The translations under genes were made by a program, and so were the position numbers. 64,000 nt of DNA, from the NCBI RefSeq assembly GCF_003712195.1, contig NZ_RDSD01000012.1:1-64000 (forward strand), in the 5' to 3' direction. The number at the start of each line of letters is the position of its first letter. Within the stretch, counting starts at the first letter, position 1. This stretch comes from Proteiniphilum sp. X52 (GTDB lineage: Bacteria > Bacteroidota > Bacteroidia > Bacteroidales > Dysgonomonadaceae). The notes below the pieces were generated by a model. The model made no database searches. It saw nothing but the letters and a program-made list of their open reading frames with translations, and was not told the DNA's origin. Below, in pieces: positions 1-64,000 of this stretch.

Positions 1-75
<75 letters not shown>

Positions 76-171
76 ATCTTTCATAGCTTAAAACCTTTAT
101 TTCCAGTCAATTTTTCCCTTCTCTATGACAGATATTTTAACAATATTTGTCGGATTCTCTTTATTCCATCT

Positions 172-219
172 AAAAACATTCCCGGGCAGCATGGGTTAGG
201 GCAGTCCGGGAATGTTTTT
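172..219 (+). terminator. Rho-independent terminator-like hairpin
   Basis: A 14-bp perfect stem (172-185 with 206-219) closes a 20-nt loop and is followed by a T tract on the + strand, with an A tract on the other side, so it could act in both directions. It ends 64 nt before the transporter start. It most simply terminates a gene left of the window, but could be a leader hairpin of the transporter transcript if the promoter lies upstream of it. Confidence 0.75.
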
Positions 220-283
220 TTATGAATGATCCGGTTATAGGAGACTTTGCAATATTAAATAATTAACGATATAAAATTTAATA

Positions 284-1486
284 ATGGGACACAAAAACAA
301 GAAACCACAACTCTCCCTGATGATGTTCTTTCAGTTTTTTATTCAGGGATCATGGTATGTGACCATGGGCACTTACTTGGGGCAAACCCTTCATTTCACG
401 GGAGTGCAGATCGGATTGGCGTATAGCACGGCAGCCATCGCCGCCATCATATCCCCTGTCATTGTAGGGATGATTGCCGATCGATTCTTTTCCCCCAACA
501 GGGTTTTGGCGTTTTTAAACATAACGGGCGCGCTATTATTAGTCTGGTTGACACAAATCAATAACTTTTCGTTATTTTTTCCTGTCTTGCTGTTGTATGC
601 AATTTGCTTTATGCCGACCATGTCGCTGTGCAACTCCATCTCTTTTGACAACCTGCTGGAGCCGTCGAAGGAATTCTCCCGTGTACGGCTGTTCGGGTCG
701 TTTGGATGGATCATTGCCGGGATACTGATCAGTTCCATGAATCTGGAACCCTTGTCAACTCCTTTCCTTATCGCTGCCGGCATCTCTTTTCTGGCAGGGT
801 TGTATGCTTTTCTTCTGCCTTACAAGGCGCCGGAAAAGCGTTTAGAAAAGGTGACCGTCGGGCACATACTCGGATTCGACGCTTTTACACTTAGCAAGGA
901 TAAATCGTTCCTGGTATTGCTGGTGTTCTCGGCATTGACCTGTATCCCGCTTGCTTTCTATGACTCTTTTACCAACCTTTTCATAGTCAATGTGGGGATC
1001 AATAACGCGGCCGCGGCCATGAGCATGGGGCAGGTTGCCGAAGTGATCTTCCTGTTTGCTTTTCCCCTGCTGTTTGTCAAGTTGCGTTACAAGGGAAGTA
1101 TAGTGGCTGCTATTGTGGCATGGGTGCTGATGTACGGGTTCTTTGCCCTGGGAGCCCATACGGGACAGACCGGCCTCATCTATGCCGTACTGCCGCTGCA
1201 CGGGTTCTGTTTCACCTTCTTCTTTGTTTCGGGGCAACTGTTCGTCGATGAAAAGGCTCCGTCGTCATTACGGAATTCGGCGCAGGGCCTGATTGCCTTT
1301 GCCACTTATGGAGTAGGCAAGTATCTGGGAACACTGGTTGCCGGGAACGTGGTGCATCAATACACTACCTCCCAGGGCGCATACAACTGGGTTTCTGTGT
1401 GGATCGTGCCTTTTGTCATGGCTGTTGTCATCCTGATCGGATTTGTGGGGCTGTTCAGGGAAAATAATAGGAACAATGTTGTATGA
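284..1486 (+). CDS. NHS-family (nucleoside:H+ symporter-like) MFS permease
   Basis: A 400-residue inner-membrane protein with about 12 hydrophobic segments. The opening, with FFQFFIQGSWYVTMGTYL near residues 15-32, is characteristic of the Nuc_H_symport branch of the major facilitator superfamily (NupG/XapB relatives). In Bacteroidota, members of this branch often sit in sugar loci beside Gfo/Idh/MocA oxidoreductases and SusC/D pairs, as here, so the real substrate may be a sugar derivative rather than a nucleoside (inference). ATG start at 284; no clear Shine-Dalgarno site. It ends 115 bp before the SusC gene on the same strand. Family confidence is high, substrate unknown. Confidence 0.85.
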   Translation: MGHKNKKPQLSLMMFFQFFIQGSWYVTMGTYLGQTLHFTGVQIGLAYSTAAIAAIISPVIVGMIADRFFSPNRVLAFLNITGALLLVWLTQINNFSLFFPVLLLYAICFMPTMSLCNSISFDNLLEPSKEFSRVRLFGSFGWIIAGILISSMNLEPLSTPFLIAAGISFLAGLYAFLLPYKAPEKRLEKVTVGHILGFDAFTLSKDKSFLVLLVFSALTCIPLAFYDSFTNLFIVNVGINNAAAAMSMGQVAEVIFLFAFPLLFVKLRYKGSIVAAIVAWVLMYGFFALGAHTGQTGLIYAVLPLHGFCFTFFFVSGQLFVDEKAPSSLRNSAQGLIAFATYGVGKYLGTLVAGNVVHQYTTSQGAYNWVSVWIVPFVMAVVILIGFVGLFRENNRNNVV

Positions 1487-1601
1487 CATATTCATAATAC
1501 TTTTTGCCTATGCCTGGATAAATCAGACACATTTTCAACAGGAAAAGAATATATTATTGTCATTGAAAAATCACTCTTAAAATTATCTAAATCGTTGAAG
1601 C

Positions 1602-4600
1602 ATGAATGAAACATTAACTGTAAATGAAATGAAAACAAAATTGAAACAACATTTGTCAAAATTTTTGATGTTCCTGTTTTTTATGTTGTGTACGGCTTCC
1701 ATATCGGCGCAAAAGACCGTAAGGGGAACCGTGAGCGATGTGAACGGGGAGCCCTTGATAGGAGTGAATGTGGTAGTGAAAAATGCTGCTACCGCTCTTG
1801 GAACCGTGACCGATGTTGACGGTCAATATTCATTGGAAGTGCCGGGAGAGAATTCCATTCTCGTTTTTTCGTATATCGGGTATAACACCGTGGAAGTGAC
1901 TGTCGGTACCCAGACCATTATAGATCAAACCCTCACGGAAGAGACACAATTGATCGATGAACTGGTTGTCGTCGGTTACGGTGTACAGAAGAAAGTAACC
2001 GTAACAGGTGCTGTGGCGAGTGTCTCCGGTAATGAACTCAAGGTATCTCCCACTACTAACCTTTCTAATGCCGTGGTGGGACGTATGCCGGGAGTGATCG
2101 GTTTCCAGCGTTCGGATGAACCTGGCGGCGGCGGTACAACCCTTCGTATCCGGGGTACGAATACACTTGGATCCAAAGACCCGTTAATTGTCGTCGACGG
2201 AGTACCCGGGCGCGCGGGAGGATTGAATCGCATCAACCCGAATGAAATTGAATCCATGTCTGTATTGAAGGATGCTTCAGCCGCTATCTATGGATCGCGC
2301 GCCGCTAACGGGGTTATCCTGATCACGACTAAAAGAGGCAAAGAAGGAAAGCCCACAATTACCTATACAGGCAATATGGGATTCTCGCAACCCACACGTA
2401 TACCTGAACTGGCCAATGCTTTTGAGTATGCGACGATGGTCAATGAAATTGATAAATATTCGGGGCGTGAACCCCGTTATTCCCAAGAAGACTTGAGATT
2501 ATGGCAGGACGGATCAGACCCCTGGGGACATCCTGATACCGACTGGTATAGGGAAACAATTAAAAATGTTTCTCCCATGTATCGCCATGATGTGAGCATA
2601 ACCGGGGGAAGCGATCGATACAAGTTCTATGTCAGTCTGGCCGCTAACGGAGAGGATGGTATCTATAAGAATTCGGCCAATCGCTACGATCAGTACAGCA
2701 CACGTGTCAATCTGGATATGAAAGTAAACGATTACCTGGATATGTCTTATGGTAGCGTGAATCGACTCCAGGTAACCAATTATCCGGCACGTGGGGCGAC
2801 AGATATCTTCAGTTCCATGGTGCGTAGTAAACCAATCTTGCCCGCGTATTGGCCTACCGGAGAACCGGGCCCGGATATCGAATACGGAGATAACCCGGTA
2901 GTGCGTGCCACTCCGGCCACCGGGAAAGACCTTCACAAAGCATATTATATCCAGAATACACTGAGGGCGACACTTAAAATCCCTGGAGTTGAAGGATTGT
3001 CGCTTATCGGGACTGCGTCATATGACCAACATTTCCATAACCGGCGTCGGTTTGAAACTCCGTTCACCCTTTATACCTGGGATGGCAACCCTGAGCACAA
3101 GTTGACTCCCTCGTTAAAAGGGGTTTCCCAACCGGTGTTAGAGGAGAGAAGGGATGAGCAGACAGACTGGATGACCAATTTGGTGGTCAACTACGACCGT
3201 TCCATGGGTGATCATAACTTTGGCGCCACCCTTGGTATTGAGGCGCAGAGTAACGAATGGCGCAGGGTAAGGGCCACCCGTAAATATTTTATTTCAGACG
3301 CGCTGGATGAAATAAATAATGGTTCGGTGACCGATATGGAAACAGAAGGCTATTCCTGGAAAGAAAGCCGTGTCAATTACTTTGGGCGTGTGAATTATAA
3401 CTATCTCGAAAAATACCTGTTCGAGTTTGTATACCGTTACGACGGATCGTATCGTTTCCCGAAAGACAAACGCTATGGTTTCTTCCCGGGGGTATCTGCC
3501 GCGTGGCGCGCATCCGAAGAAGATTTCTGGAAGGAAAACCTCGGTTTCATCAACTATTTTAAGCTGCGTGGTTCTGTCTCCCAGACCGGTAGCGATTATC
3601 TTTTGGATACCGACGGAAATCTCGACAGGAGTATTCAATACCTGAATACCTACGGTTTCGGTACTGAATACATGTTTGGAACAACATTCCAGAAGACATT
3701 GTATCCGACGCGTACTCCCAACCCCAATATTACCTGGGAAGTAGGGACTACCTATGACCTTGGCCTCGAATTCAAGTTTCTGGATAACAGATTAAGTTTG
3801 GAGACCGACCTTTTCCACCATAAGCGCACCAACATGTTGATTTACAGAAACGCTTCATTACCCCAGATTTCAGGTATTACGCTCCCAAGAGAAAATATCG
3901 GTGAAATGCAGAACAGAGGCATAGAAGGATTGATTTCCTGGGCAGACAGGGCCGGTAAAGTGCAATATGATGTTTCTTTCAATATGACCTATGCGAAAAA
4001 CAAACTCTTATTCTGGGATGAAACCCCCGGTATTCCCGATTATCAAAAAAGGACCGGAAAACCGGTTAATACCGAGTTGTGGTATATTGCCGACGGGGTG
4101 TTCAATACGCAGGAAGAACTGGACAGCTATCCTCATTGGGCCAATGCACGTACTGGCGATATTAAATTTGTGGATATAAATGATGACGGCGTTATTAATG
4201 CGGATGACCGTGTCCGTTCCGACAAAAACTCGGAGCCGCGTTTTGTATTCGGTCTCACTGCCGGTCTCAGTTGGAATAACTTCGATTTGAGGGCGTTATT
4301 CCAGGGCGCGACAGGCGGTATTACCTATATCTGGCGTGAAAGAGCCGGTGAAGCCGGAAACTACTATAAGTTCATGTATAAAAACCGTTGGACCGAAGAA
4401 AACCCTATGGTGGAACATCCGCGTGCTTATAACCGCGAGAATGAATATTGGGCCAAACAGGGAACAGACCAGAAGAACACTTATTATCAGTTCAAAACCG
4501 ATTATCTGCGGTTGAAAAATATGGAAATCGGGTATACGTTCAATTTTCCGGCTGTCCGCAATGTGGGAATCCAGGATTTGCGTGTGTATGTAAATGGTTC

Positions 4601-4712
4601 GAATATATTTACAATAGACAATGTAAAAGTACAGGATCCGGAAGCCAATGATACCGGACGGGAATATCCGCAGCGTCGTATCTGGAATGCCGGTGTATCT
4701 ATCACATTCTAA
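1602..4712 (+). CDS. SusC/RagA-family TonB-dependent outer-membrane transporter
   Basis: A 1036-residue outer-membrane receptor that imports oligosaccharides or other large nutrients with its SusD partner. Seen in order: hydrophobic signal peptide ending in ISAQ near residue 36, a CarboxypepD_reg-like domain (about 37-120), a TonB-box/plug start at LVVVGYGVQKKVTVTGAV (about 121-138), the plug with RIRGTNTLG and ILITTKRG, then a long beta-barrel ending in VSITF. The length is normal for SusC. An ATG at 1629 would give a cleaner, shorter signal peptide and may be the true start. The SusD gene begins 12 bp after the stop. No dedicated anti-sigma or hybrid sensor regulator lies nearby, so regulation is unknown. 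Confidence 0.95.
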   Translation: MNETLTVNEMKTKLKQHLSKFLMFLFFMLCTASISAQKTVRGTVSDVNGEPLIGVNVVVKNAATALGTVTDVDGQYSLEVPGENSILVFSYIGYNTVEVTVGTQTIIDQTLTEETQLIDELVVVGYGVQKKVTVTGAVASVSGNELKVSPTTNLSNAVVGRMPGVIGFQRSDEPGGGGTTLRIRGTNTLGSKDPLIVVDGVPGRAGGLNRINPNEIESMSVLKDASAAIYGSRAANGVILITTKRGKEGKPTITYTGNMGFSQPTRIPELANAFEYATMVNEIDKYSGREPRYSQEDLRLWQDGSDPWGHPDTDWYRETIKNVSPMYRHDVSITGGSDRYKFYVSLAANGEDGIYKNSANRYDQYSTRVNLDMKVNDYLDMSYGSVNRLQVTNYPARGATDIFSSMVRSKPILPAYWPTGEPGPDIEYGDNPVVRATPATGKDLHKAYYIQNTLRATLKIPGVEGLSLIGTASYDQHFHNRRRFETPFTLYTWDGNPEHKLTPSLKGVSQPVLEERRDEQTDWMTNLVVNYDRSMGDHNFGATLGIEAQSNEWRRVRATRKYFISDALDEINNGSVTDMETEGYSWKESRVNYFGRVNYNYLEKYLFEFVYRYDGSYRFPKDKRYGFFPGVSAAWRASEEDFWKENLGFINYFKLRGSVSQTGSDYLLDTDGNLDRSIQYLNTYGFGTEYMFGTTFQKTLYPTRTPNPNITWEVGTTYDLGLEFKFLDNRLSLETDLFHHKRTNMLIYRNASLPQISGITLPRENIGEMQNRGIEGLISWADRAGKVQYDVSFNMTYAKNKLLFWDETPGIPDYQKRTGKPVNTELWYIADGVFNTQEELDSYPHWANARTGDIKFVDINDDGVINADDRVRSDKNSEPRFVFGLTAGLSWNNFDLRALFQGATGGITYIWRERAGEAGNYYKFMYKNRWTEENPMVEHPRAYNRENEYWAKQGTDQKNTYYQFKTDYLRLKNMEIGYTFNFPAVRNVGIQDLRVYVNGSNIFTIDNVKVQDPEANDTGREYPQRRIWNAGVSITF

Positions 4713-4724
4713 AATTAAGAAATT

Positions 4725-6614
4725 ATGAGAAATATAAAACAAATAATGGCCGCCGTCGTTTTGGGATTTATAATCGTCCTCAATTCTTGTTCGGACTTTA
4801 TGGATATCGTTCCTTCCACTTCTTACACGGAAGAGATGGTCTTTACCGATGCTGCTTTGACCCAGGCTTTTGTGAATGATTTATACAATAACATACACCC
4901 GGGTGCTCAAGAGCATTCCTTGGACGGATTGACCGACGATGCCTACTTTACCCATAACTACGGGCAAAAAGATATTGTTGAAGCTGTTTCTATTTCACAA
5001 AGCAACCTTCAATGGTATGATAATGACAACAATCCGTTTAAATGGCAAAATAGGTATAGGGGTATCCGCTATGCCAATATTATCATCAATAACATTGACA
5101 ATGTGCCGGAAAAGGTCGGATTTGACCTGGAACGTATGAAGGGCGAAGCCTATTATATGCGGGCGCACATGTATCATGAACTTGTACGCGGCTTCGGGGG
5201 AGTGCCTATCGTCACGGAAGACTTTTCACTGACTGAAGTGGAAGAGATGAAAAAACCTCGTAATACTATGCGGCAATGTCTGGAGTTTATAGTAAGCGAC
5301 TTGGAAAAGGCAGAAGAATATCTTCCGGAAACCGTCGGTTCTGCAGAATGGGGACGCGTCACTAAATATGTGGCCACCGGATTAAAAGCCCGTATTTTGC
5401 TCCATGTGGCCAGTCCGTTGTATGCCGACCGCACGGTAAATACCTTGGCTGTGAATCAATTCGATGGTGATCGTATCGCTACTTATCGTGCAGCCAAAGA
5501 GGCTGCCATTACAGTAATCGAGGATGGTCCATTCGAACTGATCGATTGCAGGGGAGGGCTCAATACCGAAAGAGCTGAGAAATTCAAGGCTATTATGACC
5601 GACGTGCAAAACAGCGAGCAAATGTTTGTCCGTAACTATCACACCTCTATCGGTGCGGCGAATAATATGGGATTATGGCATGGCCCCAATGGTTATCATA
5701 ACTGGGCAGGAACTACGCCGACCCAGGACCTGGTAATGGCGTTTGAATTCGAGGATGGTACTATGCCGGAAGGGATGACCAAACCTGGAGAATTCCAGAA
5801 AGGAAATCCCTATAATGGCCGCGAGCCTCGTTTTTATGCCACTGTGGCTACCGACGGAAATACATGGGGACGTCCGCGTCCGGCAGATGCTGCCACCTTG
5901 GATCCCACCCCTCTGGGACGCCTGCAGGCCGGCAAATATGAAGTGACAAACGGTGATGTGGAAATTGAATACCGGGATGGAGTGGTCCGCCGTTCGATGT
6001 GGGGAGTTGATACCCGTCAGGGGCCTATTGAGGACTGGAACGGATCATGGACAGGTTATTATGAAAAGAAGCTTATCGACACTTCCGTTGATGCTCAGTA
6101 TTTCAGACAAACCGTGCCCCATGTTTACATGCGTTTGGCTGAAATGTACCTGATAGCCGCAGAAGCATGTGTGGAATTGAATGAACTGGAAGAAGCCGCG
6201 GAATGGATGGACTTCCTGCGTGCCCGTATTGAGTTGAAAGATACCAGAGCAACTTTGGCAGCCCGTGGTAAACAATTTAACCAGGCCGATATGCGTGAAT
6301 TTGTGCGCCAGCAACGGCGTGTTGAATTTGCCTATGAGCAACATCGTTATTTTGATGTGCGCCGTTGGATGACCGCCCCGGAAGCTGGCAACAAACCTTT
6401 GACAGGGATTGTTGTGGAGGGCATTCTGAAACCAGGCAGGACATCTATGAAGCCTTATATTCACAACGAAGAGATATATGATTATTATTATTATGTAAAT
6501 GATCTTTCCAGTCGTGAGAATCGGAAATGGCTCGACAAGATGTATTTCGCTCCTATCCATCAGGATGAAATTCGGCGTAATCCCAATTTGGTTCAAAATC
6601 CGGGAATGGACTAA
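4725..6614 (+). CDS. SusD/RagB-family nutrient-binding outer-membrane lipoprotein
   Basis: A 629-residue surface lipoprotein that lids the adjacent SusC barrel and captures the substrate. A signal peptide ends in the lipobox VLNSC with the lipidated Cys at 22. The SusD N-terminal region follows, and the C-terminal SusD domain carries the family hallmark YFDVRRW around residue 547. It is longer than most SusD proteins, at the upper end of the range. Translation is probably coupled to susC across a 12-bp gap. A GC-rich hairpin follows the stop. The ligand cannot be read from sequence; the downstream sugar oxidoreductases suggest a carbohydrate or glycoside. Confidence 0.95.
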   Translation: MRNIKQIMAAVVLGFIIVLNSCSDFMDIVPSTSYTEEMVFTDAALTQAFVNDLYNNIHPGAQEHSLDGLTDDAYFTHNYGQKDIVEAVSISQSNLQWYDNDNNPFKWQNRYRGIRYANIIINNIDNVPEKVGFDLERMKGEAYYMRAHMYHELVRGFGGVPIVTEDFSLTEVEEMKKPRNTMRQCLEFIVSDLEKAEEYLPETVGSAEWGRVTKYVATGLKARILLHVASPLYADRTVNTLAVNQFDGDRIATYRAAKEAAITVIEDGPFELIDCRGGLNTERAEKFKAIMTDVQNSEQMFVRNYHTSIGAANNMGLWHGPNGYHNWAGTTPTQDLVMAFEFEDGTMPEGMTKPGEFQKGNPYNGREPRFYATVATDGNTWGRPRPADAATLDPTPLGRLQAGKYEVTNGDVEIEYRDGVVRRSMWGVDTRQGPIEDWNGSWTGYYEKKLIDTSVDAQYFRQTVPHVYMRLAEMYLIAAEACVELNELEEAAEWMDFLRARIELKDTRATLAARGKQFNQADMREFVRQQRRVEFAYEQHRYFDVRRWMTAPEAGNKPLTGIVVEGILKPGRTSMKPYIHNEEIYDYYYYVNDLSSRENRKWLDKMYFAPIHQDEIRRNPNLVQNPGMD

Positions 6615-6627
6615 TCATTTTATCTGA

Positions 6628-6680
6628 CCTGCCCTGTGATGGGTTGATGTCAACTCCTATCAGGGCGGCTCAGGCTTGTT
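6628..6680 (+). terminator. Candidate terminator after susD
   Basis: GCCCTG at 6631-6636 pairs with CAGGGC at 6661-6666, with further imperfect pairing inside and a short T run at about 6677-6683. The U tract is separated from the stem, so termination strength is uncertain. The rest of the 303-bp gap to the next gene holds the promoter listed at 6873 and no convincing gene. Confidence 0.45.
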
Positions 6681-6872
6681 TTTATCCGATTGCTGGTTTT
6701 TATTTAATGCAACTTTCGCATGTGAGTTTGAAAAGTATGCAACTAACGCGGAGACCTTTAGATGTTTTGTGGGGAACCCATGGCTCGAAATGTGATACAA
6801 CTGATCCAGGCTGACTGCCCGGAAATATAATAGGATTCAAAACAATTCTTAGCGCTGTTACTGATAATTTCG

Positions 6873-6880
6873 TATCTTTG
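6873..6880 (+). promoter_or_regulatory. Bacteroidota -7 element (TATCTTTG)
   Basis: The octamer matches the TAnnTTTG -7 consensus of the Bacteroidota housekeeping sigma factor and lies 37 bp before the oxidoreductase ATG at 6918. No good TTTG -33 element is seen at the standard 19-nt spacing, so it may be activator-dependent. It suggests that the oxidoreductase and cytochrome genes form a transcript separate from susCD. Confidence 0.55.
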
Positions 6881-6917
6881 TTTTCGGACACTCTAATAAA
6901 TAATAATATCGGATATT

Positions 6918-8084
6918 ATGAAGCATAAAAAACTTAAGATGGGCATGGTCGGCGGCGGGAGCGATGCCTTTATCGGAGCCATACACCGTCGCGCGGCCTT
7001 CATGGATAACCTGATCGAACTGGTCTGTGGTTGTTTCAGCGCCAATCCGGAAATATCCAGAAGCTCCGGAAGGGAATATTTCATTCCGGATCACCGGATC
7101 TATGACAACTACCATGAAATGTTTGAACGTGAAATGAGACTGCCAGAGGATGAACGGTTGGATTTTGTCACTATCGTAACTCCCAATAAATGGCATTTTG
7201 AACCTGCCATGATGGCCCTGGAGAGAGGTGTTCACGTTGTGCTCGACAAACCGATCACCTTTTCTCTCGAAGAGGCGGTAAAACTCAGGGAAAAGGTAGA
7301 GGAAACCGGCCTGGTGCTGGCACTCACACACGTCTACTCGGGATATCCTGCTGTCAAAGAGGCGAAAGCACGGATTGCCAACGGAGAGTTAGGCAAACTC
7401 AGGAAAGTGTATGTGGAATATACCCAGGGGTGGCTCTCACAACGCATAGAATTGCAGGGCGGTAATAACGCCGGATGGAGAACAAATCCCAATACTACCG
7501 GTAAAGCGGGATGTATGGGCGATATTGGCACGCATGCCTGGCATTTGGCCGAATATGTGACGGGGCTGAAAGTAGAGGAGGTATGCGCTGATCTGCAGAC
7601 TTATGTGGAGGGACGGCCCGTGGATGACGACGGCTCCGCATTACTGCGTTTCGAAAACGGTGTTACCGGCGTGCTGATGGCTACCCAGATAGCTACCGGA
7701 GAAGCCAATAACATCCGCATCCGCGTATATGGCGATAAGGGGGGACTGGAATGGAGGCAGATGGACCCGAACCGGTTGATCCTGAGATGGGACGATAAAC
7801 CCACACAGGAGCTGTATATGGGAAATAACGAGTTCCTGAGCGACCTGGCCAAATGGAATACCAGAACACCTGCGGGACATCCGGAAGGTTTTATAGAAGC
7901 ATTTGCCAATATTTACCGGAATTTTGCTTTGACTGTGATGGCCAAAAGAAATGGAGAAGTACCCCTAGGTCTTATTACTGATTTTCCTGACGTGTATGAC
8001 GGTGTCAGGGGAATGCAGTTTGTGGAAACTATGGTGGAAGCTGGTAAGGATAACGACACAAAATGGTTCAAATGGATAGAATAA
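6918..8084 (+). CDS. Gfo/Idh/MocA-family oxidoreductase (cytoplasmic)
   Basis: A 388-residue NAD(P)-dependent dehydrogenase-like protein. The N-terminal Rossmann turn reads MVGGGSDAFIGAIHR, as in a subfamily acting on sugars or inositol derivatives. The usual EKP motif is DKP here (VVLDKPIT near residue 112). The C-terminal domain carries GCMGDIGTHAWHLAEYV with the conserved catalytic-type Asp and His. No signal peptide, so cytoplasmic, unlike the second family member at 10111. It is the first gene after a TATCTTTG promoter element and 134 bp before the cytochrome fusion. The exact substrate is unknown. Confidence 0.9.
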   Translation: MKHKKLKMGMVGGGSDAFIGAIHRRAAFMDNLIELVCGCFSANPEISRSSGREYFIPDHRIYDNYHEMFEREMRLPEDERLDFVTIVTPNKWHFEPAMMALERGVHVVLDKPITFSLEEAVKLREKVEETGLVLALTHVYSGYPAVKEAKARIANGELGKLRKVYVEYTQGWLSQRIELQGGNNAGWRTNPNTTGKAGCMGDIGTHAWHLAEYVTGLKVEEVCADLQTYVEGRPVDDDGSALLRFENGVTGVLMATQIATGEANNIRIRVYGDKGGLEWRQMDPNRLILRWDDKPTQELYMGNNEFLSDLAKWNTRTPAGHPEGFIEAFANIYRNFALTVMAKRNGEVPLGLITDFPDVYDGVRGMQFVETMVEAGKDNDTKWFKWIE

Positions 8085-8218
8085 AACCTATTTTTGCTAA
8101 TAAAGTGTATTTTATAGGTGCGTTTTTTTTAATAGAATAAAATTTCGTACTTTTATGGGCAAATAACGGTGGCATATAGATAGAAACTATAATTTGAAAC
8201 TTCTTATCAAAAATTACA

Positions 8219-9784
8219 ATGTCGAAGCGTGCCAGAAGGGAACGGAGAACAGGTAAAAAACTGCACCAACGAAAAGGTTTTTTCCTTCTCATCGGAATAT
8301 TCATCGGAATTGTCTTTGTTGCAGCCTTGTATCAGACTTCAGTTTATTTTTCCACGAATGAGTCGTGTATGATGTGCCATGTGCATCCTCATGCGGAAGA
8401 GAGTTGGATGTTGTCGGTGCATGTGAATAACTCGAGCGGGGTGATGGTAAACTGTGTGGATTGCCACCTCCCTCCCAAAGACGACACATGGGCTCATTAT
8501 ACGGCAAAAATATCGTTGGGGGCCCGCGACCTGTGGGGATACCTTACCAAAGATCCGGCAGAGATCGATTGGGACAGGAAATCGGAATTGGAACATGCCG
8601 TGAAATATATACCCAACGAATCCTGTGTAAAATGTCATCAGAACCTCTTCCCCCAGGGAATAAGCGATGATGGTATCACAGCACATCTCTATCACGAGGA
8701 AAATGCCGAAAAGCTCGATTTGCAGTGTATCAGTTGTCACCTTGATGTAGGGCATTATAATCCGAATTACTCCCATGGCCAGATGGTCGGCATTCCCGGG
8801 CAGACCTCCACCGCAGCGGTGGATACGAGCTTGTTCTATAAAGAACCTGCCCAGGTCGCCAGCTTTACCAACTATAGGGAACAAATCCCCGGCACGGCCG
8901 TCTCGTTCGGGATGATCGCGATCGAGGGAGGAACTTTCAGGATGGGAAGTCCCGAGAAGGAACCTTTCCGTAATCCGGACGAATCGCCGCAGCATGAGGT
9001 ATCCCTCAGCCCGTTCTTTATGGCAGAGGTGGAAACCACCTGGGATATGTACTGGGCATTCTATGCGGAGACCATGAGCGAAGGACGTACTCCTCCTGAA
9101 ACAGTCTATGCGAACAACCTGAATGCCATGGATGTGGATGCCATATCAGGCCCTACACCGCCATTCGGTTATCCTGACCAGGGTTGGGGACAGGGGGATC
9201 GTCCCGCCATAACGATGACCCATTACGCTGCCGAAACATTCTGTCAGTGGTTATCGGAGAAGACCGGTAAGAAATACCGTCTCCCTACCGAAGCGGAGTG
9301 GGAATATGCTGCCCGTGGAGGTACGGAAACACCTTATTTCTTCCCCGGAAGTCCGAAAGATTTTTCAAATCAGGGATTTATGCGGAATGTTTTCAAGCCG
9401 AAGACCGACGGCATCACCTCGCACGTGATCTATGACAAAAATAGTAACGGACGTACGCAGCCTCCTTCCGAAGTGATGGCCAATCCTTTTGGATTAAAAA
9501 ATATGCTGGGGAATGTGATGGAGTATACGGCTGACAAATATGATCCGCAAGCATATGCCAAACGCTCAGGAGTCACACATGATCCCCGCGTGACCGAAGG
9601 CGACGAATGGGTGGTGCGTGGAGGACTCTATTCGTCTGATGCGTCTGATGTGCGCAGCGCGAGCCGCAGCCATACGCAACATGAGGCATGGCTGAGGACA
9701 GACCCGCAACAACCAAAGAGTATCTGGTGGTATTCCGATATAAAAGGAATCGGATTCCGTGTAGTATGTGAACCGGAATTATAG
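8219..9784 (+). CDS. Tetraheme NapC/NrfH-like cytochrome c fused to a formylglycine-enzyme-like (SUMF1) domain
   Basis: A 521-residue fusion. A basic N-terminus and one membrane anchor (about 21-41) lead into four CxxCH heme c sites at residues 50, 79, 136 and 170, arranged as in NapC/NirT/NrfH quinol dehydrogenases. From about 230 onward the protein is a FGE-sulfatase/SUMF1 fold (IEGGTFRMGSP; YRLPTEAEWEYAARGG; GLKNMLGNVMEYTAD; C-terminal GIGFRVV). The paired active-site cysteines of true formylglycine enzymes are not evident near the C-terminus, where only one Cys follows GFR, so the domain may be structural or bind a partner. Location: inner membrane facing the periplasm. A cytochrome c maturation gene lies four genes on, which fits its heme needs. 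Confidence 0.85.
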   Translation: MSKRARRERRTGKKLHQRKGFFLLIGIFIGIVFVAALYQTSVYFSTNESCMMCHVHPHAEESWMLSVHVNNSSGVMVNCVDCHLPPKDDTWAHYTAKISLGARDLWGYLTKDPAEIDWDRKSELEHAVKYIPNESCVKCHQNLFPQGISDDGITAHLYHEENAEKLDLQCISCHLDVGHYNPNYSHGQMVGIPGQTSTAAVDTSLFYKEPAQVASFTNYREQIPGTAVSFGMIAIEGGTFRMGSPEKEPFRNPDESPQHEVSLSPFFMAEVETTWDMYWAFYAETMSEGRTPPETVYANNLNAMDVDAISGPTPPFGYPDQGWGQGDRPAITMTHYAAETFCQWLSEKTGKKYRLPTEAEWEYAARGGTETPYFFPGSPKDFSNQGFMRNVFKPKTDGITSHVIYDKNSNGRTQPPSEVMANPFGLKNMLGNVMEYTADKYDPQAYAKRSGVTHDPRVTEGDEWVVRGGLYSSDASDVRSASRSHTQHEAWLRTDPQQPKSIWWYSDIKGIGFRVVCEPEL

Positions 9785-9790
9785 TGGGAA

Positions 9791-10049
9791 AGAGGGAAGA
9801 GTGGAGAATGAAGAATGAAGAGTGAAGAGGGAAGAGGGAAGAATGAAGAGTGAAGAATGAAGAATGAAGAGTGGAGAATGAAGAATGAAGAGTGAAGAGG
9901 GAAGAATGAAGAGTGAAGAATGAAGAATGAAGAATGAAGAGTGAAGAATGAAGAGGGAAGAATGAAGAGTGAAGAATGAAGAATGAAGAATGAAGAGTGA
10001 AGAATGAAGAGTGAAGAATGAAGAGGGAAGAGTGATGAATGAAGAATGA
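9791..10049 (+). repeat. 37 in-register purine-rich heptads (AGARKGR)
   Basis: Thirty-seven consecutive 7-bp units run without an indel. Almost all fit AGA-A/G-T/G-G-A/G, chiefly AGAATGA, AGAGTGA, AGAGGGA and AGAGTGG. The + strand is purine-only apart from the T at unit position 5 and one TGA-type unit. The tract begins about 7 bp after the cytochrome stop codon and ends 61 bp before the next start. Reverse-strand reading frames through it are low-complexity His/Ser/Phe/Leu strings and not genes. It fills most of the 326-bp gap. Confidence 0.95.
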
Positions 10050-10110
10050 AGACTAAATCTGGAATCCTGAAATTAGAAATAAAACTCAATAATCTAAAAT
10101 AATCAAAGTA

Positions 10111-11481
10111 ATGAAGAAAGAGAACAGTTTAACCCGTAGGTCATTCCTGAAGAGTTCTGCCGTGGCAGGAGCAGTCGGAGTGATCGGTACCGGTTCCGCA
10201 GGATTTCTGACATCCTGTAGTGGTGGAGGAAAAGAGGGTAATGCGCCCTTGAGAGAGCCTGGAACTTATTATATCCCCGAACTTCCTGACCTGGCTGCTG
10301 ACGGGAAAGAGTTGAAAGCAGGTGTCGTAGGCTGCGGCGGACGTGGGTCGGGAGCGGCGATCAACTTCTTGAATGCAGCCAATGGCGTAACCATTGTAGC
10401 TTTGGGCGATGTGTTCCAGGACAGGGTGGACGGCCTAGCGGAAAAATTGAAGAATGAAAAAAACATAGATATTCCTGCCGAGAAACGGTTTGTGGGGCTG
10501 GATGCCTACAAGCAGGTGATCGATAGCGATATCGATGTGTTGATCGATTGCACGCCTCCTTTCTTCCGTCCGGAACATTTCAAATATGCGGTGGAAAAAA
10601 ACAAGCATAGTTTTCTGGAAAAACCGATCTGTGTGGATGCAGCCGGTTATCGTACCATCGTCGCTGCTGCCAGACAAGCCCAGGCTAAAAATCTCTCCGT
10701 AGTTACCGGAACGCAACGCCATCATCAGCGCGCTTATGTGGAATCTTATAAACAAATTATGAATGGCGCTATCGGTGAAATCACCGGTGGAACAGTTTAC
10801 TGGAACCAGAGCATGTTGTGGTATCGCGACAGGCAACCGCAATGGAACGACTTTGAATACATGGTACGCGACTGGGTGAACTGGAAATGGCTGTCGGGCG
10901 ACCATATCGTGGAACAGCATGTCCACAATATCGATGTGTTTACCTGGTTTGCCGGATTAAGGCCCGTCAGCGCTGTCGGTTTTGGTTCCCGCCATCGTCG
11001 TGTGACAGGTGACCAGTACGATAATTTCAGCATTGACTTCACCATGGAAAATGGTATTCATATGCATAGTATGTGTCGTCAGATCGACGGTTGTGCTAAC
11101 AATGTAAGCGAATTTATACAGGGAACCAAAGGATCGTGGTCGAGCAACGGCGGGCATGTGATTAAAGACCTTGCCGGTAACGTGATCTGGCAATATGACA
11201 GTGAGGCTGAAAAGACCAGTTTCCAGCAGACCGATCCCTATACCTTGGAGCATGTCAATCTGATCAACTGCATACGGGGTAACAAACCGATTGAACAGGC
11301 ATCGGAAACGGCCGTGTCGAATATGGCCGGGATCATGGGACGCGAGGCAGCCTATACCGGACAGGAAGTGACGTGGGATATCATGACTGCCGCTCCGCTT
11401 GATTATACGCCGGCCGATCTGAATATCGGCAAGATGGATATGTCCGGATTTACAGTACCCGTACCGGGAAGTGGAAAATAA
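10111..11481 (+). CDS. Tat-exported lipoprotein Gfo/Idh/MocA oxidoreductase
   Basis: A 456-residue secreted member of the glucose-fructose oxidoreductase family. The N-terminus carries a twin-arginine signal (RRSFLK at 9-14) followed by a lipobox ending at Cys36, so it is folded in the cytoplasm with its nicotinamide cofactor and then anchored outside the inner membrane. Rossmann motif GVVGCGGRGSGAA, EKP motif (SFLEKPICVD), and a substrate domain with TGTQRHHQ and HIVEQHVHNIDVF. Tat export of a cofactor-loaded enzyme parallels Zymomonas glucose-fructose oxidoreductase. The next gene starts 3 bp downstream. Substrate not determined; a periplasmic sugar or glycoside is likely. Confidence 0.9.
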   Translation: MKKENSLTRRSFLKSSAVAGAVGVIGTGSAGFLTSCSGGGKEGNAPLREPGTYYIPELPDLAADGKELKAGVVGCGGRGSGAAINFLNAANGVTIVALGDVFQDRVDGLAEKLKNEKNIDIPAEKRFVGLDAYKQVIDSDIDVLIDCTPPFFRPEHFKYAVEKNKHSFLEKPICVDAAGYRTIVAAARQAQAKNLSVVTGTQRHHQRAYVESYKQIMNGAIGEITGGTVYWNQSMLWYRDRQPQWNDFEYMVRDWVNWKWLSGDHIVEQHVHNIDVFTWFAGLRPVSAVGFGSRHRRVTGDQYDNFSIDFTMENGIHMHSMCRQIDGCANNVSEFIQGTKGSWSSNGGHVIKDLAGNVIWQYDSEAEKTSFQQTDPYTLEHVNLINCIRGNKPIEQASETAVSNMAGIMGREAAYTGQEVTWDIMTAAPLDYTPADLNIGKMDMSGFTVPVPGSGK

Positions 11482-11484
11482 AAA

Positions 11485-12408
11485 ATGACGATTATGGCAC
11501 TCGACAGGAGAAGATTTTTGAAAACAACCCTCGCCGGGTCCGCGGCCATGGCCATAGGCGGATGCACCTCGTTTGCTTCGGCAAATGGAAAAGAAAACGC
11601 TGCTTCCGGTAAGGCGAAACTCAATATCTCTTTTCAGGAAGGGATTGCTCCCGGAGCTAACCTGAATGAAAAGTTTGATTTCATGGAAAAACATGGCGTG
11701 GTAGGGTTTGAACCTCATGGGAGAGGAATCCGGGACCGGATGCAGGAGTTCAAAGAAGCCCTTAAAGGGCGTGATATCAAGGTGAGTGTTATCTGCGCCG
11801 GTTTCGAAGGTTTCATCCTCTCTACCGATCCGGAGATCCGGAAAAAGTGCCGTGACACGATGGAGGTATTGATGATTGCTGCGGGTGAACTCGAGGCCAA
11901 AGGCGTGATCATCGTTCCCGCATTCAACAGTCAGGTACCCGTGATGCCCCATACGCAGGAAACCCGCGACTTCCTCTGTGAACAGTTCGATGAGATGGGC
12001 TCCTTTGCCCAACAACACGCAACGACCGTTATTCTCGAACCGCTGAACCGCAAGGAGGCGTTTTACCTTCGCCAGGTGGCTGATGCCGCTTCCATCTGTC
12101 GCGATATCAATAACCCCGGCGTGAAATGCATGGGTGACTTCTGGCACATGACTTGGGAGGAAAATTGCGACATGGCTGCTTTCCTCTCTGCCGGAGAACA
12201 CCTGCAGCATGTGCATGTGGCCAGCAGGAAACGTCGCAGCATGCCTGGGGAAGACGGTGAGGCTGATAATTATGTAAATGGATTCAAGGGGCTCAAGATG
12301 ATGGGGTATGACAAATATGTCAGCTTCGAATGCGGAGCCCAGGGCGACCGCACCATAGTGGTGCCCGCGGCACTTGAATTACTTCGTAAACAGTGGGAAG
12401 AGGCGTGA
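11485..12408 (+). CDS. Tat-exported sugar-isomerase-like TIM barrel (hydroxypyruvate isomerase/AP-endonuclease 2 fold)
   Basis: A 307-residue protein with a Tat signal (RRRFLK at 8-13) and a lipobox-like GGC at 25-27, then a xylose-isomerase-like TIM barrel. Conserved acidic and His positions appear in VILEPLNRKE, GDFWHMTWEE, HVHVASRKR and SFECGAQ, the metal-binding pattern of hydroxypyruvate isomerase and sugar epimerases. It is translationally linked to the Tat oxidoreductase upstream (3-bp gap) and overlaps the CcsA-type gene downstream. Together with the oxidoreductase it could oxidise and then isomerise a sugar outside the cytoplasm (inference). An ATG at 11494 is a possible alternative start. 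Confidence 0.8.
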   Translation: MTIMALDRRRFLKTTLAGSAAMAIGGCTSFASANGKENAASGKAKLNISFQEGIAPGANLNEKFDFMEKHGVVGFEPHGRGIRDRMQEFKEALKGRDIKVSVICAGFEGFILSTDPEIRKKCRDTMEVLMIAAGELEAKGVIIVPAFNSQVPVMPHTQETRDFLCEQFDEMGSFAQQHATTVILEPLNRKEAFYLRQVADAASICRDINNPGVKCMGDFWHMTWEENCDMAAFLSAGEHLQHVHVASRKRRSMPGEDGEADNYVNGFKGLKMMGYDKYVSFECGAQGDRTIVVPAALELLRKQWEEA

Positions 12409-14807
12409 GATTTCTCTCATCATATAAAGCCGCTATTGTATTGTTGCTCATCTATGCCATGGGTTTGGCAATGGCTACTTTTATCGAAAAGTGGATGGGG
12501 GCGCAGGCCGCCAAGATGTTGATTTATTATTCACCACTGTTTTTGTTCCTTCAATTCCTGCTGGTGATGAATTTTATCCTGATCCTTTTCAGTCGTAATT
12601 TCATCCAAAGAAAAAAATGGGCCATGGTGGTGATCCATTTCGCCCTTGTGATTATCCTTTTAGGAGCGTTGATCACATTCCTGTTTGGGAAAGAGGGACA
12701 GGTGCATATCCGTGAAGGTGAGAAAACCGATCAACTGGTGATGCATACCTCCAAAGGTATTAGGACCGAAACTTTACCTTTTGTGTTGGAACTCAGGGAT
12801 TTCAGATTGATCCGTTATCCGGGATCCCAGAGTCCATCCTCCTATGAAAGTGATCTGCTGGTACATGTTGATGGAGAGGTACGTGAAGCGAAAGTGTTTA
12901 TGAACAACGTGCTGGACATAAAGGGATATCGTTTCTTTCAGGCATCCTACGATCAGGATGAGATGGGTACTATCCTCTCGGTGAACAGGGATGTGGCGGG
13001 ACGTAGTGTCACCTATGCCGGCTATCTGATGCTTGTGGCAGGTTTCATCCTTATCTTTTTTATGCCTAATTCCCGATTCCGTAAGTTGCAGCGACAGTTA
13101 AAGGAAGTCAGGAAAGGCATACTTATTCCGGTTCTTCTGATCATCACCACGTGTGGTTGCGCGCGGGATATGCCGGATGGCCCGATGAGCGGTACAGTAC
13201 AGGCAAACAGGATACCACCGCAACACGCGGCCCGCTTCGGCACATTGCCCGTACAATTCCGGGGACGGACCATGCCTATGAATACATTCTCTTCCGAGAT
13301 TCTCCGTAAGGTACATAAGAAACAGGCATTTGGTGATCTCAACTCCGACCAGTTTCTGCTCAGCCTGCTTGCTATGCCACGGATGTGGATGCAAGAACCT
13401 CTTATTGCCCTGTCGAATAAAGAGATAAGCGCGCGGTATAACCTTCCGGAGGAATACATACCCTATTATCATCTTTTCGACCAGCAGGGAAATTACAGAC
13501 TGTTACCCCGATTACAGGAAATCTACCATCGGCCGGCGGACAAGAGAACCTCTTCTGAAAAAGAACTGATTAAGCTCGATGAGCGGGTTAATATCCTTTA
13601 TGAGTTGTTCAATCATACTATGCTGGGAATTTATCCTGATCCGAATGACCCTTCACATACATGGTATGCACCGGGCGATGATCTTTCAGTCTTTTCCCAA
13701 GCAGATTCGGTCTTTATTACACAGTCGTTCGAACAATATCTTGCGGAAGTACGGCAAGCGTTGAGAAGTGGTGACTGGAGCAAGGCCGACCATGCTTTGG
13801 AAGTAATTGAGGCATATCAATCAGACAACGATAAGGCTTCTTTAATCCGGCCCGATAAATTGCGGGCTGAATTCCGTTATAACCGGCTGGATCTCTTTAA
13901 CCGCGTTAAAGTAGGCTATTTCATTTCCGGCGGATTGCTGCTCATTATTGCCTTGACGCGATTGTTGGGTGAAAAGCGATGGAAGCGTTATGCAGCTGTT
14001 GGGCTCACCGTCGTTATCGTGTTATTGTTCTTTTGCCATATATTCGGCATGGGAATGCGTTGGTTTATATCGGGATATGCGCCCTGGAGCAATTCGTACG
14101 AGACAATGGTCTATGTGTCGTGGGCCACTGTGCTGGCCGGTTTTGTCTTTGGACGGAAAAGTACACTCACACGCGCACTCGCCACGCTTTTCGGTGGGGT
14201 TATCCTTTTCGTCGCCGCCCTTAACTGGATGGATCCACAGATCAATACGCTGGTGCCTGTGTTGAAATCGCCCTGGTTGATGTTCCACGTAGCGGTGATT
14301 GTAGCGGCTTACGGATTTTTTGGTATCAGTTTCCTGTTGGGTATCACCAATCTTTCAATAATGGCTTTTGCCAAGCATGGCCCCCGTTTGCCCTATCGCG
14401 TCAAGGAATTGAGTATTATCAATAATATGTCGTTACTCACCGGAGTTGTGCTGATGACTACAGGTACATTCCTGGGCGCCGTTTGGGCTAACGAGTCATG
14501 GGGCAGGTACTGGGGATGGGATCCAAAGGAGACCTGGGCGTTGATCTCCATAGTGGTTTATACGATGGTGACCCATCTCCATTTAGTGAAGGGGTGGAAT
14601 AGTCTGTGGCTTTTTAATCTGCTCTCGGTTTTTGCTTTTGGTTCCGTCCTGATGACTTTTCTTGGGGTTAACTATTTCCTTAGCGGGATGCATTCCTACG
14701 GACAAACCGAAGGCATATCTTCCGTTTTTATGTATATTGTGATCGCTTTTGTAATGCTTGGTGTTTTGGGGATTGTTTCTTATAGGAAAAGAGGAAAAGT
14801 GATTTAA
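12405..14807 (+). CDS. Fused ResB-CcsA cytochrome c maturation protein (CcsBA type)
   Basis: About 800 residues, inner membrane. The N-terminal part is ResB/CcsB-like (membrane segments within the first 90 residues, a periplasmic beta domain, then another segment near residue 210). A soluble middle segment follows, then a CcsA half with several membrane segments and the heme-handling tryptophan-rich motif WGRYWGWDPKETWALIS near residue 700. It exports heme and attaches it to CxxCH apocytochromes, so the tetraheme protein at 8219 is an obvious client. I prefer the GTG at 12405, which overlaps the previous stop as GTGA and has GGAAGAGG upstream; a GTG at 12393 is also in frame. The stop codon runs straight into an octad repeat tract. 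Confidence 0.88.
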   Translation: MRFLSSYKAAIVLLLIYAMGLAMATFIEKWMGAQAAKMLIYYSPLFLFLQFLLVMNFILILFSRNFIQRKKWAMVVIHFALVIILLGALITFLFGKEGQVHIREGEKTDQLVMHTSKGIRTETLPFVLELRDFRLIRYPGSQSPSSYESDLLVHVDGEVREAKVFMNNVLDIKGYRFFQASYDQDEMGTILSVNRDVAGRSVTYAGYLMLVAGFILIFFMPNSRFRKLQRQLKEVRKGILIPVLLIITTCGCARDMPDGPMSGTVQANRIPPQHAARFGTLPVQFRGRTMPMNTFSSEILRKVHKKQAFGDLNSDQFLLSLLAMPRMWMQEPLIALSNKEISARYNLPEEYIPYYHLFDQQGNYRLLPRLQEIYHRPADKRTSSEKELIKLDERVNILYELFNHTMLGIYPDPNDPSHTWYAPGDDLSVFSQADSVFITQSFEQYLAEVRQALRSGDWSKADHALEVIEAYQSDNDKASLIRPDKLRAEFRYNRLDLFNRVKVGYFISGGLLLIIALTRLLGEKRWKRYAAVGLTVVIVLLFFCHIFGMGMRWFISGYAPWSNSYETMVYVSWATVLAGFVFGRKSTLTRALATLFGGVILFVAALNWMDPQINTLVPVLKSPWLMFHVAVIVAAYGFFGISFLLGITNLSIMAFAKHGPRLPYRVKELSIINNMSLLTGVVLMTTGTFLGAVWANESWGRYWGWDPKETWALISIVVYTMVTHLHLVKGWNSLWLFNLLSVFAFGSVLMTFLGVNYFLSGMHSYGQTEGISSVFMYIVIAFVMLGVLGIVSYRKRGKVI

Positions 14808-14808
14808 A

Positions 14809-14904
14809 GTGGAGAAGTGAAGAAGCGGAAAAGCGGGAAAGCGGAAAAGCGGGAAAGAGGGAAAGAGGGAAAAAGGGAAAAAGGGAAGGTGGAAAAGTGG
14901 GAAT
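14809..14904 (+). repeat. 12 in-register purine octads
   Basis: Twelve consecutive 8-bp units with no indel, such as GTGGAGAA, GCGGAAAA, GCGGGAAA, GAGGGAAA, AAGGGAAA and GTGGGAAT. They start one base after the CcsBA stop codon, and the last coding codons (AGGAAAAGAGGAAAA) already resemble the unit. The + strand is almost wholly purine. Confidence 0.93.
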
Positions 14905-14926
14905 CTAAAAGTGAAAGTAGATATTA

Positions 14927-14947
14927 GAACCAAGAACCAAGAACCAA
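14927..14947 (+). repeat. Three GAACCAA heptads
   Basis: Three perfect copies of GAACCAA between the purine octad block and the pyrimidine-rich heptad block. It is a third repeat word in the same 319-bp gap. Confidence 0.9.
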
Positions 14948-14972
14948 GACTTTTAAATTTCTTCACTTTCCG

Positions 14973-15121
14973 GTTCCCAGTTCCCAGTTCTCAGTTCCCA
15001 GTTCCCAGTTCTCAATTTCCCAGTTCCCAGTTCCCAGTTCTCAGTTCCCGGTTTCCAGTTCTCAGTTCTCAGTTCTCAGTTCTCAGTTCCCAGTTCTCAA
15101 TTTCTCCGTTCTAATTTCTAA
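14973..15121 (+). repeat. GTTCCCA/GTTCTCA heptad tract before an oxidoreductase gene
   Basis: Six heptads, one 8-nt unit, eleven more heptads, another 8-nt unit and two degenerate heptads. The main words are GTTCCCA and GTTCTCA. The tract is pyrimidine-rich on the + strand and ends 5 bp before the ATG at 15127, so it occupies the whole expected ribosome-binding region. No Shine-Dalgarno sequence is present. Confidence 0.93.
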
Positions 15122-15126
15122 ATATT

Positions 15127-16101
15127 ATGCTTCATTGGGGATTTATCGGTTGTGGCGCCGTCACCGAAAAGAAGAGTGGCCCGGCTTTCAGTAAGGTTAA
15201 AGAATCGGATGTGGTAGCAGTGATGCGCCGTGACGGTCAAAAAGCGGAAGACTATGCTCGTCGGCATGGGATAGGGAAGTGGTACGATAATGCCGACGAC
15301 CTGATTAACGATCCGGCAGTAAATGCGATATATGTGGCTACACCTCCGGGTTCACATGCCGAATATGCGGTAGCTGCCATGAAAGCGGGTAAACCTGTTT
15401 ACGTGGAGAAGCCGATGGCCGCCTCTTACGAAGAGTGTCTTCAGATAAACCGTGTCTCCCGAGAGACCGGTGTGCCCTGTTTTGTGGCCTATTACCGCCG
15501 TACTTTACCCTATTTTCTCAGGGTGAAGCAACTGATGGATGACGGACTCCTGGGGAATATTTCTACGGTGCAGATCCGCTTCGCCATTCCTCCCTATAAG
15601 GAAGATTACCATCGGGAGTCATTGCCGTGGCGGGTGAAAAAAGATATTGCCGGAGCAGGGTATTTCTATGATCTGGCATCCCATCAATTTGATCTGCTTG
15701 ATTATCTCTTCGGCGAGATCACCGGTGTATACGGATTTACCAACAATGTGGGGGGATTATATGAGGCGGAAGACAGCCTCACCGCTGCTTTCTGTTTCAA
15801 GTCCGGCGTGACGGGCAGCGGAAGCTGGAGTTTTGTTGCGCCTGGAAACAGCCGTACCGACCTGATTGATATCATCGGCACAAAAGGAAAGCTCAGCTTC
15901 GCCACTTTCGATTTTGCCCCCATCCTCATGGATACAGCCGCAGGCATACAGGAGTTTCGTGAAGAAAATCCGGAGAATATCCAGTATTATCTCGTTGAAA
16001 GTATTGTCAATTACCTGAACGGATGCGGGCCAGAACCTGTCAGCACCGGTATCTCGGCCGCACGCGCCAATTGGGTAATGGATAAAATTCTGGAAAGTTA
16101 A
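15127..16101 (+). CDS. Gfo/Idh/MocA-family oxidoreductase (cytoplasmic)
   Basis: A 324-residue dehydrogenase-like protein close to the short-form family members. Rossmann motif GFIGCGAVTEKKSGPAF, EKP motif (VYVEKPMA near residue 98), and AGYFYDLASHQFDLLDYLFG in the substrate domain. No signal peptide. It is the last gene of the sugar-oxidation cluster and has a tandem-repeat leader. It may return or reduce the product of the exported oxidoreductase, but that is only suggested by position. The gap after it carries the promoter of the RiPP-like operon. Confidence 0.9.
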   Translation: MLHWGFIGCGAVTEKKSGPAFSKVKESDVVAVMRRDGQKAEDYARRHGIGKWYDNADDLINDPAVNAIYVATPPGSHAEYAVAAMKAGKPVYVEKPMAASYEECLQINRVSRETGVPCFVAYYRRTLPYFLRVKQLMDDGLLGNISTVQIRFAIPPYKEDYHRESLPWRVKKDIAGAGYFYDLASHQFDLLDYLFGEITGVYGFTNNVGGLYEAEDSLTAAFCFKSGVTGSGSWSFVAPGNSRTDLIDIIGTKGKLSFATFDFAPILMDTAAGIQEFREENPENIQYYLVESIVNYLNGCGPEPVSTGISAARANWVMDKILES

Positions 16102-16144
16102 ATATATAGTGTCCTAAATTTGCAGGTGTAAATTCACTGTTTTG

Positions 16145-16175
16145 TTTGATTGAATCTGTTTTTTATTTATTTTTG
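16145..16175 (+). promoter_or_regulatory. Consensus Bacteroidota promoter of the RiPP-like operon
   Basis: TTTG at 16145-16148, exactly 19 nt, then TATTTTTG at 16168-16175, a full match to TTTG-N19-TAnnTTTG. Transcription should start near 16182, giving an AT-rich leader of about 120 nt before the peptide gene at 16305. This is the best-matching + strand promoter in the window and separates the operon from the sugar locus. Confidence 0.75.
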
Positions 16176-16304
16176 TGAACATAGTAATGTTTTTTTTGTT
16201 CTAACTCTAATAATAACAGATATTTCTGTTGTTCAATCTTGTAAGAGTTGATAAAAAAATCACTCATTTAATTAAAATGTTTAACTTATAAAAAAAAGAC
16301 AGTA

Positions 16305-16442
16305 ATGAAAGTAAATCAAGAAGAAAAAGAAGGGAAAGAGGCTTATGAAAAGCCTGCAATCGCAGTGATTGAAATGGAAACGGAAGGCATCCTGTGTGCC
16401 AGTGGTACTGGTCCCGGCTTCGAACCCGGAGGAGAGTGGTAA
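16305..16442 (+). CDS. 45-residue precursor-like peptide of a RiPP-type operon
   Basis: A small ORF with ATG at 16305 and TAA at 16440-16442. The first half is charged and leader-like, with YEKPAIAVIEMETEG at 14-28. A short Gly/Pro-rich tail follows, with one Cys at 31, Ser33, Thr35 and a terminal Trp45. The EKP-x-hydrophobic-EhExEG pattern followed by a short Gly-rich tail recurs in small Bacteroidota peptides that I recognise only as a type. It is the first gene after a consensus promoter and is followed by a lipoprotein, a kinase, a peptidase, a PqqD-like protein, a nucleotidyltransferase and an ABC exporter, so I infer a ribosomally made, modified and exported peptide. Core and modification are unknown. 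Confidence 0.7.
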   Translation: MKVNQEEKEGKEAYEKPAIAVIEMETEGILCASGTGPGFEPGGEW

Positions 16443-16521
16443 TCAATGATATTTATTTTCCACAGGCCAATCGGAGTGAAAGGAGAATAAACAAGATTGT
16501 GATAATCAAAAATTGACTAAA

Positions 16522-17601
16522 ATGAAGAAAATATTTTATCTAATCGGAATTTCAACACTATTCCTGTTTGTTTCATGTAATAATGAGGATATTCCCCGGG
16601 ATGATGTCCCTCAATCCGTATCTGAGGTAAAGTTATATACACCTGTCATGCAAGGCGTTTTTGGAAAATTCACGGAGTCCAATTCGAATATTGGCACCAG
16701 ATCGGGAGTCATTGAGGATAATCCTGACTATGCCTTGGGCGAAAAATTTTACTGGCATGACGGAGATCAAGTCAAAATGCTGTTCTTTCCGGGGGGAGAT
16801 CTCAATGAGGAGCCAATAGAACGTATTTACACGGCGGTGGTTGCCGGGGGTGAAAAACCGGATAAGGCCCCCTTTATACCCGACCCCGGTGCGGAAGGTA
16901 TCCCTGCCGGGACCTACACTGTATATGGACTTTATCCTGCCGCTGGCTGGACCAGGGAAGGTGCCGTTTACAAGGCTGCGATATTCGAAACGGATATGGG
17001 TGGGAATTATATCAGAGAACCATTGCCTATAAGCGAGGCGTCATCCAAACATCTGGGTCGGTATATGTTTATGAAAGCCAAAGCGACAGATGTGGTAATA
17101 GGGGAGGAAGGGACTAATATGGTCGATCTATCTTATCAACACCTCGCCTCTGTGATACGGGTTCGTATAACCAATGAAAATCCTCCTTCTGCATATCCGA
17201 GATTGTTCCGGATGAGCATGGGAGTGGATGTGGATGGATCAAACGACGGATTTAATGGTCTTTTTAATCCCGAGGACGCTTATCTTGATGGCGGGATAGA
17301 CGGTGATTTGTTAGTTCCGGGACCAACTTCGAAACTAAATGTAGCAGCAGTGCAAATAGTAAATGATGCATTGAACGGGCTTGATTTTAATCTTTTTATT
17401 CCTATCCTGCCTACCGGGCCATTGGGAAGTAGTAGAATTGTATTTCAAGGTCGTGTTTACGTGAATGAAGGTGATGAAGGCTCCTCCTCCTGGGTAAAGA
17501 CTCCCGTTGTGCCAAAAGATGTAGGGGCCGGTCTTCCGCAAGGTTTTGAAGCAGGCAAGAGTTATACATTCAACCTGACAATACCGACGACAGCGCCTTA
17601 A
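16522..17601 (+). CDS. Fimbrillin-like lipoprotein in the RiPP-like operon
   Basis: About 359 residues. The signal peptide ends in a lipobox FVSC with Cys at 19 counted from the ATG at 16522; an in-frame TTG at 16513 is less likely. The rest is predicted beta-rich and resembles the Mfa/fimbrillin family of Bacteroidota: a GTRSG segment after the N-terminal strand region, then the pattern of FYWHDGDQVKMLFF, PAGTYTVYGLYPA and DLSYQHLASVIRVRI. Assignment rests on pattern, not a search. It lies between the peptide gene and the processing genes, so it may display, bind or be modified with the peptide. 23 bp separate it from the kinase gene. Confidence 0.65.
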   Translation: MKKIFYLIGISTLFLFVSCNNEDIPRDDVPQSVSEVKLYTPVMQGVFGKFTESNSNIGTRSGVIEDNPDYALGEKFYWHDGDQVKMLFFPGGDLNEEPIERIYTAVVAGGEKPDKAPFIPDPGAEGIPAGTYTVYGLYPAAGWTREGAVYKAAIFETDMGGNYIREPLPISEASSKHLGRYMFMKAKATDVVIGEEGTNMVDLSYQHLASVIRVRITNENPPSAYPRLFRMSMGVDVDGSNDGFNGLFNPEDAYLDGGIDGDLLVPGPTSKLNVAAVQIVNDALNGLDFNLFIPILPTGPLGSSRIVFQGRVYVNEGDEGSSSWVKTPVVPKDVGAGLPQGFEAGKSYTFNLTIPTTAP

Positions 17602-17624
17602 AAAGCATATAGATATTCATTATT

Positions 17625-18500
17625 TTGGAGAATAATTTTTTCTATCAGGTAGCCGGGCATCGTTTCCGGCTATCTTTTTCTGAGGATTTCGGGAAGGATG
17701 CTCTGGGTAATTATACCCCTTTTCTCGTACCGGAAGGGAAGGGCGGTTATCTCTTCCGCCTCTCCGTTGTAGACGATCTTCCTGATAAATACCTTTATGA
17801 ACAGGTAGGGCAATTCGATAACGACATCGCTGCTATTGGCGTTTTCAAGTCAGAAAACGGATATTTTCGTTTCCACATTGGTTATCCGGGAAGCAGAAGT
17901 TATTGCGCGATGGATGTCGATGCTGCTTTTCGGGTGGCACAGGTGAAACTTCCTGCCGGCGATAAGCACCGTTTTTTCTGCCTCAACAACTGCCTGATGC
18001 TGCTTTATGCGTTTTCTACAGCGAACCTTGATACGCTGATGATGCATGCTTCGGTTATTAAAAATGGAGCCGATGGTTTTATGTTTTTGGGTAAAAGCGG
18101 TACCGGAAAGAGCACGCATAGCCGGTTGTGGTTAGATCATGTAGAAGGGAGCGAGTTGTTGAACGACGACAACCCGGTAGTACGCGTGTTCGATGGAAAA
18201 GCCATTGTGTACGGTACGCCGTGGAGTGGTAAAACCCCCTGTTACCGCAATGAAGAGGCTTTGTTGAAAGGGATTGTAAAGTTGCAGCAGGCTCCTCTGA
18301 ATCAAATTAAAACCTTATCTTTGTTGCAGGCTTATGCCATAGTGCTCCCGGCCTGTTCGAGTATGCGGTGGGAAGAGGAGATCGCGTCGGGTATACATCG
18401 CGCGGTGGAGAAACTAATCGGCATGGTACCCTGCTACCGGCTGGAGTGTCTGCCGGATAAGGCCGCGGCAGATTTGTCGGCCTCCACGATAAAGAAATAA
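17625..18500 (+). CDS. HprK-like kinase, lasso-peptide-kinase type
   Basis: A 291-residue protein with an N-terminal non-catalytic region and a C-terminal HPr-kinase/PEPCK-like domain: His141 in MMHASV, P-loop GKSGTGKST at 156-164, and the second metal/nucleotide box LLNDDNPVV at about 178-186. It lacks the N-terminal domain of true HPr kinase. Stand-alone kinases of this kind phosphorylate peptides in some lasso-peptide clusters (known for that family), so phosphorylation of Ser33 or Thr35 of the nearby peptide is a testable idea. No ATG is available; TTG at 17625 is the only reasonable start, since an in-frame TAG lies just upstream. The next gene begins 2 bp after the stop. Confidence 0.75.
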   Translation: MENNFFYQVAGHRFRLSFSEDFGKDALGNYTPFLVPEGKGGYLFRLSVVDDLPDKYLYEQVGQFDNDIAAIGVFKSENGYFRFHIGYPGSRSYCAMDVDAAFRVAQVKLPAGDKHRFFCLNNCLMLLYAFSTANLDTLMMHASVIKNGADGFMFLGKSGTGKSTHSRLWLDHVEGSELLNDDNPVVRVFDGKAIVYGTPWSGKTPCYRNEEALLKGIVKLQQAPLNQIKTLSLLQAYAIVLPACSSMRWEEEIASGIHRAVEKLIGMVPCYRLECLPDKAAADLSASTIKK

Positions 18501-18502
18501 CA

Positions 18503-18943
18503 ATGCGGAGTGTCACACTGTCCAATGAAGTGATGCTTCCGGAAGTGGCAAGGATGCTTTCGGAAGGTAAACAAGTTACCATCAGGGCTAAGGGGAACAG
18601 TATGCTTCCTTTCATCGTGGGTGGAAAGGATAGTGTGGTGCTGGAAGGAAAAGGTCTCTATGGTGTGGGTGATATAGTGTTGGCGGAAATAAGGCCGAAG
18701 CTATTTGTTCTGCACCGTATCCTGAAGATAGATGATGAACAGGTTACCCTGATGGGAGATGGCAATATTTCAGGAATGGAACAGTGCCGCAGGGAAAATA
18801 TTTGCGGTCGGGTCATAACCATTATCCATAAAGGAAGGCAGATTGATTGCGATAGCAAAAAGTCGCACCGCAAAGCCCGCCTGTGGAAAAGTCTCTTGCC
18901 GGTAAGAAGATATTTATTGGGAATATATAGACGAATAATATAA
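18503..18943 (+). CDS. S24/S26-type peptidase (Ser-His signal-peptidase-like)
   Basis: A 146-residue protein. GNSMLPFI at 31-38 places the nucleophile at Ser33, GDIVLAE at 57-63 is the family turn, and HRIL at 71-74 has His where bacterial leader peptidases have Lys, as in archaeal and ER-type signal peptidases. The GDGN box at 85-88 also fits that type. It has no obvious N-terminal membrane anchor, so it may be cytoplasmic or peripheral. In this operon it is the likely leader-removing protease, acting before or during export (inference). It starts 2 bp after the kinase stop and ends 5 bp before the PqqD gene. Confidence 0.8.
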   Translation: MRSVTLSNEVMLPEVARMLSEGKQVTIRAKGNSMLPFIVGGKDSVVLEGKGLYGVGDIVLAEIRPKLFVLHRILKIDDEQVTLMGDGNISGMEQCRRENICGRVITIIHKGRQIDCDSKKSHRKARLWKSLLPVRRYLLGIYRRII

Positions 18944-18948
18944 AGACT

Positions 18949-19218
18949 ATGCGAATAAAACAAGGATTTAAACTCCGTACTGTGGGCAAGGAGTATATTG
19001 TGGCCGGGGAAGGGCTGGCTCAGATAGATTTTAATAAATTGATTTCCCTCAACCGTTCGGCGGCTTATTTATGGCAGGAAGTCGAGGGAAAGGATTTCGA
19101 TGAACAGACCCTCGCGGATTTATTGGTGTCGAAATATGACATTCCAGCCGGACAGGCGTTAGCTGATGCCGCCGATATAGCAACAAACTGGATCGAAGCT
19201 GGCATTGCGGAAAGATGA
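18949..19218 (+). CDS. PqqD-like peptide-recognition protein (RRE domain)
   Basis: An 89-residue protein with the PqqD fold pattern: N-terminal strands, then ISLNRSAAYLWQEVEG at 32-47 (the family LN-x-A-x-x-W signature) and C-terminal helices. PqqD-like proteins bind the leader of a RiPP precursor and deliver it to the modifying enzyme. Its presence is the strongest single sign that this operon handles a ribosomal peptide. The stop codon overlaps the nucleotidyltransferase ATG as ATGA. Confidence 0.85.
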   Translation: MRIKQGFKLRTVGKEYIVAGEGLAQIDFNKLISLNRSAAYLWQEVEGKDFDEQTLADLLVSKYDIPAGQALADAADIATNWIEAGIAER

Positions 19219-20342
19219 GTCGTGCAGAGGAACAATTTTTCGCCCTGTTGCAGTCGGGATTATGGGGTACTCCGGTGGACACTTCCCTGTTCTGCCGCGA
19301 CACGGACTGGCCGGCAATCCTGAAAATAGCCGTTATGCAAACGGTGAGCGGTATTGTTTTCGATGGTATATCGGGTCTCTCTTCTGAACTACAGCCTCCG
19401 GCCACAATCATGCGCCGGCTTTATCAGACGGTTATCCGCATAGAACAAAGCCATGAGTTGTTCAACGAACGGTTGACCCGCATGATAGCTTTGCTGCAAT
19501 CCGGAGATGTCCATCCCATACTGCTCAAAGGGCAGGGAGTGGCACGCAATTATCCGAATCCTGTCCGTCGCCAGTGTGGCGATATAGATTTATACATCGG
19601 GAAGAAAGACTACAAAAGAGCGTGTGAATTGGCTCTTGGGAGGGGAATTGTTTCCAATGGCATATTAGAAAGCCATAAACATTTTCATTTCGACTGGGAT
19701 GGCGTGAAAATTGAACTTCATCGTGTCGTTGAAAAGCTTCCTGATCCATTCAAAAACAAAAGATTTCAGTGCTGGACTCAATATCATTTGCAAAAAAATA
19801 AATTGAATGTCTGGAATTTGAATAATACGGAGGTGCTGCTTCCGCCGGCAAATTTTGATGCCTTATATATCTTTAATCATGCTTTCCATCATTTTATTTC
19901 GGATGGAATAGGGTGTCGTCAATTGTGTGACTGGGTAATGTATCTCCATAGATTTCATGCTCAAATAGACAGGCAGGAGTTAATGAAGGACCTTAACGAT
20001 TTCCGGTTGTTGCGCGCATGGCAGATTTTCGGTTATATAGCCGTACACCAGCTGGGTCTGACAAAAGAAGAATTTCCATTTTATACTGACAAATTCAGGG
20101 AAGCATCTCAAAAAATAATATTGAGAGATATCCTGTTACTGGGTAATTTCGGACATTATGATCCGAAATGGAAGACACGTCCCCCCGGTTATCTATCCGG
20201 GAAACTGCACAACTTCAGGATGAAAAACCGGAGAGCACTGAAACTATTTTCGATCATCGGGGAAAATGTGTCACTCTACTATATTTATTATTTAGTCATT
20301 GGCATGCAGCAAATAGTAAATGACAAATTTAATAGACATTGA
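19215..20342 (+). CDS. Nucleotidyltransferase-family protein (NTP_transf_5-like)
   Basis: A 375-residue protein with a polymerase-beta-like nucleotidyltransferase core: LLKGQGVARNYPNPVRRQCG followed by DIDLYIG, giving the metal-binding pair Asp123 and Asp125. This family recurs with PqqD-like proteins and HprK-like kinases in RiPP clusters, including some lasso clusters. It could transfer a nucleotide or phosphate group to the peptide or act on a phosphorylated intermediate (inference). A 4-bp overlap with the PqqD gene indicates translational coupling; a GTG-started ABC gene follows after 3 bp. Confidence 0.8.
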   Translation: MSRAEEQFFALLQSGLWGTPVDTSLFCRDTDWPAILKIAVMQTVSGIVFDGISGLSSELQPPATIMRRLYQTVIRIEQSHELFNERLTRMIALLQSGDVHPILLKGQGVARNYPNPVRRQCGDIDLYIGKKDYKRACELALGRGIVSNGILESHKHFHFDWDGVKIELHRVVEKLPDPFKNKRFQCWTQYHLQKNKLNVWNLNNTEVLLPPANFDALYIFNHAFHHFISDGIGCRQLCDWVMYLHRFHAQIDRQELMKDLNDFRLLRAWQIFGYIAVHQLGLTKEEFPFYTDKFREASQKIILRDILLLGNFGHYDPKWKTRPPGYLSGKLHNFRMKNRRALKLFSIIGENVSLYYIYYLVIGMQQIVNDKFNRH

Positions 20343-20345
20343 ACC

Positions 20346-21998
20346 GTGATAGTCGACAGTATACGACAGCTCCTGAAATATTTGCAAGGCATACGTTTTC
20401 GCATCGTGCTGAATAGCCTGGCAGGTATCTTGAATGTCTGTGCCGGCCTATTCTTTGTATGGGTCTCAAAACAACTGATCGATATCGCCACCCGTTCCAT
20501 GGAAGGGAACATGACCCACTATATAGTGCTGCTGATAGCGACTATGTGCAGTCAAATTCTCTTGTCGGTATTGAAGAATCGCCTGGAAACCGAGACGGAT
20601 ATATATTTCAAGAACAAATGGCGGCACAATCTTTTTTCCCATCTGATGATCAGCGCGTGGAATGGCAAGGAGAGTTTTCATAGCGGCGATGCTGTCAACC
20701 GTATTGAAGAAGATGTGCGGGTAGTCGCCGAGGGTATATGTAAATCAGTGCCTGCGGTAATTATCACTTCTTTCCAGTTTCTGGGCGCCTTTCTTTTCCT
20801 AAGCAAACTCAATACCCGATTGGCCTGGACGCTTATTTTCATTATGCCCCTATTTTTGGTGTTGAGCAAAGTATATGTAAAACGGATGCGCCGCTTCACA
20901 AAAGAGATACGTAACCTGGACAGCCAGGTGCAATCCCATATTCAGGAGAAATTGCAATATAAGGTCTTGATCCAGACCCTCGCGCAAAACATCCCGGTGG
21001 CCGACAAGCTCGATGCTATTCAATCCATATTGTATAACCGGGTGATGAAGCGCGCAAACTTCACCGTCTTCTCGCGCATGCTGATCATGGCCGGATTTGC
21101 CACAGGTTATCTCATTGCTTTCCTCTGGGGAATAAAGGGTATCTATGAAGGTGCCATCACATTTGGGATGATGACGGCCTTCCTGCAACTGGTCGGACAG
21201 ATCCAGCGTCCGCTGGTGGAGCTCAGCCAGTATATACCTTCTTTGGCACATACGATTACTTCTGCTGAAAGGCTGAACGAACTGGATGACCTGACCACTG
21301 AGGTGCAGGGTGAACAAGAGATGCTCGACGGACAGGTGGGTATACGTCTTGAAAATATTTCGTTTGCTTATCCCGATGGTAAAAGACAGATAATAGAGCA
21401 TTTATCGTATGACTTCACACCCGGTAGCCGCACCGCAATCGTGGGTGAAACGGGGGTAGGTAAAAGCACCCTTATACGGCTGATGCTTGCCTTACTCCAA
21501 CCCCGGGAAGGAAAGGTCTGTTTGTATAATTCCATGCGGGAACGGGAAGCCACTCCGCTCACACGCTGTAACCTGATATATGTCCCCCAGGGAAACACTT
21601 TGCTTAGCGGAACCATACGTGATAATCTGCTGTTGGGTAATCCGGATGCCACAGACCAGGAACTCCGGAAAGTGTTAACGACTGCGGTTGCTGATTTCAT
21701 ATACGACCTGCCTGATGGGTTGGATACCCTTTGCGGGGAGCGTGGAACGGGCTTAAGCGAAGGCCAGGCTCAACGTCTCTGCATAGCACGCGGATTGTTG
21801 CGACCGGGAAATATACTGTTGTTAGACGAATTCAGCTCTTCTCTGGATAGGGAAACTGAACGTCTGCTTATGGAACGCCTTATCTCTCAGGCCGAAGATA
21901 AAACCCTGATATTTATCACACACAGGGAAATCGTGGCACAATATTGCGACCAAACAATCAAGTTGGAGCGGAAAGACAGTGAATCATCCTACGCATAA
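20346..21998 (+). CDS. ABC exporter, fused permease and ATPase
   Basis: A 550-residue half-transporter. The N-terminal six-helix permease occupies about residues 15-300. The ATPase follows: Walker A GETGVGKST at about 366-374, signature LSEGQAQR near 469 and Walker B ILLLDEFSS near 490. There is no N-terminal C39 peptidase domain, so leader removal must be done elsewhere, consistent with the separate S26-type peptidase. It probably exports the mature peptide as a homodimer. GTG start. It closes the operon; the SBF transporter beyond is on the opposite strand. Confidence 0.88.
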   Translation: MIVDSIRQLLKYLQGIRFRIVLNSLAGILNVCAGLFFVWVSKQLIDIATRSMEGNMTHYIVLLIATMCSQILLSVLKNRLETETDIYFKNKWRHNLFSHLMISAWNGKESFHSGDAVNRIEEDVRVVAEGICKSVPAVIITSFQFLGAFLFLSKLNTRLAWTLIFIMPLFLVLSKVYVKRMRRFTKEIRNLDSQVQSHIQEKLQYKVLIQTLAQNIPVADKLDAIQSILYNRVMKRANFTVFSRMLIMAGFATGYLIAFLWGIKGIYEGAITFGMMTAFLQLVGQIQRPLVELSQYIPSLAHTITSAERLNELDDLTTEVQGEQEMLDGQVGIRLENISFAYPDGKRQIIEHLSYDFTPGSRTAIVGETGVGKSTLIRLMLALLQPREGKVCLYNSMREREATPLTRCNLIYVPQGNTLLSGTIRDNLLLGNPDATDQELRKVLTTAVADFIYDLPDGLDTLCGERGTGLSEGQAQRLCIARGLLRPGNILLLDEFSSSLDRETERLLMERLISQAEDKTLIFITHREIVAQYCDQTIKLERKDSESSYA

Positions 21999-22105
21999 CA
22001 TATACCCTTTTCGTACTATCGATACTATTTTTAGTGATTTGTCGGATTGCGACGCACGCCGCGGATAAGTTACCTGTACATTATCGAATTATTTACAGCA
22101 CCACC

Positions 22106-22999
22106 TCAATTTCTGCGTTTTTCCCTCCATATCTGCCAGGAATTGACGAGATTCTGCCAGAGCACATACATCCCGGGGCCGAGTGTGGCAAGCGGGTTCA
22201 GATAAGTTTGTGTAAGCCAGATGGCGAGTACGGTATTTTTTTGTCCCAGTCCCTGTCCTCCGGCTACGGTCTGTCCGAAGCGCCGACCGATTTTTCGTCC
22301 GAGATAGAATTGCAGGAGGCAGATTATCAATGAAACCACACCGATCATTATCTCAAGGCGGTAATGATCATCACCTTGCATCCGCACGTAATAAGTAATA
22401 TTGCCTATTACGATAGTGAGGGCGACTGCCCACAGATAGAAAGAGACGATCTGTGCCGATTGGATTTTTTTGTGTATTCGGGGTGCCGATTTTCTCAGCA
22501 ACAATGCCGCCAGGAACGGTATAACAAGTATAGGCATGACACTGCGGAAGATATGCCAGAAAGAAGCGGCCAATGGAATGGATTCACTGCTTTTCCCTAC
22601 CAGGGAGAGAAACAGCGGGGCGATAAGAGCCACAGTGAGGTTGCTGATAATGGCATACGCCGCGGTCATTGCGATGCTGCCTCCCAACATTCCTGCCACG
22701 ACGGGCGCGGAGGTTGCCGTTGCTGTCAGCATACAGATCATGGCCGCTTGCGCAAGTGTCTCGTTGAACGGCCGGAGGGCAAGGTAGATAAGCGCGCTGC
22801 CTACATATTGGATAGAGAGCAGGATATAATGAAATTTGGTAGGCCTGATATCGCTCCATCTCACCCGGCTATATGTGATGAAGAGCATCATCGCCAACAG
22901 ATAGGGAATAAAGGGGGAAAGTACCGATAATCGCGTGTGAAACGCAATCCCCAGCGCCATCGCGATGGGGAGCAGGTATTTCTCTATATATTTCCGCAT
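22106..22999 (-). CDS. Bile acid:sodium symporter (SBF)-family transporter
   Basis: An integral membrane protein of about 297 residues with 9-10 hydrophobic segments, resembling the BASS/SBF and arsenite-permease fold; the segment TATATSAPVVAGMLGGS is typical of the unwound-helix region. I chose the ATG at 22999 (MRKYIEKYLLP). A longer reading frame begins with TTG at 23038, but that stretch is part of a heptad-like intergenic repeat. The physiological substrate is unknown and need not be a bile acid. It lies convergent to the ABC exporter with a 107-bp gap in which no strong terminator was seen. Confidence 0.8.
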   Translation of the reverse strand: MRKYIEKYLLPIAMALGIAFHTRLSVLSPFIPYLLAMMLFITYSRVRWSDIRPTKFHYILLSIQYVGSALIYLALRPFNETLAQAAMICMLTATATSAPVVAGMLGGSIAMTAAYAIISNLTVALIAPLFLSLVGKSSESIPLAASFWHIFRSVMPILVIPFLAALLLRKSAPRIHKKIQSAQIVSFYLWAVALTIVIGNITYYVRMQGDDHYRLEIMIGVVSLIICLLQFYLGRKIGRRFGQTVAGGQGLGQKNTVLAIWLTQTYLNPLATLGPGMYVLWQNLVNSWQIWREKRRN

Positions 23000-23011
23000 A
23001 TATTCATATAG

Positions 23012-23127
23012 TGTGAATTGACAATCATCAATTATCAATGACCAATTGATTGTTGGATGAATGTGCCGGTTGTTATTTATTTGCAGCTATGGTTGTAAGT
23101 GCCTGATTGGTAATTGGTGATTTGTGA
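23012..23127. repeat. Degenerate heptad tracts in the SBF leader
   Basis: Around 23012-23045 the minus strand has loosely repeated units of the form nnATTGn. Around 23107-23127 the + strand has GGTAATT and GGTGATT. Both lie upstream of the SBF gene start, in the gap before the esterase stop. Copies are few and degenerate. Confidence 0.5.
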
Positions 23128-23139
23128 GGTGATTAGCAA

Positions 23140-24060
23140 TTAATTATAGTAATTGCCCGGTGTGGTGGAAGTGTCCGACTTCCGGAGCATATCTTTGAAG
23201 TGGATATCGGTCATCCATTGTTTTCGGTTGAACACATAATCGGAGATGAACCGGTCGATCTCCGGCAGAAACTCCTGCATGGGATATTCCGACACTTCGT
23301 GTCCGATATCTTCCATACTGTAGAACATGTAAGGATACCGTTCGCGCCTGAATTTCTTCGCCAATGGTTTTGAACCAAACATACCGAGATTGAAAAACCG
23401 TGTCTTGCCATAGGGTACCAACCTATCGGCAGTGCCATGGAAGAAAAGGGTCGGAGCAGGCGGTTGGGTGTAGGACGGTACTCCTTCGGTACTGAAAATA
23501 GCACCGGCAAAGGAGATGACACCTGCATAGCGAAAGTCGTCCGGTAACACATTCGCCGAGGGATGGTTATCCCTGTTCTCATAGTCGGCCTGTAATACGG
23601 TGATGGCGCCCGCGCTTGATCCGCTGATAATGATCAGTGACGGGTCGATATGTAGCTCTGTCGCATTCTCAAGCAGATAGTGGGTGGCCGAATAGAGATC
23701 ATCGACCGCCATGGCAATGGCGTTGCGTAGCGGCTTGGTATTGAATACCCCGGGTGCCTTCTGCTCTTTCATTCCCAGGCGGTAATCAATGGAAACGACG
23801 GTGAATCCCTTTTTAACGAAATAATTGAAAAAGGGATGATAGAGTGCCGCACCCCTTTCACCATTTTTGAATCCGCCACCGAAAACAAACAGCAGACAGG
23901 GTTGCGGTTGCAGGGTCGTGGAGTCGCTTTGATAAATATCCATCCTCAGTTCTTGCCCCGTCTTTTCAGCATAGAGACGTGTCTCTTTCCGCACTGTTTG
24001 CCCGAAAAGGGTCAGTGTCAGGAAAAGGAGGGCATTCAAAAGAAGTAGTTTATTAGTCAT
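23140..24060 (-). CDS. Secreted alpha/beta-hydrolase (esterase/BD-FAE-like)
   Basis: A 306-residue protein with an N-terminal signal peptide ending near FGQ (about residue 21). Alpha/beta-hydrolase hallmarks: oxyanion region FVFGGGFKNGERG, nucleophile elbow SGSSAG near residue 147, FHGTADRLVP supplying the acid, and a catalytic His in DIGHEVSEY. This fits exported carbohydrate or acyl esterases of Bacteroidota. No lipobox, so probably periplasmic or secreted. It is the only hydrolase in this stretch and is not clearly tied to the sugar locus. AATTACC repeats lie 17 bp upstream of its start. Confidence 0.85.
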   Translation of the reverse strand: MTNKLLLLNALLFLTLTLFGQTVRKETRLYAEKTGQELRMDIYQSDSTTLQPQPCLLFVFGGGFKNGERGAALYHPFFNYFVKKGFTVVSIDYRLGMKEQKAPGVFNTKPLRNAIAMAVDDLYSATHYLLENATELHIDPSLIIISGSSAGAITVLQADYENRDNHPSANVLPDDFRYAGVISFAGAIFSTEGVPSYTQPPAPTLFFHGTADRLVPYGKTRFFNLGMFGSKPLAKKFRRERYPYMFYSMEDIGHEVSEYPMQEFLPEIDRFISDYVFNRKQWMTDIHFKDMLRKSDTSTTPGNYYN

Positions 24061-24077
24061 AGAATAGGTGAGTTATA

Positions 24078-24105
24078 AATTACCAATTACCAATTACCAA
24101 TTACT
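24078..24105. repeat. Four AATTACC heptads upstream of the esterase
   Basis: Three perfect AATTACC units and a fourth AATTACT. In the direction of the esterase gene they read GGTAATT and end 17 bp before its start. The word matches the degenerate tract on the far side of the same gene near 23107. Confidence 0.9.
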
Positions 24106-24203
24106 AAGTAGCATATCGTTCAACCCATGAATCAGCACATCAATGAATTTATTGGCATTCCTTTCCGAAAGATTGCGCCCAGTTCCCGAGGATTGGGACA
24201 AAT

Positions 24204-24226
24204 TATCCCGATTTATCGGGGGGATA
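24204..24226 (-). terminator. Weak hairpin after gmk
   Basis: ATCCCGAT at 24205-24212 pairs with ATCGGG at 24215-24220 plus extra G residues, directly after the gmk stop codon. There is no good U tract, so it may be an RNA-protecting or repeat-derived hairpin instead of a true terminator. Confidence 0.3.
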
Positions 24227-24790
24227 TCAGTCCATTAAGAAATCGGTAACCAGTTTCAATACTTCCGCTTTCGCCTGATTGTAATCGCCGTTATAGACCG
24301 TCACGTCGAATTGCGGAGCAAAGCTCATTTCATATTCTGCTTTCGCGAGGCGGGATTCGATCACTGCCGGAGTGTCGGTTCCCCGTTTTTCGAGCCGTTC
24401 ACGCAGCACCTTTACCGATGGCGGCATCACAAAAATGCTCAAGGCTTGGTCGCCGTATATCTTTTTGATGTTTAATCCGCCAATGCAATCCACATCAAAG
24501 ACAACATTCATCCCTTCGGCGAGAATGCGGTCCACTTCGCTTTTCAGTGTGCCGTAGAATTTATCTTTGTACACCTCTTCGTATTCGAGGAACTCGTTGT
24601 CAGCAATACGTCTGCGAAATTCTTCGGGCGTGAGGAAATAGTATTCAACACCGTTTTTTTCTTCCCCGCGTGGTTTACGGCTGGTTGCTGAGATGGAGAA
24701 CCGGATATTCAATCCCTGTTCCAGTAAAAATCTTATTAATGTTGATTTTCCCGCACCCGAAGGCGCTGAGAAAATGATCAGTTTGGCCAT
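24227..24790 (-). CDS. gmk: Guanylate kinase
   Basis: Phosphorylates GMP to GDP with ATP in the cytoplasm. Walker A SAPSGAGKST at the N-terminus, the GMP-binding region SATSRKPRGEEKNGVEYYF, EFLEYEEVYKDKFYGT, and RLAKAEYEM in the lid. I start at MAKLIIF (24790); in-frame ATG codons at 24796 and 24817 give short extensions not usual in the family. It follows yicC by 46 bp, the common yicC-gmk order. The nadD gene that often follows in Bacteroidales is not seen. Confidence 0.95.
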   Translation of the reverse strand: MAKLIIFSAPSGAGKSTLIRFLLEQGLNIRFSISATSRKPRGEEKNGVEYYFLTPEEFRRRIADNEFLEYEEVYKDKFYGTLKSEVDRILAEGMNVVFDVDCIGGLNIKKIYGDQALSIFVMPPSVKVLRERLEKRGTDTPAVIESRLAKAEYEMSFAPQFDVTVYNGDYNQAKAEVLKLVTDFLMD

Positions 24791-24836
24791 CGTCATTCCG
24801 TTTTCCGTCATTGGCATTCAAAGCTTTGCCGGTAAT

Positions 24837-25709
24837 TTATAGTACATTTAAAATTTGCTCTTTGATTTGCTCCAGTTCATCTTTCATTTGTACCACGATC
24901 CGTTGCATTCCCGATTGGTTGGACTTTGAGCCGAGAGTATTGATCTCGCGGCCAATCTCCTGCGCGATAAATCCGAGTTTTTTTCCCTGAGGCTCTTTCT
25001 CTTTCAGCGTGGAGATGAAATAATCGAGATGATGTGCCAGCCGGTTTTTCTCTTCATTCAAGTCCAGTTTCTCGATATAGTAGATCATTTCCTGTTCAAA
25101 CCGATTTTTATCGTACTCGATCCCTTCCAAGCCGTTTAATCCCTCACGGATACGGCTTTTGACCTTTTCCACCCGTTCTTCCTCAAACGGTTCCACGGCT
25201 TCCAGCAGGGTGCGGATATTGCTGATCTTGGTTGCCAATACCCGGGCTAACATTTCCCCTTCCTGCCTGCGGAAAGCAATGGTATCGTCCACAGCCTGGT
25301 CCACGGCTTGTTCAATAACGTTCCACTCCTCGTCGCTCAACTCCTCCTGTTCCTGTCTCATCACATCCGGCAGGCGCAACAGTACCGGAAACCATTCCTG
25401 TGGCGGGGGGATATTCAACTGGTCCGCCAGACCCGAGATTTCCCGGTAATACTGGCCCAGCACGTTATAATCGATCTTCGATGTCACATCTTTGGCTATC
25501 ACCTCCACATTCATGGAGAGGTCCACTTTGCCGCGCACAAGACGGCGGGCTAAAGAGTTCCGCAGGGCAATTTCTTTTTCGCGATAGGCCGAGGGAAGAC
25601 GTGTAAACAAGTCAAATTGCTTGCTGTTTAATGATTTTATCTCAACTGTTATTTTCTTGTTCGGGAGTTCTGCCACGGCTTTGCCATATCCCGTCATTGA
25701 GTATGCCAT
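24837..25709 (-). CDS. yicC: YicC/YloC-family endoribonuclease
   Basis: A 290-residue cytoplasmic protein of the YicC family, members of which cleave structured RNA. The N-terminus MAYSMTGYGKA is diagnostic, and the C-terminal part contains EKLDLNEEKNRLAHHLDYF and KLGFIAQEIGREINTLGSKS, the conserved DUF1732 end. Start chosen at 25709; a GTG extension to 25757 adds residues not found in the family. A TACCTTTG promoter element lies at 25867-25874. Confidence 0.93.
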   Translation of the reverse strand: MAYSMTGYGKAVAELPNKKITVEIKSLNSKQFDLFTRLPSAYREKEIALRNSLARRLVRGKVDLSMNVEVIAKDVTSKIDYNVLGQYYREISGLADQLNIPPPQEWFPVLLRLPDVMRQEQEELSDEEWNVIEQAVDQAVDDTIAFRRQEGEMLARVLATKISNIRTLLEAVEPFEEERVEKVKSRIREGLNGLEGIEYDKNRFEQEMIYYIEKLDLNEEKNRLAHHLDYFISTLKEKEPQGKKLGFIAQEIGREINTLGSKSNQSGMQRIVVQMKDELEQIKEQILNVL

Positions 25710-25866
25710 TTTGTATGCTTTTAATAAAAATGTACTATTCCCGCCATGGCATAACACAAGTAAACCCGGCCACGCTCATTTTGATTAATAACTATTGTCC
25801 GGAGCAATGCTTCAAGCCAGCTTGACATTGCTCTCACTTAACCGTTATTTTAATGAAATAGTTATG

Positions 25867-25874
25867 CAAAGGTA
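25867..25874 (-). promoter_or_regulatory. -7 element for yicC-gmk (TACCTTTG)
   Basis: The reverse strand reads TACCTTTG, a full TAnnTTTG match, about 158 bp upstream of yicC. No matching TTTG was found at the usual -33 distance. Confidence 0.5.
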
Positions 25875-25928
25875 GCGATTTTCGACATATTTCGGTCTCT
25901 TTGCGTGGTGAAAGTTAGAGGGTATCAT

Positions 25929-26666
25929 TCAGGCATTCTCTATCCGTTTCTTTTGGTATTCTTCCTCTTTCATGCGACGGTCGGCCTTGTCACGCTCGTC
26001 GGCCAACCTTAAAAGTTTGCGCGCTTCCACAAGATTGGATACCAGAAGAACGATGCAGGCCACAGTGGCGAGATATTGTATGGATCCGGGGATAAATACT
26101 TCGACGGTGATAATGGTGCCTAATACCAATCGCACCTCTGTGGGACCGAAAATCCCCGAATCGATAGAGTACTTATTGACTATCTTATACCGTAGTTGGG
26201 CGGTGATCATCTCCCATCCGTACAGAATGACGAAGAAAAAACCTGCATATTTCCACCATCCGGGAGCATACATAGTGTAGCCGAATCCGATAAGGAAAGT
26301 ACCGATCCAGTCTACCGTTACATCGAGTGAGAAGCCATACCATTTGCGGGGTTTGTTGCGGTAGTAGGCTAACCGTCCGTCGAGTGAGTCGCCCACCCAG
26401 TTGATGGCGAAACCGATAAGGGACAACAGAAGCCAGTGGCGATGCAGGAAGGCTCCCATCACAAAACTGCCAGCTACTGTCAGGTTACCGAAAAAACCGA
26501 TGGCTGTGAGGCCGTCGGAAGAGATCCATGAAGGTATTTTTTGTACCAGATAGGCAATTGTTTTCTGTTCCCATTCGCGAAGTATATTCGTTCTCCGACG
26601 ATCACTGGCGATAAGCCTGAGTGATTTCACCATTTCTCTTCTGTTATTCTTCATATGACTTTCCAT
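25929..26666 (-). CDS. CDP-alcohol phosphatidyltransferase-like membrane protein with a divergent motif
   Basis: A 245-residue protein with several membrane segments. The expected CDP-alcohol motif is D-x2-D-G-x2-A-R-x8-G-x3-D-x3-D. Here GDSLDGRLAYYRNKP keeps the first acidic pair and Gly, but Tyr stands where Arg is expected and the spacing to the next Gly is one longer; the last two Asp residues (SLDVTVDW) are kept. All catalytic Asp residues are present, so it may be active on an unusual alcohol. The basic N-terminus and the coiled, charged C-terminus are extra. An ATG at 26654 is an alternative start. Not linked to neighbours by function. Confidence 0.75.
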   Translation of the reverse strand: MESHMKNNRREMVKSLRLIASDRRRTNILREWEQKTIAYLVQKIPSWISSDGLTAIGFFGNLTVAGSFVMGAFLHRHWLLLSLIGFAINWVGDSLDGRLAYYRNKPRKWYGFSLDVTVDWIGTFLIGFGYTMYAPGWWKYAGFFFVILYGWEMITAQLRYKIVNKYSIDSGIFGPTEVRLVLGTIITVEVFIPGSIQYLATVACIVLLVSNLVEARKLLRLADERDKADRRMKEEEYQKKRIENA

Positions 26667-26811
26667 TTTAATATTACCGTATCTTAATTGGAACGGTTCT
26701 TTGAAAAAAACGCCGAACTATTGCCATTGCAAATGTAGTCAATAAATTGAATGTTGCGGTTCTGTTACGAGAAAAAGTTTAATAAGATTTGAATAGTCTG
26801 TTTATTGAATG

Positions 26812-26841
26812 AAAAAGCCGCTCTTTACGGAAGCGGCTTTT
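26812..26841 (-). terminator. Rho-independent terminator of rprY
   Basis: AAAAGCCGCT (26813-26822) pairs with AGCGGCTTTT (26832-26841) around a 9-nt loop. On the minus strand the stem ends in a T run directly downstream of the rprY stop at 26861. It can also act on the + strand. Confidence 0.85.
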
Positions 26842-26860
26842 GTAAGATCGGAAATCCTAT

Positions 26861-27577
26861 TTATTGTTCACTATTTTCATTTTCATCGGTAGGAACAATC
26901 AATTTGTAACCTTTACCGTGGATATTGATAATCTCGATATTGGGCTCAGGTTTTAGCAATTTACGCAACTTGGTGATATACACGTCCATGCTGCGCGCGT
27001 TGAAATAGGTGTCCTCTTCCCATATTTGTTTCAGGGCATGATTCCGTTCCAGGATATCATTTGCATGCGCGCAAAGGAGCGAAAGCAACTCCGATTCCTT
27101 GGTGGTGAGTTTTGTCTGGGTGTCACCAATGGAAAGGATTTGCTTTTGGGTGTCGAATGTCATTGTGCCAAAGCTGTAGACTTGTTGTTCTTTGCTTTTC
27201 TTGCCTTTCACACGGCGGATGATCGCTTCAATACGAAGCACCAACTCTTCCATGCTGAATGGTTTGGTGATGTAATCATCGGCACCTGCTTTGAACCCTT
27301 CCAAGACATCTTCCTTCATATTTTTTGCAGTCAGGAAGATCACGGGGATTTCTGTATTGATGGTTCTTATTTCTTTTACAAGCGTAATTCCGTCTTTTTT
27401 AGGCATCATCACATCCACGATGCAAAGATCATACTTCGTCTTCACAAATCCTTTGAAACCGGCTTCCCCGTCGGGAAACAGATCGGTGTCAAACCCTTTT
27501 GCCTGGAGATATTCTCTCAGCAACATGCCAAGATTCTCATCATCTTCGCATAAAAAAATTTTTAACTTCTCTTCCAT
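26861..27577 (-). CDS. rprY: OmpR-family response regulator RprY
   Basis: A 238-residue DNA-binding regulator. Receiver domain with acidic pocket EDDEN (11-15), phosphoacceptor Asp55 in CIVDVMMPKKDG, and Lys in YITKPF; then a winged-helix OmpR/PhoB domain ending in NIHGKGYKLIVPT. Close in type to RprY of Bacteroides. Its ATG lies 1 bp after the stop codon of the sensor gene, so the pair is co-transcribed. In Bacteroidales RprXY-type systems respond to envelope or oxidative stress and sodium; targets here are not visible. Confidence 0.92.
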   Translation of the reverse strand: MEEKLKIFLCEDDENLGMLLREYLQAKGFDTDLFPDGEAGFKGFVKTKYDLCIVDVMMPKKDGITLVKEIRTINTEIPVIFLTAKNMKEDVLEGFKAGADDYITKPFSMEELVLRIEAIIRRVKGKKSKEQQVYSFGTMTFDTQKQILSIGDTQTKLTTKESELLSLLCAHANDILERNHALKQIWEEDTYFNARSMDVYITKLRKLLKPEPNIEIINIHGKGYKLIVPTDENENSEQ

Positions 27578-27578
27578 A

Positions 27579-29138
27579 TCATTTTTGTGTTATTACGGGT
27601 AAACTTATTATAAATTTTGTTCCTTTTCCTAATTCACTGTCGGCACGAATGGTGCCGTCCATGTCAGTCACGATTTTTTTCACGTATGCCAGCCCCAGGC
27701 CGAATCCTTTCACATCGTGACGGTTGCCGGTAGGCACGCGATAAAACCGGTCAAATACTTTCTTCGCATCCTCCTTTCTCATTCCGATCCCATTATCCTC
27801 AATACTGATAATGATCTTGTTCCCTTCGTTTCTTGTGCGGATCATTAACTCCGGCGGAACATCCTTCTTCTTATATTTCAGCGCATTGTCGAGGATGTTG
27901 AAAATCACATTGGTGAAATGCATCTCGTCCACTTTAATGGTGGATTTCTCCGCCTGAAGGTCGATGTCGAGGGTCCCTTCCAGTTTTTCCACTTTCAACA
28001 CATGCGTATTGGCCACACTCACCACCAGATCGTTGGCATCGATTTCTTTCATTTTCAGCGTGGCCTTCTGCTTGTCGAAAAGTGACATCTGCAGCACCTT
28101 TTCCACCTGAAAACTCAATCTTTTGGTTTCGTCGTGGATCACACCGGTGACATGTTTGAACACTTCGGGTGATTTCAGTATCGATTCATCCTTGAGCATC
28201 TGTGATGCCAGCGAGATGGTAGAGACGGGTGTTTTCAGCTCATGCGTCATATTGTTAATAAAATCGTTTTTCATTTCAGACAAACGCTTTTGCCTGAAGA
28301 GTGATACCACCGTAAATATAAACGTTATCAACAGGATAATCGTGAATATAAGCGACGGTATAAAGAAAGAAAGTTCGCCGTACACATAATTACTTCTCGT
28401 CGGGAAATAAACCCTCAGCCTGTTTAATTTTGCCGGCGGGTCTTTGGGAAACAGAATCTGATTGTAGATCGCGTCTTTCTGCTTTGTGGAGAACCCCGGT
28501 GAGGAGTAAACCACTTTGTTGTTGAAATCCACAATCTGAAAACTGAATGGCACATTCAACCCATTGTATGCCAGTTCGGATCGAATGTGTCGCTCCACGT
28601 CGTTGAAATCCACCCTTTTTTCAATCGGTTCATCACTTGCGCGTGTCATTATGTCCAGGATGACTTCATCCAGCAATTGACGTTCATGCAGATAGCGTTT
28701 CTGCAGAGATTGCTGCAAGTCGTACTGTGTCCTGGAGATGGTGCTGGAACCCTGGTTAGGGGATAAAAACACACTTTCCCGCTGTTGCCGCGGACGCGCC
28801 GACTGCCGTGCCCTGCTCAGTTCGATTCTTGTTTCACTTCCATCGGGGCTGGTAATCGTGGTACTGCTGCTTTTATTGGTGATGCTTGGCGAGATTTGCG
28901 GTCCGTTGTATTGTGAATACCTGTTTTCCGATTCAATCATATCCTGTTCCAGGTATCTTCGTGTTTGATCCTTTTCCAGGTCTTTCATCACGTTATACAG
29001 GCTTCTATTCACCTGCTCGTCGAATTGCTGAGTACGAATATCCAGACTGGTGCTCATATACCTGACCTGCAGGAATAACAATACAAAAAACGCGGTGAAC
29101 ATCACGATAGCAAGCAACCAGATAGTCGATTTTTTCAT
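27579..29138 (-). CDS. rprX: Sensor histidine kinase RprX
   Basis: A 519-residue kinase paired with rprY. Membrane segment at about 7-27, a periplasmic sensor region of about 240 residues rich in Ser/Arg/Gln, a second membrane segment near 268-290, the HisKA box NNMTHELKTPVSTISLASQ with the phospho-His at about 300, and a HATPase_c domain with NILDNALKY, DNGIGM and GFGLGLAYVKKI. It lacks a clear HAMP domain. A degenerate promoter element (GATCTTTG on the minus strand, 29181-29188) is upstream. Confidence 0.92.
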   Translation of the reverse strand: MKKSTIWLLAIVMFTAFFVLLFLQVRYMSTSLDIRTQQFDEQVNRSLYNVMKDLEKDQTRRYLEQDMIESENRYSQYNGPQISPSITNKSSSTTITSPDGSETRIELSRARQSARPRQQRESVFLSPNQGSSTISRTQYDLQQSLQKRYLHERQLLDEVILDIMTRASDEPIEKRVDFNDVERHIRSELAYNGLNVPFSFQIVDFNNKVVYSSPGFSTKQKDAIYNQILFPKDPPAKLNRLRVYFPTRSNYVYGELSFFIPSLIFTIILLITFIFTVVSLFRQKRLSEMKNDFINNMTHELKTPVSTISLASQMLKDESILKSPEVFKHVTGVIHDETKRLSFQVEKVLQMSLFDKQKATLKMKEIDANDLVVSVANTHVLKVEKLEGTLDIDLQAEKSTIKVDEMHFTNVIFNILDNALKYKKKDVPPELMIRTRNEGNKIIISIEDNGIGMRKEDAKKVFDRFYRVPTGNRHDVKGFGLGLAYVKKIVTDMDGTIRADSELGKGTKFIISLPVITQK

Positions 29139-29378
29139 ACACTTCTTTTACTTACCTCCGTTTTAGTGATAATTTTATTTCAAAGATCGTCTCTCTTGAT
29201 TTTAATTTAACAAATAAACCGCTTTTTTGTTTAACACTTGTCCTTAAAATTAAAAAAAATCGTAATGGGATGGCTTTTACAACATAAATTAACAGAATGC
29301 CTTCAATTACGTATTCATTTTAGGATTTCTTTGGCGTGATCGAGACACATCACCACATCACATCACCGCGTCCTCACA

Positions 29379-32300
29379 TCAATTTTGATCCATATTGAAT
29401 CGGAGGCTTATTCCCGCGCTGGTGGTTGAGGTGGGGTAGGAACCCGATGAGACAAGCGGGCGGTGAACCATCTTGTCAAAAAAAGCACGCAAGGTGACCA
29501 ACCTGCTTAATGAATAGTCGACGGAAAAGCTGACAGTGGTTGTCTTGATGCCGCTTGTGGCCTGCGTAAACCCTTCTTCAATTCTTCTGATCAGCGCATG
29601 GGTGATTTTCCGTGAAATATCGAGGCGGATATTCAGATCGTTACTGAACACGGCCCTCCTGTCGTCCGGTGGTGTCTCCCCGGCCGTTTTACCCGCGGAG
29701 GGTTTCCGGCGCTCTCTTTGCTTGGAATGATCCCCAAGGCCAATGACGCGGTTGAAGTGCTGGATACGGTATCCCAGACCGGTCACAATATCGCGGTCAC
29801 TCGTCTCCACAACCTGATAGGAAGCAATGTTGAGGTTGAGCGCTCTGCTCCTGTTGATCCTGAAATGGAGGCTTATGTTGTTATCCCATACTCCCCGGGC
29901 TTCGATCAGTGGATTGAAACTCTCCTGAATACTTGCGGAAGATATGTTGAATGGAGAGGAGGGGATAGGAGAGCCGGATACCGCGTCGCGTATATACCCC
30001 AGCTCGCTTCCAGGGGAGAGAGGCACCCAGCTCATAAAGGATTCGAACGATCCGATCCTGTACTGGGAAAGGTATTGATGGGTGAGGGTGAGCGACTGCA
30101 TATGTTCACCCAGTTGAGGCAGCAGTCTTATCAGGTTATACGAGACAAGCCAGTTGGGCAATAGCGCGGAGATATCCGGAAAAGGAGTGAGCCCCACCGA
30201 TTCCGGGTTTTTGCCTGTGTAAGCGGCCAGGAAAGCGGGGATAAGCACATCGGCCGAGTTGATATCCACGTCGCCCGTACTGCTGTCGAAGGGTTTACCC
30301 TCGTAGTCGCTCCCGGCAAGGAATCCTCCTGTCGGGTAGTTTGTGCCTGCGTATTGTTGCCTGGTACGTTCCGCGATGATGTGCCGGTTCTCGAGGAACT
30401 TTTCGAAGGCGGGTGAACGGTAGTTGTTGTCTGCCTGGGATGTTTCAAAAGCCGAAGAAAGGGTCTGTACGGTCATGGCGAAACTGCCACCCCTCTTTTT
30501 GGGCATATCGTCGAACATATATTGGATTTCTGTACGATGATTTTTTTCATACAAGGCATTCAGGTCTATCCTTAGGCCCGGAAGCGGCTCTAAGGAGGCA
30601 TCGAGGCGCAGATTCCTGGTTTCGTTATAGATCGCCGGGGTGATGTTGTTTTCGTTGAGCACAAGCAGGTTATTGGTTTTCAACTTCTCGACGAACCGCT
30701 CGCCACCCTCTAGCCCGAAAGCAAACTTCCATCCGGGTTGTAGCCTTCCTGGCATGTGAGCCTGCCCCAAAAAGTCGCCGATCATTCCCTCAAAGCCGGG
30801 GATATCGCTACGCGACCGGTATCCCCAATTGACGCTGACACTGCGGAGCATCATCAGCGTCTGTGCGGCATACCGCGCAAAATCCTGAGCGGTGCTGTTC
30901 CATGCTCCGGGAGGGGTGGCGGCCTGGCGTATGTTTCCCCCGTTGCCTTCCCTGTCGTCGTTTTGAGGGTGCCATTCACCGGCAAAACGGTTGTTGACCT
31001 CCCGTAAAAAGGGAATTTTATTGTAGAGCGATACCATGTTGAAACGATGGTTGAGTGTGAACGAAAGGTCGTTCTGCAAAAAATTGCCAATCCTCTCGTC
31101 TTCTATCATCGCGCCTCGTTCCCAGCTGTAGCGGGAGTGATAGGCCGCACTGGAGCTAATCCAGTCGAGCAGTGGAATATGGGCGAACGGCAGGGTGTAG
31201 GTCACGTCGGCCGTCTGCGCGTAGTTCAGCGGTTTTCCCAGTTCGCGGATGCTCCGCATCACTGAGTCTTTCCATATCGAGTAATCGTTCCTGTTAAGCG
31301 CTTTGTTCACCTGCAGATAAGGTTCCTCGATCTCGGCGACGGTACCCGACCGGAAAGCGGTTCTCAGGTTGCGCGTCAGATCCCAGGTAATGGAGATATC
31401 CCGATTCCAAAAGAAATTACGGCTGAACGACAAGTATTTTTGCCCTGCTTGTGTGATCCCCTCGGCATAGGCGTTCAGGTCGCGTAACTGCACCTCTTCA
31501 TAATGGCGCCTGAGATCGGAGCTGAGCCGGATATTATTGGGCAGGTAATTGAGGTGCATTGCCCGGAGCGGTTTTGTCCAACCGGAATTGGAGTTGCTGT
31601 TCTTGAATGGTTCCCAGGTCTTGGTCTGTGGTGTGTAGTCATAATTGGCCTGGATCCTGAAGTCTCTCACAGTGGCATATTCGGTATCGGGGCTTCGGCG
31701 TTGGTTTTCGTTGCGGGCGTAGGTAAAACTGAAATTGGCCGGGTCATAAGGCATCGGCTGTTTACTTTTGATATCCATCTTCACGTTGCTGAGGCTGAGG
31801 CTCACATCTTTGATGCCTGTGGTGGCGATTCGCCGTATCGAGTCGCGCAGGAGCGGTGTGGCGGATTGTTGAAGGGATTCTGACAGGAGTATATCCTGGT
31901 TGAAGGGATCGTAGAGGGGGGCGGTGAGTTGGTTGGAGTAGGAGAAGTAGAGAGGTGCCGACAGCTTGACCTGTTTGGGAAGAAAGCGTCCCATTTCCAG
32001 ATTCAATGCCAGTTGTACTGATGTGAAATCATCGTCGCGTCGTTGCAATAGGCTTTGGCTAAGTGCTCCAAAGCCGGCCGTCTCTTTCCGGCCGGAGAAG
32101 CTGACTGTCCCGATGTCGGACAGCGCCAGTTGCACATTTCCTTGTGCCGCCCAGCCTCCTTTCTGGTCGAATTCGCTCAAACGTAGTTCGTTGACCCATA
32201 TTTCCGCCGACCTGTGACTGTCGGTGTTATTTCTGATGCCGATCATCAGTACTTTTACTTCGGCCAGCGACGGATTGCCGGTGATGGTGATCCTGTTTCC

Positions 32301-35300
32301 CTGCTTCTCGGGATCGTGGCGTGTGTAAGGTGTGAAAAAGGATACTCGGTCATCGTGTTGTTTGTCCGCATTGCGTGCTAATTTCAGGTTGGTAAGCAGC
32401 GCAAGCGGGAAATCGAACATATTCTCTCCGGGCCACACCTTTTCCTGATCCGGCAGGTTGTTGGAGCTGTATTGCCCCTCGGGGGTGAGCCGCAGAGGGA
32501 TCTCGTATTCATAGTAATTATTCCTGTAATCCGATCCCAGCCGCAGGAAGATAGAGAGGTCGCCATCCTGTAGGGTTCCCGGATCTTCAGGCAACCGTTC
32601 CGCGTGGACAAACATCTGCAGGCGTTTGTATCGACGCAGGTCGTACATGCTGCCCTTATAGACTGCGCGGCTGTCATCCGGATCGAGACCGGTCACTTTC
32701 AGGGAGAGCGACTGTTCATTTTCCTGCCGTAGTTGGGGTTGTCCCGGATCGAGAATGCGGGTGACACCCGGCGGAAGGACATAATTGACTGGCGCGCGGC
32801 GGCCGTTCTCCTCGATATTGACCGTGGAGATATCGAGGTTGCCCGATCCTTTGACCGCTCCACCGGAGGCGAGATCATTGCGGTAGTTCCTCCATTCGCT
32901 CCGTTTCAGTTCCAGAGTGGCAAAGCGCAGGAATTGCGGTTCTTCGAAACCGGTAAGGAACATCCGCATAAAACGGATGTTATTGAACCCCTCTATATTG
33001 CCTGTTTTTACCTGATATTCGCGGATAGGGATTTTAAATTGATACCAGGTGACCTTCCCGTCCGTTCCGTTTCGTAGCCGTACGCTCGTTTCCCGTTTGT
33101 CTGCGATGAAATTGGTTCCCACCTCCATCGCTTCGGGGCGGAGGGAGATTTTGTACTGGTAATAGGACTCATTCTCATTGAGGGTGTTGTCATTGTCGAT
33201 ATCTTCTACGTCGGGAGTGGCCCGTGAGGCTGAGGAATAGGAATTCCCCTCTTCCGGGGAGAGTGAATTTCCTTCTGTGCCGTTGAAATACTTATACCGG
33301 TCGAGGATACTCAACTGTTGCCTGTCCTGTTCCGTTCCCCGGTAATGGCGGAAACGGTCCCCGGCCGGATCATTGAGCGGTGAATGGGCATCTTCCCGCA
33401 TCCGCGAAAGGGTTTCACCCGACAGGCGGGGACGCAATGTTTCCAGATAATCCCTGTAAGCGGGATATGATTTTTCTTCTTCGCTGCTCAAGCCGTTCAG
33501 CCCCACATCCTGTAGCCGGCGGGATTCGTCGCCTCGGGAATTGTCGAAAGCATACACGGTGGACTGGCGCTTGGGGTACTTTCCCCATACCGAATAACCT
33601 ACGGCTGTGGTATCCCCGTCGACCGGCAGTCCGTTCTCAAAGAATTTCTTGCCGTCTTTCAACACATCTTCCGATATTTCCCCCAGGTTAAAATAGAGGT
33701 CGCCCCCTTGTGAGGTGCCCAGCGTGTCATTCACGAAAGGATCCATCAGCCAGAACTCTATGTATTCGATATTGGCCGCTTCAAAATCGCGGACATCCAT
33801 CCGGCGTGTAATGCCACCCCAGCGGTCCTGTGGATTGAGGAGCCTGCCCTCACTGTCCACGTTGGTGTCGAGGTTATAGGGTCCCCGCTCGTTAGGATAG
33901 TAAGAGAGATTGAGTACCGGGATGGTGGCGGGTTGCCCGAAATAGGCATCCCTGCCGGGGAATATCTCCCGTTCATAGACCTCCCGCACGCGGTGGTCGG
34001 AGAGCTGTTTGGCGTCGTTCCTGATATGGGAGGGGGTGAGTCCCGAGTTTCTGTAGGTGAACATGCCGTCGATATGGAACCACGCCAGTTGCGCCCGGTT
34101 TTTGCCGTATTCGATATTGTTGGAAAGAGTCGCTTCGGGAAATAACCCGGTGGAGGTGTTGTTATAAGGTGTGGCGGCAAGCGACCAGGTGTAAGGGTTG
34201 CGGAGGTCGATCCCTGAAGCGGAGGACTCGAAATCGTCGAGATAGGAATAACCGCCCAGGTGTTTGTTTTTGTAATGTCCCGCGATCAGATGGGCAAATT
34301 CCAGCCTGGCCGATAGTTGGGAGGGAGCGGTAGCTTCCACGAACGGCAGCAGGTTGAGCAGGTTGGTCAGCGCGATGGACTCTTTTTTATAATCCATGTT
34401 GAGTCCCCACAGGGTGTTTTTTGCCGACTCATCGCCAAAAGCGGTTTTCATGATAAGCGGTTTTTCGTAATAGTGCATCAGCGTGGCACCGGCGGAGAAA
34501 TTCTTTGAGAAGTTGTAAAGTAGATTCACCCCCATCAGCGTTTTGCGTTGCGTCTGTGATGCCATCCGGTTTTCGAGTGTGACGCTCACAGGGGTGCCGG
34601 CATCGATGATTGACCGGTTGATAATACGTACTACGCCGGAGAGATAATCCACAGTGTAATCCACCCCCTCGGTCAGGGTGACGCCGCCGGCAGTTACCCT
34701 GACCGAGCCCCGCGGGACATTCGTGGTGTTCAGGTTGATCTCTGCCCCTGATGAACCTCTGTACTCGCCACTCATGCGGAATTTGTTCTTTTCCGGCACC
34801 TGGCGGGCAGTGGTGAGCGTGGAGTCATATAACTCCTGATAGACAAAGCGGTCAGCCACGACATCGTCACCGATTCTTTCCCGGAGGTGTGAGCCGAATG
34901 GCTCCACCACGGGGAAGATGATACGTCCGTTTCCACTGTCAATGGTGTAACTGTCCAGAAAGTCGAAGATCCCGTCGGGATAGGGATCATTGCGTGAATT
35001 GAGCCTGTCGAGGTTCATCACCTGCAACAGTAATTTTTCCTCGATCCCGCTGTTGGGAAGATAGTTCAGGTAAATGCCGGTAGTATCGCTCTGGTAGGTG
35101 ATCTGCAGTTTGAAATGTTCTTTCTGCAAATCGTAAGCGCTGTAACCTACGGAATAGATGTTTTTCATCATCAGGTGCCAGGTGTAAGATCGTGGGGAGA
35201 GGGAAACCGGTTTCAGCAGTTTCACGAAGAGCGCGCCTCCCCCCACATCATCGGAAAATTCTCCTACCTGGTATACCTGTCCGTTGCGGGTGTATTCAAA

Positions 35301-36686
35301 AGCGACCGCCAGCACTTCGTCCGCCTGCAACGGCATTTGAAGCGAGATATAGCCTAACTGCGTCTGGAATGTGTATTCCGACGGGTTGAGAAGACGTGCG
35401 TTTTCGAGTTTCTCATAATCTACACCACGCACTATGTTGTCAGGCAATGCATTGTCGGTGGCGGCGATATCCCTCGCGCCGGCATACGCGGTGACAAGCT
35501 GTCCGTACATGGAGTTGGCGCGGTTATGCGGGTACTCTTCACCTCCCTGCGCTGCCCAGAAAGGGTTATGTATGGTATTGTGCTCCCCCAGGTCGGCAAA
35601 CGCGACAAGGTTTCTCACCTGATCGTAATTGCCCTGTTTATTGGTGACCCATACCTCCATTCGCGTGATCGAGACCGGCGACTGGACGTAGGGTAACTTG
35701 GCCAATGCGTGGTCGTATGATTCACGGAAATAGTAACCCAGGAAAAAGTGCCTGTTCGCGTCATATTGGTCGGCATTGAATTCGAACGGTGTGGTTTGTA
35801 CCCCCCCGCGGCTATTCACCGTCTGTGTTTCCGATTGTTGCTGGGAAAAGAGAGTGTTGACATGTAGTTTGCCGAACTGCAGATCCGCTTTTATGCCGAA
35901 GAGTGCCGTCCCCCCGTTGATAAGTGAATTGGTGGTGGTCATGCTCACATTCCCCGCCTCTATATTCCTGATGATCTCATCTTCATCGCCCTTGTATGCC
36001 AGTTTTATCTGTCTGGCATCCAAATCGAAAGTGGCCTCGTTGTCGTAGTTGATATTGAAGTCAATCTTATCGCCCACCTTCGCGTTCATATGGAGTTGAA
36101 TCTGCTGATCGAAATCGAACCGGTTGCGTACACGTGCCCGTTGCGGCAGAGTGGGGTTGTTGTTCACATCCCTTTTTAACCCCGCGGAAATTTCTATAGA
36201 TCCTTGAGTGGCCAACCGTACCCCTCCGGGACCAAAAATGGTGGCACCCTGATTATTCCTCGCCCGCTGTCGGGAAAGTGGAGTGGGGCGGACGGGTGGC
36301 GGGCTGCTGTCGACTGAAGCATTACGATCCCTGAAATGAGTGTTTTGCATCTGCTTCAGACGATATTGCATATACTCCTTTGGTGTCATGACAATGGGTA
36401 TGCCGACCACCATATCGCCGATCGTCCGTTCAATGATATAGAGGTTGGTATTATGATCGTACCGGACTTCTGTTCGCACCGAGGGAGGATCCTGCAAATG
36501 GGAGGGAATGATATTGGAGGTAAGGGTGCTGTCGGGCGGTTCGGAGACTGGGGGACTGGATGACTGGGCGGACTGGGTGGACAGAGGGGACTGGGGAGGC
36601 ACGGATTGTGCATATAGGCCCTTGCCGCCTTGCCTCAAAAGAGGGAACGGGCATATAAAACAATACGCACATAGGAGAATGAGCAT
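29379..36686 (-). CDS. sprA: SprA, translocon subunit of the type IX secretion system
   Basis: A 2435-residue outer-membrane protein, the giant 36-strand barrel through which T9SS cargo crosses. Recognised from the N-terminal segment (IEISAGLKRDVNNNPTLPQR; FDFDQQIQLHMNAKVGDKID; NLINYDNEATFD-type region), the SprA-N repeats, and the normal family length. The N-terminus is hydrophobic but has few charges before the core; no other ATG fits, so the exact start is uncertain. It lies directly downstream of ruvA, a common Bacteroidota order. No other T9SS gene is in this window. Confidence 0.95.
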   Translation of the reverse strand: MLILLCAYCFICPFPLLRQGGKGLYAQSVPPQSPLSTQSAQSSSPPVSEPPDSTLTSNIIPSHLQDPPSVRTEVRYDHNTNLYIIERTIGDMVVGIPIVMTPKEYMQYRLKQMQNTHFRDRNASVDSSPPPVRPTPLSRQRARNNQGATIFGPGGVRLATQGSIEISAGLKRDVNNNPTLPQRARVRNRFDFDQQIQLHMNAKVGDKIDFNINYDNEATFDLDARQIKLAYKGDEDEIIRNIEAGNVSMTTTNSLINGGTALFGIKADLQFGKLHVNTLFSQQQSETQTVNSRGGVQTTPFEFNADQYDANRHFFLGYYFRESYDHALAKLPYVQSPVSITRMEVWVTNKQGNYDQVRNLVAFADLGEHNTIHNPFWAAQGGEEYPHNRANSMYGQLVTAYAGARDIAATDNALPDNIVRGVDYEKLENARLLNPSEYTFQTQLGYISLQMPLQADEVLAVAFEYTRNGQVYQVGEFSDDVGGGALFVKLLKPVSLSPRSYTWHLMMKNIYSVGYSAYDLQKEHFKLQITYQSDTTGIYLNYLPNSGIEEKLLLQVMNLDRLNSRNDPYPDGIFDFLDSYTIDSGNGRIIFPVVEPFGSHLRERIGDDVVADRFVYQELYDSTLTTARQVPEKNKFRMSGEYRGSSGAEINLNTTNVPRGSVRVTAGGVTLTEGVDYTVDYLSGVVRIINRSIIDAGTPVSVTLENRMASQTQRKTLMGVNLLYNFSKNFSAGATLMHYYEKPLIMKTAFGDESAKNTLWGLNMDYKKESIALTNLLNLLPFVEATAPSQLSARLEFAHLIAGHYKNKHLGGYSYLDDFESSASGIDLRNPYTWSLAATPYNNTSTGLFPEATLSNNIEYGKNRAQLAWFHIDGMFTYRNSGLTPSHIRNDAKQLSDHRVREVYEREIFPGRDAYFGQPATIPVLNLSYYPNERGPYNLDTNVDSEGRLLNPQDRWGGITRRMDVRDFEAANIEYIEFWLMDPFVNDTLGTSQGGDLYFNLGEISEDVLKDGKKFFENGLPVDGDTTAVGYSVWGKYPKRQSTVYAFDNSRGDESRRLQDVGLNGLSSEEEKSYPAYRDYLETLRPRLSGETLSRMREDAHSPLNDPAGDRFRHYRGTEQDRQQLSILDRYKYFNGTEGNSLSPEEGNSYSSASRATPDVEDIDNDNTLNENESYYQYKISLRPEAMEVGTNFIADKRETSVRLRNGTDGKVTWYQFKIPIREYQVKTGNIEGFNNIRFMRMFLTGFEEPQFLRFATLELKRSEWRNYRNDLASGGAVKGSGNLDISTVNIEENGRRAPVNYVLPPGVTRILDPGQPQLRQENEQSLSLKVTGLDPDDSRAVYKGSMYDLRRYKRLQMFVHAERLPEDPGTLQDGDLSIFLRLGSDYRNNYYEYEIPLRLTPEGQYSSNNLPDQEKVWPGENMFDFPLALLTNLKLARNADKQHDDRVSFFTPYTRHDPEKQGNRITITGNPSLAEVKVLMIGIRNNTDSHRSAEIWVNELRLSEFDQKGGWAAQGNVQLALSDIGTVSFSGRKETAGFGALSQSLLQRRDDDFTSVQLALNLEMGRFLPKQVKLSAPLYFSYSNQLTAPLYDPFNQDILLSESLQQSATPLLRDSIRRIATTGIKDVSLSLSNVKMDIKSKQPMPYDPANFSFTYARNENQRRSPDTEYATVRDFRIQANYDYTPQTKTWEPFKNSNSNSGWTKPLRAMHLNYLPNNIRLSSDLRRHYEEVQLRDLNAYAEGITQAGQKYLSFSRNFFWNRDISITWDLTRNLRTAFRSGTVAEIEEPYLQVNKALNRNDYSIWKDSVMRSIRELGKPLNYAQTADVTYTLPFAHIPLLDWISSSAAYHSRYSWERGAMIEDERIGNFLQNDLSFTLNHRFNMVSLYNKIPFLREVNNRFAGEWHPQNDDREGNGGNIRQAATPPGAWNSTAQDFARYAAQTLMMLRSVSVNWGYRSRSDIPGFEGMIGDFLGQAHMPGRLQPGWKFAFGLEGGERFVEKLKTNNLLVLNENNITPAIYNETRNLRLDASLEPLPGLRIDLNALYEKNHRTEIQYMFDDMPKKRGGSFAMTVQTLSSAFETSQADNNYRSPAFEKFLENRHIIAERTRQQYAGTNYPTGGFLAGSDYEGKPFDSSTGDVDINSADVLIPAFLAAYTGKNPESVGLTPFPDISALLPNWLVSYNLIRLLPQLGEHMQSLTLTHQYLSQYRIGSFESFMSWVPLSPGSELGYIRDAVSGSPIPSSPFNISSASIQESFNPLIEARGVWDNNISLHFRINRSRALNLNIASYQVVETSDRDIVTGLGYRIQHFNRVIGLGDHSKQRERRKPSAGKTAGETPPDDRRAVFSNDLNIRLDISRKITHALIRRIEEGFTQATSGIKTTTVSFSVDYSLSRLVTLRAFFDKMVHRPLVSSGSYPTSTTSAGISLRFNMDQN

Positions 36687-36805
36687 ACGAACTCCATACG
36701 GCCATCGTGAGAAGAAAGGAGAGATAGCCGTGTGGATAAGAAAGGATATGTGACTAATTTTTCTCAGAGAAACAACAGCTTGACAGGATTCATCTATTCA
36801 AATCC

Positions 36806-36819
36806 GTATTACGTAATCA
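36806..36819. promoter_or_regulatory. Palindrome ATTACGTAAT, copy 1 (upstream of sprA)
   Basis: GTATTACGTAATCA at this site is the exact reverse complement of the 14-mer at 37507. The core ATTACGTAAT is a perfect palindrome. It lies 120 bp upstream of the sprA start on the minus strand, so it could be a shared operator. Confidence 0.45.
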
Positions 36820-36900
36820 GCCTGTCATCATCTCTTCAAAATATCATTCATCAGTGTATGGTGGAGTGAAGCGAGTTGGTCGCCGACAATGTCGACAATG

Positions 36901-37491
36901 TTATAACCTTTTCAATGCCTCTTTGATCACGCTTTCCACCGGTAACGCGGGCGATTCTTTCAATATCTTCGACACTACTTTCTGTGAGGCGGCCTGTACG
37001 AAGCCGAGCATCACAAGGGCGGAGACAGCCGCATGACCTGTCTCGGAGAGGTCGCTTTTCGTGGGAAGTTGAATGGTGCCGCCCTCATCACTCATTTTGA
37101 TCTTGTCTTTCAGATCGACAATAATTCTTTGTGCTGTCTTGGCGCCGATCCCTTTTACGGATTGTAGCACTGTGGCGTTCTCCGTGACGATCACATTTTC
37201 CAGTTCCCTTGAATTGAGGGATGAAAGGATGATCCTTGCTGTGCTGGGGCCTACGCCCGAGACGGAGATAAGAGAAAGGAACAGTTCCCTCTCATGTTTG
37301 TCCCTGAACCCGAATAGCACATGGGCATCCTCACGGATGGACTCATACACGTAGAGTTTTGCCGTGGATTCCTGGCTGATCGCGCCGTAAGTGTTCAGTG
37401 AGATATTCAATTGATAGCCGATACCGCCACATTCCAGTGTCGCGTAGGTTGGTGTAAGTTCCGCTATCTCTCCTTTGATATAATCGATCAT
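36901..37491 (-). CDS. ruvA: Holliday junction branch-migration protein RuvA
   Basis: A 196-residue subunit that tetramerises on Holliday junctions and loads RuvB. N-terminal OB fold starting [28 protein letters not shown], two helix-hairpin-helix segments ([27 protein letters not shown]), and the flexible C-terminal domain III ending [11 protein letters not shown]. Normal length. It lies 214 bp upstream of sprA; a palindrome lies on each side. Confidence 0.96.
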
Positions 37492-37506
37492 TTTGATGTA
37501 ATAAGT

Positions 37507-37520
37507 TGATTACGTAATAC
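37507..37520. promoter_or_regulatory. Palindrome ATTACGTAAT, copy 2 (upstream of ruvA)
   Basis: TGATTACGTAATAC sits 16 bp upstream of the ruvA ATG and is an inverted copy of the site at 36806. Confidence 0.45.
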
Positions 37521-37596
37521 CGCTGTTATAACGGTGAAATTTATAAAAAAGTATATCCGGGAGAGAAAAAGATCCATCTCTCCATTGCACTTTTGT

Positions 37597-37629
37597 CAGT
37601 CGTAAGATTGCCACTTGATCATACGACTG
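37597..37629 (-). terminator. Possible hairpin after the L-serine dehydratase gene
   Basis: CAGTCGTA and TACGACTG form a perfect 8-bp stem with a 17-nt loop immediately downstream of the dehydratase stop. No U tract follows on the minus strand, so its role as a terminator is doubtful. Confidence 0.3.
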
Positions 37630-37636
37630 GGATATT

Positions 37637-38854
37637 TCACGAAAAGGTATGTCCTTTGGCCAATCCCCCTTCGCCGGTCTCCTTATAGAGTGATGGCAGG
37701 TCGTGTCCCGTTTCTTTCATTACATTCACCACTCGGTCGAACGAAACCCGGTGAATGCCGTCCGTGAATGATGAATAGAGGTTGGCGTCCAATGCCCTCG
37801 CGGCAGCATAGGCATTGCGTTCAATGCAGGGGATCTGTACCAGTCCACATACCGGATCACAGGTCATTCCCAAGTGGTGCTCCAGCCCCATCTCCGCCGC
37901 ATACTCAATCTGGGCGGGACTTCCCCCGAAGAGCTGACTGGCTGCCGCGGCAGCCATGGCGCAGGCAACACCCACCTCTCCCTGGCATCCCACCTCGGCA
38001 CCCGAGATAGAGGCATTCTCTTTTACGATATTACCCACTAAGCCCGCAGTGGCCAATGCGCGGAGCATCCTGTTCTTACTGAAACTGCGGCTCTCTTCAA
38101 GATGGTAAAGTACAGCCGGTACCACTCCACAGGAGCCGCAGGTAGGCGCCGTGACAATTTCTCCGCCCGAGGCGTTCTCTTCCGATACCGCCAGGGCATA
38201 GGCGAAGACCCGTCCCCGCGATTGCAATGAGGCTTTGTATCCTTTGGCTTTGATAAAGTAACTTGCCGCTTTACGATGCAGGCTTAAGGGTCCGGGCAAT
38301 ACCCCTTCATTATCGAGCCCCCTTTCCACGGCACTCTTCATTACCTGCCATACCTCCGCGAGATAATCCCATATCTCTTTGCCTTCGTGCTCTTCCACAT
38401 ATTCCCAATAGCTTCTTCCGGTTTTTTCGCACCAATCCATTATCTCCGTCAGGGTGGTCATCGGATAAATATCTTTACCTTCTTTCCCTGTGACCCCGAT
38501 CGTTTTTTCTCCATCGAAAATCTTGCCGCCACCCACGCTGTAGACCGTCTGTGAACCTGTTACCTTCCCGTCGCTGTCGTATGCCTCCAGTTTCAACGCG
38601 TTGGGATGATAAGACAGGAATGTCCTCGGCAGCCATTCGATGGTGGTTGGTGCGACCGGCTCCAGGACGCTCAGGATTGCTTCGTCGGTCAAGTGTCCTT
38701 TTCCCGTGGCAGCTAAACTACCGTAAAGTGTGACGGTGAATTTCTTCGCTTCGGGATGATTTCCGGCGAACATCGCTGCCGCTTTTTTCGGCCCCATAGT
38801 ATGGCTGCTGGAAGGTCCGTTCCCGATGCGGTAAAGTTCTCTGATTGATTGCAT
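37637..38854 (-). CDS. sdaA: L-serine ammonia-lyase (single-chain, iron-sulfur)
   Basis: A 405-residue cytoplasmic enzyme converting L-serine to pyruvate and ammonia. The N-terminal beta domain opens with RIGNGPSSSHTMGP; the alpha domain holds TAPTCGSCGVVPAVL, GCQGEVGVACAMAAAA and GLEHHLGMTCDPVCGLVQIPCIERNA, whose cysteines ligand the [4Fe-4S] cluster. Fused alpha-beta form, normal length. It is divergent from the thioesterase gene. A TACCTTTG element lies 38 bp upstream. Confidence 0.95.
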   Translation of the reverse strand: MQSIRELYRIGNGPSSSHTMGPKKAAAMFAGNHPEAKKFTVTLYGSLAATGKGHLTDEAILSVLEPVAPTTIEWLPRTFLSYHPNALKLEAYDSDGKVTGSQTVYSVGGGKIFDGEKTIGVTGKEGKDIYPMTTLTEIMDWCEKTGRSYWEYVEEHEGKEIWDYLAEVWQVMKSAVERGLDNEGVLPGPLSLHRKAASYFIKAKGYKASLQSRGRVFAYALAVSEENASGGEIVTAPTCGSCGVVPAVLYHLEESRSFSKNRMLRALATAGLVGNIVKENASISGAEVGCQGEVGVACAMAAAAASQLFGGSPAQIEYAAEMGLEHHLGMTCDPVCGLVQIPCIERNAYAAARALDANLYSSFTDGIHRVSFDRVVNVMKETGHDLPSLYKETGEGGLAKGHTFS

Positions 38855-38891
38855 AAAATAAATGTGAAATTAAGTTCCTGCAAAGTCTTTG

Positions 38892-38899
38892 CAAAGGTA
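38892..38899 (-). promoter_or_regulatory. -7 element for sdaA (TACCTTTG)
   Basis: Reverse-strand TACCTTTG 38 bp upstream of the sdaA ATG, a full -7 match without an evident -33 TTTG. Confidence 0.55.
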
Positions 38900-39024
38900 A
38901 TGATTATTTCATATGATTATTTTATTTTTTTATTTCGGTATATGGACCCTTACGGGCTGTCGCCGGCTAATAGGCCATGTCGACAGATCCACCGGAGAGT
39001 TAAATTCGTTTTTGGATATTTTTG

Positions 39025-39032
39025 TACCTTTG
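39025..39032 (+). promoter_or_regulatory. -7 element for the thioesterase gene (TACCTTTG)
   Basis: TACCTTTG ends 33 bp before the ATG at 39066. The word is the same one used for sdaA on the opposite strand of this divergent region. No TTTG lies at the proper -33 distance. Confidence 0.55.
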
Positions 39033-39065
39033 AAGTTTTAAGAACGAAATAGTTGGAAGGGAAAA

Positions 39066-39845
39066 ATGAGTGCAAAGAAAAAATACAGTTACGATATTGG
39101 GACGCATGATATCGATTTTCGGCGTAGAGTTTCACTTAGGTCGCTCACCAATATGGTGTTAATGACTGCGAGCAGGAACGCGGAAGAAAACGGTTTCGGG
39201 CTGTTGGAGTTACAGACGGAGCATTATACCTGGGTGCTTTCACGCTTGGTGATCGATATGGCACGGTTCCCTGCTGAACAGGATTCCTTTGCCATAGAGA
39301 CCTGGATCGAACATGTGGGTACAACATTTACTACCCGTAATTTCCGGATGAGGGACGGTGCCGGCACAGTAATCGGACATGCGAAATCTTCTTGGGCGGT
39401 CATCAATATGCGGACACGCCGTAGCGTGCGCTTAGATACTATCCCCGGGATCCAACAATTTATTGTGAACGAAAGTATACCGTTGGATGAGCCGGCCAGG
39501 ATTGCCAATGTGGAAGGGGAGGCGGCCAATAGTTTTATCGTGAAATACAGTGAAATAGATGTCAATGGCCATGCCAACAGCTTGAATTATGTGCAGTGGT
39601 TGTCAGATTGTTTTTCGCTCGATTTTTACCGGAAGCATTATATCCGGCGGTTTGAGATCAACTTCCTGAAAGAGATCACTTATGGCGACAGAGGAGCGGT
39701 CCTCCGGCAGATGATTGCTCCCGAAGATTACCTTTTCCAGGTTGAAACAACAGAAAAAGGAATTGCTTGTCGCGCACGGATACTGTTTGAGAAGGCGACA
39801 AAGGTGGCAGATGAGGAGGCGGTTTACCCGTTAATTTTTCCCTGA
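39066..39845 (+). CDS. Acyl-ACP thioesterase (FatA/FatB-like)
   Basis: A 259-residue cytoplasmic double-hotdog enzyme that releases free fatty acids from acyl-ACP. The first hotdog begins YSYDIGTHDIDFRRRVSLRSL; the second carries YSEIDVNGHANSLNYVQWL, the conserved Asp/Asn-His catalytic region. Length is right for bacterial members. Its last 15 bases overlap the end of the convergent lipoprotein gene. Confidence 0.9.
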   Translation: MSAKKKYSYDIGTHDIDFRRRVSLRSLTNMVLMTASRNAEENGFGLLELQTEHYTWVLSRLVIDMARFPAEQDSFAIETWIEHVGTTFTTRNFRMRDGAGTVIGHAKSSWAVINMRTRRSVRLDTIPGIQQFIVNESIPLDEPARIANVEGEAANSFIVKYSEIDVNGHANSLNYVQWLSDCFSLDFYRKHYIRRFEINFLKEITYGDRGAVLRQMIAPEDYLFQVETTEKGIACRARILFEKATKVADEEAVYPLIFP

Positions 39846-40442
39846 TCCGTTGTCTTTTCCCCCAAAATTAAATACTACAGGAATCGCTGCGGGCGATTTC
39901 AGGACGGTGTTTCCCACTGTTAATTTGGGCCATAACTTCACCGTGACGGAAGTCTCATTGGGCGTGATTCCCAGAAAAGCGCTCATCTCATTGGCGACCC
40001 GCTGTTGTGAATAACGGTTCATCACATTTCTCAGATCGACGCTGATGGGGATGGGAACCACTTTGGTCTCTCCCGGTTCAATGCGGATAGGGATATCCAT
40101 TTTTCCTTCCACAAATTCCATCTCATTGATCAGGATGGCATAATCCAATGCGTCAAGGAAAGCGGCGTTTTTGTTGGGATTGGTCACATCCATATTCAGG
40201 GTCATGCTGAACGGTATGTTTTGCATGGTGGATACCCCGGCCAGCGCGGTGGCGATGGATGCCAGTTTCGATACGGAGATGGCAGAAGCATTTCCCAGAT
40301 TTATCCCTGCCAGTTGGATGTTGTCTAACGAACGATAGCGGTATTCACTTTGTGAAAGTTGGTAGGCTCCTCCGATTTTATTCACTACGTCGCAGCCGTT
40401 GCACAGAAAGGCCACGCTAAGGAGCAGGATCATCTTTTTCAT
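39831..40442 (-). CDS. LEA type 2-like lipoprotein
   Basis: A 203-residue protein with a signal peptide and a lipobox CNGC (Cys17), followed by a beta-sandwich of the LEA_2/WHy type, judged from the repeating pattern MTLNMDVTNPNKNAAFLDALDYAI then VPIPISVDL. Likely periplasmic or outer-membrane facing. It is co-directional with the Smr gene upstream (14-bp gap) and probably in the same transcript. Function unknown. Confidence 0.7.
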   Translation of the reverse strand: MKKMILLLSVAFLCNGCDVVNKIGGAYQLSQSEYRYRSLDNIQLAGINLGNASAISVSKLASIATALAGVSTMQNIPFSMTLNMDVTNPNKNAAFLDALDYAILINEMEFVEGKMDIPIRIEPGETKVVPIPISVDLRNVMNRYSQQRVANEMSAFLGITPNETSVTVKLWPKLTVGNTVLKSPAAIPVVFNFGGKDNGSGKN

Positions 40443-40456
40443 ACGATTAAAACTAT

Positions 40457-41545
40457 TTATTTGTTTTTTTTAATACTCACCATGGTCGCTCCATAGCCAT
40501 ATTCGCGAAAAGAGGCGTCCTGGTAAAAACATTGGGGATAATTCTTTTTCAACGCTTTGATGATGGCATTCCTGAGTACGCCATCCCCTTTCCCGTGGAT
40601 AAACACAATTTTGTGATTTTTGCGATGAATATGTTCATTCATCACCTCATTGAATTTATTCAACTGATATTCCAGTATTTCCGCATTATTCATTCCCGCG
40701 GTGGAGTCAAGCAATGCGTCAATATGAAGATCGACTTCGGTTGTGGTCTCTTTCCTTGCTTTTTCGATCCGTGCTCTCCGCGGTCGATCGTCCTGCCTTT
40801 TTTTTTCTTTCATGGCCTGCTCCAGATCACCTGCGGAAATGCGAAGCTTATCTTCCGGGATATCATTTCGCATGATAAAACAGGTAATGGCATCGTCTTC
40901 GAAGTAATCGTTCTCATGAAAACTATGCAACTTATAGAACTTCACCGTATCGACACGCAGTTCCACCGAACAGGGATTCTTGGCACTGAAGGGTTTGTTC
41001 CGCTTGAATGCGATGAACTGCACGGTCACCTTCCCTATTTCATTAAGATCTCCTTTTTCGAGTTCTTCCAGAAATATTTTGGTGTTCGGTTCGATAAGCC
41101 CGCTATAGCGTATTTTCAGGGAATCTCCTTCCCGGCTCATGTAATTAAAAAAGAGATAGTAATTACTGTCGTTCACGAAATAACATTCGTAGGTTGTGGA
41201 TGACAGATTCTTTATATCCATGGGAAGCCATGCCAGACAGGCTGTGATCTTCTCTCCTTCCGGAGTTTCTTCAGGCAATTCTTCCTCCTTTTTCTCTCCC
41301 GCTGGTGGGTTGAATCCTGAAGGGGCGGGAACTGTATCATAAGAGAACTCCTCCTTTTCGGTCAATTGTCCCGGCTTTTCGTTACCTGCCGGTTGCACCA
41401 CCACGCATTCCGAAATCAGTACCGGCACGTCGAAGCCATGTTCATCTTCCACGATTACCACCTGTTTGTTTCGGAATCCCTTTACAATCCCTCCCCCTAC
41501 CGTATTGAGAAAACGGACCGTGGCTCCTATTGTTAATTTATTCAT
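40457..41545 (-). CDS. DUF2027 protein with C-terminal Smr nuclease-like domain
   Basis: A 362-residue Bacteroidota protein. The N-terminal segment (MNKLTIGATVRFLNTVGGGIVKGF, binding-type SH3-like strands), an acidic linker near residues 60-95, the DUF2027 beta domain, a basic coiled region (MKEKKRQDDRPRRARIEKARKE), and an Smr domain with VDLHIDALLD and VFIHGKGDGVLR. Smr domains nick or cleave branched nucleic acids or bind ribosomes. Start ATG at 41545, divergent from queA with a 174-bp gap. Confidence 0.88.
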   Translation of the reverse strand: MNKLTIGATVRFLNTVGGGIVKGFRNKQVVIVEDEHGFDVPVLISECVVVQPAGNEKPGQLTEKEEFSYDTVPAPSGFNPPAGEKKEEELPEETPEGEKITACLAWLPMDIKNLSSTTYECYFVNDSNYYLFFNYMSREGDSLKIRYSGLIEPNTKIFLEELEKGDLNEIGKVTVQFIAFKRNKPFSAKNPCSVELRVDTVKFYKLHSFHENDYFEDDAITCFIMRNDIPEDKLRISAGDLEQAMKEKKRQDDRPRRARIEKARKETTTEVDLHIDALLDSTAGMNNAEILEYQLNKFNEVMNEHIHRKNHKIVFIHGKGDGVLRNAIIKALKKNYPQCFYQDASFREYGYGATMVSIKKNK

Positions 41546-41719
41546 TCTAATATCTCAGCGTGTTTCATTTGTCAAGGCGTGTTTATGACGGAAGCGCCTG
41601 TTTGACCCTTTTATTCTTGTTACGTATTGCAAAGTTGACTAATTTTGCGGAATAAAATCATTAATTATTACGAAAAATCATTTTTGTGATAGTAAAAAAA
41701 TGTAAGATTAAAAAATCAG

Positions 41720-42946
41720 ATGCAAAAGGAAAAGATCCGTCAACTGCAAATATCCCAATATAATTATCCTCTTCCCGACGATAGAATAGCGAAATACCCC
41801 CTTCCACAAAGAGACGCATCCAAGCTGTTGTTGTACAGCGGTTTGCAGATCAGCACCTTCCAGTTCAGTGAACTGCCGGAGTTGCTTCCGGAAGGAAGTT
41901 TGCTCCTGTTTAATGATACCCGGGTGATTCATGCCCGTTTGTTGTTTCAAAAGGAAACCGGTGCCCAGATTGAAGTATTTTGCCTCTCGCCGCATTATCC
42001 GGCCGACTATGGGGTGAATTTTCAGCAACGCCGCGCATGTTCATGGAATTGTATGATCGGGAATGCCAAGCGATGGAAAGGAGAGCCCTTACAGATGCGG
42101 ATACCCGTCAATAAAGGCATAGTGGGGCTGAAGGTTGAAAAGGCCGGGGTTACGGATGGTGATGATACGGTGGTGCGGTTCTCCTGGGACAATGAGGAGT
42201 TTACATTTTCGGAATTATTGGAAATTGCCGGGAAGTTGCCTGTTCCTCCTTATCTGAATCGTCCTTCGGAAGCAAAAGACGATGAGACTTATCAAACAGT
42301 CTACTCCCGTTTCGAAGGGTCTGTGGCGGCACCCACTGCCGGATTACACTTCACGGAAGGGATGATGGGGCGGCTTCGTCAGAAAGGAATCCGAACGGCA
42401 GAGGTAACCCTGCATGTGGGTGCGGGCACCTTCAAACCGGTGAAAAGCGAAACCATTGCCGACCATGAGATGCATGCCGAATTTATCTCTGTGCCAAAAG
42501 AGACGATTGAGCAGTTGCTGCATCATTCAGGGAAGGTCGTGGCGGTGGGAACCACCTCCATGCGTACCGTGGAGAGCCTTTACTATATAGGAAAGAAACT
42601 GGGTGTTAATCCCGGGTTGTCGGGTCATGAACTGGACGTGAAGCAATGGGAACCGTATGATGGTACACCGGATATCGCCCCCAAGCAGGCGCTCCGCAAT
42701 ATTCTCCGTCATCTCGAAGAGACCGGGCGGCAACGGCTCATCTCTTCCACCCGACTGATGATTGTGCCTGGCTACGAATTTCATTTTCCCAATGCCATTA
42801 TCACGAATTTTCATCAGCCTCAAAGCACACTCTTGCTGCTTGTCTCAGCATTCGTGGGTGATGATTGGCATAAGATATACGACTATGCGCTGGAGAATGA
42901 TTATCGGTTTCTGAGTTATGGCGATAGTTCCTTGTTGTGGAAATAG
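41720..42946 (+). CDS. queA: tRNA preQ1 ribosyltransferase-isomerase QueA
   Basis: Transfers and isomerises the ribosyl group of S-adenosylmethionine onto preQ1 in tRNA to make epoxyqueuosine. The first part YNYPLPDDRIAKYPLPQRDASKLL, FNDTRVIHARL, the signature AAPTAGLHFT, HVGAGTFKPVK, MHAE, and the C-terminal TNFHQPQSTLLLLVSAF are all present. The 408-residue length is above the usual 340-360 because of extra sequence between the first and second blocks, as in other Bacteroidota members. Followed by a 278-bp gap with no gene seen. Confidence 0.95.
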   Translation: MQKEKIRQLQISQYNYPLPDDRIAKYPLPQRDASKLLLYSGLQISTFQFSELPELLPEGSLLLFNDTRVIHARLLFQKETGAQIEVFCLSPHYPADYGVNFQQRRACSWNCMIGNAKRWKGEPLQMRIPVNKGIVGLKVEKAGVTDGDDTVVRFSWDNEEFTFSELLEIAGKLPVPPYLNRPSEAKDDETYQTVYSRFEGSVAAPTAGLHFTEGMMGRLRQKGIRTAEVTLHVGAGTFKPVKSETIADHEMHAEFISVPKETIEQLLHHSGKVVAVGTTSMRTVESLYYIGKKLGVNPGLSGHELDVKQWEPYDGTPDIAPKQALRNILRHLEETGRQRLISSTRLMIVPGYEFHFPNAIITNFHQPQSTLLLLVSAFVGDDWHKIYDYALENDYRFLSYGDSSLLWK

Positions 42947-43224
42947 TAGAATAAAATACAAAAAGCCTATTTTTGGTTAAAAACTTCCTCATATACGGTT
43001 TTTTACCCTATTTTTTTCGTATCATTGCATCGTTGAATAATCAACGTTTTCATTCAGCCACGCGAGCATATGTCAAACTCCTTTGGATTATGCTGTTGCC
43101 AGCACTATTTCGTTCAGTGGGAGCGAAGTGAATTTGTTTATTTTGCCGAACGAAGAAATTGTGCGATAAGAATTGAAAACGAATGATGTAATCGGAAGTC
43201 TTTCATTTTAATATTTCAATTAAG

Positions 43225-46200
43225 TTGGTCGCTAAAATTGCACGCGTATTCGCCATTATCGTTATTAGTGTCATATTGTTGAATATAACACTTTTCATTG
43301 TTTTCAGCATTCCCGCGGTACAGAAGAGTATGGCGAACGTGGCGTTGGAAAAATTCAGGCCACTCATCGGAACGAAAGTCAATCTGGAGAGTATCCGTAT
43401 CCGTCTTTTTAATACCGTGGAACTTGAAGGGGTGTATGTGGAAGACCTGCGGCAGGATACATTGCTGTATGTCGGCAAGATCGCGGTCCGCATCCATGCA
43501 CTGGATCTCTTAAGGAATAAGGTGACGGTACACAAGGCGGGTATCGAGAATTTTACCGCCAATGTTCATCGTGAATCGCCCGACGACCCATTCAATTTCC
43601 AGTTTATTATTGATGCTTTTGCCAAAGAGAAAGATACCACGCGGGTGGAGGAGAAGAAACCATGGCGTATTACCGCCAACGAGGCAATATTGAAGAATGG
43701 AAAACTGCGCTATGATATTCTTTCGATGCCGGGCACTCCGGGAGCCTTTAATGTCAGTCATATAGATATTGAAGATCTTAATTTTAGGGGGAGCGTGGAT
43801 TTTCTGAGCCTGGAAGACATGCATGCTGAAGTGAATCATCTCAATTTTCTGGAAAAGAATGCGGGCCTTACTCTGAATAATTTGAAAGCCCGGATAAAGG
43901 GGGAGGGCACTTTGCTCAGCAGTGACGGGGTGACGGTTGCTTTGAACGAGTCGCGTATCCAAGTCAAAGATGCGGCTTACGATCTTGAGTCAAAACTATT
44001 TTCTCTTACTGCGGAAAGTAATCAGATCGATCCGCTGGATATAAATATTTTTGTTTCCCGTTTTGCCCATCTCGATAAGCCGATCTCGTTTGAAATCAGC
44101 GCGGAGGGTACGTTGCCTCAGGTTGAGTTGAATAATCTGGCTTTCCGGTATGGTTCCGACACCCAAATCAATGTCGCCGGATCGATCTCTGATTACGGTG
44201 ATATCAACAACGGGGAACTGCACGTGAATCTGCGCAATCTGTCTGTCTCACAGGAAGACCTGCAAGCATTGATCCGTATCGGCACACCTGAATTCGCTTC
44301 TCCAGAACAGTTGGTGGCTATGGGCGATCTCAATCTCCGGATGAAGGCTGACGGCCGTTTGAGACAATTCCTTTATGACGGTGAGGTGGTTACAGATCAA
44401 GGCAATGTGAAACTCAACGGGACCGGGCGTATAGGGAATGAATTTAAAAGTCTTGTTTTTGAAGGGCCGGTGACGGCCAATAATATAAAAGTGGGCAATA
44501 TCATCGGAGAGGATGCCGGAATAGGGAATACCACCATAGATACGGATCTCAAATTATCTATCCTTCAGGACTCAAAAATTACTGTGGCAGCCGATGGCCG
44601 GATCGTGTCGACATCTTTCAGGGACTACCTTTACAGTGATATTTTCTTCGACGGGGTGTATGGCGGCAATAGTGTCGTTGCTGATATCCGTTCCGATATG
44701 GAGAGAAATAAATTTGATCTCTCCGCGGACATCTCATTTGGGGAAGCAATGAAGTTTGATGTAAAAGGGAATGTGGAACGGCTTGATCTCTCCCCCTTTG
44801 TCACGATCGAGAGTTGGAAAGATCCTTATCTCAGTGTGAATATCGATGGAAATCTCTCAGGTAGTTCGATAGATGACCTGACCGGAATGGTCGTGATTGA
44901 TAACATTTCGCTGGCAGACAGTAATTTCTTCTATAACCCTGGGGCGATCTATCTGCAGGCATTGCCCGATGAGGGCCAGGGAAAGAAGATTGAATTCATC
45001 TCCTCTTTTTTTGAAGGCAATATCACGGGTGATTACTATTTCTCCACTATCGGCGCGGAGTTGATGCGGTCAATCCATCCCCATCTTCCCTCCGTAATCG
45101 TTGACAATGAGGAGAAGGAGCAAGTGCAAGCCGGCAAGAATAATTTTCAGTTCAATATTCAACTTCAAAATACCGAGGATATCTCCTATGCGCTTTCCCT
45201 TCCGTTCTATAATGTGGAGCTGGCGACCATTTCCGGCCGTGTGGACATGACGGCGGAGGAATCGCTGCGGATCGACGCGCATCTTCCCCGGATAATGGTG
45301 GGAAGCAATGATATCCGGGAGACGAAGATGAGCCTACGCAACCGCACGTCCGGTCTCGGACTGGATCTGAACAGTTACCTGGTACAGAATAACGGATATA
45401 TGAATGTGAAACTGGATAGTGACGCGGCGTCGGATTCGGTGATTAACCGCTTGTCGTTCGATATGAAACAAAACAATACCAACTCCAACGGGGAACTGAT
45501 CATCACAATGGGATTCCGACGTGATATTGACGACCAGTTGGCGGCAAACATCCGTATACCTCCTGCCACCATCATGTTCAACAACAGACAGATCGACTTT
45601 AGCGATGCCGCTATCGCCTACAGTACAGACCGCATCGCCATTTCCAATTTCGGGATCAGTGAAGATGACATGCTTTTGCTGGGAATTGACGGGGTCGCAT
45701 CCAAAAGTGAAGCCGACAACATACGGATCTATTTCAACAATACGGAACTGGCAAATATTCTCAACGCGTTTAATGTAACCAACTTCACCGGCTCCATCAA
45801 TGGAGATATCTATGTGCGGCAGGCACTGGATAATCCGATGATACGCACCGAAGAACTCCGGGTGGATAACATTACCGTGCATGGTGACACAATTGGTACT
45901 TTCCGGATCAATGCGGATTGGGATAACCTCCTCTCCGGCCTTAATCTGAATGCGTGGCTCGAGGAGGGAGGAGAACGCAGCCTCGATATCAAAGGATATA
46001 TTCCTACCGGAGATGACAGCCCGTTTCCCATGGATGTGAACCTCTCGATTGCAGACTTTAAGCTGATGGCGATCCAGCCGCTTACCACCGGTGTTTTTAG
46101 TGAATTGAACGGACGATTAAATTCTAATATACACGTGAGCGGCACACTTTCCGAACCCATCACGGAAGGATGGCTCGGAATTGATGATGGTATGATGAAG

Positions 46201-47670
46201 GTGGCATTTACCAATGTGACCTATTATATATCCGATACCATAGAAATCAGCAGGGATAATGTGGGATTGAAAGATCTGGTGATCCGTGACCAGGACAATC
46301 ATACAGCCACTTTGAACGTAAGCCTGTCACATACCAATTTCGGGCGTATGGTGTATAATGCCGGTATCCGTCTCAACGACTTCATGCTGCTGAACAATGC
46401 GGACCGGACCGACCTGATGGCCTATGGCAACCTGAAACTCTCCGGAGAACTGAAAGTGACAGGATCTCCCGCCGGAATTTTTGGCAATGGGAATTTGACC
46501 AGTTCAAGCAAGTCAGATGTCACCGTGGTGATTCCACAAACAGCCACAGCAACGGAATACAGCGGCATAGTGTATGTCAGCGGCAAATCCCGGGAACCCG
46601 ATTCGCTGGCGTTTCTACGTAAGAATGAAAAGGCCGCAACACAACTTAACACGAATGTGCCCAGAAGTATTCCTATCGTGATGGCAATTGCCGTGAACCT
46701 CAATCCGTTACTCCAGGCGGGTGTGGTACTCGATCCGACTACCGGTGATGCGCTTGAAATAAGTGGAGAAGGTGAATTGAATGTCAATTTCAATTCCCGA
46801 TCCACACCGTCGGTTTTACTGTATGGAGACTATGTTATTAACAGTGGGAAGTTTCATTATAACCTCCAGAATCTTCGTACGATAGAGTTTAATATCCGGG
46901 AAGGGAGCAGGCTCTCCATGGTAGGGAATCCGATGAACACCCAGTTCAATGTCACTGCCTATCTGCCCGTAAAAGCAGATCTGGCCGCACTCCACCCCTC
47001 ATTTTCCACGCAACTCGCCAATACGCGGGTAGCTGTGAATGCGTTACTTCAGATCAGGGGAAATCTGGAAGGGATGGATCTGCAATATGATATTGAACTG
47101 CCGGAGAGCTCCAATGATATTCAACAACGGGTAAACGGTTTTCTCTCTAATGAAGAAACAAAAATCCTTCAATTCGCCTATCTGGCTACTACCGGTAACT
47201 TTATACCTTCGGAAGGGTCTCCGGACATGAACTTTGGTTCGTCGGTATTTACGAAACTCGCGGCCAACACCCTCTCCCGGGGGTTGGACGCCCTTTTTGC
47301 CAGCGCGCTGAGCGACAACTGGTCGATTAGTACCAATCTGCAGTCGGTCGACGGTAGTCTCGATAACGTGAGGATGGGAGTGGATGTGTCTACCCGTTTG
47401 ATGAATAACCGGTTGCGTATCAATACGAACCTGAGCTACGGTGAAAACAGTATGGAAGCCGGCCATCAGGCATTTCTGGGTGAGTTTGAATTGGAGTATG
47501 ATATCAATTCATGGCTTATGCTGAGGGCATTTAACAGGGCCAATCAACGGTTTTACCGCCGCGCCCCCACCACGCAAGGGGTAGGGGTCATGGTTACCCG
47601 GGAGGCTAAATTATTCAGAAAGTTATTTGATTTCAGGTTTGTCAGACCAAAGGAGGAAGAGGAGCGATGA
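43225..47670 (+). CDS. tamB: TamB-family translocation and assembly protein
   Basis: A 1481-residue AsmA/TamB-type bridge protein. One N-terminal membrane anchor (about 6-30), a long repeated beta region forming a hydrophobic groove, and the conserved C-terminal TamB/DUF490 domain near 1200-1450 (LEISGEGELNVNFN; YVINSGKFHYNLQNL; LQIRGNLEGMDLQYDIELPE). It spans the periplasm and pairs with the barrel lipoprotein encoded next. The frame opens only at TTG 43225 (in-frame TAA at 43189); no ATG fits, so either TTG is used or an indel upstream hides the true N-terminus. Confidence 0.9.
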   Translation: MVAKIARVFAIIVISVILLNITLFIVFSIPAVQKSMANVALEKFRPLIGTKVNLESIRIRLFNTVELEGVYVEDLRQDTLLYVGKIAVRIHALDLLRNKVTVHKAGIENFTANVHRESPDDPFNFQFIIDAFAKEKDTTRVEEKKPWRITANEAILKNGKLRYDILSMPGTPGAFNVSHIDIEDLNFRGSVDFLSLEDMHAEVNHLNFLEKNAGLTLNNLKARIKGEGTLLSSDGVTVALNESRIQVKDAAYDLESKLFSLTAESNQIDPLDINIFVSRFAHLDKPISFEISAEGTLPQVELNNLAFRYGSDTQINVAGSISDYGDINNGELHVNLRNLSVSQEDLQALIRIGTPEFASPEQLVAMGDLNLRMKADGRLRQFLYDGEVVTDQGNVKLNGTGRIGNEFKSLVFEGPVTANNIKVGNIIGEDAGIGNTTIDTDLKLSILQDSKITVAADGRIVSTSFRDYLYSDIFFDGVYGGNSVVADIRSDMERNKFDLSADISFGEAMKFDVKGNVERLDLSPFVTIESWKDPYLSVNIDGNLSGSSIDDLTGMVVIDNISLADSNFFYNPGAIYLQALPDEGQGKKIEFISSFFEGNITGDYYFSTIGAELMRSIHPHLPSVIVDNEEKEQVQAGKNNFQFNIQLQNTEDISYALSLPFYNVELATISGRVDMTAEESLRIDAHLPRIMVGSNDIRETKMSLRNRTSGLGLDLNSYLVQNNGYMNVKLDSDAASDSVINRLSFDMKQNNTNSNGELIITMGFRRDIDDQLAANIRIPPATIMFNNRQIDFSDAAIAYSTDRIAISNFGISEDDMLLLGIDGVASKSEADNIRIYFNNTELANILNAFNVTNFTGSINGDIYVRQALDNPMIRTEELRVDNITVHGDTIGTFRINADWDNLLSGLNLNAWLEEGGERSLDIKGYIPTGDDSPFPMDVNLSIADFKLMAIQPLTTGVFSELNGRLNSNIHVSGTLSEPITEGWLGIDDGMMKVAFTNVTYYISDTIEISRDNVGLKDLVIRDQDNHTATLNVSLSHTNFGRMVYNAGIRLNDFMLLNNADRTDLMAYGNLKLSGELKVTGSPAGIFGNGNLTSSSKSDVTVVIPQTATATEYSGIVYVSGKSREPDSLAFLRKNEKAATQLNTNVPRSIPIVMAIAVNLNPLLQAGVVLDPTTGDALEISGEGELNVNFNSRSTPSVLLYGDYVINSGKFHYNLQNLRTIEFNIREGSRLSMVGNPMNTQFNVTAYLPVKADLAALHPSFSTQLANTRVAVNALLQIRGNLEGMDLQYDIELPESSNDIQQRVNGFLSNEETKILQFAYLATTGNFIPSEGSPDMNFGSSVFTKLAANTLSRGLDALFASALSDNWSISTNLQSVDGSLDNVRMGVDVSTRLMNNRLRINTNLSYGENSMEAGHQAFLGEFELEYDINSWLMLRAFNRANQRFYRRAPTTQGVGVMVTREAKLFRKLFDFRFVRPKEEEER

Positions 47671-47682
47671 TGTGATGCGATG

Positions 47683-47747
47683 ATCCCCGCAAGTCGGGAC
47701 AAGTAGTGACCGATTGATTGATGAATGGGGCCATCCCCGCAAGTCGG
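47683..47747. repeat. 15-bp direct repeat (ATCCCCGCAAGTCGG x2)
   Basis: Two exact copies at 47683-47697 and 47733-47747, spaced 50 bp start to start, in the tamB-tamL gap. Downstream, at about 47784-47812, lies a weak heptad-like run (GGTGATT, AGTGATT) leading to the tamL start. Confidence 0.85.
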
Positions 47748-47829
47748 CGCAATCTGCCTTGGGGAATAATGATAATGTGTTGGTTATTAATTGGTGATTA
47801 GTGATTTGAAATTTTACTCTGCTGATTAT

Positions 47830-50124
47830 ATGAAGAAATATATAGTCCTTATATTGTGGATATTTATATTAGGCGCTTGTAATATTACCAAGAAAGTGCC
47901 TGATGGGAGTTACCTTCTCAACAAGACCGATATAAAATCAGATGTGAGAGGTATGGGCTCCTCCACCCTGAAGCCTTATATACGGCAGAAACCCAACTCG
48001 TCGATGATCTTATTGGGAAGGGTGAAGCTGCATATGTACAATATCCCCGATGATACCTCCACATGGATGAACAGATTGCTTCTCAAATACGGTGAGCCGC
48101 CGGTACTTTATAACGAGCAGTTGGCCGTTATTTCGGCAGAACAGATCCGGTTGCACCTCAAAAATAAGGGATACCTGAATGCCGAGGTGGATACCGCCGT
48201 GGTGAAAAAAGATAAAAAAGCCAATGTCACTTATAATGTGACGGGCAACGAACCGCACCGTATCCGCACTTTTACCGACACTATCCATTCGGCGGATACT
48301 ACTATTTATAACATCCTGAACCGGAGCAAACAGCTCGAGTTGATGAAGGAAGGCGATATTTTTGATCTCTCCGTGTTAGAGGAAGGTAGGGAAAGGATGA
48401 CCACCATACTGAGGAATAGGGGATATTATAATTTTTTGAAGGATAATTTCTATTTTATTGCCGACACTACGGTGGGAATTAACCAGGTGGATGTGACGCT
48501 TGCCCTGAATAATCCTACCGATTCTACATTCCACCAGCAGTATCATATGGGGAATGTAACTGTGATCAACGGGGTGGATCAGACTCTTTTGGAAGATTCG
48601 ACCCGCCATATCCCTTTAGATACCATTGAATACCGGGGGATGCGGATCATTTCGGAAAAGGATCGCTTCCTGCGTCCCCGGGCCATATACTATAACACCT
48701 TTCTGCGTCCCGGACGGCTTTATGCCGACAGGGTGGTGGAGCGAACCTATTCTTCGTTGAACGGGATGGGACCGGTAAATCAGACGGCAATCAACCTGAC
48801 ACCTGTTGTGCGCGACGATTCCGCCTATATAGATACAAGAATCACCCTCTTCCCGGGAAACCAGCACTATACACAGTTCGGGGTGGATGGCACCAATTCG
48901 GCGGGCGACCTGGGCGTTGCCGGTAACGTGACCTATGAACACCGTAACTTCCTGAAGGGAGGGGAAACATTCCGTATTCAGCTGAATGCCGCTTATGAAT
49001 TTATCACGGCTTCCGACAGCCTGAATCTCATCGATAACAGTTACTACGAGTACGGAGCCGAAGTGTTCCTCTCCATTCCGCAGTTGCTGCTTCCATGGTT
49101 GATGAAGCCGCTCAGGGACCAGCCATCGGCATCGACGGAATTTTCCGGGGGGATCAACTATCAGAACCGGCCGGATTACCTGCGCCAGTTCTTTAACCTA
49201 TCCACCCGTTTTCAGTGGGCCTCTATGGAGTGGCGATTACAGCATATGCTGGAACCGATAGGTGTCACCTATGTAAGAATGCCCCGCACTTCCGAACGCT
49301 TCAGAGAACTTTATATGAGTGACGACACGCCTATTTTACGCTATAGTTTCGAAGAGCAACTTATTGTACGCACTGCTTACAGTGTCACGCATACCAATTA
49401 TAATCGTCTTGGGAGACGGAGTATGCCGGCTGTCCCGATCCGGGTTCGTTCGGGTATAGAGGTGGCGGGGTGGCTGCCCCGTATCGTTACCGGCCTGGGT
49501 GGGGGTGAAGTAAATGAGGACGGATACCATACATTTTTTAAATCACCGTATTCGGAGTATGTGAAAGGGGATTTCGACATATCGGCGTCGTATGCTTTCG
49601 ACGATAAAAATACCCTCGCAACTCACCTGGCAGCGGGTGTGGCTTACCCTTATGGGAACTCCAACGTCCTTCCTTTTGAAAAGCGTTATTTTGGCGGCGG
49701 CGCGAACAGTGTGAGGGGATGGAGCACCCGTACGTTGGGCCCGGGAACATATAGCCTCGACTCCAAAGGCTCCGATTTCGGCCGTAAGATAGGAGATGTG
49801 AAACTCGACTTCAGTGTGGAGTACCGGCACAAGTTGACCAATCTGTTTGAACTGGCCTCTTTTGTCGATGCCGGGAATATATGGACTATCAGGGATTATG
49901 TGGAGCAACCGGGCGGTATGTTCCGGTGGAACAGTTTTTACAAGGAACTGGCCGTGGCATACGGGCTTGGTCTGCGTTTGGATCTCAATTTTCTGCTTAT
50001 CCGTGTGGACGGTGGGATGAAGGCGCATAATCCCGCGCTTGCTGAAGGTACCCGATGGACCATCTTCCGACCGGATTTCCGGCGCGATTTTGCTTTCCAC
50101 TTCGCCATTGGTTATCCCTTCTGA
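47830..50124 (+). CDS. tamL: TamL-type BamA/TamA-family outer-membrane barrel lipoprotein
   Basis: A 764-residue protein. Signal peptide with lipobox LGAC (Cys17) from the ATG at 47830; a longer frame starts with TTG at 47791 inside repeat sequence and is less likely. POTRA-like domains (about 20-370) precede an Omp85 barrel containing RYFGGGANSVRGWSTRTLGPG, the conserved lid-lock VRGF/RGW box, and ending in IGYPF. The lipid anchor marks the Bacteroidota TamL variant, which acts with TamB. 159 bp after tamB on the same strand. Confidence 0.9.
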   Translation: MKKYIVLILWIFILGACNITKKVPDGSYLLNKTDIKSDVRGMGSSTLKPYIRQKPNSSMILLGRVKLHMYNIPDDTSTWMNRLLLKYGEPPVLYNEQLAVISAEQIRLHLKNKGYLNAEVDTAVVKKDKKANVTYNVTGNEPHRIRTFTDTIHSADTTIYNILNRSKQLELMKEGDIFDLSVLEEGRERMTTILRNRGYYNFLKDNFYFIADTTVGINQVDVTLALNNPTDSTFHQQYHMGNVTVINGVDQTLLEDSTRHIPLDTIEYRGMRIISEKDRFLRPRAIYYNTFLRPGRLYADRVVERTYSSLNGMGPVNQTAINLTPVVRDDSAYIDTRITLFPGNQHYTQFGVDGTNSAGDLGVAGNVTYEHRNFLKGGETFRIQLNAAYEFITASDSLNLIDNSYYEYGAEVFLSIPQLLLPWLMKPLRDQPSASTEFSGGINYQNRPDYLRQFFNLSTRFQWASMEWRLQHMLEPIGVTYVRMPRTSERFRELYMSDDTPILRYSFEEQLIVRTAYSVTHTNYNRLGRRSMPAVPIRVRSGIEVAGWLPRIVTGLGGGEVNEDGYHTFFKSPYSEYVKGDFDISASYAFDDKNTLATHLAAGVAYPYGNSNVLPFEKRYFGGGANSVRGWSTRTLGPGTYSLDSKGSDFGRKIGDVKLDFSVEYRHKLTNLFELASFVDAGNIWTIRDYVEQPGGMFRWNSFYKELAVAYGLGLRLDLNFLLIRVDGGMKAHNPALAEGTRWTIFRPDFRRDFAFHFAIGYPF

Positions 50125-50295
50125 TGAGCTAAACCGCCCTGATAGGCTAAAATAGAGTGTGGCTCCGCTTCTCAAAATCGGCGTGTGAACCGAAAACACT
50201 GCCGGCAGGGGATAACCTCCCGCCGATTCCTGCCAATGCAAGCCTGTTGAAGCAGTGGTTTTATGCTGAATTTGTTCCGATTTGTTAAATGAATA

Positions 50296-50325
50296 CAATA
50301 AAACAACAAAATAATTGTTTTATTG
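50296..50325. promoter_or_regulatory. 11-bp perfect inverted repeat upstream of sodB
   Basis: CAATAAAACAA at 50296-50306 and TTGTTTTATTG at 50315-50325 with an 8-nt spacer. It lies about 58 bp upstream of the sod ATG. It could bind a dimeric regulator at the promoter; no T tract suits a terminator. The remainder of the 259-bp gap shows nothing else. Confidence 0.5.
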
Positions 50326-50383
50326 TTGATTGGTATATGTATTTACGGAACTATATAATAGTAAACATCTAAAAAGTAAAATT

Positions 50384-51007
50384 ATGAGTTACACATTACC
50401 TGAACTGCCTTATGCTTATGATGCGTTAGAACCTCACTTTGATACCGCGACGATGACTATCCATCACCAGCGTCATCATCAAGCGTATGTTGACAATCTG
50501 AATAAGGCTATTGCAGGGACCGACGCCGAGTCTAAAGAGTTGAAAGGAATTCTGAAGGAGGTAAGTAAGTATGCTCCTGCTGTCAGGAATAATGGAGGGG
50601 GACATTACAATCACTCTGTTTTCTGGAAAATTTTGTCTGCAACACCCAAAACTGCTCCTGAGGGGAAATTGGCGGAAGAGATAAATAAATATTTTGGAAG
50701 CCTCGACGAACTCAAAGCGCGGGTCAAGCAAGCCGGTTTAGGCCAGTTTGGATCTGGTTGGGCTTGGTTAGTAGTAAAGGGGGACGGATCTCTGGCTGTG
50801 GTTGCAACTCCTAATCAGGATAATCCCTTAATGGATACCGACCCGGCTAATCAAGGCTGTCCGATCCTGGGTGTGGACGTTTGGGAACATGCCTATTACC
50901 TGAAATATCAAAACAAGCGGGCCGATTATCTCGATGCTTTCTGGTCTGTTCTCGATTGGGCGGCCGTGGAAAAGAATTACGAAGAAGCACTTTCGAAGGA
51001 GCAGTAA
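50384..51007 (+). CDS. sodB: Iron/manganese superoxide dismutase
   Basis: A 207-residue cytoplasmic enzyme dismuting superoxide. Metal ligands are readable: His27 (TMTIHHQRHHQ), the His in GGHYNHSVFW, and Asp and His of LGVDVWEHAYYL. The QFGSGWAWLV and NQDNPL segments are typical of the Fe/Mn cambialistic type of Bacteroidales. Start is the ATG at 50384; a TTG extension to 50330 is not plausible. A long hairpin follows the stop. Confidence 0.95.
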   Translation: MSYTLPELPYAYDALEPHFDTATMTIHHQRHHQAYVDNLNKAIAGTDAESKELKGILKEVSKYAPAVRNNGGGHYNHSVFWKILSATPKTAPEGKLAEEINKYFGSLDELKARVKQAGLGQFGSGWAWLVVKGDGSLAVVATPNQDNPLMDTDPANQGCPILGVDVWEHAYYLKYQNKRADYLDAFWSVLDWAAVEKNYEEALSKEQ

Positions 51008-51041
51008 TCTTTTCTCTTTTCTCTTTCTCTCTTTTCAATTG

Positions 51042-51079
51042 GTTTCGTCTTCTCCTTCTCGCAAAGGGGAAGACGAAAC
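51042..51079 (+). terminator. 16-bp hairpin downstream of sodB
   Basis: Bases 51042-51057 pair with 51064-51079 (one G-T pair) around a 6-nt loop. No T tract follows, so it is either a weak terminator or an RNA-stabilising structure. Confidence 0.5.
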
Positions 51080-51184
51080 TGTAATTATGAGCGAAGATGG
51101 TAATTTGAAAAACCGGCACAATAATAATGAATGAAAGCACCGATATTTACAGGTGGATTGGAAAGAAGAGAAGATTTTCACTAT

Positions 51185-51222
51185 AAAAAATGTCGGACCG
51201 ATGATTTATCAATCCGACATTT
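51185..51222 (-). terminator. Terminator of the tRNA-Gln gene
   Basis: AAATGTCGGA (51188-51197) pairs with TCCGACATTT (51213-51222). On the minus strand the stem is followed by a run of six T, 42 bp after the tRNA 3' end. Confidence 0.8.
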
Positions 51223-51263
51223 ATTCGCATCTTTCAAAGAAATATTGATTTCCAGGTAACTTG

Positions 51264-51334
51264 TTGTCTTACCAGGACTCGAACCTGGACAAACAGGACC
51301 AGAATCTGTTGTGCTACCATTACACCATAAGACA
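51264..51334 (-). tRNA. tRNA-Gln (CTG anticodon)
   Basis: A 71-nt cloverleaf read on the minus strand. Acceptor stem TGTCTTA/TAAGACA with A as discriminator, D arm TGGTGTAATGGTAGCACA, anticodon loop TTCTGGT giving CTG, T arm CCAGG-TTCGAGT-CCTGG. The anticodon stem has one A-C mismatch at its loop end, and no CCA is encoded. A TACCTTTG promoter element lies just upstream and a terminator downstream. Confidence 0.88.
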
Positions 51335-51343
51335 ATTGGATTG

Positions 51344-51371
51344 CAAAGGTATAAAAAATTGTCACAACAAA
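51344..51371 (-). promoter_or_regulatory. Promoter of tRNA-Gln
   Basis: Reverse-strand TACCTTTG at 51344-51351, 10 bp upstream of the tRNA 5' end, with TTTG at 51368-51371 (16-nt spacing, shorter than the usual 19). Confidence 0.6.
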
Positions 51372-51499
51372 AAAAAGTTCCACAAAAAAAATTTGGCTCG
51401 CGTCGTTATTCATTCGCTTCGCTCCCATTGTTCGGCTCCGCATTTGTTCGCAATTTGTGGGTTGTTCACTCGCTTGTTTCGTATTTTACCATTGGATAA

Positions 51500-54400
51500 C
51501 TACCGGACAACTGCCCAATAACTATCCTTTTCCTTGTAAAAATCGAGTAGGGCTGCATAGACCGGGGATTCACGCAGGACAGTGGCATTGCCGACAAGAA
51601 AAAGTTGCCGGCGTGCGCGGGTAATCGCTACGTTGAGTTTCCTGTCCACCGTTCCGTCATGGTTCGGATTACAGAGAAAGTCCATCTGATAGGGTTTATT
51701 TGCACAGAACGAAACCAGGATTACATCGCGCTGGCTCCCCTGATAGCGTTCTACGGTATCGATCATGATTTTCTCCCAATGGGGGATTCCTGCCAATGAC
51801 AACTTATGTTTGATGAAGGCGATCTGGTTCCGGTAGGGAGCGATAATCCCCACAGCCTGGGTGTCGAATACAGTGCCATTGGCTTCATACACATTACGGA
51901 TGGAAGTGAGAAGTGTTATGATCAGATCTGCTTCAGCCTCATTGATTTTGTCGGAAGTAGGGGATCCATGGATTTTTTCCGTCGAAAAAAAGGCGGTGCG
52001 TTTGGCGGCTATCCACCGGTCGAAGAGGTTGTCTGACGGGCTGCGCGGTTTCCACTCTTCCCATTGCCAGTCGAGTGCGGGGAAAAGGTTGCCGGAATAG
52101 AAAAAGGTTGCCGGAAAAGCGGCAATATCGTTGTGCATCCGCCCCTGACGGGTGAGTTGCGCGTAGGCATGATGCCATCCTTTCGCTTTGCAGAGGCGCA
52201 ACAGTCGTTCAAATAAAGAATCACGGCAATCCATAAATCCAGCCTCACGCAATACCGGCTCGTGGATAGCTGAAAATTGACTCTCCTGCAATACGATGGT
52301 GGATAGCTGATGGTGGTCACCGATCATGATAAACCGGTCGAACCGGGGGAGAAGACCGATGATCTGTGGTTCCAGTATCTGCGAAGCCTCATCAATGATG
52401 GCCACATGAAAATGTTTGAGATTGAAAAGCTCCATCCGTCCGTTGACGGAAGCGAGGGTGGAAATGTATATACGTGTCCGCTCTATCTCCTGCCGCAATG
52501 ACTCCCTATCTCTGGCTTTCTCCGAAATCCTTTGCAGTAACCGGTGTCGGTAGGTTTCGGCACAAGAAAGCTCCGTCCCCACCCGGATATAGGCGTCACA
52601 TTCTCCCTTTTCAGATCCGAAGGCGGCGTTGATGGCTTCGCACAACTCGTCCACAGCACGGTTGGTATAAGCCAGTACCATAATATTTTTCCCCGGTTGA
52701 GCGTGATATTCCTCGATAAGTCGGCGGGCAAAGATCGATGTCTTCCCGGTACCGGGAGGCCCCACGATCAGGAAATAGTCCTGGGCGCTCATGGCTTTCC
52801 GGATGATATTTTCCGGATAATCTGCCTCTTGAGGAGTTTCTGTGGGATGATTTTCTTTTCCACAAGCTTTATTTTCCCCCGAGGCGTCATCACTTGTTCC
52901 CGGAAGCGCCAATCCCATCAGTATATTTTTCTTTTTCGGAGATGCGCCCAGAAAAGAGAAGAGACTTTTGTACATGCTGTTGTAACTGGAGTCCAGCGAA
53001 TCGTGCTCTATGGCCCAGAGCCGGTTTTCTTCAAAAAAGCGGCGGTTTTTCTGCTTATAGCGAAAACGCACCTCTACTGTCTCGGCTGTGATCCGCGCGA
53101 TAGCGCCTTTCAGTATCTGCCGGTTCAGTACCGTATCATTGTCATCTTGTCTTGGATAGACAATACATATCTCACCTTCCCTGAAATTGACAATATCGTT
53201 TTCTGTATGGTTGCGCGCGAATAAGATCGTCATGTCCTGTCCCGAATCATCTATGGTCAGGATAGTAAGATTGAAAAGTACGTCCAACGCTTCGGCTCGT
53301 TGGCTGAAAGCGCTATTCCATAATGATGCCGTACCCGTCGGCGTTTCATGGGCTATGTCACCGATTTTTTGATGATACAATTCCCTTGAGATAAACCGGG
53401 TATAGCGATAGAAAAAGGTGAGTTCCGTTTCGCTGCAACCCGACAACAGCGCGCGTATCCGTTCAATTTTCCCGGTGAAGAATTCGGGCAGTTTTTGTTC
53501 TCTCCGGAGGAGATTGAACAGCGATTCAAACAACGCCTCCGTATCTCTGTTTTCCCCGCGGATCAGCATCTGCTCATTGGCCACGATCAGGTTGCGGATA
53601 TTCAGGATCGACTTTTCCAATGCGCCATTTACCCTCGCGGCACGAAGGTTCTCCCCCGGACGGGATCCCGTTGAATAGAGGATGGAGGCATCTACTCCCT
53701 GTACGTTCTTGCCGAAGACAGTCTCTATCATCAGGCGGTACACGGCGGTCTGCACTTCATGATTAAGTGTGATTTTATTGCTGTCGGAGGAGGGGTACGG
53801 TAACCTGCCCGATTTCAATTCCACAATCCGGGCGTCTGTCTCTTCGGATTGGGCTTGTAGCAAGTCGAGTCGCCCCTGGAATCCGAACCGTTCGCAAAAG
53901 AATGAAGGCTCCAGCGTACAGTGATGTAAATCGATGCCCCGGCCGGGGAAATCCTCACGAATTACCCGTTTGATATTTTCAAACTGACTTCGCGCTTTTT
54001 CCATGAATGCCCGGAAATCACTGTCGGAAAGGATATCTTCACAACTGGTATATTCGAAAGGCGATTGTTTAAACGATCGCAGGAACACATCCCGGAAGGA
54101 AACCTCTTCGGGATTTTCAGCAAATACCAGTTCGTCGAGGAAGAAGTTCGCCAAATTACCCAGTAGCAGATAAGAGCGGTTTTCCTTTTCTTCAAATTTG
54201 TTGCGGAAATAGTGAAGCGGGGATGTCAAATAATCCTGAAAACACTCCGCGATGGCGGAAGCATCGATCAGGTAATCAGGCTCGAGGATGATATAGTTAG
54301 GGATAAGGAAACCATCCCCGTCGATAATACAATCTATCAGGTTCAGGTGGCCTCCCTCCTGAAATCTTTCCACCGAACTGTCAAAGGCGCTGTTCTCAGG

Positions 54401-54547
54401 CGAAATCCCATATCTGGCAATCAGCGCTGTCCCCGGATTCTCCATGGTCATGCAGATAAGTAATTTTCTCTCCCGGTCGACTTTGAGTAGTTGGACACGG
54501 ATAGCATCAGTGGAAATGCCTACGGGAAAAACGGAAGATCCGGTCAT
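51500..54547 (-). CDS. Dna2-like fused PD-(D/E)XK nuclease and superfamily 1 helicase
   Basis: A 1015-residue protein. The N-terminal half holds a Cas4/RecB-like nuclease core with FGFQGRLDLLQ and ARIVELKSGRLPYP (Asp and Glu-x-Lys metal site, about 225-255). The C-terminal half is a DNA2/NAM7 helicase: Walker A VGPPGTGKTS near 615, DEASQ box, GDHHQLSTIV, and VAITRARRQLFLVG near the end. Known relatives process DNA ends or flaps. It ends with the tRNA-Gln gene nearby, and its start overlaps nothing: dgkA lies 6 bp upstream on the same strand, so the two share a transcript. No phage or defence genes adjoin it. Confidence 0.85.
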   Translation of the reverse strand: MTGSSVFPVGISTDAIRVQLLKVDRERKLLICMTMENPGTALIARYGISPENSAFDSSVERFQEGGHLNLIDCIIDGDGFLIPNYIILEPDYLIDASAIAECFQDYLTSPLHYFRNKFEEKENRSYLLLGNLANFFLDELVFAENPEEVSFRDVFLRSFKQSPFEYTSCEDILSDSDFRAFMEKARSQFENIKRVIREDFPGRGIDLHHCTLEPSFFCERFGFQGRLDLLQAQSEETDARIVELKSGRLPYPSSDSNKITLNHEVQTAVYRLMIETVFGKNVQGVDASILYSTGSRPGENLRAARVNGALEKSILNIRNLIVANEQMLIRGENRDTEALFESLFNLLRREQKLPEFFTGKIERIRALLSGCSETELTFFYRYTRFISRELYHQKIGDIAHETPTGTASLWNSAFSQRAEALDVLFNLTILTIDDSGQDMTILFARNHTENDIVNFREGEICIVYPRQDDNDTVLNRQILKGAIARITAETVEVRFRYKQKNRRFFEENRLWAIEHDSLDSSYNSMYKSLFSFLGASPKKKNILMGLALPGTSDDASGENKACGKENHPTETPQEADYPENIIRKAMSAQDYFLIVGPPGTGKTSIFARRLIEEYHAQPGKNIMVLAYTNRAVDELCEAINAAFGSEKGECDAYIRVGTELSCAETYRHRLLQRISEKARDRESLRQEIERTRIYISTLASVNGRMELFNLKHFHVAIIDEASQILEPQIIGLLPRFDRFIMIGDHHQLSTIVLQESQFSAIHEPVLREAGFMDCRDSLFERLLRLCKAKGWHHAYAQLTRQGRMHNDIAAFPATFFYSGNLFPALDWQWEEWKPRSPSDNLFDRWIAAKRTAFFSTEKIHGSPTSDKINEAEADLIITLLTSIRNVYEANGTVFDTQAVGIIAPYRNQIAFIKHKLSLAGIPHWEKIMIDTVERYQGSQRDVILVSFCANKPYQMDFLCNPNHDGTVDRKLNVAITRARRQLFLVGNATVLRESPVYAALLDFYKEKDSYWAVVR

Positions 54548-54553
54548 GCTATG

Positions 54554-54913
54554 TCAGAAGATTTTGGGTAGAAAGATGACCATCCCCACTGCCAATGCTG
54601 CCAGAGCGGCGATCAAAACGGCTGCGGCTGAAAGGTCTTTCGCTTTTTTGATGGCGGGATGGATCTCTTTGTTACAAGTATAATCAGATAATCTTTCCAG
54701 GGCGGTATTTATGGCTTCCATAGAAAACACAGCACCGATAACAACGATAATGGCAAGCCATTCGTTGTGGGATATATCGTATATGAATCCTAACCAGATC
54801 GCAATAAATGCCGCTATCAAATGTGTCAGCGCGTTAGGCGTCTCTTTGAATAAAAAACGCAGGCCACTGAAGGCATAGGCAAAGGATTGGATTCTTTTTT
54901 TTATATAGGACAT
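54554..54913 (-). CDS. dgkA: Diacylglycerol kinase, DgkA family
   Basis: A 119-residue inner-membrane enzyme with three membrane helices. The conserved segment VIGAVFSMEAINTALERLSDYTCNKEIHPAIKKAKD carries the catalytic Glu and metal ligands; it is quoted by ends only as VIGAVFSMEAINTALE to IHPAIKKAKD. It phosphorylates diacylglycerol or undecaprenol. The first gene of a two-gene transcript with the nuclease-helicase; its 5' region is an octad repeat that abuts the start codon. Confidence 0.93.
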   Translation of the reverse strand: MSYIKKRIQSFAYAFSGLRFLFKETPNALTHLIAAFIAIWLGFIYDISHNEWLAIIVVIGAVFSMEAINTALERLSDYTCNKEIHPAIKKAKDLSAAAVLIAALAALAVGMVIFLPKIF

Positions 54914-54914
54914 T

Positions 54915-54962
54915 TTGTTGATTGGCTGATTTGTTGATTTGTTGATTGGCTGATTTACTGAT
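54915..54962 (-). repeat. Six octads abutting the dgkA start
   Basis: Six consecutive 8-bp units (on the + strand TTGTTGAT, TGGCTGAT, TTGTTGAT, TTGTTGAT, TGGCTGAT, TTACTGAT) end one base before the dgkA ATG. Further degenerate units continue to about 54990. In the gene direction the words are ATCAACAA, ATCAGCCA and ATCAGTAA, the first and last also found before fhs. The tract is inside the predicted dgkA transcript leader. Confidence 0.9.
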
Positions 54963-55018
54963 TGTTAATCCGCCGATTGGTTGATTTACACTCCGCCCCC
55001 ATATCGGAAATTTGTAGT

Positions 55019-55049
55019 CAAATGTACAAAAAATGTCTGTTTTGGCAAA
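55019..55049 (-). promoter_or_regulatory. Consensus promoter of dgkA and the nuclease-helicase
   Basis: On the minus strand TTTG (55046-55049), exactly 19 nt, then TACATTTG (55019-55026), a full Bacteroidota promoter about 105 bp upstream of dgkA. Confidence 0.75.
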
Positions 55050-55053
55050 ACAG
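55037..55053. promoter_or_regulatory. 17-bp perfect palindrome over the dgkA -33 element
   Basis: CTGTTTTGGCAAAACAG is a perfect palindrome around a central G and covers the -33 TTTG of the dgkA promoter. That position suits a repressor operator. Confidence 0.5.
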
Positions 55054-55314
55054 TCTCATTTATTATGATGATTGACATGTTATCAATATGGCATATGGCA
55101 GTGAATTAGATAAATGGATTTGGATTGGTCCGACCTTTGATGGTTAATTTATTTTGGACAAGGCCAGAATAATAGTGCGACAAAGGTGTTTTTGGAAGTT
55201 GAAGATGGAGAATCCCATATGAGTGGAATAGAGGAATCTGATAAATGGAAGAATAAAAAATGGCGGTGTGACGTCTAAGGGTAATGGGAATTATGCCGGT
55301 TTCAAAAAATCTTG
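55054..55314. other. Intergenic stretch with no gene seen
   Basis: AT-rich sequence between the dgkA promoter and the promoter of the zinc-ribbon gene. No ORF of convincing quality, RNA gene or repeat was found in it. Confidence 0.5.
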
Positions 55315-55322
55315 TAAATTTG
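55315..55322 (+). promoter_or_regulatory. -7 element of the zinc-ribbon protein gene (TAAATTTG)
   Basis: TAAATTTG, a full TAnnTTTG match, 36 bp before the ATG at 55359. TATG stands at the -33 position with 19-nt spacing, three of four bases matching TTTG. Confidence 0.55.
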
Positions 55323-55358
55323 TGGATAAGTAACAGTTCCCATTAATTCTGGAAAAAT

Positions 55359-56654
55359 ATGTCTCAATCATGTCCCCTTTGTGGAAAAACCAAGCCGGAA
55401 GAAGCGCTTTTTTGTGATGAGTGTACGAGGAAGATCCATACTGAATATGAGGTGGAGATTCCGAAGGAAATTGAAGAAAAGAATAGTTCTGCTGCTGAAA
55501 ATTTGCTTATGCGGGAACAGTGGGAGGATAGGACCGGCAATTCCGCGTTATCCCAAAAAGAAAGAGTCAATCAGGATCATAACGGTTTAAATCATTCTGA
55601 TGAAGAGGAAGAGTGTGAAAGGGAAGTGGAATCAAAAGCAGGGACAAATGAGGAGGAACTGGAGACGGAATCTGAAGTGGATTATGCGGATAAAAAGCTT
55701 GATCAGGAACCGGAGGCGGAGCGGGTCAAGGAATCAGGCCCGGAGCCGGGAAAAAAGCTGCCGAAGAAGAAAAAGAAGCTAGGGGCGCCGGTTTTATTTG
55801 TGCTGGTGACCGCTCTTCTGGTAGGTGCCTTTTTCATGTATAACGCTACCATACGGAAGAGTAACCTGGATCGCGGCGGATGGGATGCGGCCGTAAAGGC
55901 TAATTCGGTAGAGGGATATCTGGCTTATATGGAAGCACATCCCCGGGGTGCGCACTTTGAAGAGGCTCAGGCCGGCTTGCGCAGACTCAAATCGGAAGAA
56001 GCCGCTGCATGGGAAAAGATGAAAGAAACCGACAACGTCACCGAGTTGCGCGATTTCTTAGCCAGTCACGCCGATAGTCCTTACGCCCCGTTAGTAAGGA
56101 CCAGACTCGATTCACTTGTATGGATAGGCACCTTGCAAATGAATACGCCGGAGTCATACGCTGATTATATCCTGTTGACCGAGAAGGGTGGTATTCCGGG
56201 CGATTATATGGCAGAAGCGAGAAAGAGACATGATTTGCTTTCCCGGCCGCAATCGTCCGATGCCGTTACATTGGATAGTATACGTGCCGCAGTAGGCGGG
56301 GTTTTTATAGCCCTTTCCGCCTTGGATCATAATCGTATGGTTCGCTATCTGGCACCTACTGTGTATCGCTTCTTCAATTCAGGTGCCGCTACCCGTGAAA
56401 GAATTGCCGGTGAGCTGCTCGTGACGGGCGCGCAGACGGAAGGTACCACTCTGAAATTTACTCCGGATCTGGAGTCACTACAATATGAATTGACGGGCGG
56501 CAACCATTACAAAATCAATGTCCCATTGCGGAAGTCTTATCAGAAAGATGGTGCCGCGGAAGAGGTGCACGGCTATATTGCCCACATTGAGCTGGATACA
56601 ATCTTTCAGGTTGTCAGCATATTTGAAACAAAGCCTTATCCTGAAGCGCCTTAG
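55359..56654 (+). CDS. Zinc-ribbon membrane protein, function unknown
   Basis: A 431-residue protein. An N-terminal zinc ribbon (CPLC at 5-8 and CDEC at 19-22), a long acidic Glu/Asp-rich linker (about 30-130), a Lys patch KKLPKKKKKLG, one membrane segment at about 143-163, then an extracytoplasmic part with short helical repeats of the type YLAYMEAHPRGAHFEEAQAGL and a C-terminal beta domain. The topology suggests a cytoplasmic ribbon linked to a periplasmic sensor or binding domain. Not recognised as a named family. uvrB follows after 79 bp on the same strand. Confidence 0.75.
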   Translation: MSQSCPLCGKTKPEEALFCDECTRKIHTEYEVEIPKEIEEKNSSAAENLLMREQWEDRTGNSALSQKERVNQDHNGLNHSDEEEECEREVESKAGTNEEELETESEVDYADKKLDQEPEAERVKESGPEPGKKLPKKKKKLGAPVLFVLVTALLVGAFFMYNATIRKSNLDRGGWDAAVKANSVEGYLAYMEAHPRGAHFEEAQAGLRRLKSEEAAAWEKMKETDNVTELRDFLASHADSPYAPLVRTRLDSLVWIGTLQMNTPESYADYILLTEKGGIPGDYMAEARKRHDLLSRPQSSDAVTLDSIRAAVGGVFIALSALDHNRMVRYLAPTVYRFFNSGAATRERIAGELLVTGAQTEGTTLKFTPDLESLQYELTGGNHYKINVPLRKSYQKDGAAEEVHGYIAHIELDTIFQVVSIFETKPYPEAP

Positions 56655-56733
56655 TGGGAATGGGTGGTTACAGGCCTTGTCCAGATCAGCAATCCCGAAA
56701 ACTAAATTCAATCCTGTTTGTTAAATAATACCT

Positions 56734-58743
56734 ATGGATTTTCAACTTACATCGGCATATCAACCTACCGGAGATCAACCGGAAGCAATCGCGGCGCTGC
56801 TGGAGGGACTCCGGCAGAAAGTCCCTTATCAGACCCTGTTAGGGGTTACCGGATCGGGTAAGACTTTTACGGTGGCCAATGTGATCGCGCAGATAAATAA
56901 ACCCACCTTGGTGCTGAGTCACAATAAAACTCTCGCGGCGCAACTTTACAGCGAGTTCAAGAGTTTCTTTCCAAATAATGCGGTGGAATATTTTGTCTCC
57001 TACTACGATTATTATCAGCCGGAGGCTTATATCCCCACGACCGATACCTATATAGAAAAGGATCTTTCCATCAACGACGAGATTGAAAAACTGCGGCTCG
57101 CAGCCACCTCCTCACTGCTTTCGGGAAGAAACGACGTGATAGTGGTTTCTTCAGTTTCCTGCCTGTATGGCATCGGTAATCCCGAAGATTTTAACAAAAC
57201 CACTGTCGATATCCGTGAGGGGCAGGTGATGGAGCGCGACCAATTATTGCGCCTGCTGGTAAACAGTCTTTATTCGCGTAACGAAACGGCCGATTTCAAC
57301 CGGGGGAATTTCCGGGTGAAAGGCGACACGGTAGATGTTTTCCTGGCATATCACGATTATATCATCCGCATTATCTTTTGGGGGGATGAGATAGAGAGTA
57401 TTGAATCGGTGGATCCACTCAGCGGGATCACCGTTGAACGGTTGGATTCTTACCGGATATTTCCGGCCAACCTTTTTGTCACCACCCAGGAACGCATTAA
57501 CAGGGCGATAGATGAAATACAGATCGACCTGGGAAAACAGGTGGAGTTCTTCCAGTCTATCGGGAAACCGTATGAGGCCAAGCGACTTTACGAAAGGGTG
57601 ACCTATGACCTGGAGATGATCAAGGAGGTAGGTTATTGCTCCGGGATAGAGAACTATTCCCGCTATTTCGACGGCCGGCCCGCCGGCACACGTCCTTTCT
57701 GTCTCCTCGACTTCTTTCCCGAAGACTATCTCACTGTTATTGACGAAAGCCATGTCACCATCCCGCAGATCCGCGCCATGTACGGGGGCGATCACTCCCG
57801 CAAGATCAATCTTGTGGAATTTGGTTTCCGGCTTCCGGCAGCGATCGATAACCGTCCGCTGATGTTCGAAGAGTTTGAAGCGATCACCCCTGAGATTATT
57901 TTTGTGAGCGCCACCCCTGCCGATTATGAACTGGAAAAATCGGAAGGGATTGTGGTCGACCAGTTGATTCGTCCTACAGGGTTGCTCGATCCGCCTATAG
58001 ATGTACGTCCCAGCCTGAACCAGATCGACGACCTGATGGAAGAGATCCGGCAGCGCGTGGAGGTCGATGAACGGGTGTTGGTGACCACCCTCACCAAACG
58101 GATGGCCGAAGAACTGACCGATTACCTGACAAAGAATGGTGTGCGGTGTAATTATATCCACTCCGATGTGGAGACATTGGAGAGGGTGAAAATCATGGAT
58201 GAATTGCGTGGCGGGTTGTTCGACGTGTTGATCGGTGTGAATCTGTTGCGCGAAGGGTTGGATCTCCCCGAGGTGTCGCTTGTGGCAGTACTGGATGCCG
58301 ACAAGGAAGGATTTCTCCGCTCCCATCGATCCCTCACCCAGACAGCCGGCCGCGCGGCACGTAACGTGAACGGAAGGGTGATTTTCTATGCCGATAAAAT
58401 GACCGACAGCATGCGGATGACTATCGACGAGACCAATCGCAGGCGTGAAAAGCAGATAAAATACAATGAAGAGCATGGCATCACACCGCGGCAGATAAAG
58501 AAGGGGCGCTCATCGGCATTGACCGGAGAATATAAAATAACGGCTGAGGCAAAAGCATACATAGAACCCGATTATTACGCTTTGGCGGCGGAACCGATCG
58601 CTGACTATGCCTCGACCGGCGACCTGAAGAAAAAAATAGAACAAACCCGGAAAGCGATGATGGCAGCGGCAAAAAAACTGGAATTCCTGGAGGCAGCACA
58701 ATTGCGGGATCAGTTGATCATGCTGGAAGAAAAGTTGAAATAA
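56734..58743 (+). CDS. uvrB: Excinuclease ABC subunit B
   Basis: A 669-residue DNA-damage recognition helicase of nucleotide excision repair. Walker A GVTGSGKTFT near residue 37, the beta-hairpin region YYDYYQPEAYIP, DEIEKLR, DESHVTIPQ, LREGLDLPEVSLVAVLDADKEGFLRS, TAGRAARN, and the C-terminal UVR motif (KKLEFLEAAQLRDQLIMLEE) that binds UvrC. Full normal length. Confidence 0.97.
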   Translation: MDFQLTSAYQPTGDQPEAIAALLEGLRQKVPYQTLLGVTGSGKTFTVANVIAQINKPTLVLSHNKTLAAQLYSEFKSFFPNNAVEYFVSYYDYYQPEAYIPTTDTYIEKDLSINDEIEKLRLAATSSLLSGRNDVIVVSSVSCLYGIGNPEDFNKTTVDIREGQVMERDQLLRLLVNSLYSRNETADFNRGNFRVKGDTVDVFLAYHDYIIRIIFWGDEIESIESVDPLSGITVERLDSYRIFPANLFVTTQERINRAIDEIQIDLGKQVEFFQSIGKPYEAKRLYERVTYDLEMIKEVGYCSGIENYSRYFDGRPAGTRPFCLLDFFPEDYLTVIDESHVTIPQIRAMYGGDHSRKINLVEFGFRLPAAIDNRPLMFEEFEAITPEIIFVSATPADYELEKSEGIVVDQLIRPTGLLDPPIDVRPSLNQIDDLMEEIRQRVEVDERVLVTTLTKRMAEELTDYLTKNGVRCNYIHSDVETLERVKIMDELRGGLFDVLIGVNLLREGLDLPEVSLVAVLDADKEGFLRSHRSLTQTAGRAARNVNGRVIFYADKMTDSMRMTIDETNRRREKQIKYNEEHGITPRQIKKGRSSALTGEYKITAEAKAYIEPDYYALAAEPIADYASTGDLKKKIEQTRKAMMAAAKKLEFLEAAQLRDQLIMLEEKLK

Positions 58744-58765
58744 AGTGGAAGGTGGGAAACTAAAG

Positions 58766-58805
58766 AGGAACAAATCAACAAATCAGTAAATCAGTAAATC
58801 AGTTT
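58766..58805 (+). repeat. Octads abutting the fhs start
   Basis: Units AGGAACAA, ATCAACAA, ATCAGTAA, ATCAGTAA and ATCAGTTT end 3 bp before the fhs ATG at 58809. The words ATCAACAA and ATCAGTAA are also present in the dgkA leader and in the same orientation relative to the gene. Confidence 0.88.
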
Positions 58806-58808
58806 TAG

Positions 58809-60473
58809 ATGAAATCAGATATTCAAATAGCGAGGGAAACACCCCTGAGAAAAATAAAAGATATAGCGGAGAGTGTCGGGATCGATCGGGAAGAGGTGAT
58901 CGGTTTCGGAAGGCATATGGCAAAGATACCTCTTCATCTTATTGATCAGGAAAAAATTAACCGTAGTAATCTTATATTAGTGACGGCGATTACCCCTACC
59001 AAGGCGGGTATCGGTAAGACAACCGTTTCCATAGGGTTGGCGTTGGGATTGAACAAGATCGGGAAGAAAGCTATCGTCGCATTACGCGAGCCCTCATTAG
59101 GCCCTGTATTCGGGATGAAAGGCGGTGCCGCGGGTGGAGGATATGCCCAGGTGCTTCCAATGGAAAATATCAATCTCCATTTTACCGGTGATTTCCATGC
59201 TGTGACCACAGCCCATAATACCATTTCTGCGCTGCTCGACAACTATATCTTTCGAGTGCAAGGTACTGGCGAGGCAATCAAACAGGTGCTCTGGAAACGG
59301 GTGTTGGATGTAAACGACCGAAACCTGCGTTATATTGTCACGGGACTCGGACCGGGTAACGGGATACCTCAGGAAGGAGGTTTCGATATTACCGCCGCGT
59401 CAGAGCTGATGGCTATCCTTTGCTTGGCGGAAGATGAAAGCGATCTCCGCAGACGGATAGAGAATATACTGCTGGGATACAGGATCGACGGTGAACCATT
59501 CACTGTGAAAGATCTGGGCGTGGCAGGCGCCATCACAGTATTGATGAAAGATGCCGTTCATCCTAACCTGGTGCAGACTACTGAAAATACAGCTGCTTTT
59601 ATACACGGAGGTCCGTTCGCCAATATCGCACATGGATGTAACTCGGTCCTGGCTACCAAAATGGCGATGTGTTATGGTGATTACGTGGTAACTGAGGCAG
59701 GCTTCGGGGCTGATCTGGGTGCGGAGAAATTTTTCAACATCAAGTGCCGCAAGAGCGGATTGCGTCCCAAACTGACCGTCATTGTCGCCACGGCGCAGGG
59801 ATTGAAGATGCACGGAGGCACACCCGAGAAGATGATCAAAGAGCCCGATATGGAAGGTTTGAGAAATGGATTGGAGAATCTGGGAAAACATCTTGAAAAC
59901 CTGGCTGGTTTTGGGCAGTCGGTCGTGGTGGCCTTTAATAAATACGCTTTTGATACCGCGGAAGAGATCGATATGGTACGTGGTTTTTGTCGTGATCGCG
60001 GAGTGCCGTTTGCTGTCAATGAGGCCTTTACCGACGGAGGCGCAGGTGCCGTGGAATTGGCCGAAACGGTAATAGATGCCCTCGAGAACAGGCCATCAGG
60101 GGATTTGAGGTTTACTTACGACGATGAGGATGATATCGAAACCAAGCTTACCAAGATTGCCACGCAGATTTATGGGGCACGCGATGTGGTAATGGGTGAG
60201 AAAGCATTGAAAAAACTGAAGCTGGTGGAAGGGACATCCCTCGAAAAGATGCCGGTATGCATTGCTAAAACACAATACTCCTTCTCAGCCGATCCCAATT
60301 GGTATGGAGTGGCTAAGGATTTCCGGTTTAAAATCAATGATCTGGTGATTAACCGTGGTTCGGAATTTATCGTGGCCATCGCCGGTGAGATGATGCGTAT
60401 GCCCGGATTGCCCGCCGACCCGCAGGCCAAACGGATAGATATCATCCACGGAGAAGTGGAAGGGTTGAGTTGA
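58809..60473 (+). CDS. fhs: Formate-tetrahydrofolate ligase
   Basis: A 554-residue cytoplasmic enzyme making 10-formyl-THF from formate, ATP and THF. P-loop-like [17 protein letters not shown] near residue 60, the active-site block [42 protein letters not shown]-type NDRNLRYIV, and [12 protein letters not shown]. Full length. A short hairpin at 60473-60494 follows directly. Confidence 0.97.
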
Positions 60474-60499
60474 TATCATTTTTAGTTGTGATATTTTTT
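60473..60499 (+). terminator. Weak terminator after fhs
   Basis: ATATCA (60473-60478) and TGATAT (60489-60494) form a 6-bp AT stem followed by a T run. It overlaps the -33 element of the next promoter, so read-through control and initiation share sequence. Confidence 0.45.
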
Positions 60500-60527
60500 G
60501 GTATATCATCTTTTTTTTCGATATTTG
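60497..60527 (+). promoter_or_regulatory. Promoter of the membrane-fusion lipoprotein cluster
   Basis: TTTG (60497-60500), 19 nt, GATATTTG (60520-60527; one mismatch to TAnnTTTG). The predicted start near 60533 leaves about 29 nt before the TTG start codon at 60562. Confidence 0.6.
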
Positions 60528-60561
60528 CAACAAACAGGGGTGAATACCAAAATTTTTTTTA

Positions 60562-61815
60562 TTGCACTATCGATCTAATCATATTATCTTCAAAAAAGAT
60601 AAGATAATTTTTATTTTAACTTTATTCTTTTGTCTCTCTTCATGTAATTTGAAAAATAAAGAGAGTATATCTACTTATACCGTTACTAAAACGGATTTTG
60701 AGAATTCGATTTTAATTGAAGGTATAGTCGAGCCTATCCGGTTTACAACCTTGGCTTGTCCGGCCAATGTAGACGGGATAGTCACCTTCCTGATTGATAA
60801 TGGGACCTATGTCAACGAAGGAGATATAGTATGTATTATTGAGGATAATAATCAACAGAACAACTATGACAACCTGCAAATTGCATTGGAAAATGCTACG
60901 GCTGAATTGAACAAGGTCAATGCCGATTTGAAGATGCAATACGCTCTCTTGGAAGCACAGGTGAAGAATAACGAGGTCGATACGGACATCGCCCATCTTG
61001 ATTCCTTGCAACTCAAATTTGCCACGCCAACCCAGAGAAGAATCAAGGAATTAGAACTTGAAAGGGCATACATAGAAAAAGTAAAATTCGAACAGAAACT
61101 GAATGCCCTTGATATCATTAATCAGTCCGAAATAAGAAAGTTGGAAATAAATATCCAGCAGTTGACCAACCGTTTACAATCAGCAGAAAAAATTCTTGAA
61201 GAGTTGACTATCAGGGCTCCTAAAAAAGGATTGGCTATTATTGCCGATTCCCGTATGACAGGCGCCAAGTTAAAGGTGGGGGACAATGTCTGGAATAATA
61301 TGCCGGTGGTTATTATCCCTGAGATGTCGGAAATGAAGGTGAAAATGGCTGTCAATGAAACAGATTTCAAACAGATCAATGAAAACGATTCTGTGGCTTA
61401 CACCTTTGAGGCCATGCCGGGGAACAATGCATATGGAAGAATCACCAAAAAATTACCCGTCGGACAACCCTATAAAAGAGATTCAAAAGTGAAGTTTTTT
61501 GAGGTAGAAGCATCAATCGATAGTGTGATACAGCTTCCCGAACCGGGATTTACAGCAAACAGCCGTGTAATTACAACCTATATCGGAGATACCATCGTCA
61601 TTCCCCAAATTGCCATTTATGATGTTGATTCGATGAAGGTCGTGTATGTCAGGAATAATAATAAATATGAGATGCGCCAAATTGCGACCGGCCCGTCGTC
61701 AATGAAAGAATCGATAGTTACCACCGGTTTAAGAAAGGGAGAAGTAATTTCTCTGATCAAACCGCCCGCTTCATTTATAAGAGGGAAGAGGTTCCTTTCG
61801 GAATCAATTCGTTAG
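60562..61815 (+). CDS. HlyD/RND-type membrane-fusion lipoprotein 1, TTG start
   Basis: A 417-residue periplasmic adaptor. A signal peptide with lipobox LSSC (Cys28), a biotinyl-lipoyl-like half (IEGIVEPIRFTTLACPANVDGIVTFLIDNG), a long coiled-coil hairpin (about 110-215), then beta-barrel and membrane-proximal domains ending in RKGEVISLIKPP. Such proteins link an inner-membrane transporter to an outer-membrane channel. No ATG is available: the frame is closed upstream at 60541 and TTG 60562 is the best start, consistent with the promoter position. It begins a run of three similar genes. Confidence 0.82.
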   Translation: MHYRSNHIIFKKDKIIFILTLFFCLSSCNLKNKESISTYTVTKTDFENSILIEGIVEPIRFTTLACPANVDGIVTFLIDNGTYVNEGDIVCIIEDNNQQNNYDNLQIALENATAELNKVNADLKMQYALLEAQVKNNEVDTDIAHLDSLQLKFATPTQRRIKELELERAYIEKVKFEQKLNALDIINQSEIRKLEINIQQLTNRLQSAEKILEELTIRAPKKGLAIIADSRMTGAKLKVGDNVWNNMPVVIIPEMSEMKVKMAVNETDFKQINENDSVAYTFEAMPGNNAYGRITKKLPVGQPYKRDSKVKFFEVEASIDSVIQLPEPGFTANSRVITTYIGDTIVIPQIAIYDVDSMKVVYVRNNNKYEMRQIATGPSSMKESIVTTGLRKGEVISLIKPPASFIRGKRFLSESIR

Positions 61816-61866
61816 GGTGTGATATTGCTTCAATGATTTTACAACAATAAGATAAATGCTGATAAA

Positions 61867-63111
61867 ATGAGGAACAAGTTTAATACGCTTTTTTTTCTCC
61901 TTTTTTGTTTGATATTCTTTGCTGCATGCGGCCGGAAAGAAGCTCAGCAAGTACCTGTGGGAAAAGTGGCAAAAGGAACTCTTTTTCTTGATTTGTATGA
62001 AGAAGGAGAATTAGAAGCTGTACAATCTATCAATATTGTGGCGCCTCTTATCTCATGGAGATATGGTAATCTGAAAATTACCGAACTGGTAAAAGATGGA
62101 CAGGAGGTGAAAGCAGGAGACACACTCATCGTCTTCGACCCGTCGGAAGTTCTTAAAGGCATTGTCGAGGCGGAGTCGAGTTTGGAAATAGCCAAGGCTG
62201 AGTTTGAGAAGATGATCGCTCAGCAGAAATCCGATCTGGAAGAGCTGAGAGCCGGTTATGAGGTGGCGCGAATTTCCCATGAAATATCTAAAATACGATT
62301 TGAGTCGGCGGAGTATGAATCGGAGATAAAGAAAAAAGAGATACAACTGAATCTTGATAAGGCAGATATTGCTTTGGAAAGAGCCAAAGAACAGATAGAT
62401 AACCGGATAAAAATACAGAGGGAAGAAGTGAAGCAAAAAAATCTTTCCATCATGCAGTTTCAATCCCGGCTTGATGAAGCGCATGAGACACTGAAAAAAT
62501 TGTCTGTGGTTACTCCTTCATCCGGAATTGCCATCATCTCGCGGAACTGGAGCAGTAACAATAAATTTCAGATTGGCGATCAATGCTGGGGTGGATTTCC
62601 CATTATTCAGCTCCCCGATCTGGCCGTGTTAAAAGCAACGGTCAGGATTAACGAAGTGGATGTGGCCAAAATCAGTAAAGGTCTGAAAGTGGAGATAAAG
62701 CCGGACGCATTTTCAGATAGCATCTTCACCGGGACAGTCAACTCAATTGCCAATCTTGCCGTGAACAAAGAGGGATCATCGAAGATAAAAGTATTTCCGG
62801 TTGAAATATTGCTGAACGAGTCGGACAAGCACCTGCTCCCCGGCCTTACCGTGAGTTGCAGAATTATCATAGACAAGATCGAGGATGTGCTTTATATTCC
62901 CTTGGATGCGGTCAGACCAGAGGGAGATAAGAACTTTGTCTATAAAAAGAGTACAAGAGGTTATGATAAAATAGAAATTGAGACCGGCCAGAATAACACC
63001 GATTACGTGGTCGTTGTCAATGGACTCAAAGAAGGGGATGAAATTGCACTGGTGGATCCCTTTGCAGTAGAACCCGACGAGAAGAAACCGGAAAGCAGTG
63101 AGGCGGGATAA
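61867..63111 (+). CDS. HlyD/RND-type membrane-fusion lipoprotein 2
   Basis: A 414-residue paralogue of the preceding gene. Lipobox FAAC (Cys21), a lipoyl-like segment (SINIVAPLISWRYGNLKITELVKDGQEVKAGDTL read as two blocks), a Glu/Lys-rich coiled-coil hairpin at about 100-215, then the barrel domain with VLKATVRINEVDVAKISKG and a C-terminal VVVVNGLKEGDEIAL. It begins 51 bp after the first adaptor on the same strand. Different sequence to its neighbours suggests paralogues that may form a mixed complex. Confidence 0.85.
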   Translation: MRNKFNTLFFLLFCLIFFAACGRKEAQQVPVGKVAKGTLFLDLYEEGELEAVQSINIVAPLISWRYGNLKITELVKDGQEVKAGDTLIVFDPSEVLKGIVEAESSLEIAKAEFEKMIAQQKSDLEELRAGYEVARISHEISKIRFESAEYESEIKKKEIQLNLDKADIALERAKEQIDNRIKIQREEVKQKNLSIMQFQSRLDEAHETLKKLSVVTPSSGIAIISRNWSSNNKFQIGDQCWGGFPIIQLPDLAVLKATVRINEVDVAKISKGLKVEIKPDAFSDSIFTGTVNSIANLAVNKEGSSKIKVFPVEILLNESDKHLLPGLTVSCRIIIDKIEDVLYIPLDAVRPEGDKNFVYKKSTRGYDKIEIETGQNNTDYVVVVNGLKEGDEIALVDPFAVEPDEKKPESSEAG

Positions 63112-63120
63112 TTGATAATT
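63107..63120 (+). repeat. Two GATAATT heptads in the leader of adaptor 3
   Basis: Two perfect copies, the first running through the stop codon of adaptor 2, 30 bp before the ATG at 63150. Confidence 0.75.
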
Positions 63121-63149
63121 GTCAATGAATAAAACACTAAAATAATCGT

Positions 63150-64000
63150 ATGAAAAAAAACATTATATATCGGCTTTCGGTGTTTTTCCTGCTGTTGTTT
63201 TCTGTTTCCTGCAAAAAGGGTGTTTGGTCGGAAGGCAATGAAAGACGAACATCGGATGGAAGTACCATTATAGAAACGGGAGAGCTTGCCGCGATCAATT
63301 CCATATCCTTTGTCATACCCAGGTACGGGCGTCATTGGTATCAAATGAAGATCATCGGGCTGCTGAATCATGGAGAAATAGTGAAAAAAGGAGATTCAAT
63401 TGCTCAACTGGATCCTGCGGATATCAATAAATTTATCCTGGATCAGGAGAGTAATCTGGAAACCCAATTGGCCGTGTTGGAAAAATTGTATGTGGAACAG
63501 GAAAACAGGGAACAGGAAAGCGAATCGAGAATCAGAAACGAACTGGCGTCATTCGATTTAAAAAAGATCGAATGGGAAGCATCCCGTTTTGAATCGGAAC
63601 GGTTACGACGGATAAAAAAACTGGAGTTTGACCAGGCAGAGATCAATCTTGAGAAAGAGAAGAGGATCTATGAGTTGAATAAGGTCATCAATGCTAACGA
63701 TTTGAAAATTCAGGAGATCAGGGTCGAACAGATTAGAAAAGAGATAGAAAATGCGAAAGCATTGCTGCCGGCACTCACTTTACGGACACCTGTATCGGGT
63801 GTGTTCCAGATTGAATTGAACCGGCAAAATGTCAATCCTACTCTATACAAAATAGGGGATAATATTTATGCGGGAAATAATTTGGCCAAAGTTCCCGAAC
63901 TGGAGTTTATGAAAGTGAATACCCAGGTGAATGAGACCGACTTTTTAAAAATAGATGTCAACCAAAAAGTGGCAGTTCGTTTAGATGCCTTGCCAAAGGT
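63150..64000 (+). CDS. HlyD/RND-type membrane-fusion lipoprotein 3 (partial, runs off window)
   Basis: The frame is open from the ATG at 63150 to the window end (283 codons), so the 3' part is missing. Lipobox SVSC (Cys21), a lipoyl-like part with GRHWYQMKIIGLLNHGEIVKKGDSIAQLDP, a charged coiled-coil hairpin (about 100-215), and the start of the barrel domain (LRTPVSGVFQIELN; VNTQVNETDFLKIDVNQ). Same architecture as the two upstream genes. The transporter it serves is expected beyond the window. Confidence 0.85.
   Translation, partial: MKKNIIYRLSVFFLLLFSVSCKKGVWSEGNERRTSDGSTIIETGELAAINSISFVIPRYGRHWYQMKIIGLLNHGEIVKKGDSIAQLDPADINKFILDQESNLETQLAVLEKLYVEQENREQESESRIRNELASFDLKKIEWEASRFESERLRRIKKLEFDQAEINLEKEKRIYELNKVINANDLKIQEIRVEQIRKEIENAKALLPALTLRTPVSGVFQIELNRQNVNPTLYKIGDNIYAGNNLAKVPELEFMKVNTQVNETDFLKIDVNQKVAVRLDALPK

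Follow-up and report, generated by a model that had tools for sequence, protein, structure and literature searches.

The window analysed here is the whole stretch of 64,000 nucleotides from Proteiniphilum sp. X52. Between positions 16145 and 21998 of its forward strand lies a compact operon, and every part that an earlier note had named in it is present, in window coordinates, where that note placed it. The upstream end is marked by a match to TTTG-N19-TATTTTTG (16145–16175), a form of TTTG-N19..21-TANNTTTG, which we take to be the Bacteroidota-type promoter pattern. Over both strands of the window, this pattern is found three times, where 0.8 occurrences would be expected, and three or more turn up in 6 of 100 shuffled sequences; thus, the promoter of the earlier note is recovered as a pattern match that is weak when taken alone. 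The two nearest relatives (G051 and G054) share an identical TATTTTTG box, but do not preserve the TTTG at 16145 exactly. Downstream, a gene for a 45-residue peptide spans 16305–16442, with its stop codon at 16440–16442. Residues 1–30 (16305–16394), which carry a Y14xxP17 motif, would form a leader ending in Ile-Leu, and residues 31–45 (16395–16439) a presumed core in which Ser33 is the third residue; this border is placed by reference to PMC13381572.

The next gene (16522–17601) encodes a fimbrillin-like surface lipoprotein with its lipobox cysteine at position 19, and is followed after 23 nt by an HprK-like kinase that starts with TTG (17625–18500). Then come an S24/S26 signal-peptidase-like serine protease (18503–18943), a PqqD-type RiPP recognition element, or RRE (18949–19218; PF05402, E 8e-11), an NTP_transf_5 nucleotidyltransferase (19215–20342; PF14907, E 2e-44), and an MsbA-like ABC exporter (20346–21998; PF00664 and PF00005). 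These five genes are as tightly packed as had been described, with 2 nt between kinase and protease, 5 nt between protease and PqqD, a 4-nt overlap between PqqD and the nucleotidyltransferase, and 3 nt before the exporter. Among the matches listed for the operon proteins, which for the exporter comprise 16 Pfam families, there are no radical SAM, YcaO, LanM, or C39 models, and the first three had indeed been noted as missing. Since no C39 domain is matched in the exporter, removal of the leader by the transporter itself was rejected.

The small peptide has no Pfam or NCBIfam match at E<=0.1. Nevertheless, a chance open reading frame is ruled out, as the leader is conserved across 65 distinct precursors, which also answers the question raised in the earlier note about conservation of the peptide. 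In 26 of 26 precursor rows, Y14 and P17 are kept. A serine follows [IL]L in 62 of the 65 precursors by script and in 2 more by eye; it occupies core position 3 in 36 of 61 precursors and positions 2–4 in the remainder. The presumed core is 12–20 residues long in 55/61, and mean normalised similarity among precursors is 0.59 for the leader and 0.24 for the core. Hence the hallmarks of a RiPP are present: a conserved leader, a variable core, and a linked RRE with modifying enzymes. Precursors are, in addition, multiple and dispersed (74 places in 33 genomes). The genome of strain X52 itself has three, namely the one in the window and two further peptide and lipoprotein pairs elsewhere.

The family matches of the kinase and the peptidase fall under the curated cut-offs of the Pfam and NCBIfam profiles; their identities are upheld by invariant residues and, for the peptidase, also by a confident predicted fold. 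In the kinase, the P-loop GxSGTGKST, H141, D181, and D182 are invariant in 22 of 22 rows; a PDB profile search adds little, with matches to PEP carboxykinase at E 0.002–0.013 and one at 0.098. The peptidase residues S33, H71, and D86 are invariant in 20/20 rows and again in 41/41 rows of a second set, which was picked by the motif GxSMxP, so that the serine, but not the histidine and aspartate, was partly selected for. The predicted model of this protein has a pLDDT of 91, and its structural matches are LexA and signal peptidase. As for the RRE, D73 is found in all 20 rows and N35 in at least 90% of them, and its best PDB match is the lasso RRE TfuB1 (E 1e-5). Finally, G122-D123-x-D125 of the nucleotidyltransferase is invariant across 20 rows.

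The kinase was found in 32 of 101 genomes of the family. At the 36 kinase loci that were read, same-strand neighbours within 6.5 kb include S26 at 30, PqqD at 27, NTP_transf_5 at 26, and the ABC exporter at 26; all four are present at 22 loci and none at three (L035, L041, and L043). The recurrence of the kinase and its shared neighbours show that the gene set exceeds chance, so the neighbourhood comparison proposed earlier speaks against randomly varying neighbours. Precursor and kinase occur together in 28 of the 101 genomes, with the kinase only in 4, the precursor only in 5, and neither in 64 (Fisher p 9e-16, or 1e-10 after dropping 11 genomes that had contributed rows to the profiles). 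Among cultured relatives, Dysgonomonas hofstadii DSM 104969 (G005) carries both the set, at L034, and a precursor. Bacteroidales commonly possess the set, which extends to Fibrobacter as well.

A set of this kind resembles the pathways of lasso peptides, in which a YxxP leader and a PqqD protein also occur, and the earlier note had left room for a ring enzyme elsewhere in the genome. As it had observed, neither a macrolactam cyclase nor a B2-type peptidase appears among the protein family matches of the cluster. The genome is 99.97% complete, and within it the lasso cyclase family PF00733 gives nothing over the cut-off of 21 bits, only three partial matches that score 17–20 bits and cover roughly 60 of 354 positions, in a search where 11 of 14 controls scored over the cut-off. 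For the B2 family PF13471, no match exceeds the cut-off of 26 bits in nine genomes, the one match below it in strain X52 being of 22.9 bits over 42 of 117 positions. Consequently, the idea of a ring enzyme elsewhere fails for the lasso cyclase, and a lasso peptide made with a distant cyclase is largely refuted and can be considered highly improbable. Paeninodin-like and Bsf phosphorylated lasso peptides (PMC10368454) share with the present set the RRE, kinase, nucleotidyltransferase, ABC exporter, and YxxP/WxxP leader. They differ from it in that the B2 transglutaminase-like peptidase and the macrolactam cyclase are missing here, with a signal-peptidase-like protease instead.

A closer counterpart exists. 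In May 2026, a paper on the linear polyphosphorylated peptides (LPP) of Bacillota (PMC13381572) reported the same enzymes, so that the system, which the earlier note had taken for undescribed, is a described one. In that work, multiple phosphorylation at core Ser3 and leader cleavage are reported, for LppA only; the nucleotidyltransferase LppN was inactive in reconstitution. In both cases, a discrete RRE, an HprK-like kinase, an SpI-like peptidase, an NTP transferase, and an MsbA-like transporter are co-located with a YxxP precursor that has a serine just past the leader, and there is no cyclase, so that the five enzymes here would be the counterparts of LppB, LppK, LppS, LppN, and LppD, respectively. 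The RRE residues N35 and D73 correspond to N33 and D70 of LppB, equated by sequence position rather than structure, and S33/H71/D86 of the peptidase to S29/H68/D93 of LppS. By contrast, the full LPP leader consensus (YxxPxVLxHQxIxFETxxS) is not found here beyond YxxP and a serine at a similar distance, cores are short next to the 45 residues of LppA, the hosts are Bacteroidota rather than Bacillota, and each genome has several dispersed precursors paired with fimbrillin-like lipoproteins. Judging by gene set and key residues, the Bacteroidota set is most likely LPP-like, LPP itself being defined by RRE clade. Some observations count against this assignment: LppB (9x8z) is absent from the eight PDB matches of the RRE at E<=1; among 80 loci in named genomes, only 13 have NTP_transf_5, 36 the ABC exporter, and 12 a detected precursor; and in 392 genomes of the phylum, the kinase is matched in 8 (3 weakly) and the precursor in 3 (2 weakly). 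The open-licence papers searched, also for fimbrillin together with PqqD, yielded no description of the set in Bacteroidota. What goes beyond PMC13381572, which calls LPP restricted to Bacillota, is the presence of the gene set in Bacteroidales and Fibrobacter, the multiple dispersed precursors with a lipoprotein, and the exchange of core and lipoprotein as one allele.

The lipoprotein gene had been seen in the earlier note, which missed its recurrent partnership with the peptide and the two further pairs in the genome. The gene after the precursor has a lipoprotein signal in 50 of 65 cases by script and in 5 more by eye, while 6 of the 65 precursors have no lipoprotein downstream, which counts against the overall reading favoured below. 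Across 56 relatives, conservation of the lipobox Cys19 is 90% or higher, and 12 of them match Mfa_like_1 (PF13149) at E<=1e-3. The Mfa_like_1 match of the window's own lipoprotein (E 0.0033) falls short of the cut-off, and its structure, predicted from a five-row alignment, has a pLDDT of 28; these points, too, weigh against that reading. These proteins differ from known fimbrillin-like (Mfa_like_1) lipoproteins in their pairing with a RiPP-like precursor and in their varied C-terminal domains (Fib_succ_major, F5/8C, laminin-G, and LRR). The possibility that relatives conceal a modification enzyme between the peptide and kinase genes was also considered and rejected, as the genes right after the precursors at L040, L047, L048, L049, L052, L054, and L060 look like fimbrillin-type lipoproteins.

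In these bacteria, a peptide and its adjoining lipoprotein seem to pass together from one generation to the next. In the nearest relatives, core and lipoprotein were exchanged as one allele, in the single instance found, and the leader and enzymes were not. In Mantel tests, the partial r between core and lipoprotein similarity is 0.51 when a divergent group and a mis-paired locus (L045, where a kinase stands as the lipoprotein) are included, 0.34 and 0.31 without them (p 0.001 and 0.002), and 0.19 (p 0.049) when the EKP group is also left out, and because of this last value the correlation gives weak support to the pairing. On these genetic grounds, the lipoprotein is presumed to be the cognate partner of the peptide. 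A further, tentative proposal, which we hold to be somewhat improbable, is a modular system of self-recognition or ligand and receptor, where one shared phosphopeptide machine serves several peptides, every one of which has a surface lipoprotein of its own that reads or carries it, and core plus lipoprotein constitute one specificity allele with a recombination joint near the leader/core border.

Taken together, we favour, with a probability of roughly 0.68, an LPP-like pathway whose products would be short phosphopeptides of linear form, with a cognate surface lipoprotein for each; homology is the ground for the proposed chemistry, and genetics for the proposed partnership. By extension from the biochemistry of Bacillota LPP, the PqqD protein would grip the YxxP motif of the 45-residue precursor, the kinase would phosphorylate the conserved serine just past the leader (S33), and the protease, assisted by the RRE, would cut approximately after Ile-Leu and free a linear core of about 15 residues. 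NTP_transf_5 may decorate the phosphate, and the ABC pump would export the product. One enzyme set could serve several precursors, three in the case of strain X52, each preceding a lipoprotein that may act as receptor, carrier, or self-protection. Homology thus supports the earlier suggestion of phosphoryl or nucleotidyl transfer instead of a ring, with phosphoryl transfer the most likely step and perhaps a nucleotidyl or sugar transfer in addition.

The strongest competitor, a serious one although we put it at somewhat less than even, is convergence with LPP: the Bacteroidota set would derive from lasso-type pathways through loss of the cyclase and B2 and recruitment of a signal-peptidase-like protease, and would work much the same. 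There is precedent in the separate emergence of the LPP and paeninodin RREs from lasso RREs (PMC13381572), and the lasso identity of the best RRE match in the PDB, the differences in the leader beyond YxxP, and the very long branch of the only Bacillota row in a tree of 115 kinases all agree with it. Nevertheless, five such unusual partners are unlikely to have been brought together twice, and Butyrivibrio, a member of the Clostridia, carries all five, with kinase, S26, PqqD, and NTP_transf_5 profile matches at E 1e-17 or better.

Another reading accepts the pathway and questions its end point, the finished product being mainly nucleotidylated or decorated with a sugar phosphate, and the phosphate a mere intermediate for NTP_transf_5. 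The invariant catalytic residues of this enzyme favour such an outcome, and a later step is indicated both by PMC13381572 and by work on pseudomycoidin that PMC7533575 cites; the inactivity of LppN speaks against it, as does the fact that NTP_transf_5 is undetected at 67 of the 80 wider loci, though it may lie elsewhere in those genomes, and on balance we consider this reading rather doubtful. Still less probable is that the lipoprotein is the main substrate or product, with the peptide acting as an adaptor in its production or regulating it. The tight pairing and co-exchange of core and lipoprotein would fit, but a YxxP leader, an RRE, and a leader-peptidase-like protease suit a modified small peptide, as does a core that varies while the leader is kept.

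A gene set reported in 2026 as confined to Bacillota is now seen widely in Bacteroidales and in Fibrobacter, and its recurrent surface lipoprotein is a concrete lead to function. The short cores imply small peptides that are easy targets for mass spectrometry. Moreover, the natural allele exchange names two genes, core and lipoprotein, whose swap would test specificity, and, if the modular proposal is true, a strain could change its peptide type while leaving the enzymes untouched.

The operon layout proposed for 16145-21998 in the earlier note is borne out, as the gene borders, the short gaps and a 4-nt overlap can be read directly from the sequence. Behind a 45-residue precursor (16305-16442) and a lipoprotein (16522-17601) lie an HprK-like kinase (17625-18500), an S24/S26 signal-peptidase-like protease (S26, 18503-18943), a PqqD-type RiPP recognition element (RRE, 18949-19218), an NTP_transf_5 protein (NTP5, 19215-20342) and an ABC transporter (20346-21998). 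Profile matches clearly assign PqqD, NTP_transf_5 and the MsbA-like transporter to their families, and those of the peptidase and kinase are under curated cut-offs. None of the neighbouring genes that were scanned is evidently connected to the operon; they encode ResB/CcsA-like cytochrome c assembly proteins, a Gfo/Idh oxidoreductase and a protein that weakly matches SBF. The window sits on contig 5 of a 4.43-Mb genome with 99.97% completeness; besides the promoter match of the operon (16145-16175), the window has two more exact matches to the Bacteroidota promoter pattern, at 55019-55049 (-) and 57874-57904 (+).

This arrangement resembles that of the linear polyphosphorylated peptides (LPPs). 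According to PMC13381572, the LPP set comprises a YxxP-leader precursor, the RRE LppB, the HprK-like kinase LppK, the archaeal-type signal peptidase LppS, the NTP transferase LppN and the MsbA-like exporter LppD, without a cyclase. LppK puts phosphates on Ser3 of the core and the leader is cut by LppS, assisted by LppB; that paper assigns no role to LppN and defines no final product. LPPs are stated to be restricted to Bacillota, and no word starting with "Bacteroid" occurs in the main text of that paper. The Bacteroidota set shares with LPPs the Asn/Asp of the RRE, the Ser/His/Asp and the predicted fold of the peptidase, and a Ser just past the precursor leader, which would be cut after ...IL. 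In the fold search, the peptidase matched the LexA C-domain best (E 3e-4), with signal peptidases at 2.5e-3 and above, and in sequence it matched SEC11C (E 0.001). In contrast to LPPs, the Bacteroidota precursors lack the leader consensus past YxxP. Thus, the set is considered LPP-like rather than a proven LPP member, a likeness of genes, motifs and residues. Related families are treated in the work on the Bsf lasso peptide (PMC10368454) and in an RRE survey (PMC12710340), and the nine selected clusters shown by earlier RiPP mining in Bacteroidales (PMC10352776) are of other types.

Two lasso enzyme families were also sought across the genome. For PF00733, the lasso cyclase family, nothing in the genome exceeded the cut-off of 21 bits (three partial matches, 17-20 bits), while 11 of 14 control genomes did. 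Likewise, PF13471 (lasso B2) gave nothing over its cut-off of 26 bits in nine genomes, with three matches at about 22-23 bits. The operon PqqD was the sole match to its profile in the genome at E≤10.

The precursor and the kinase occur together. In the 101 genomes of the family, Dysgonomonadaceae, the precursor profile, built from 26 precursors that all keep the Y and P of YxxP, found 74 places in 33 genomes, and the kinase was present in 32. Both were found in 28 genomes, the kinase only in 4, the precursor only in 5 and neither in 64 (Fisher p 9e-16; 1e-10 without the 11 genomes that had supplied profile rows). A divergent precursor was seen in two of the kinase-only genomes (G014 and G015, the others being G077 and G085), and the precursor-only genomes are drafts of 150-470 contigs. 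Among 65 distinct precursors, a Ser lies 2-5 residues past the [IL]L-like residues in 62 by script and in 2 more by eye, leaving 1 without, and 59 have an aromatic residue among the last four. The presumed core is 12-20 residues long in 55 of 61 measured precursors; the Ser is core residue 3 in 36 of the 61 and residue 2 or 4 in the rest. The genome itself holds two further precursors (C7:84626-84760 and C8:86441-86587), whose 8-kb surroundings match the two nearest relatives only in pieces of ≤580 bases at 68-85% identity; consequently, these precursor-lipoprotein pairs look like accessory genes. A lone precursor-like ORF in one of these relatives (L088, G051:C5:76304-76408), seems to be in decay, since its core lacks the usual Ser and only a fragment resembling fimbrillin comes after it.

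In 22 of the 36 kinase loci read, S26, PqqD, NTP5 and ABC genes are all found no more than 6.5 kb from the kinase and in its orientation, and in 3 none of the four is. One kinase without them (L043, 8395-9346) directly adjoins the end of a precursor-like ORF, and another, in Dysgonomonas hofstadii (L035, G005:C23, 7237-7884), is a shortened copy. A scan of named genomes gave at least 549 kinase relatives, of which the best 80 were kept, some clipped by contig ends. These are Bacteroidales records, including Prevotella, Paraprevotella, Muribaculaceae and Alistipes, besides three from Fibrobacter and one MAG labelled Acidobacteriota. In these best 80 loci, profiles matched S26 in 73, PqqD in 61, ABC in 36 (strict cut-off) and NTP5 in 13, and a precursor anywhere in the locus in 12; thus, beyond the family, the core set is kinase, S26 and PqqD. 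When 392 genomes sampled evenly across the phylum were scanned, 8 had a match to the kinase profile, of which three were weak (E 1e-15 to 1e-22). Only 3 matched the precursor profile, all of them kinase-positive: this genome plus two others, with E values of 2e-4 and 8e-4. The set is common in Bacteroidales, a phylum placement that is new relative to PMC13381572. The Fibrobacter kinases (L149, L157, L174) nest among those of Prevotella and other Bacteroidales in the kinase tree, which suggests transfer. The Acidobacteriota-labelled MAG (L119), with a Bacteroidales-like set and precursor, is possibly misbinned or mislabelled. The gene 5′ of the kinase belongs to one family in L121, L133, L138, L148 and L153 (a C11, clostripain, peptidase in L121) and to another in L111, L112 and L166 (an M6 peptidase in L111).

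A subgroup of six loci lies near capsule-type genes and has different, longer cores. In four of them, a divergent group (L048, L055, L060, L061), the long cores end in GDGGxTMG[DH]F; Wzc-like genes adjoin L048 and L061, glycosyltransferase genes L048 and L038, and a polysaccharide export gene L037. These neighbours parallel the capsule loci of Bacillota LPPs described in PMC13381572. A related set exists in Clostridia, since Butyrivibrio fibrisolvens plasmid pNP243 (L253, NZ_CP146964.1) carries kinase, small YxxP ORF, PqqD, S26, ABC and NTP genes amid polysaccharide genes. There, kinase, YxxP ORF (8458-8631), PqqD and S24/S26 peptidase stand in a row at 7424-9447 with the NTP gene nearby; by eye, the peptidase Asp is seemingly absent. 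Lasso clusters with HPr kinase and nucleotidyltransferase were already known from this species (PMC7533575).

Finally, the precursor is generally followed by a lipoprotein, a pairing that is new beyond PMC13381572. The next gene carries a lipoprotein signal for 50 of the 65 precursors by script, one of which (L203) looks false, and for 5 more by eye (L055, L060, L061, L212, L232); 4 are too close to a contig end and 6 lack the signal, including L214, with a fimbrillin-like fragment downstream. A domain scan of 56 of 60 downstream proteins (L043, L203, L088 and L045 dropped) found Mfa_like_1 (fimbrillin) in 12 at E≤1e-3, Fib_succ_major in 5, and F5/8C, laminin-G and BspA-type LRR in 2 each. Between the window and its near relative G051, DNA identity is 92.5-95.1% over the five enzyme and transporter genes, against 33% for the core and 52% for the lipoprotein. 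Between G051 and the other near relative, G054, it is 79.5-84.0% over the enzyme genes and 75% over the leader codons, against 96% for the core and 94% for the lipoprotein. The exchange borders lie near the leader end and just 5′ of the kinase gene. By this pattern, core and lipoprotein have been transferred together on at least one occasion, and this co-exchange, likewise new and read from sequence, is the best evidence here that the core and its presumed partner lipoprotein may work together.
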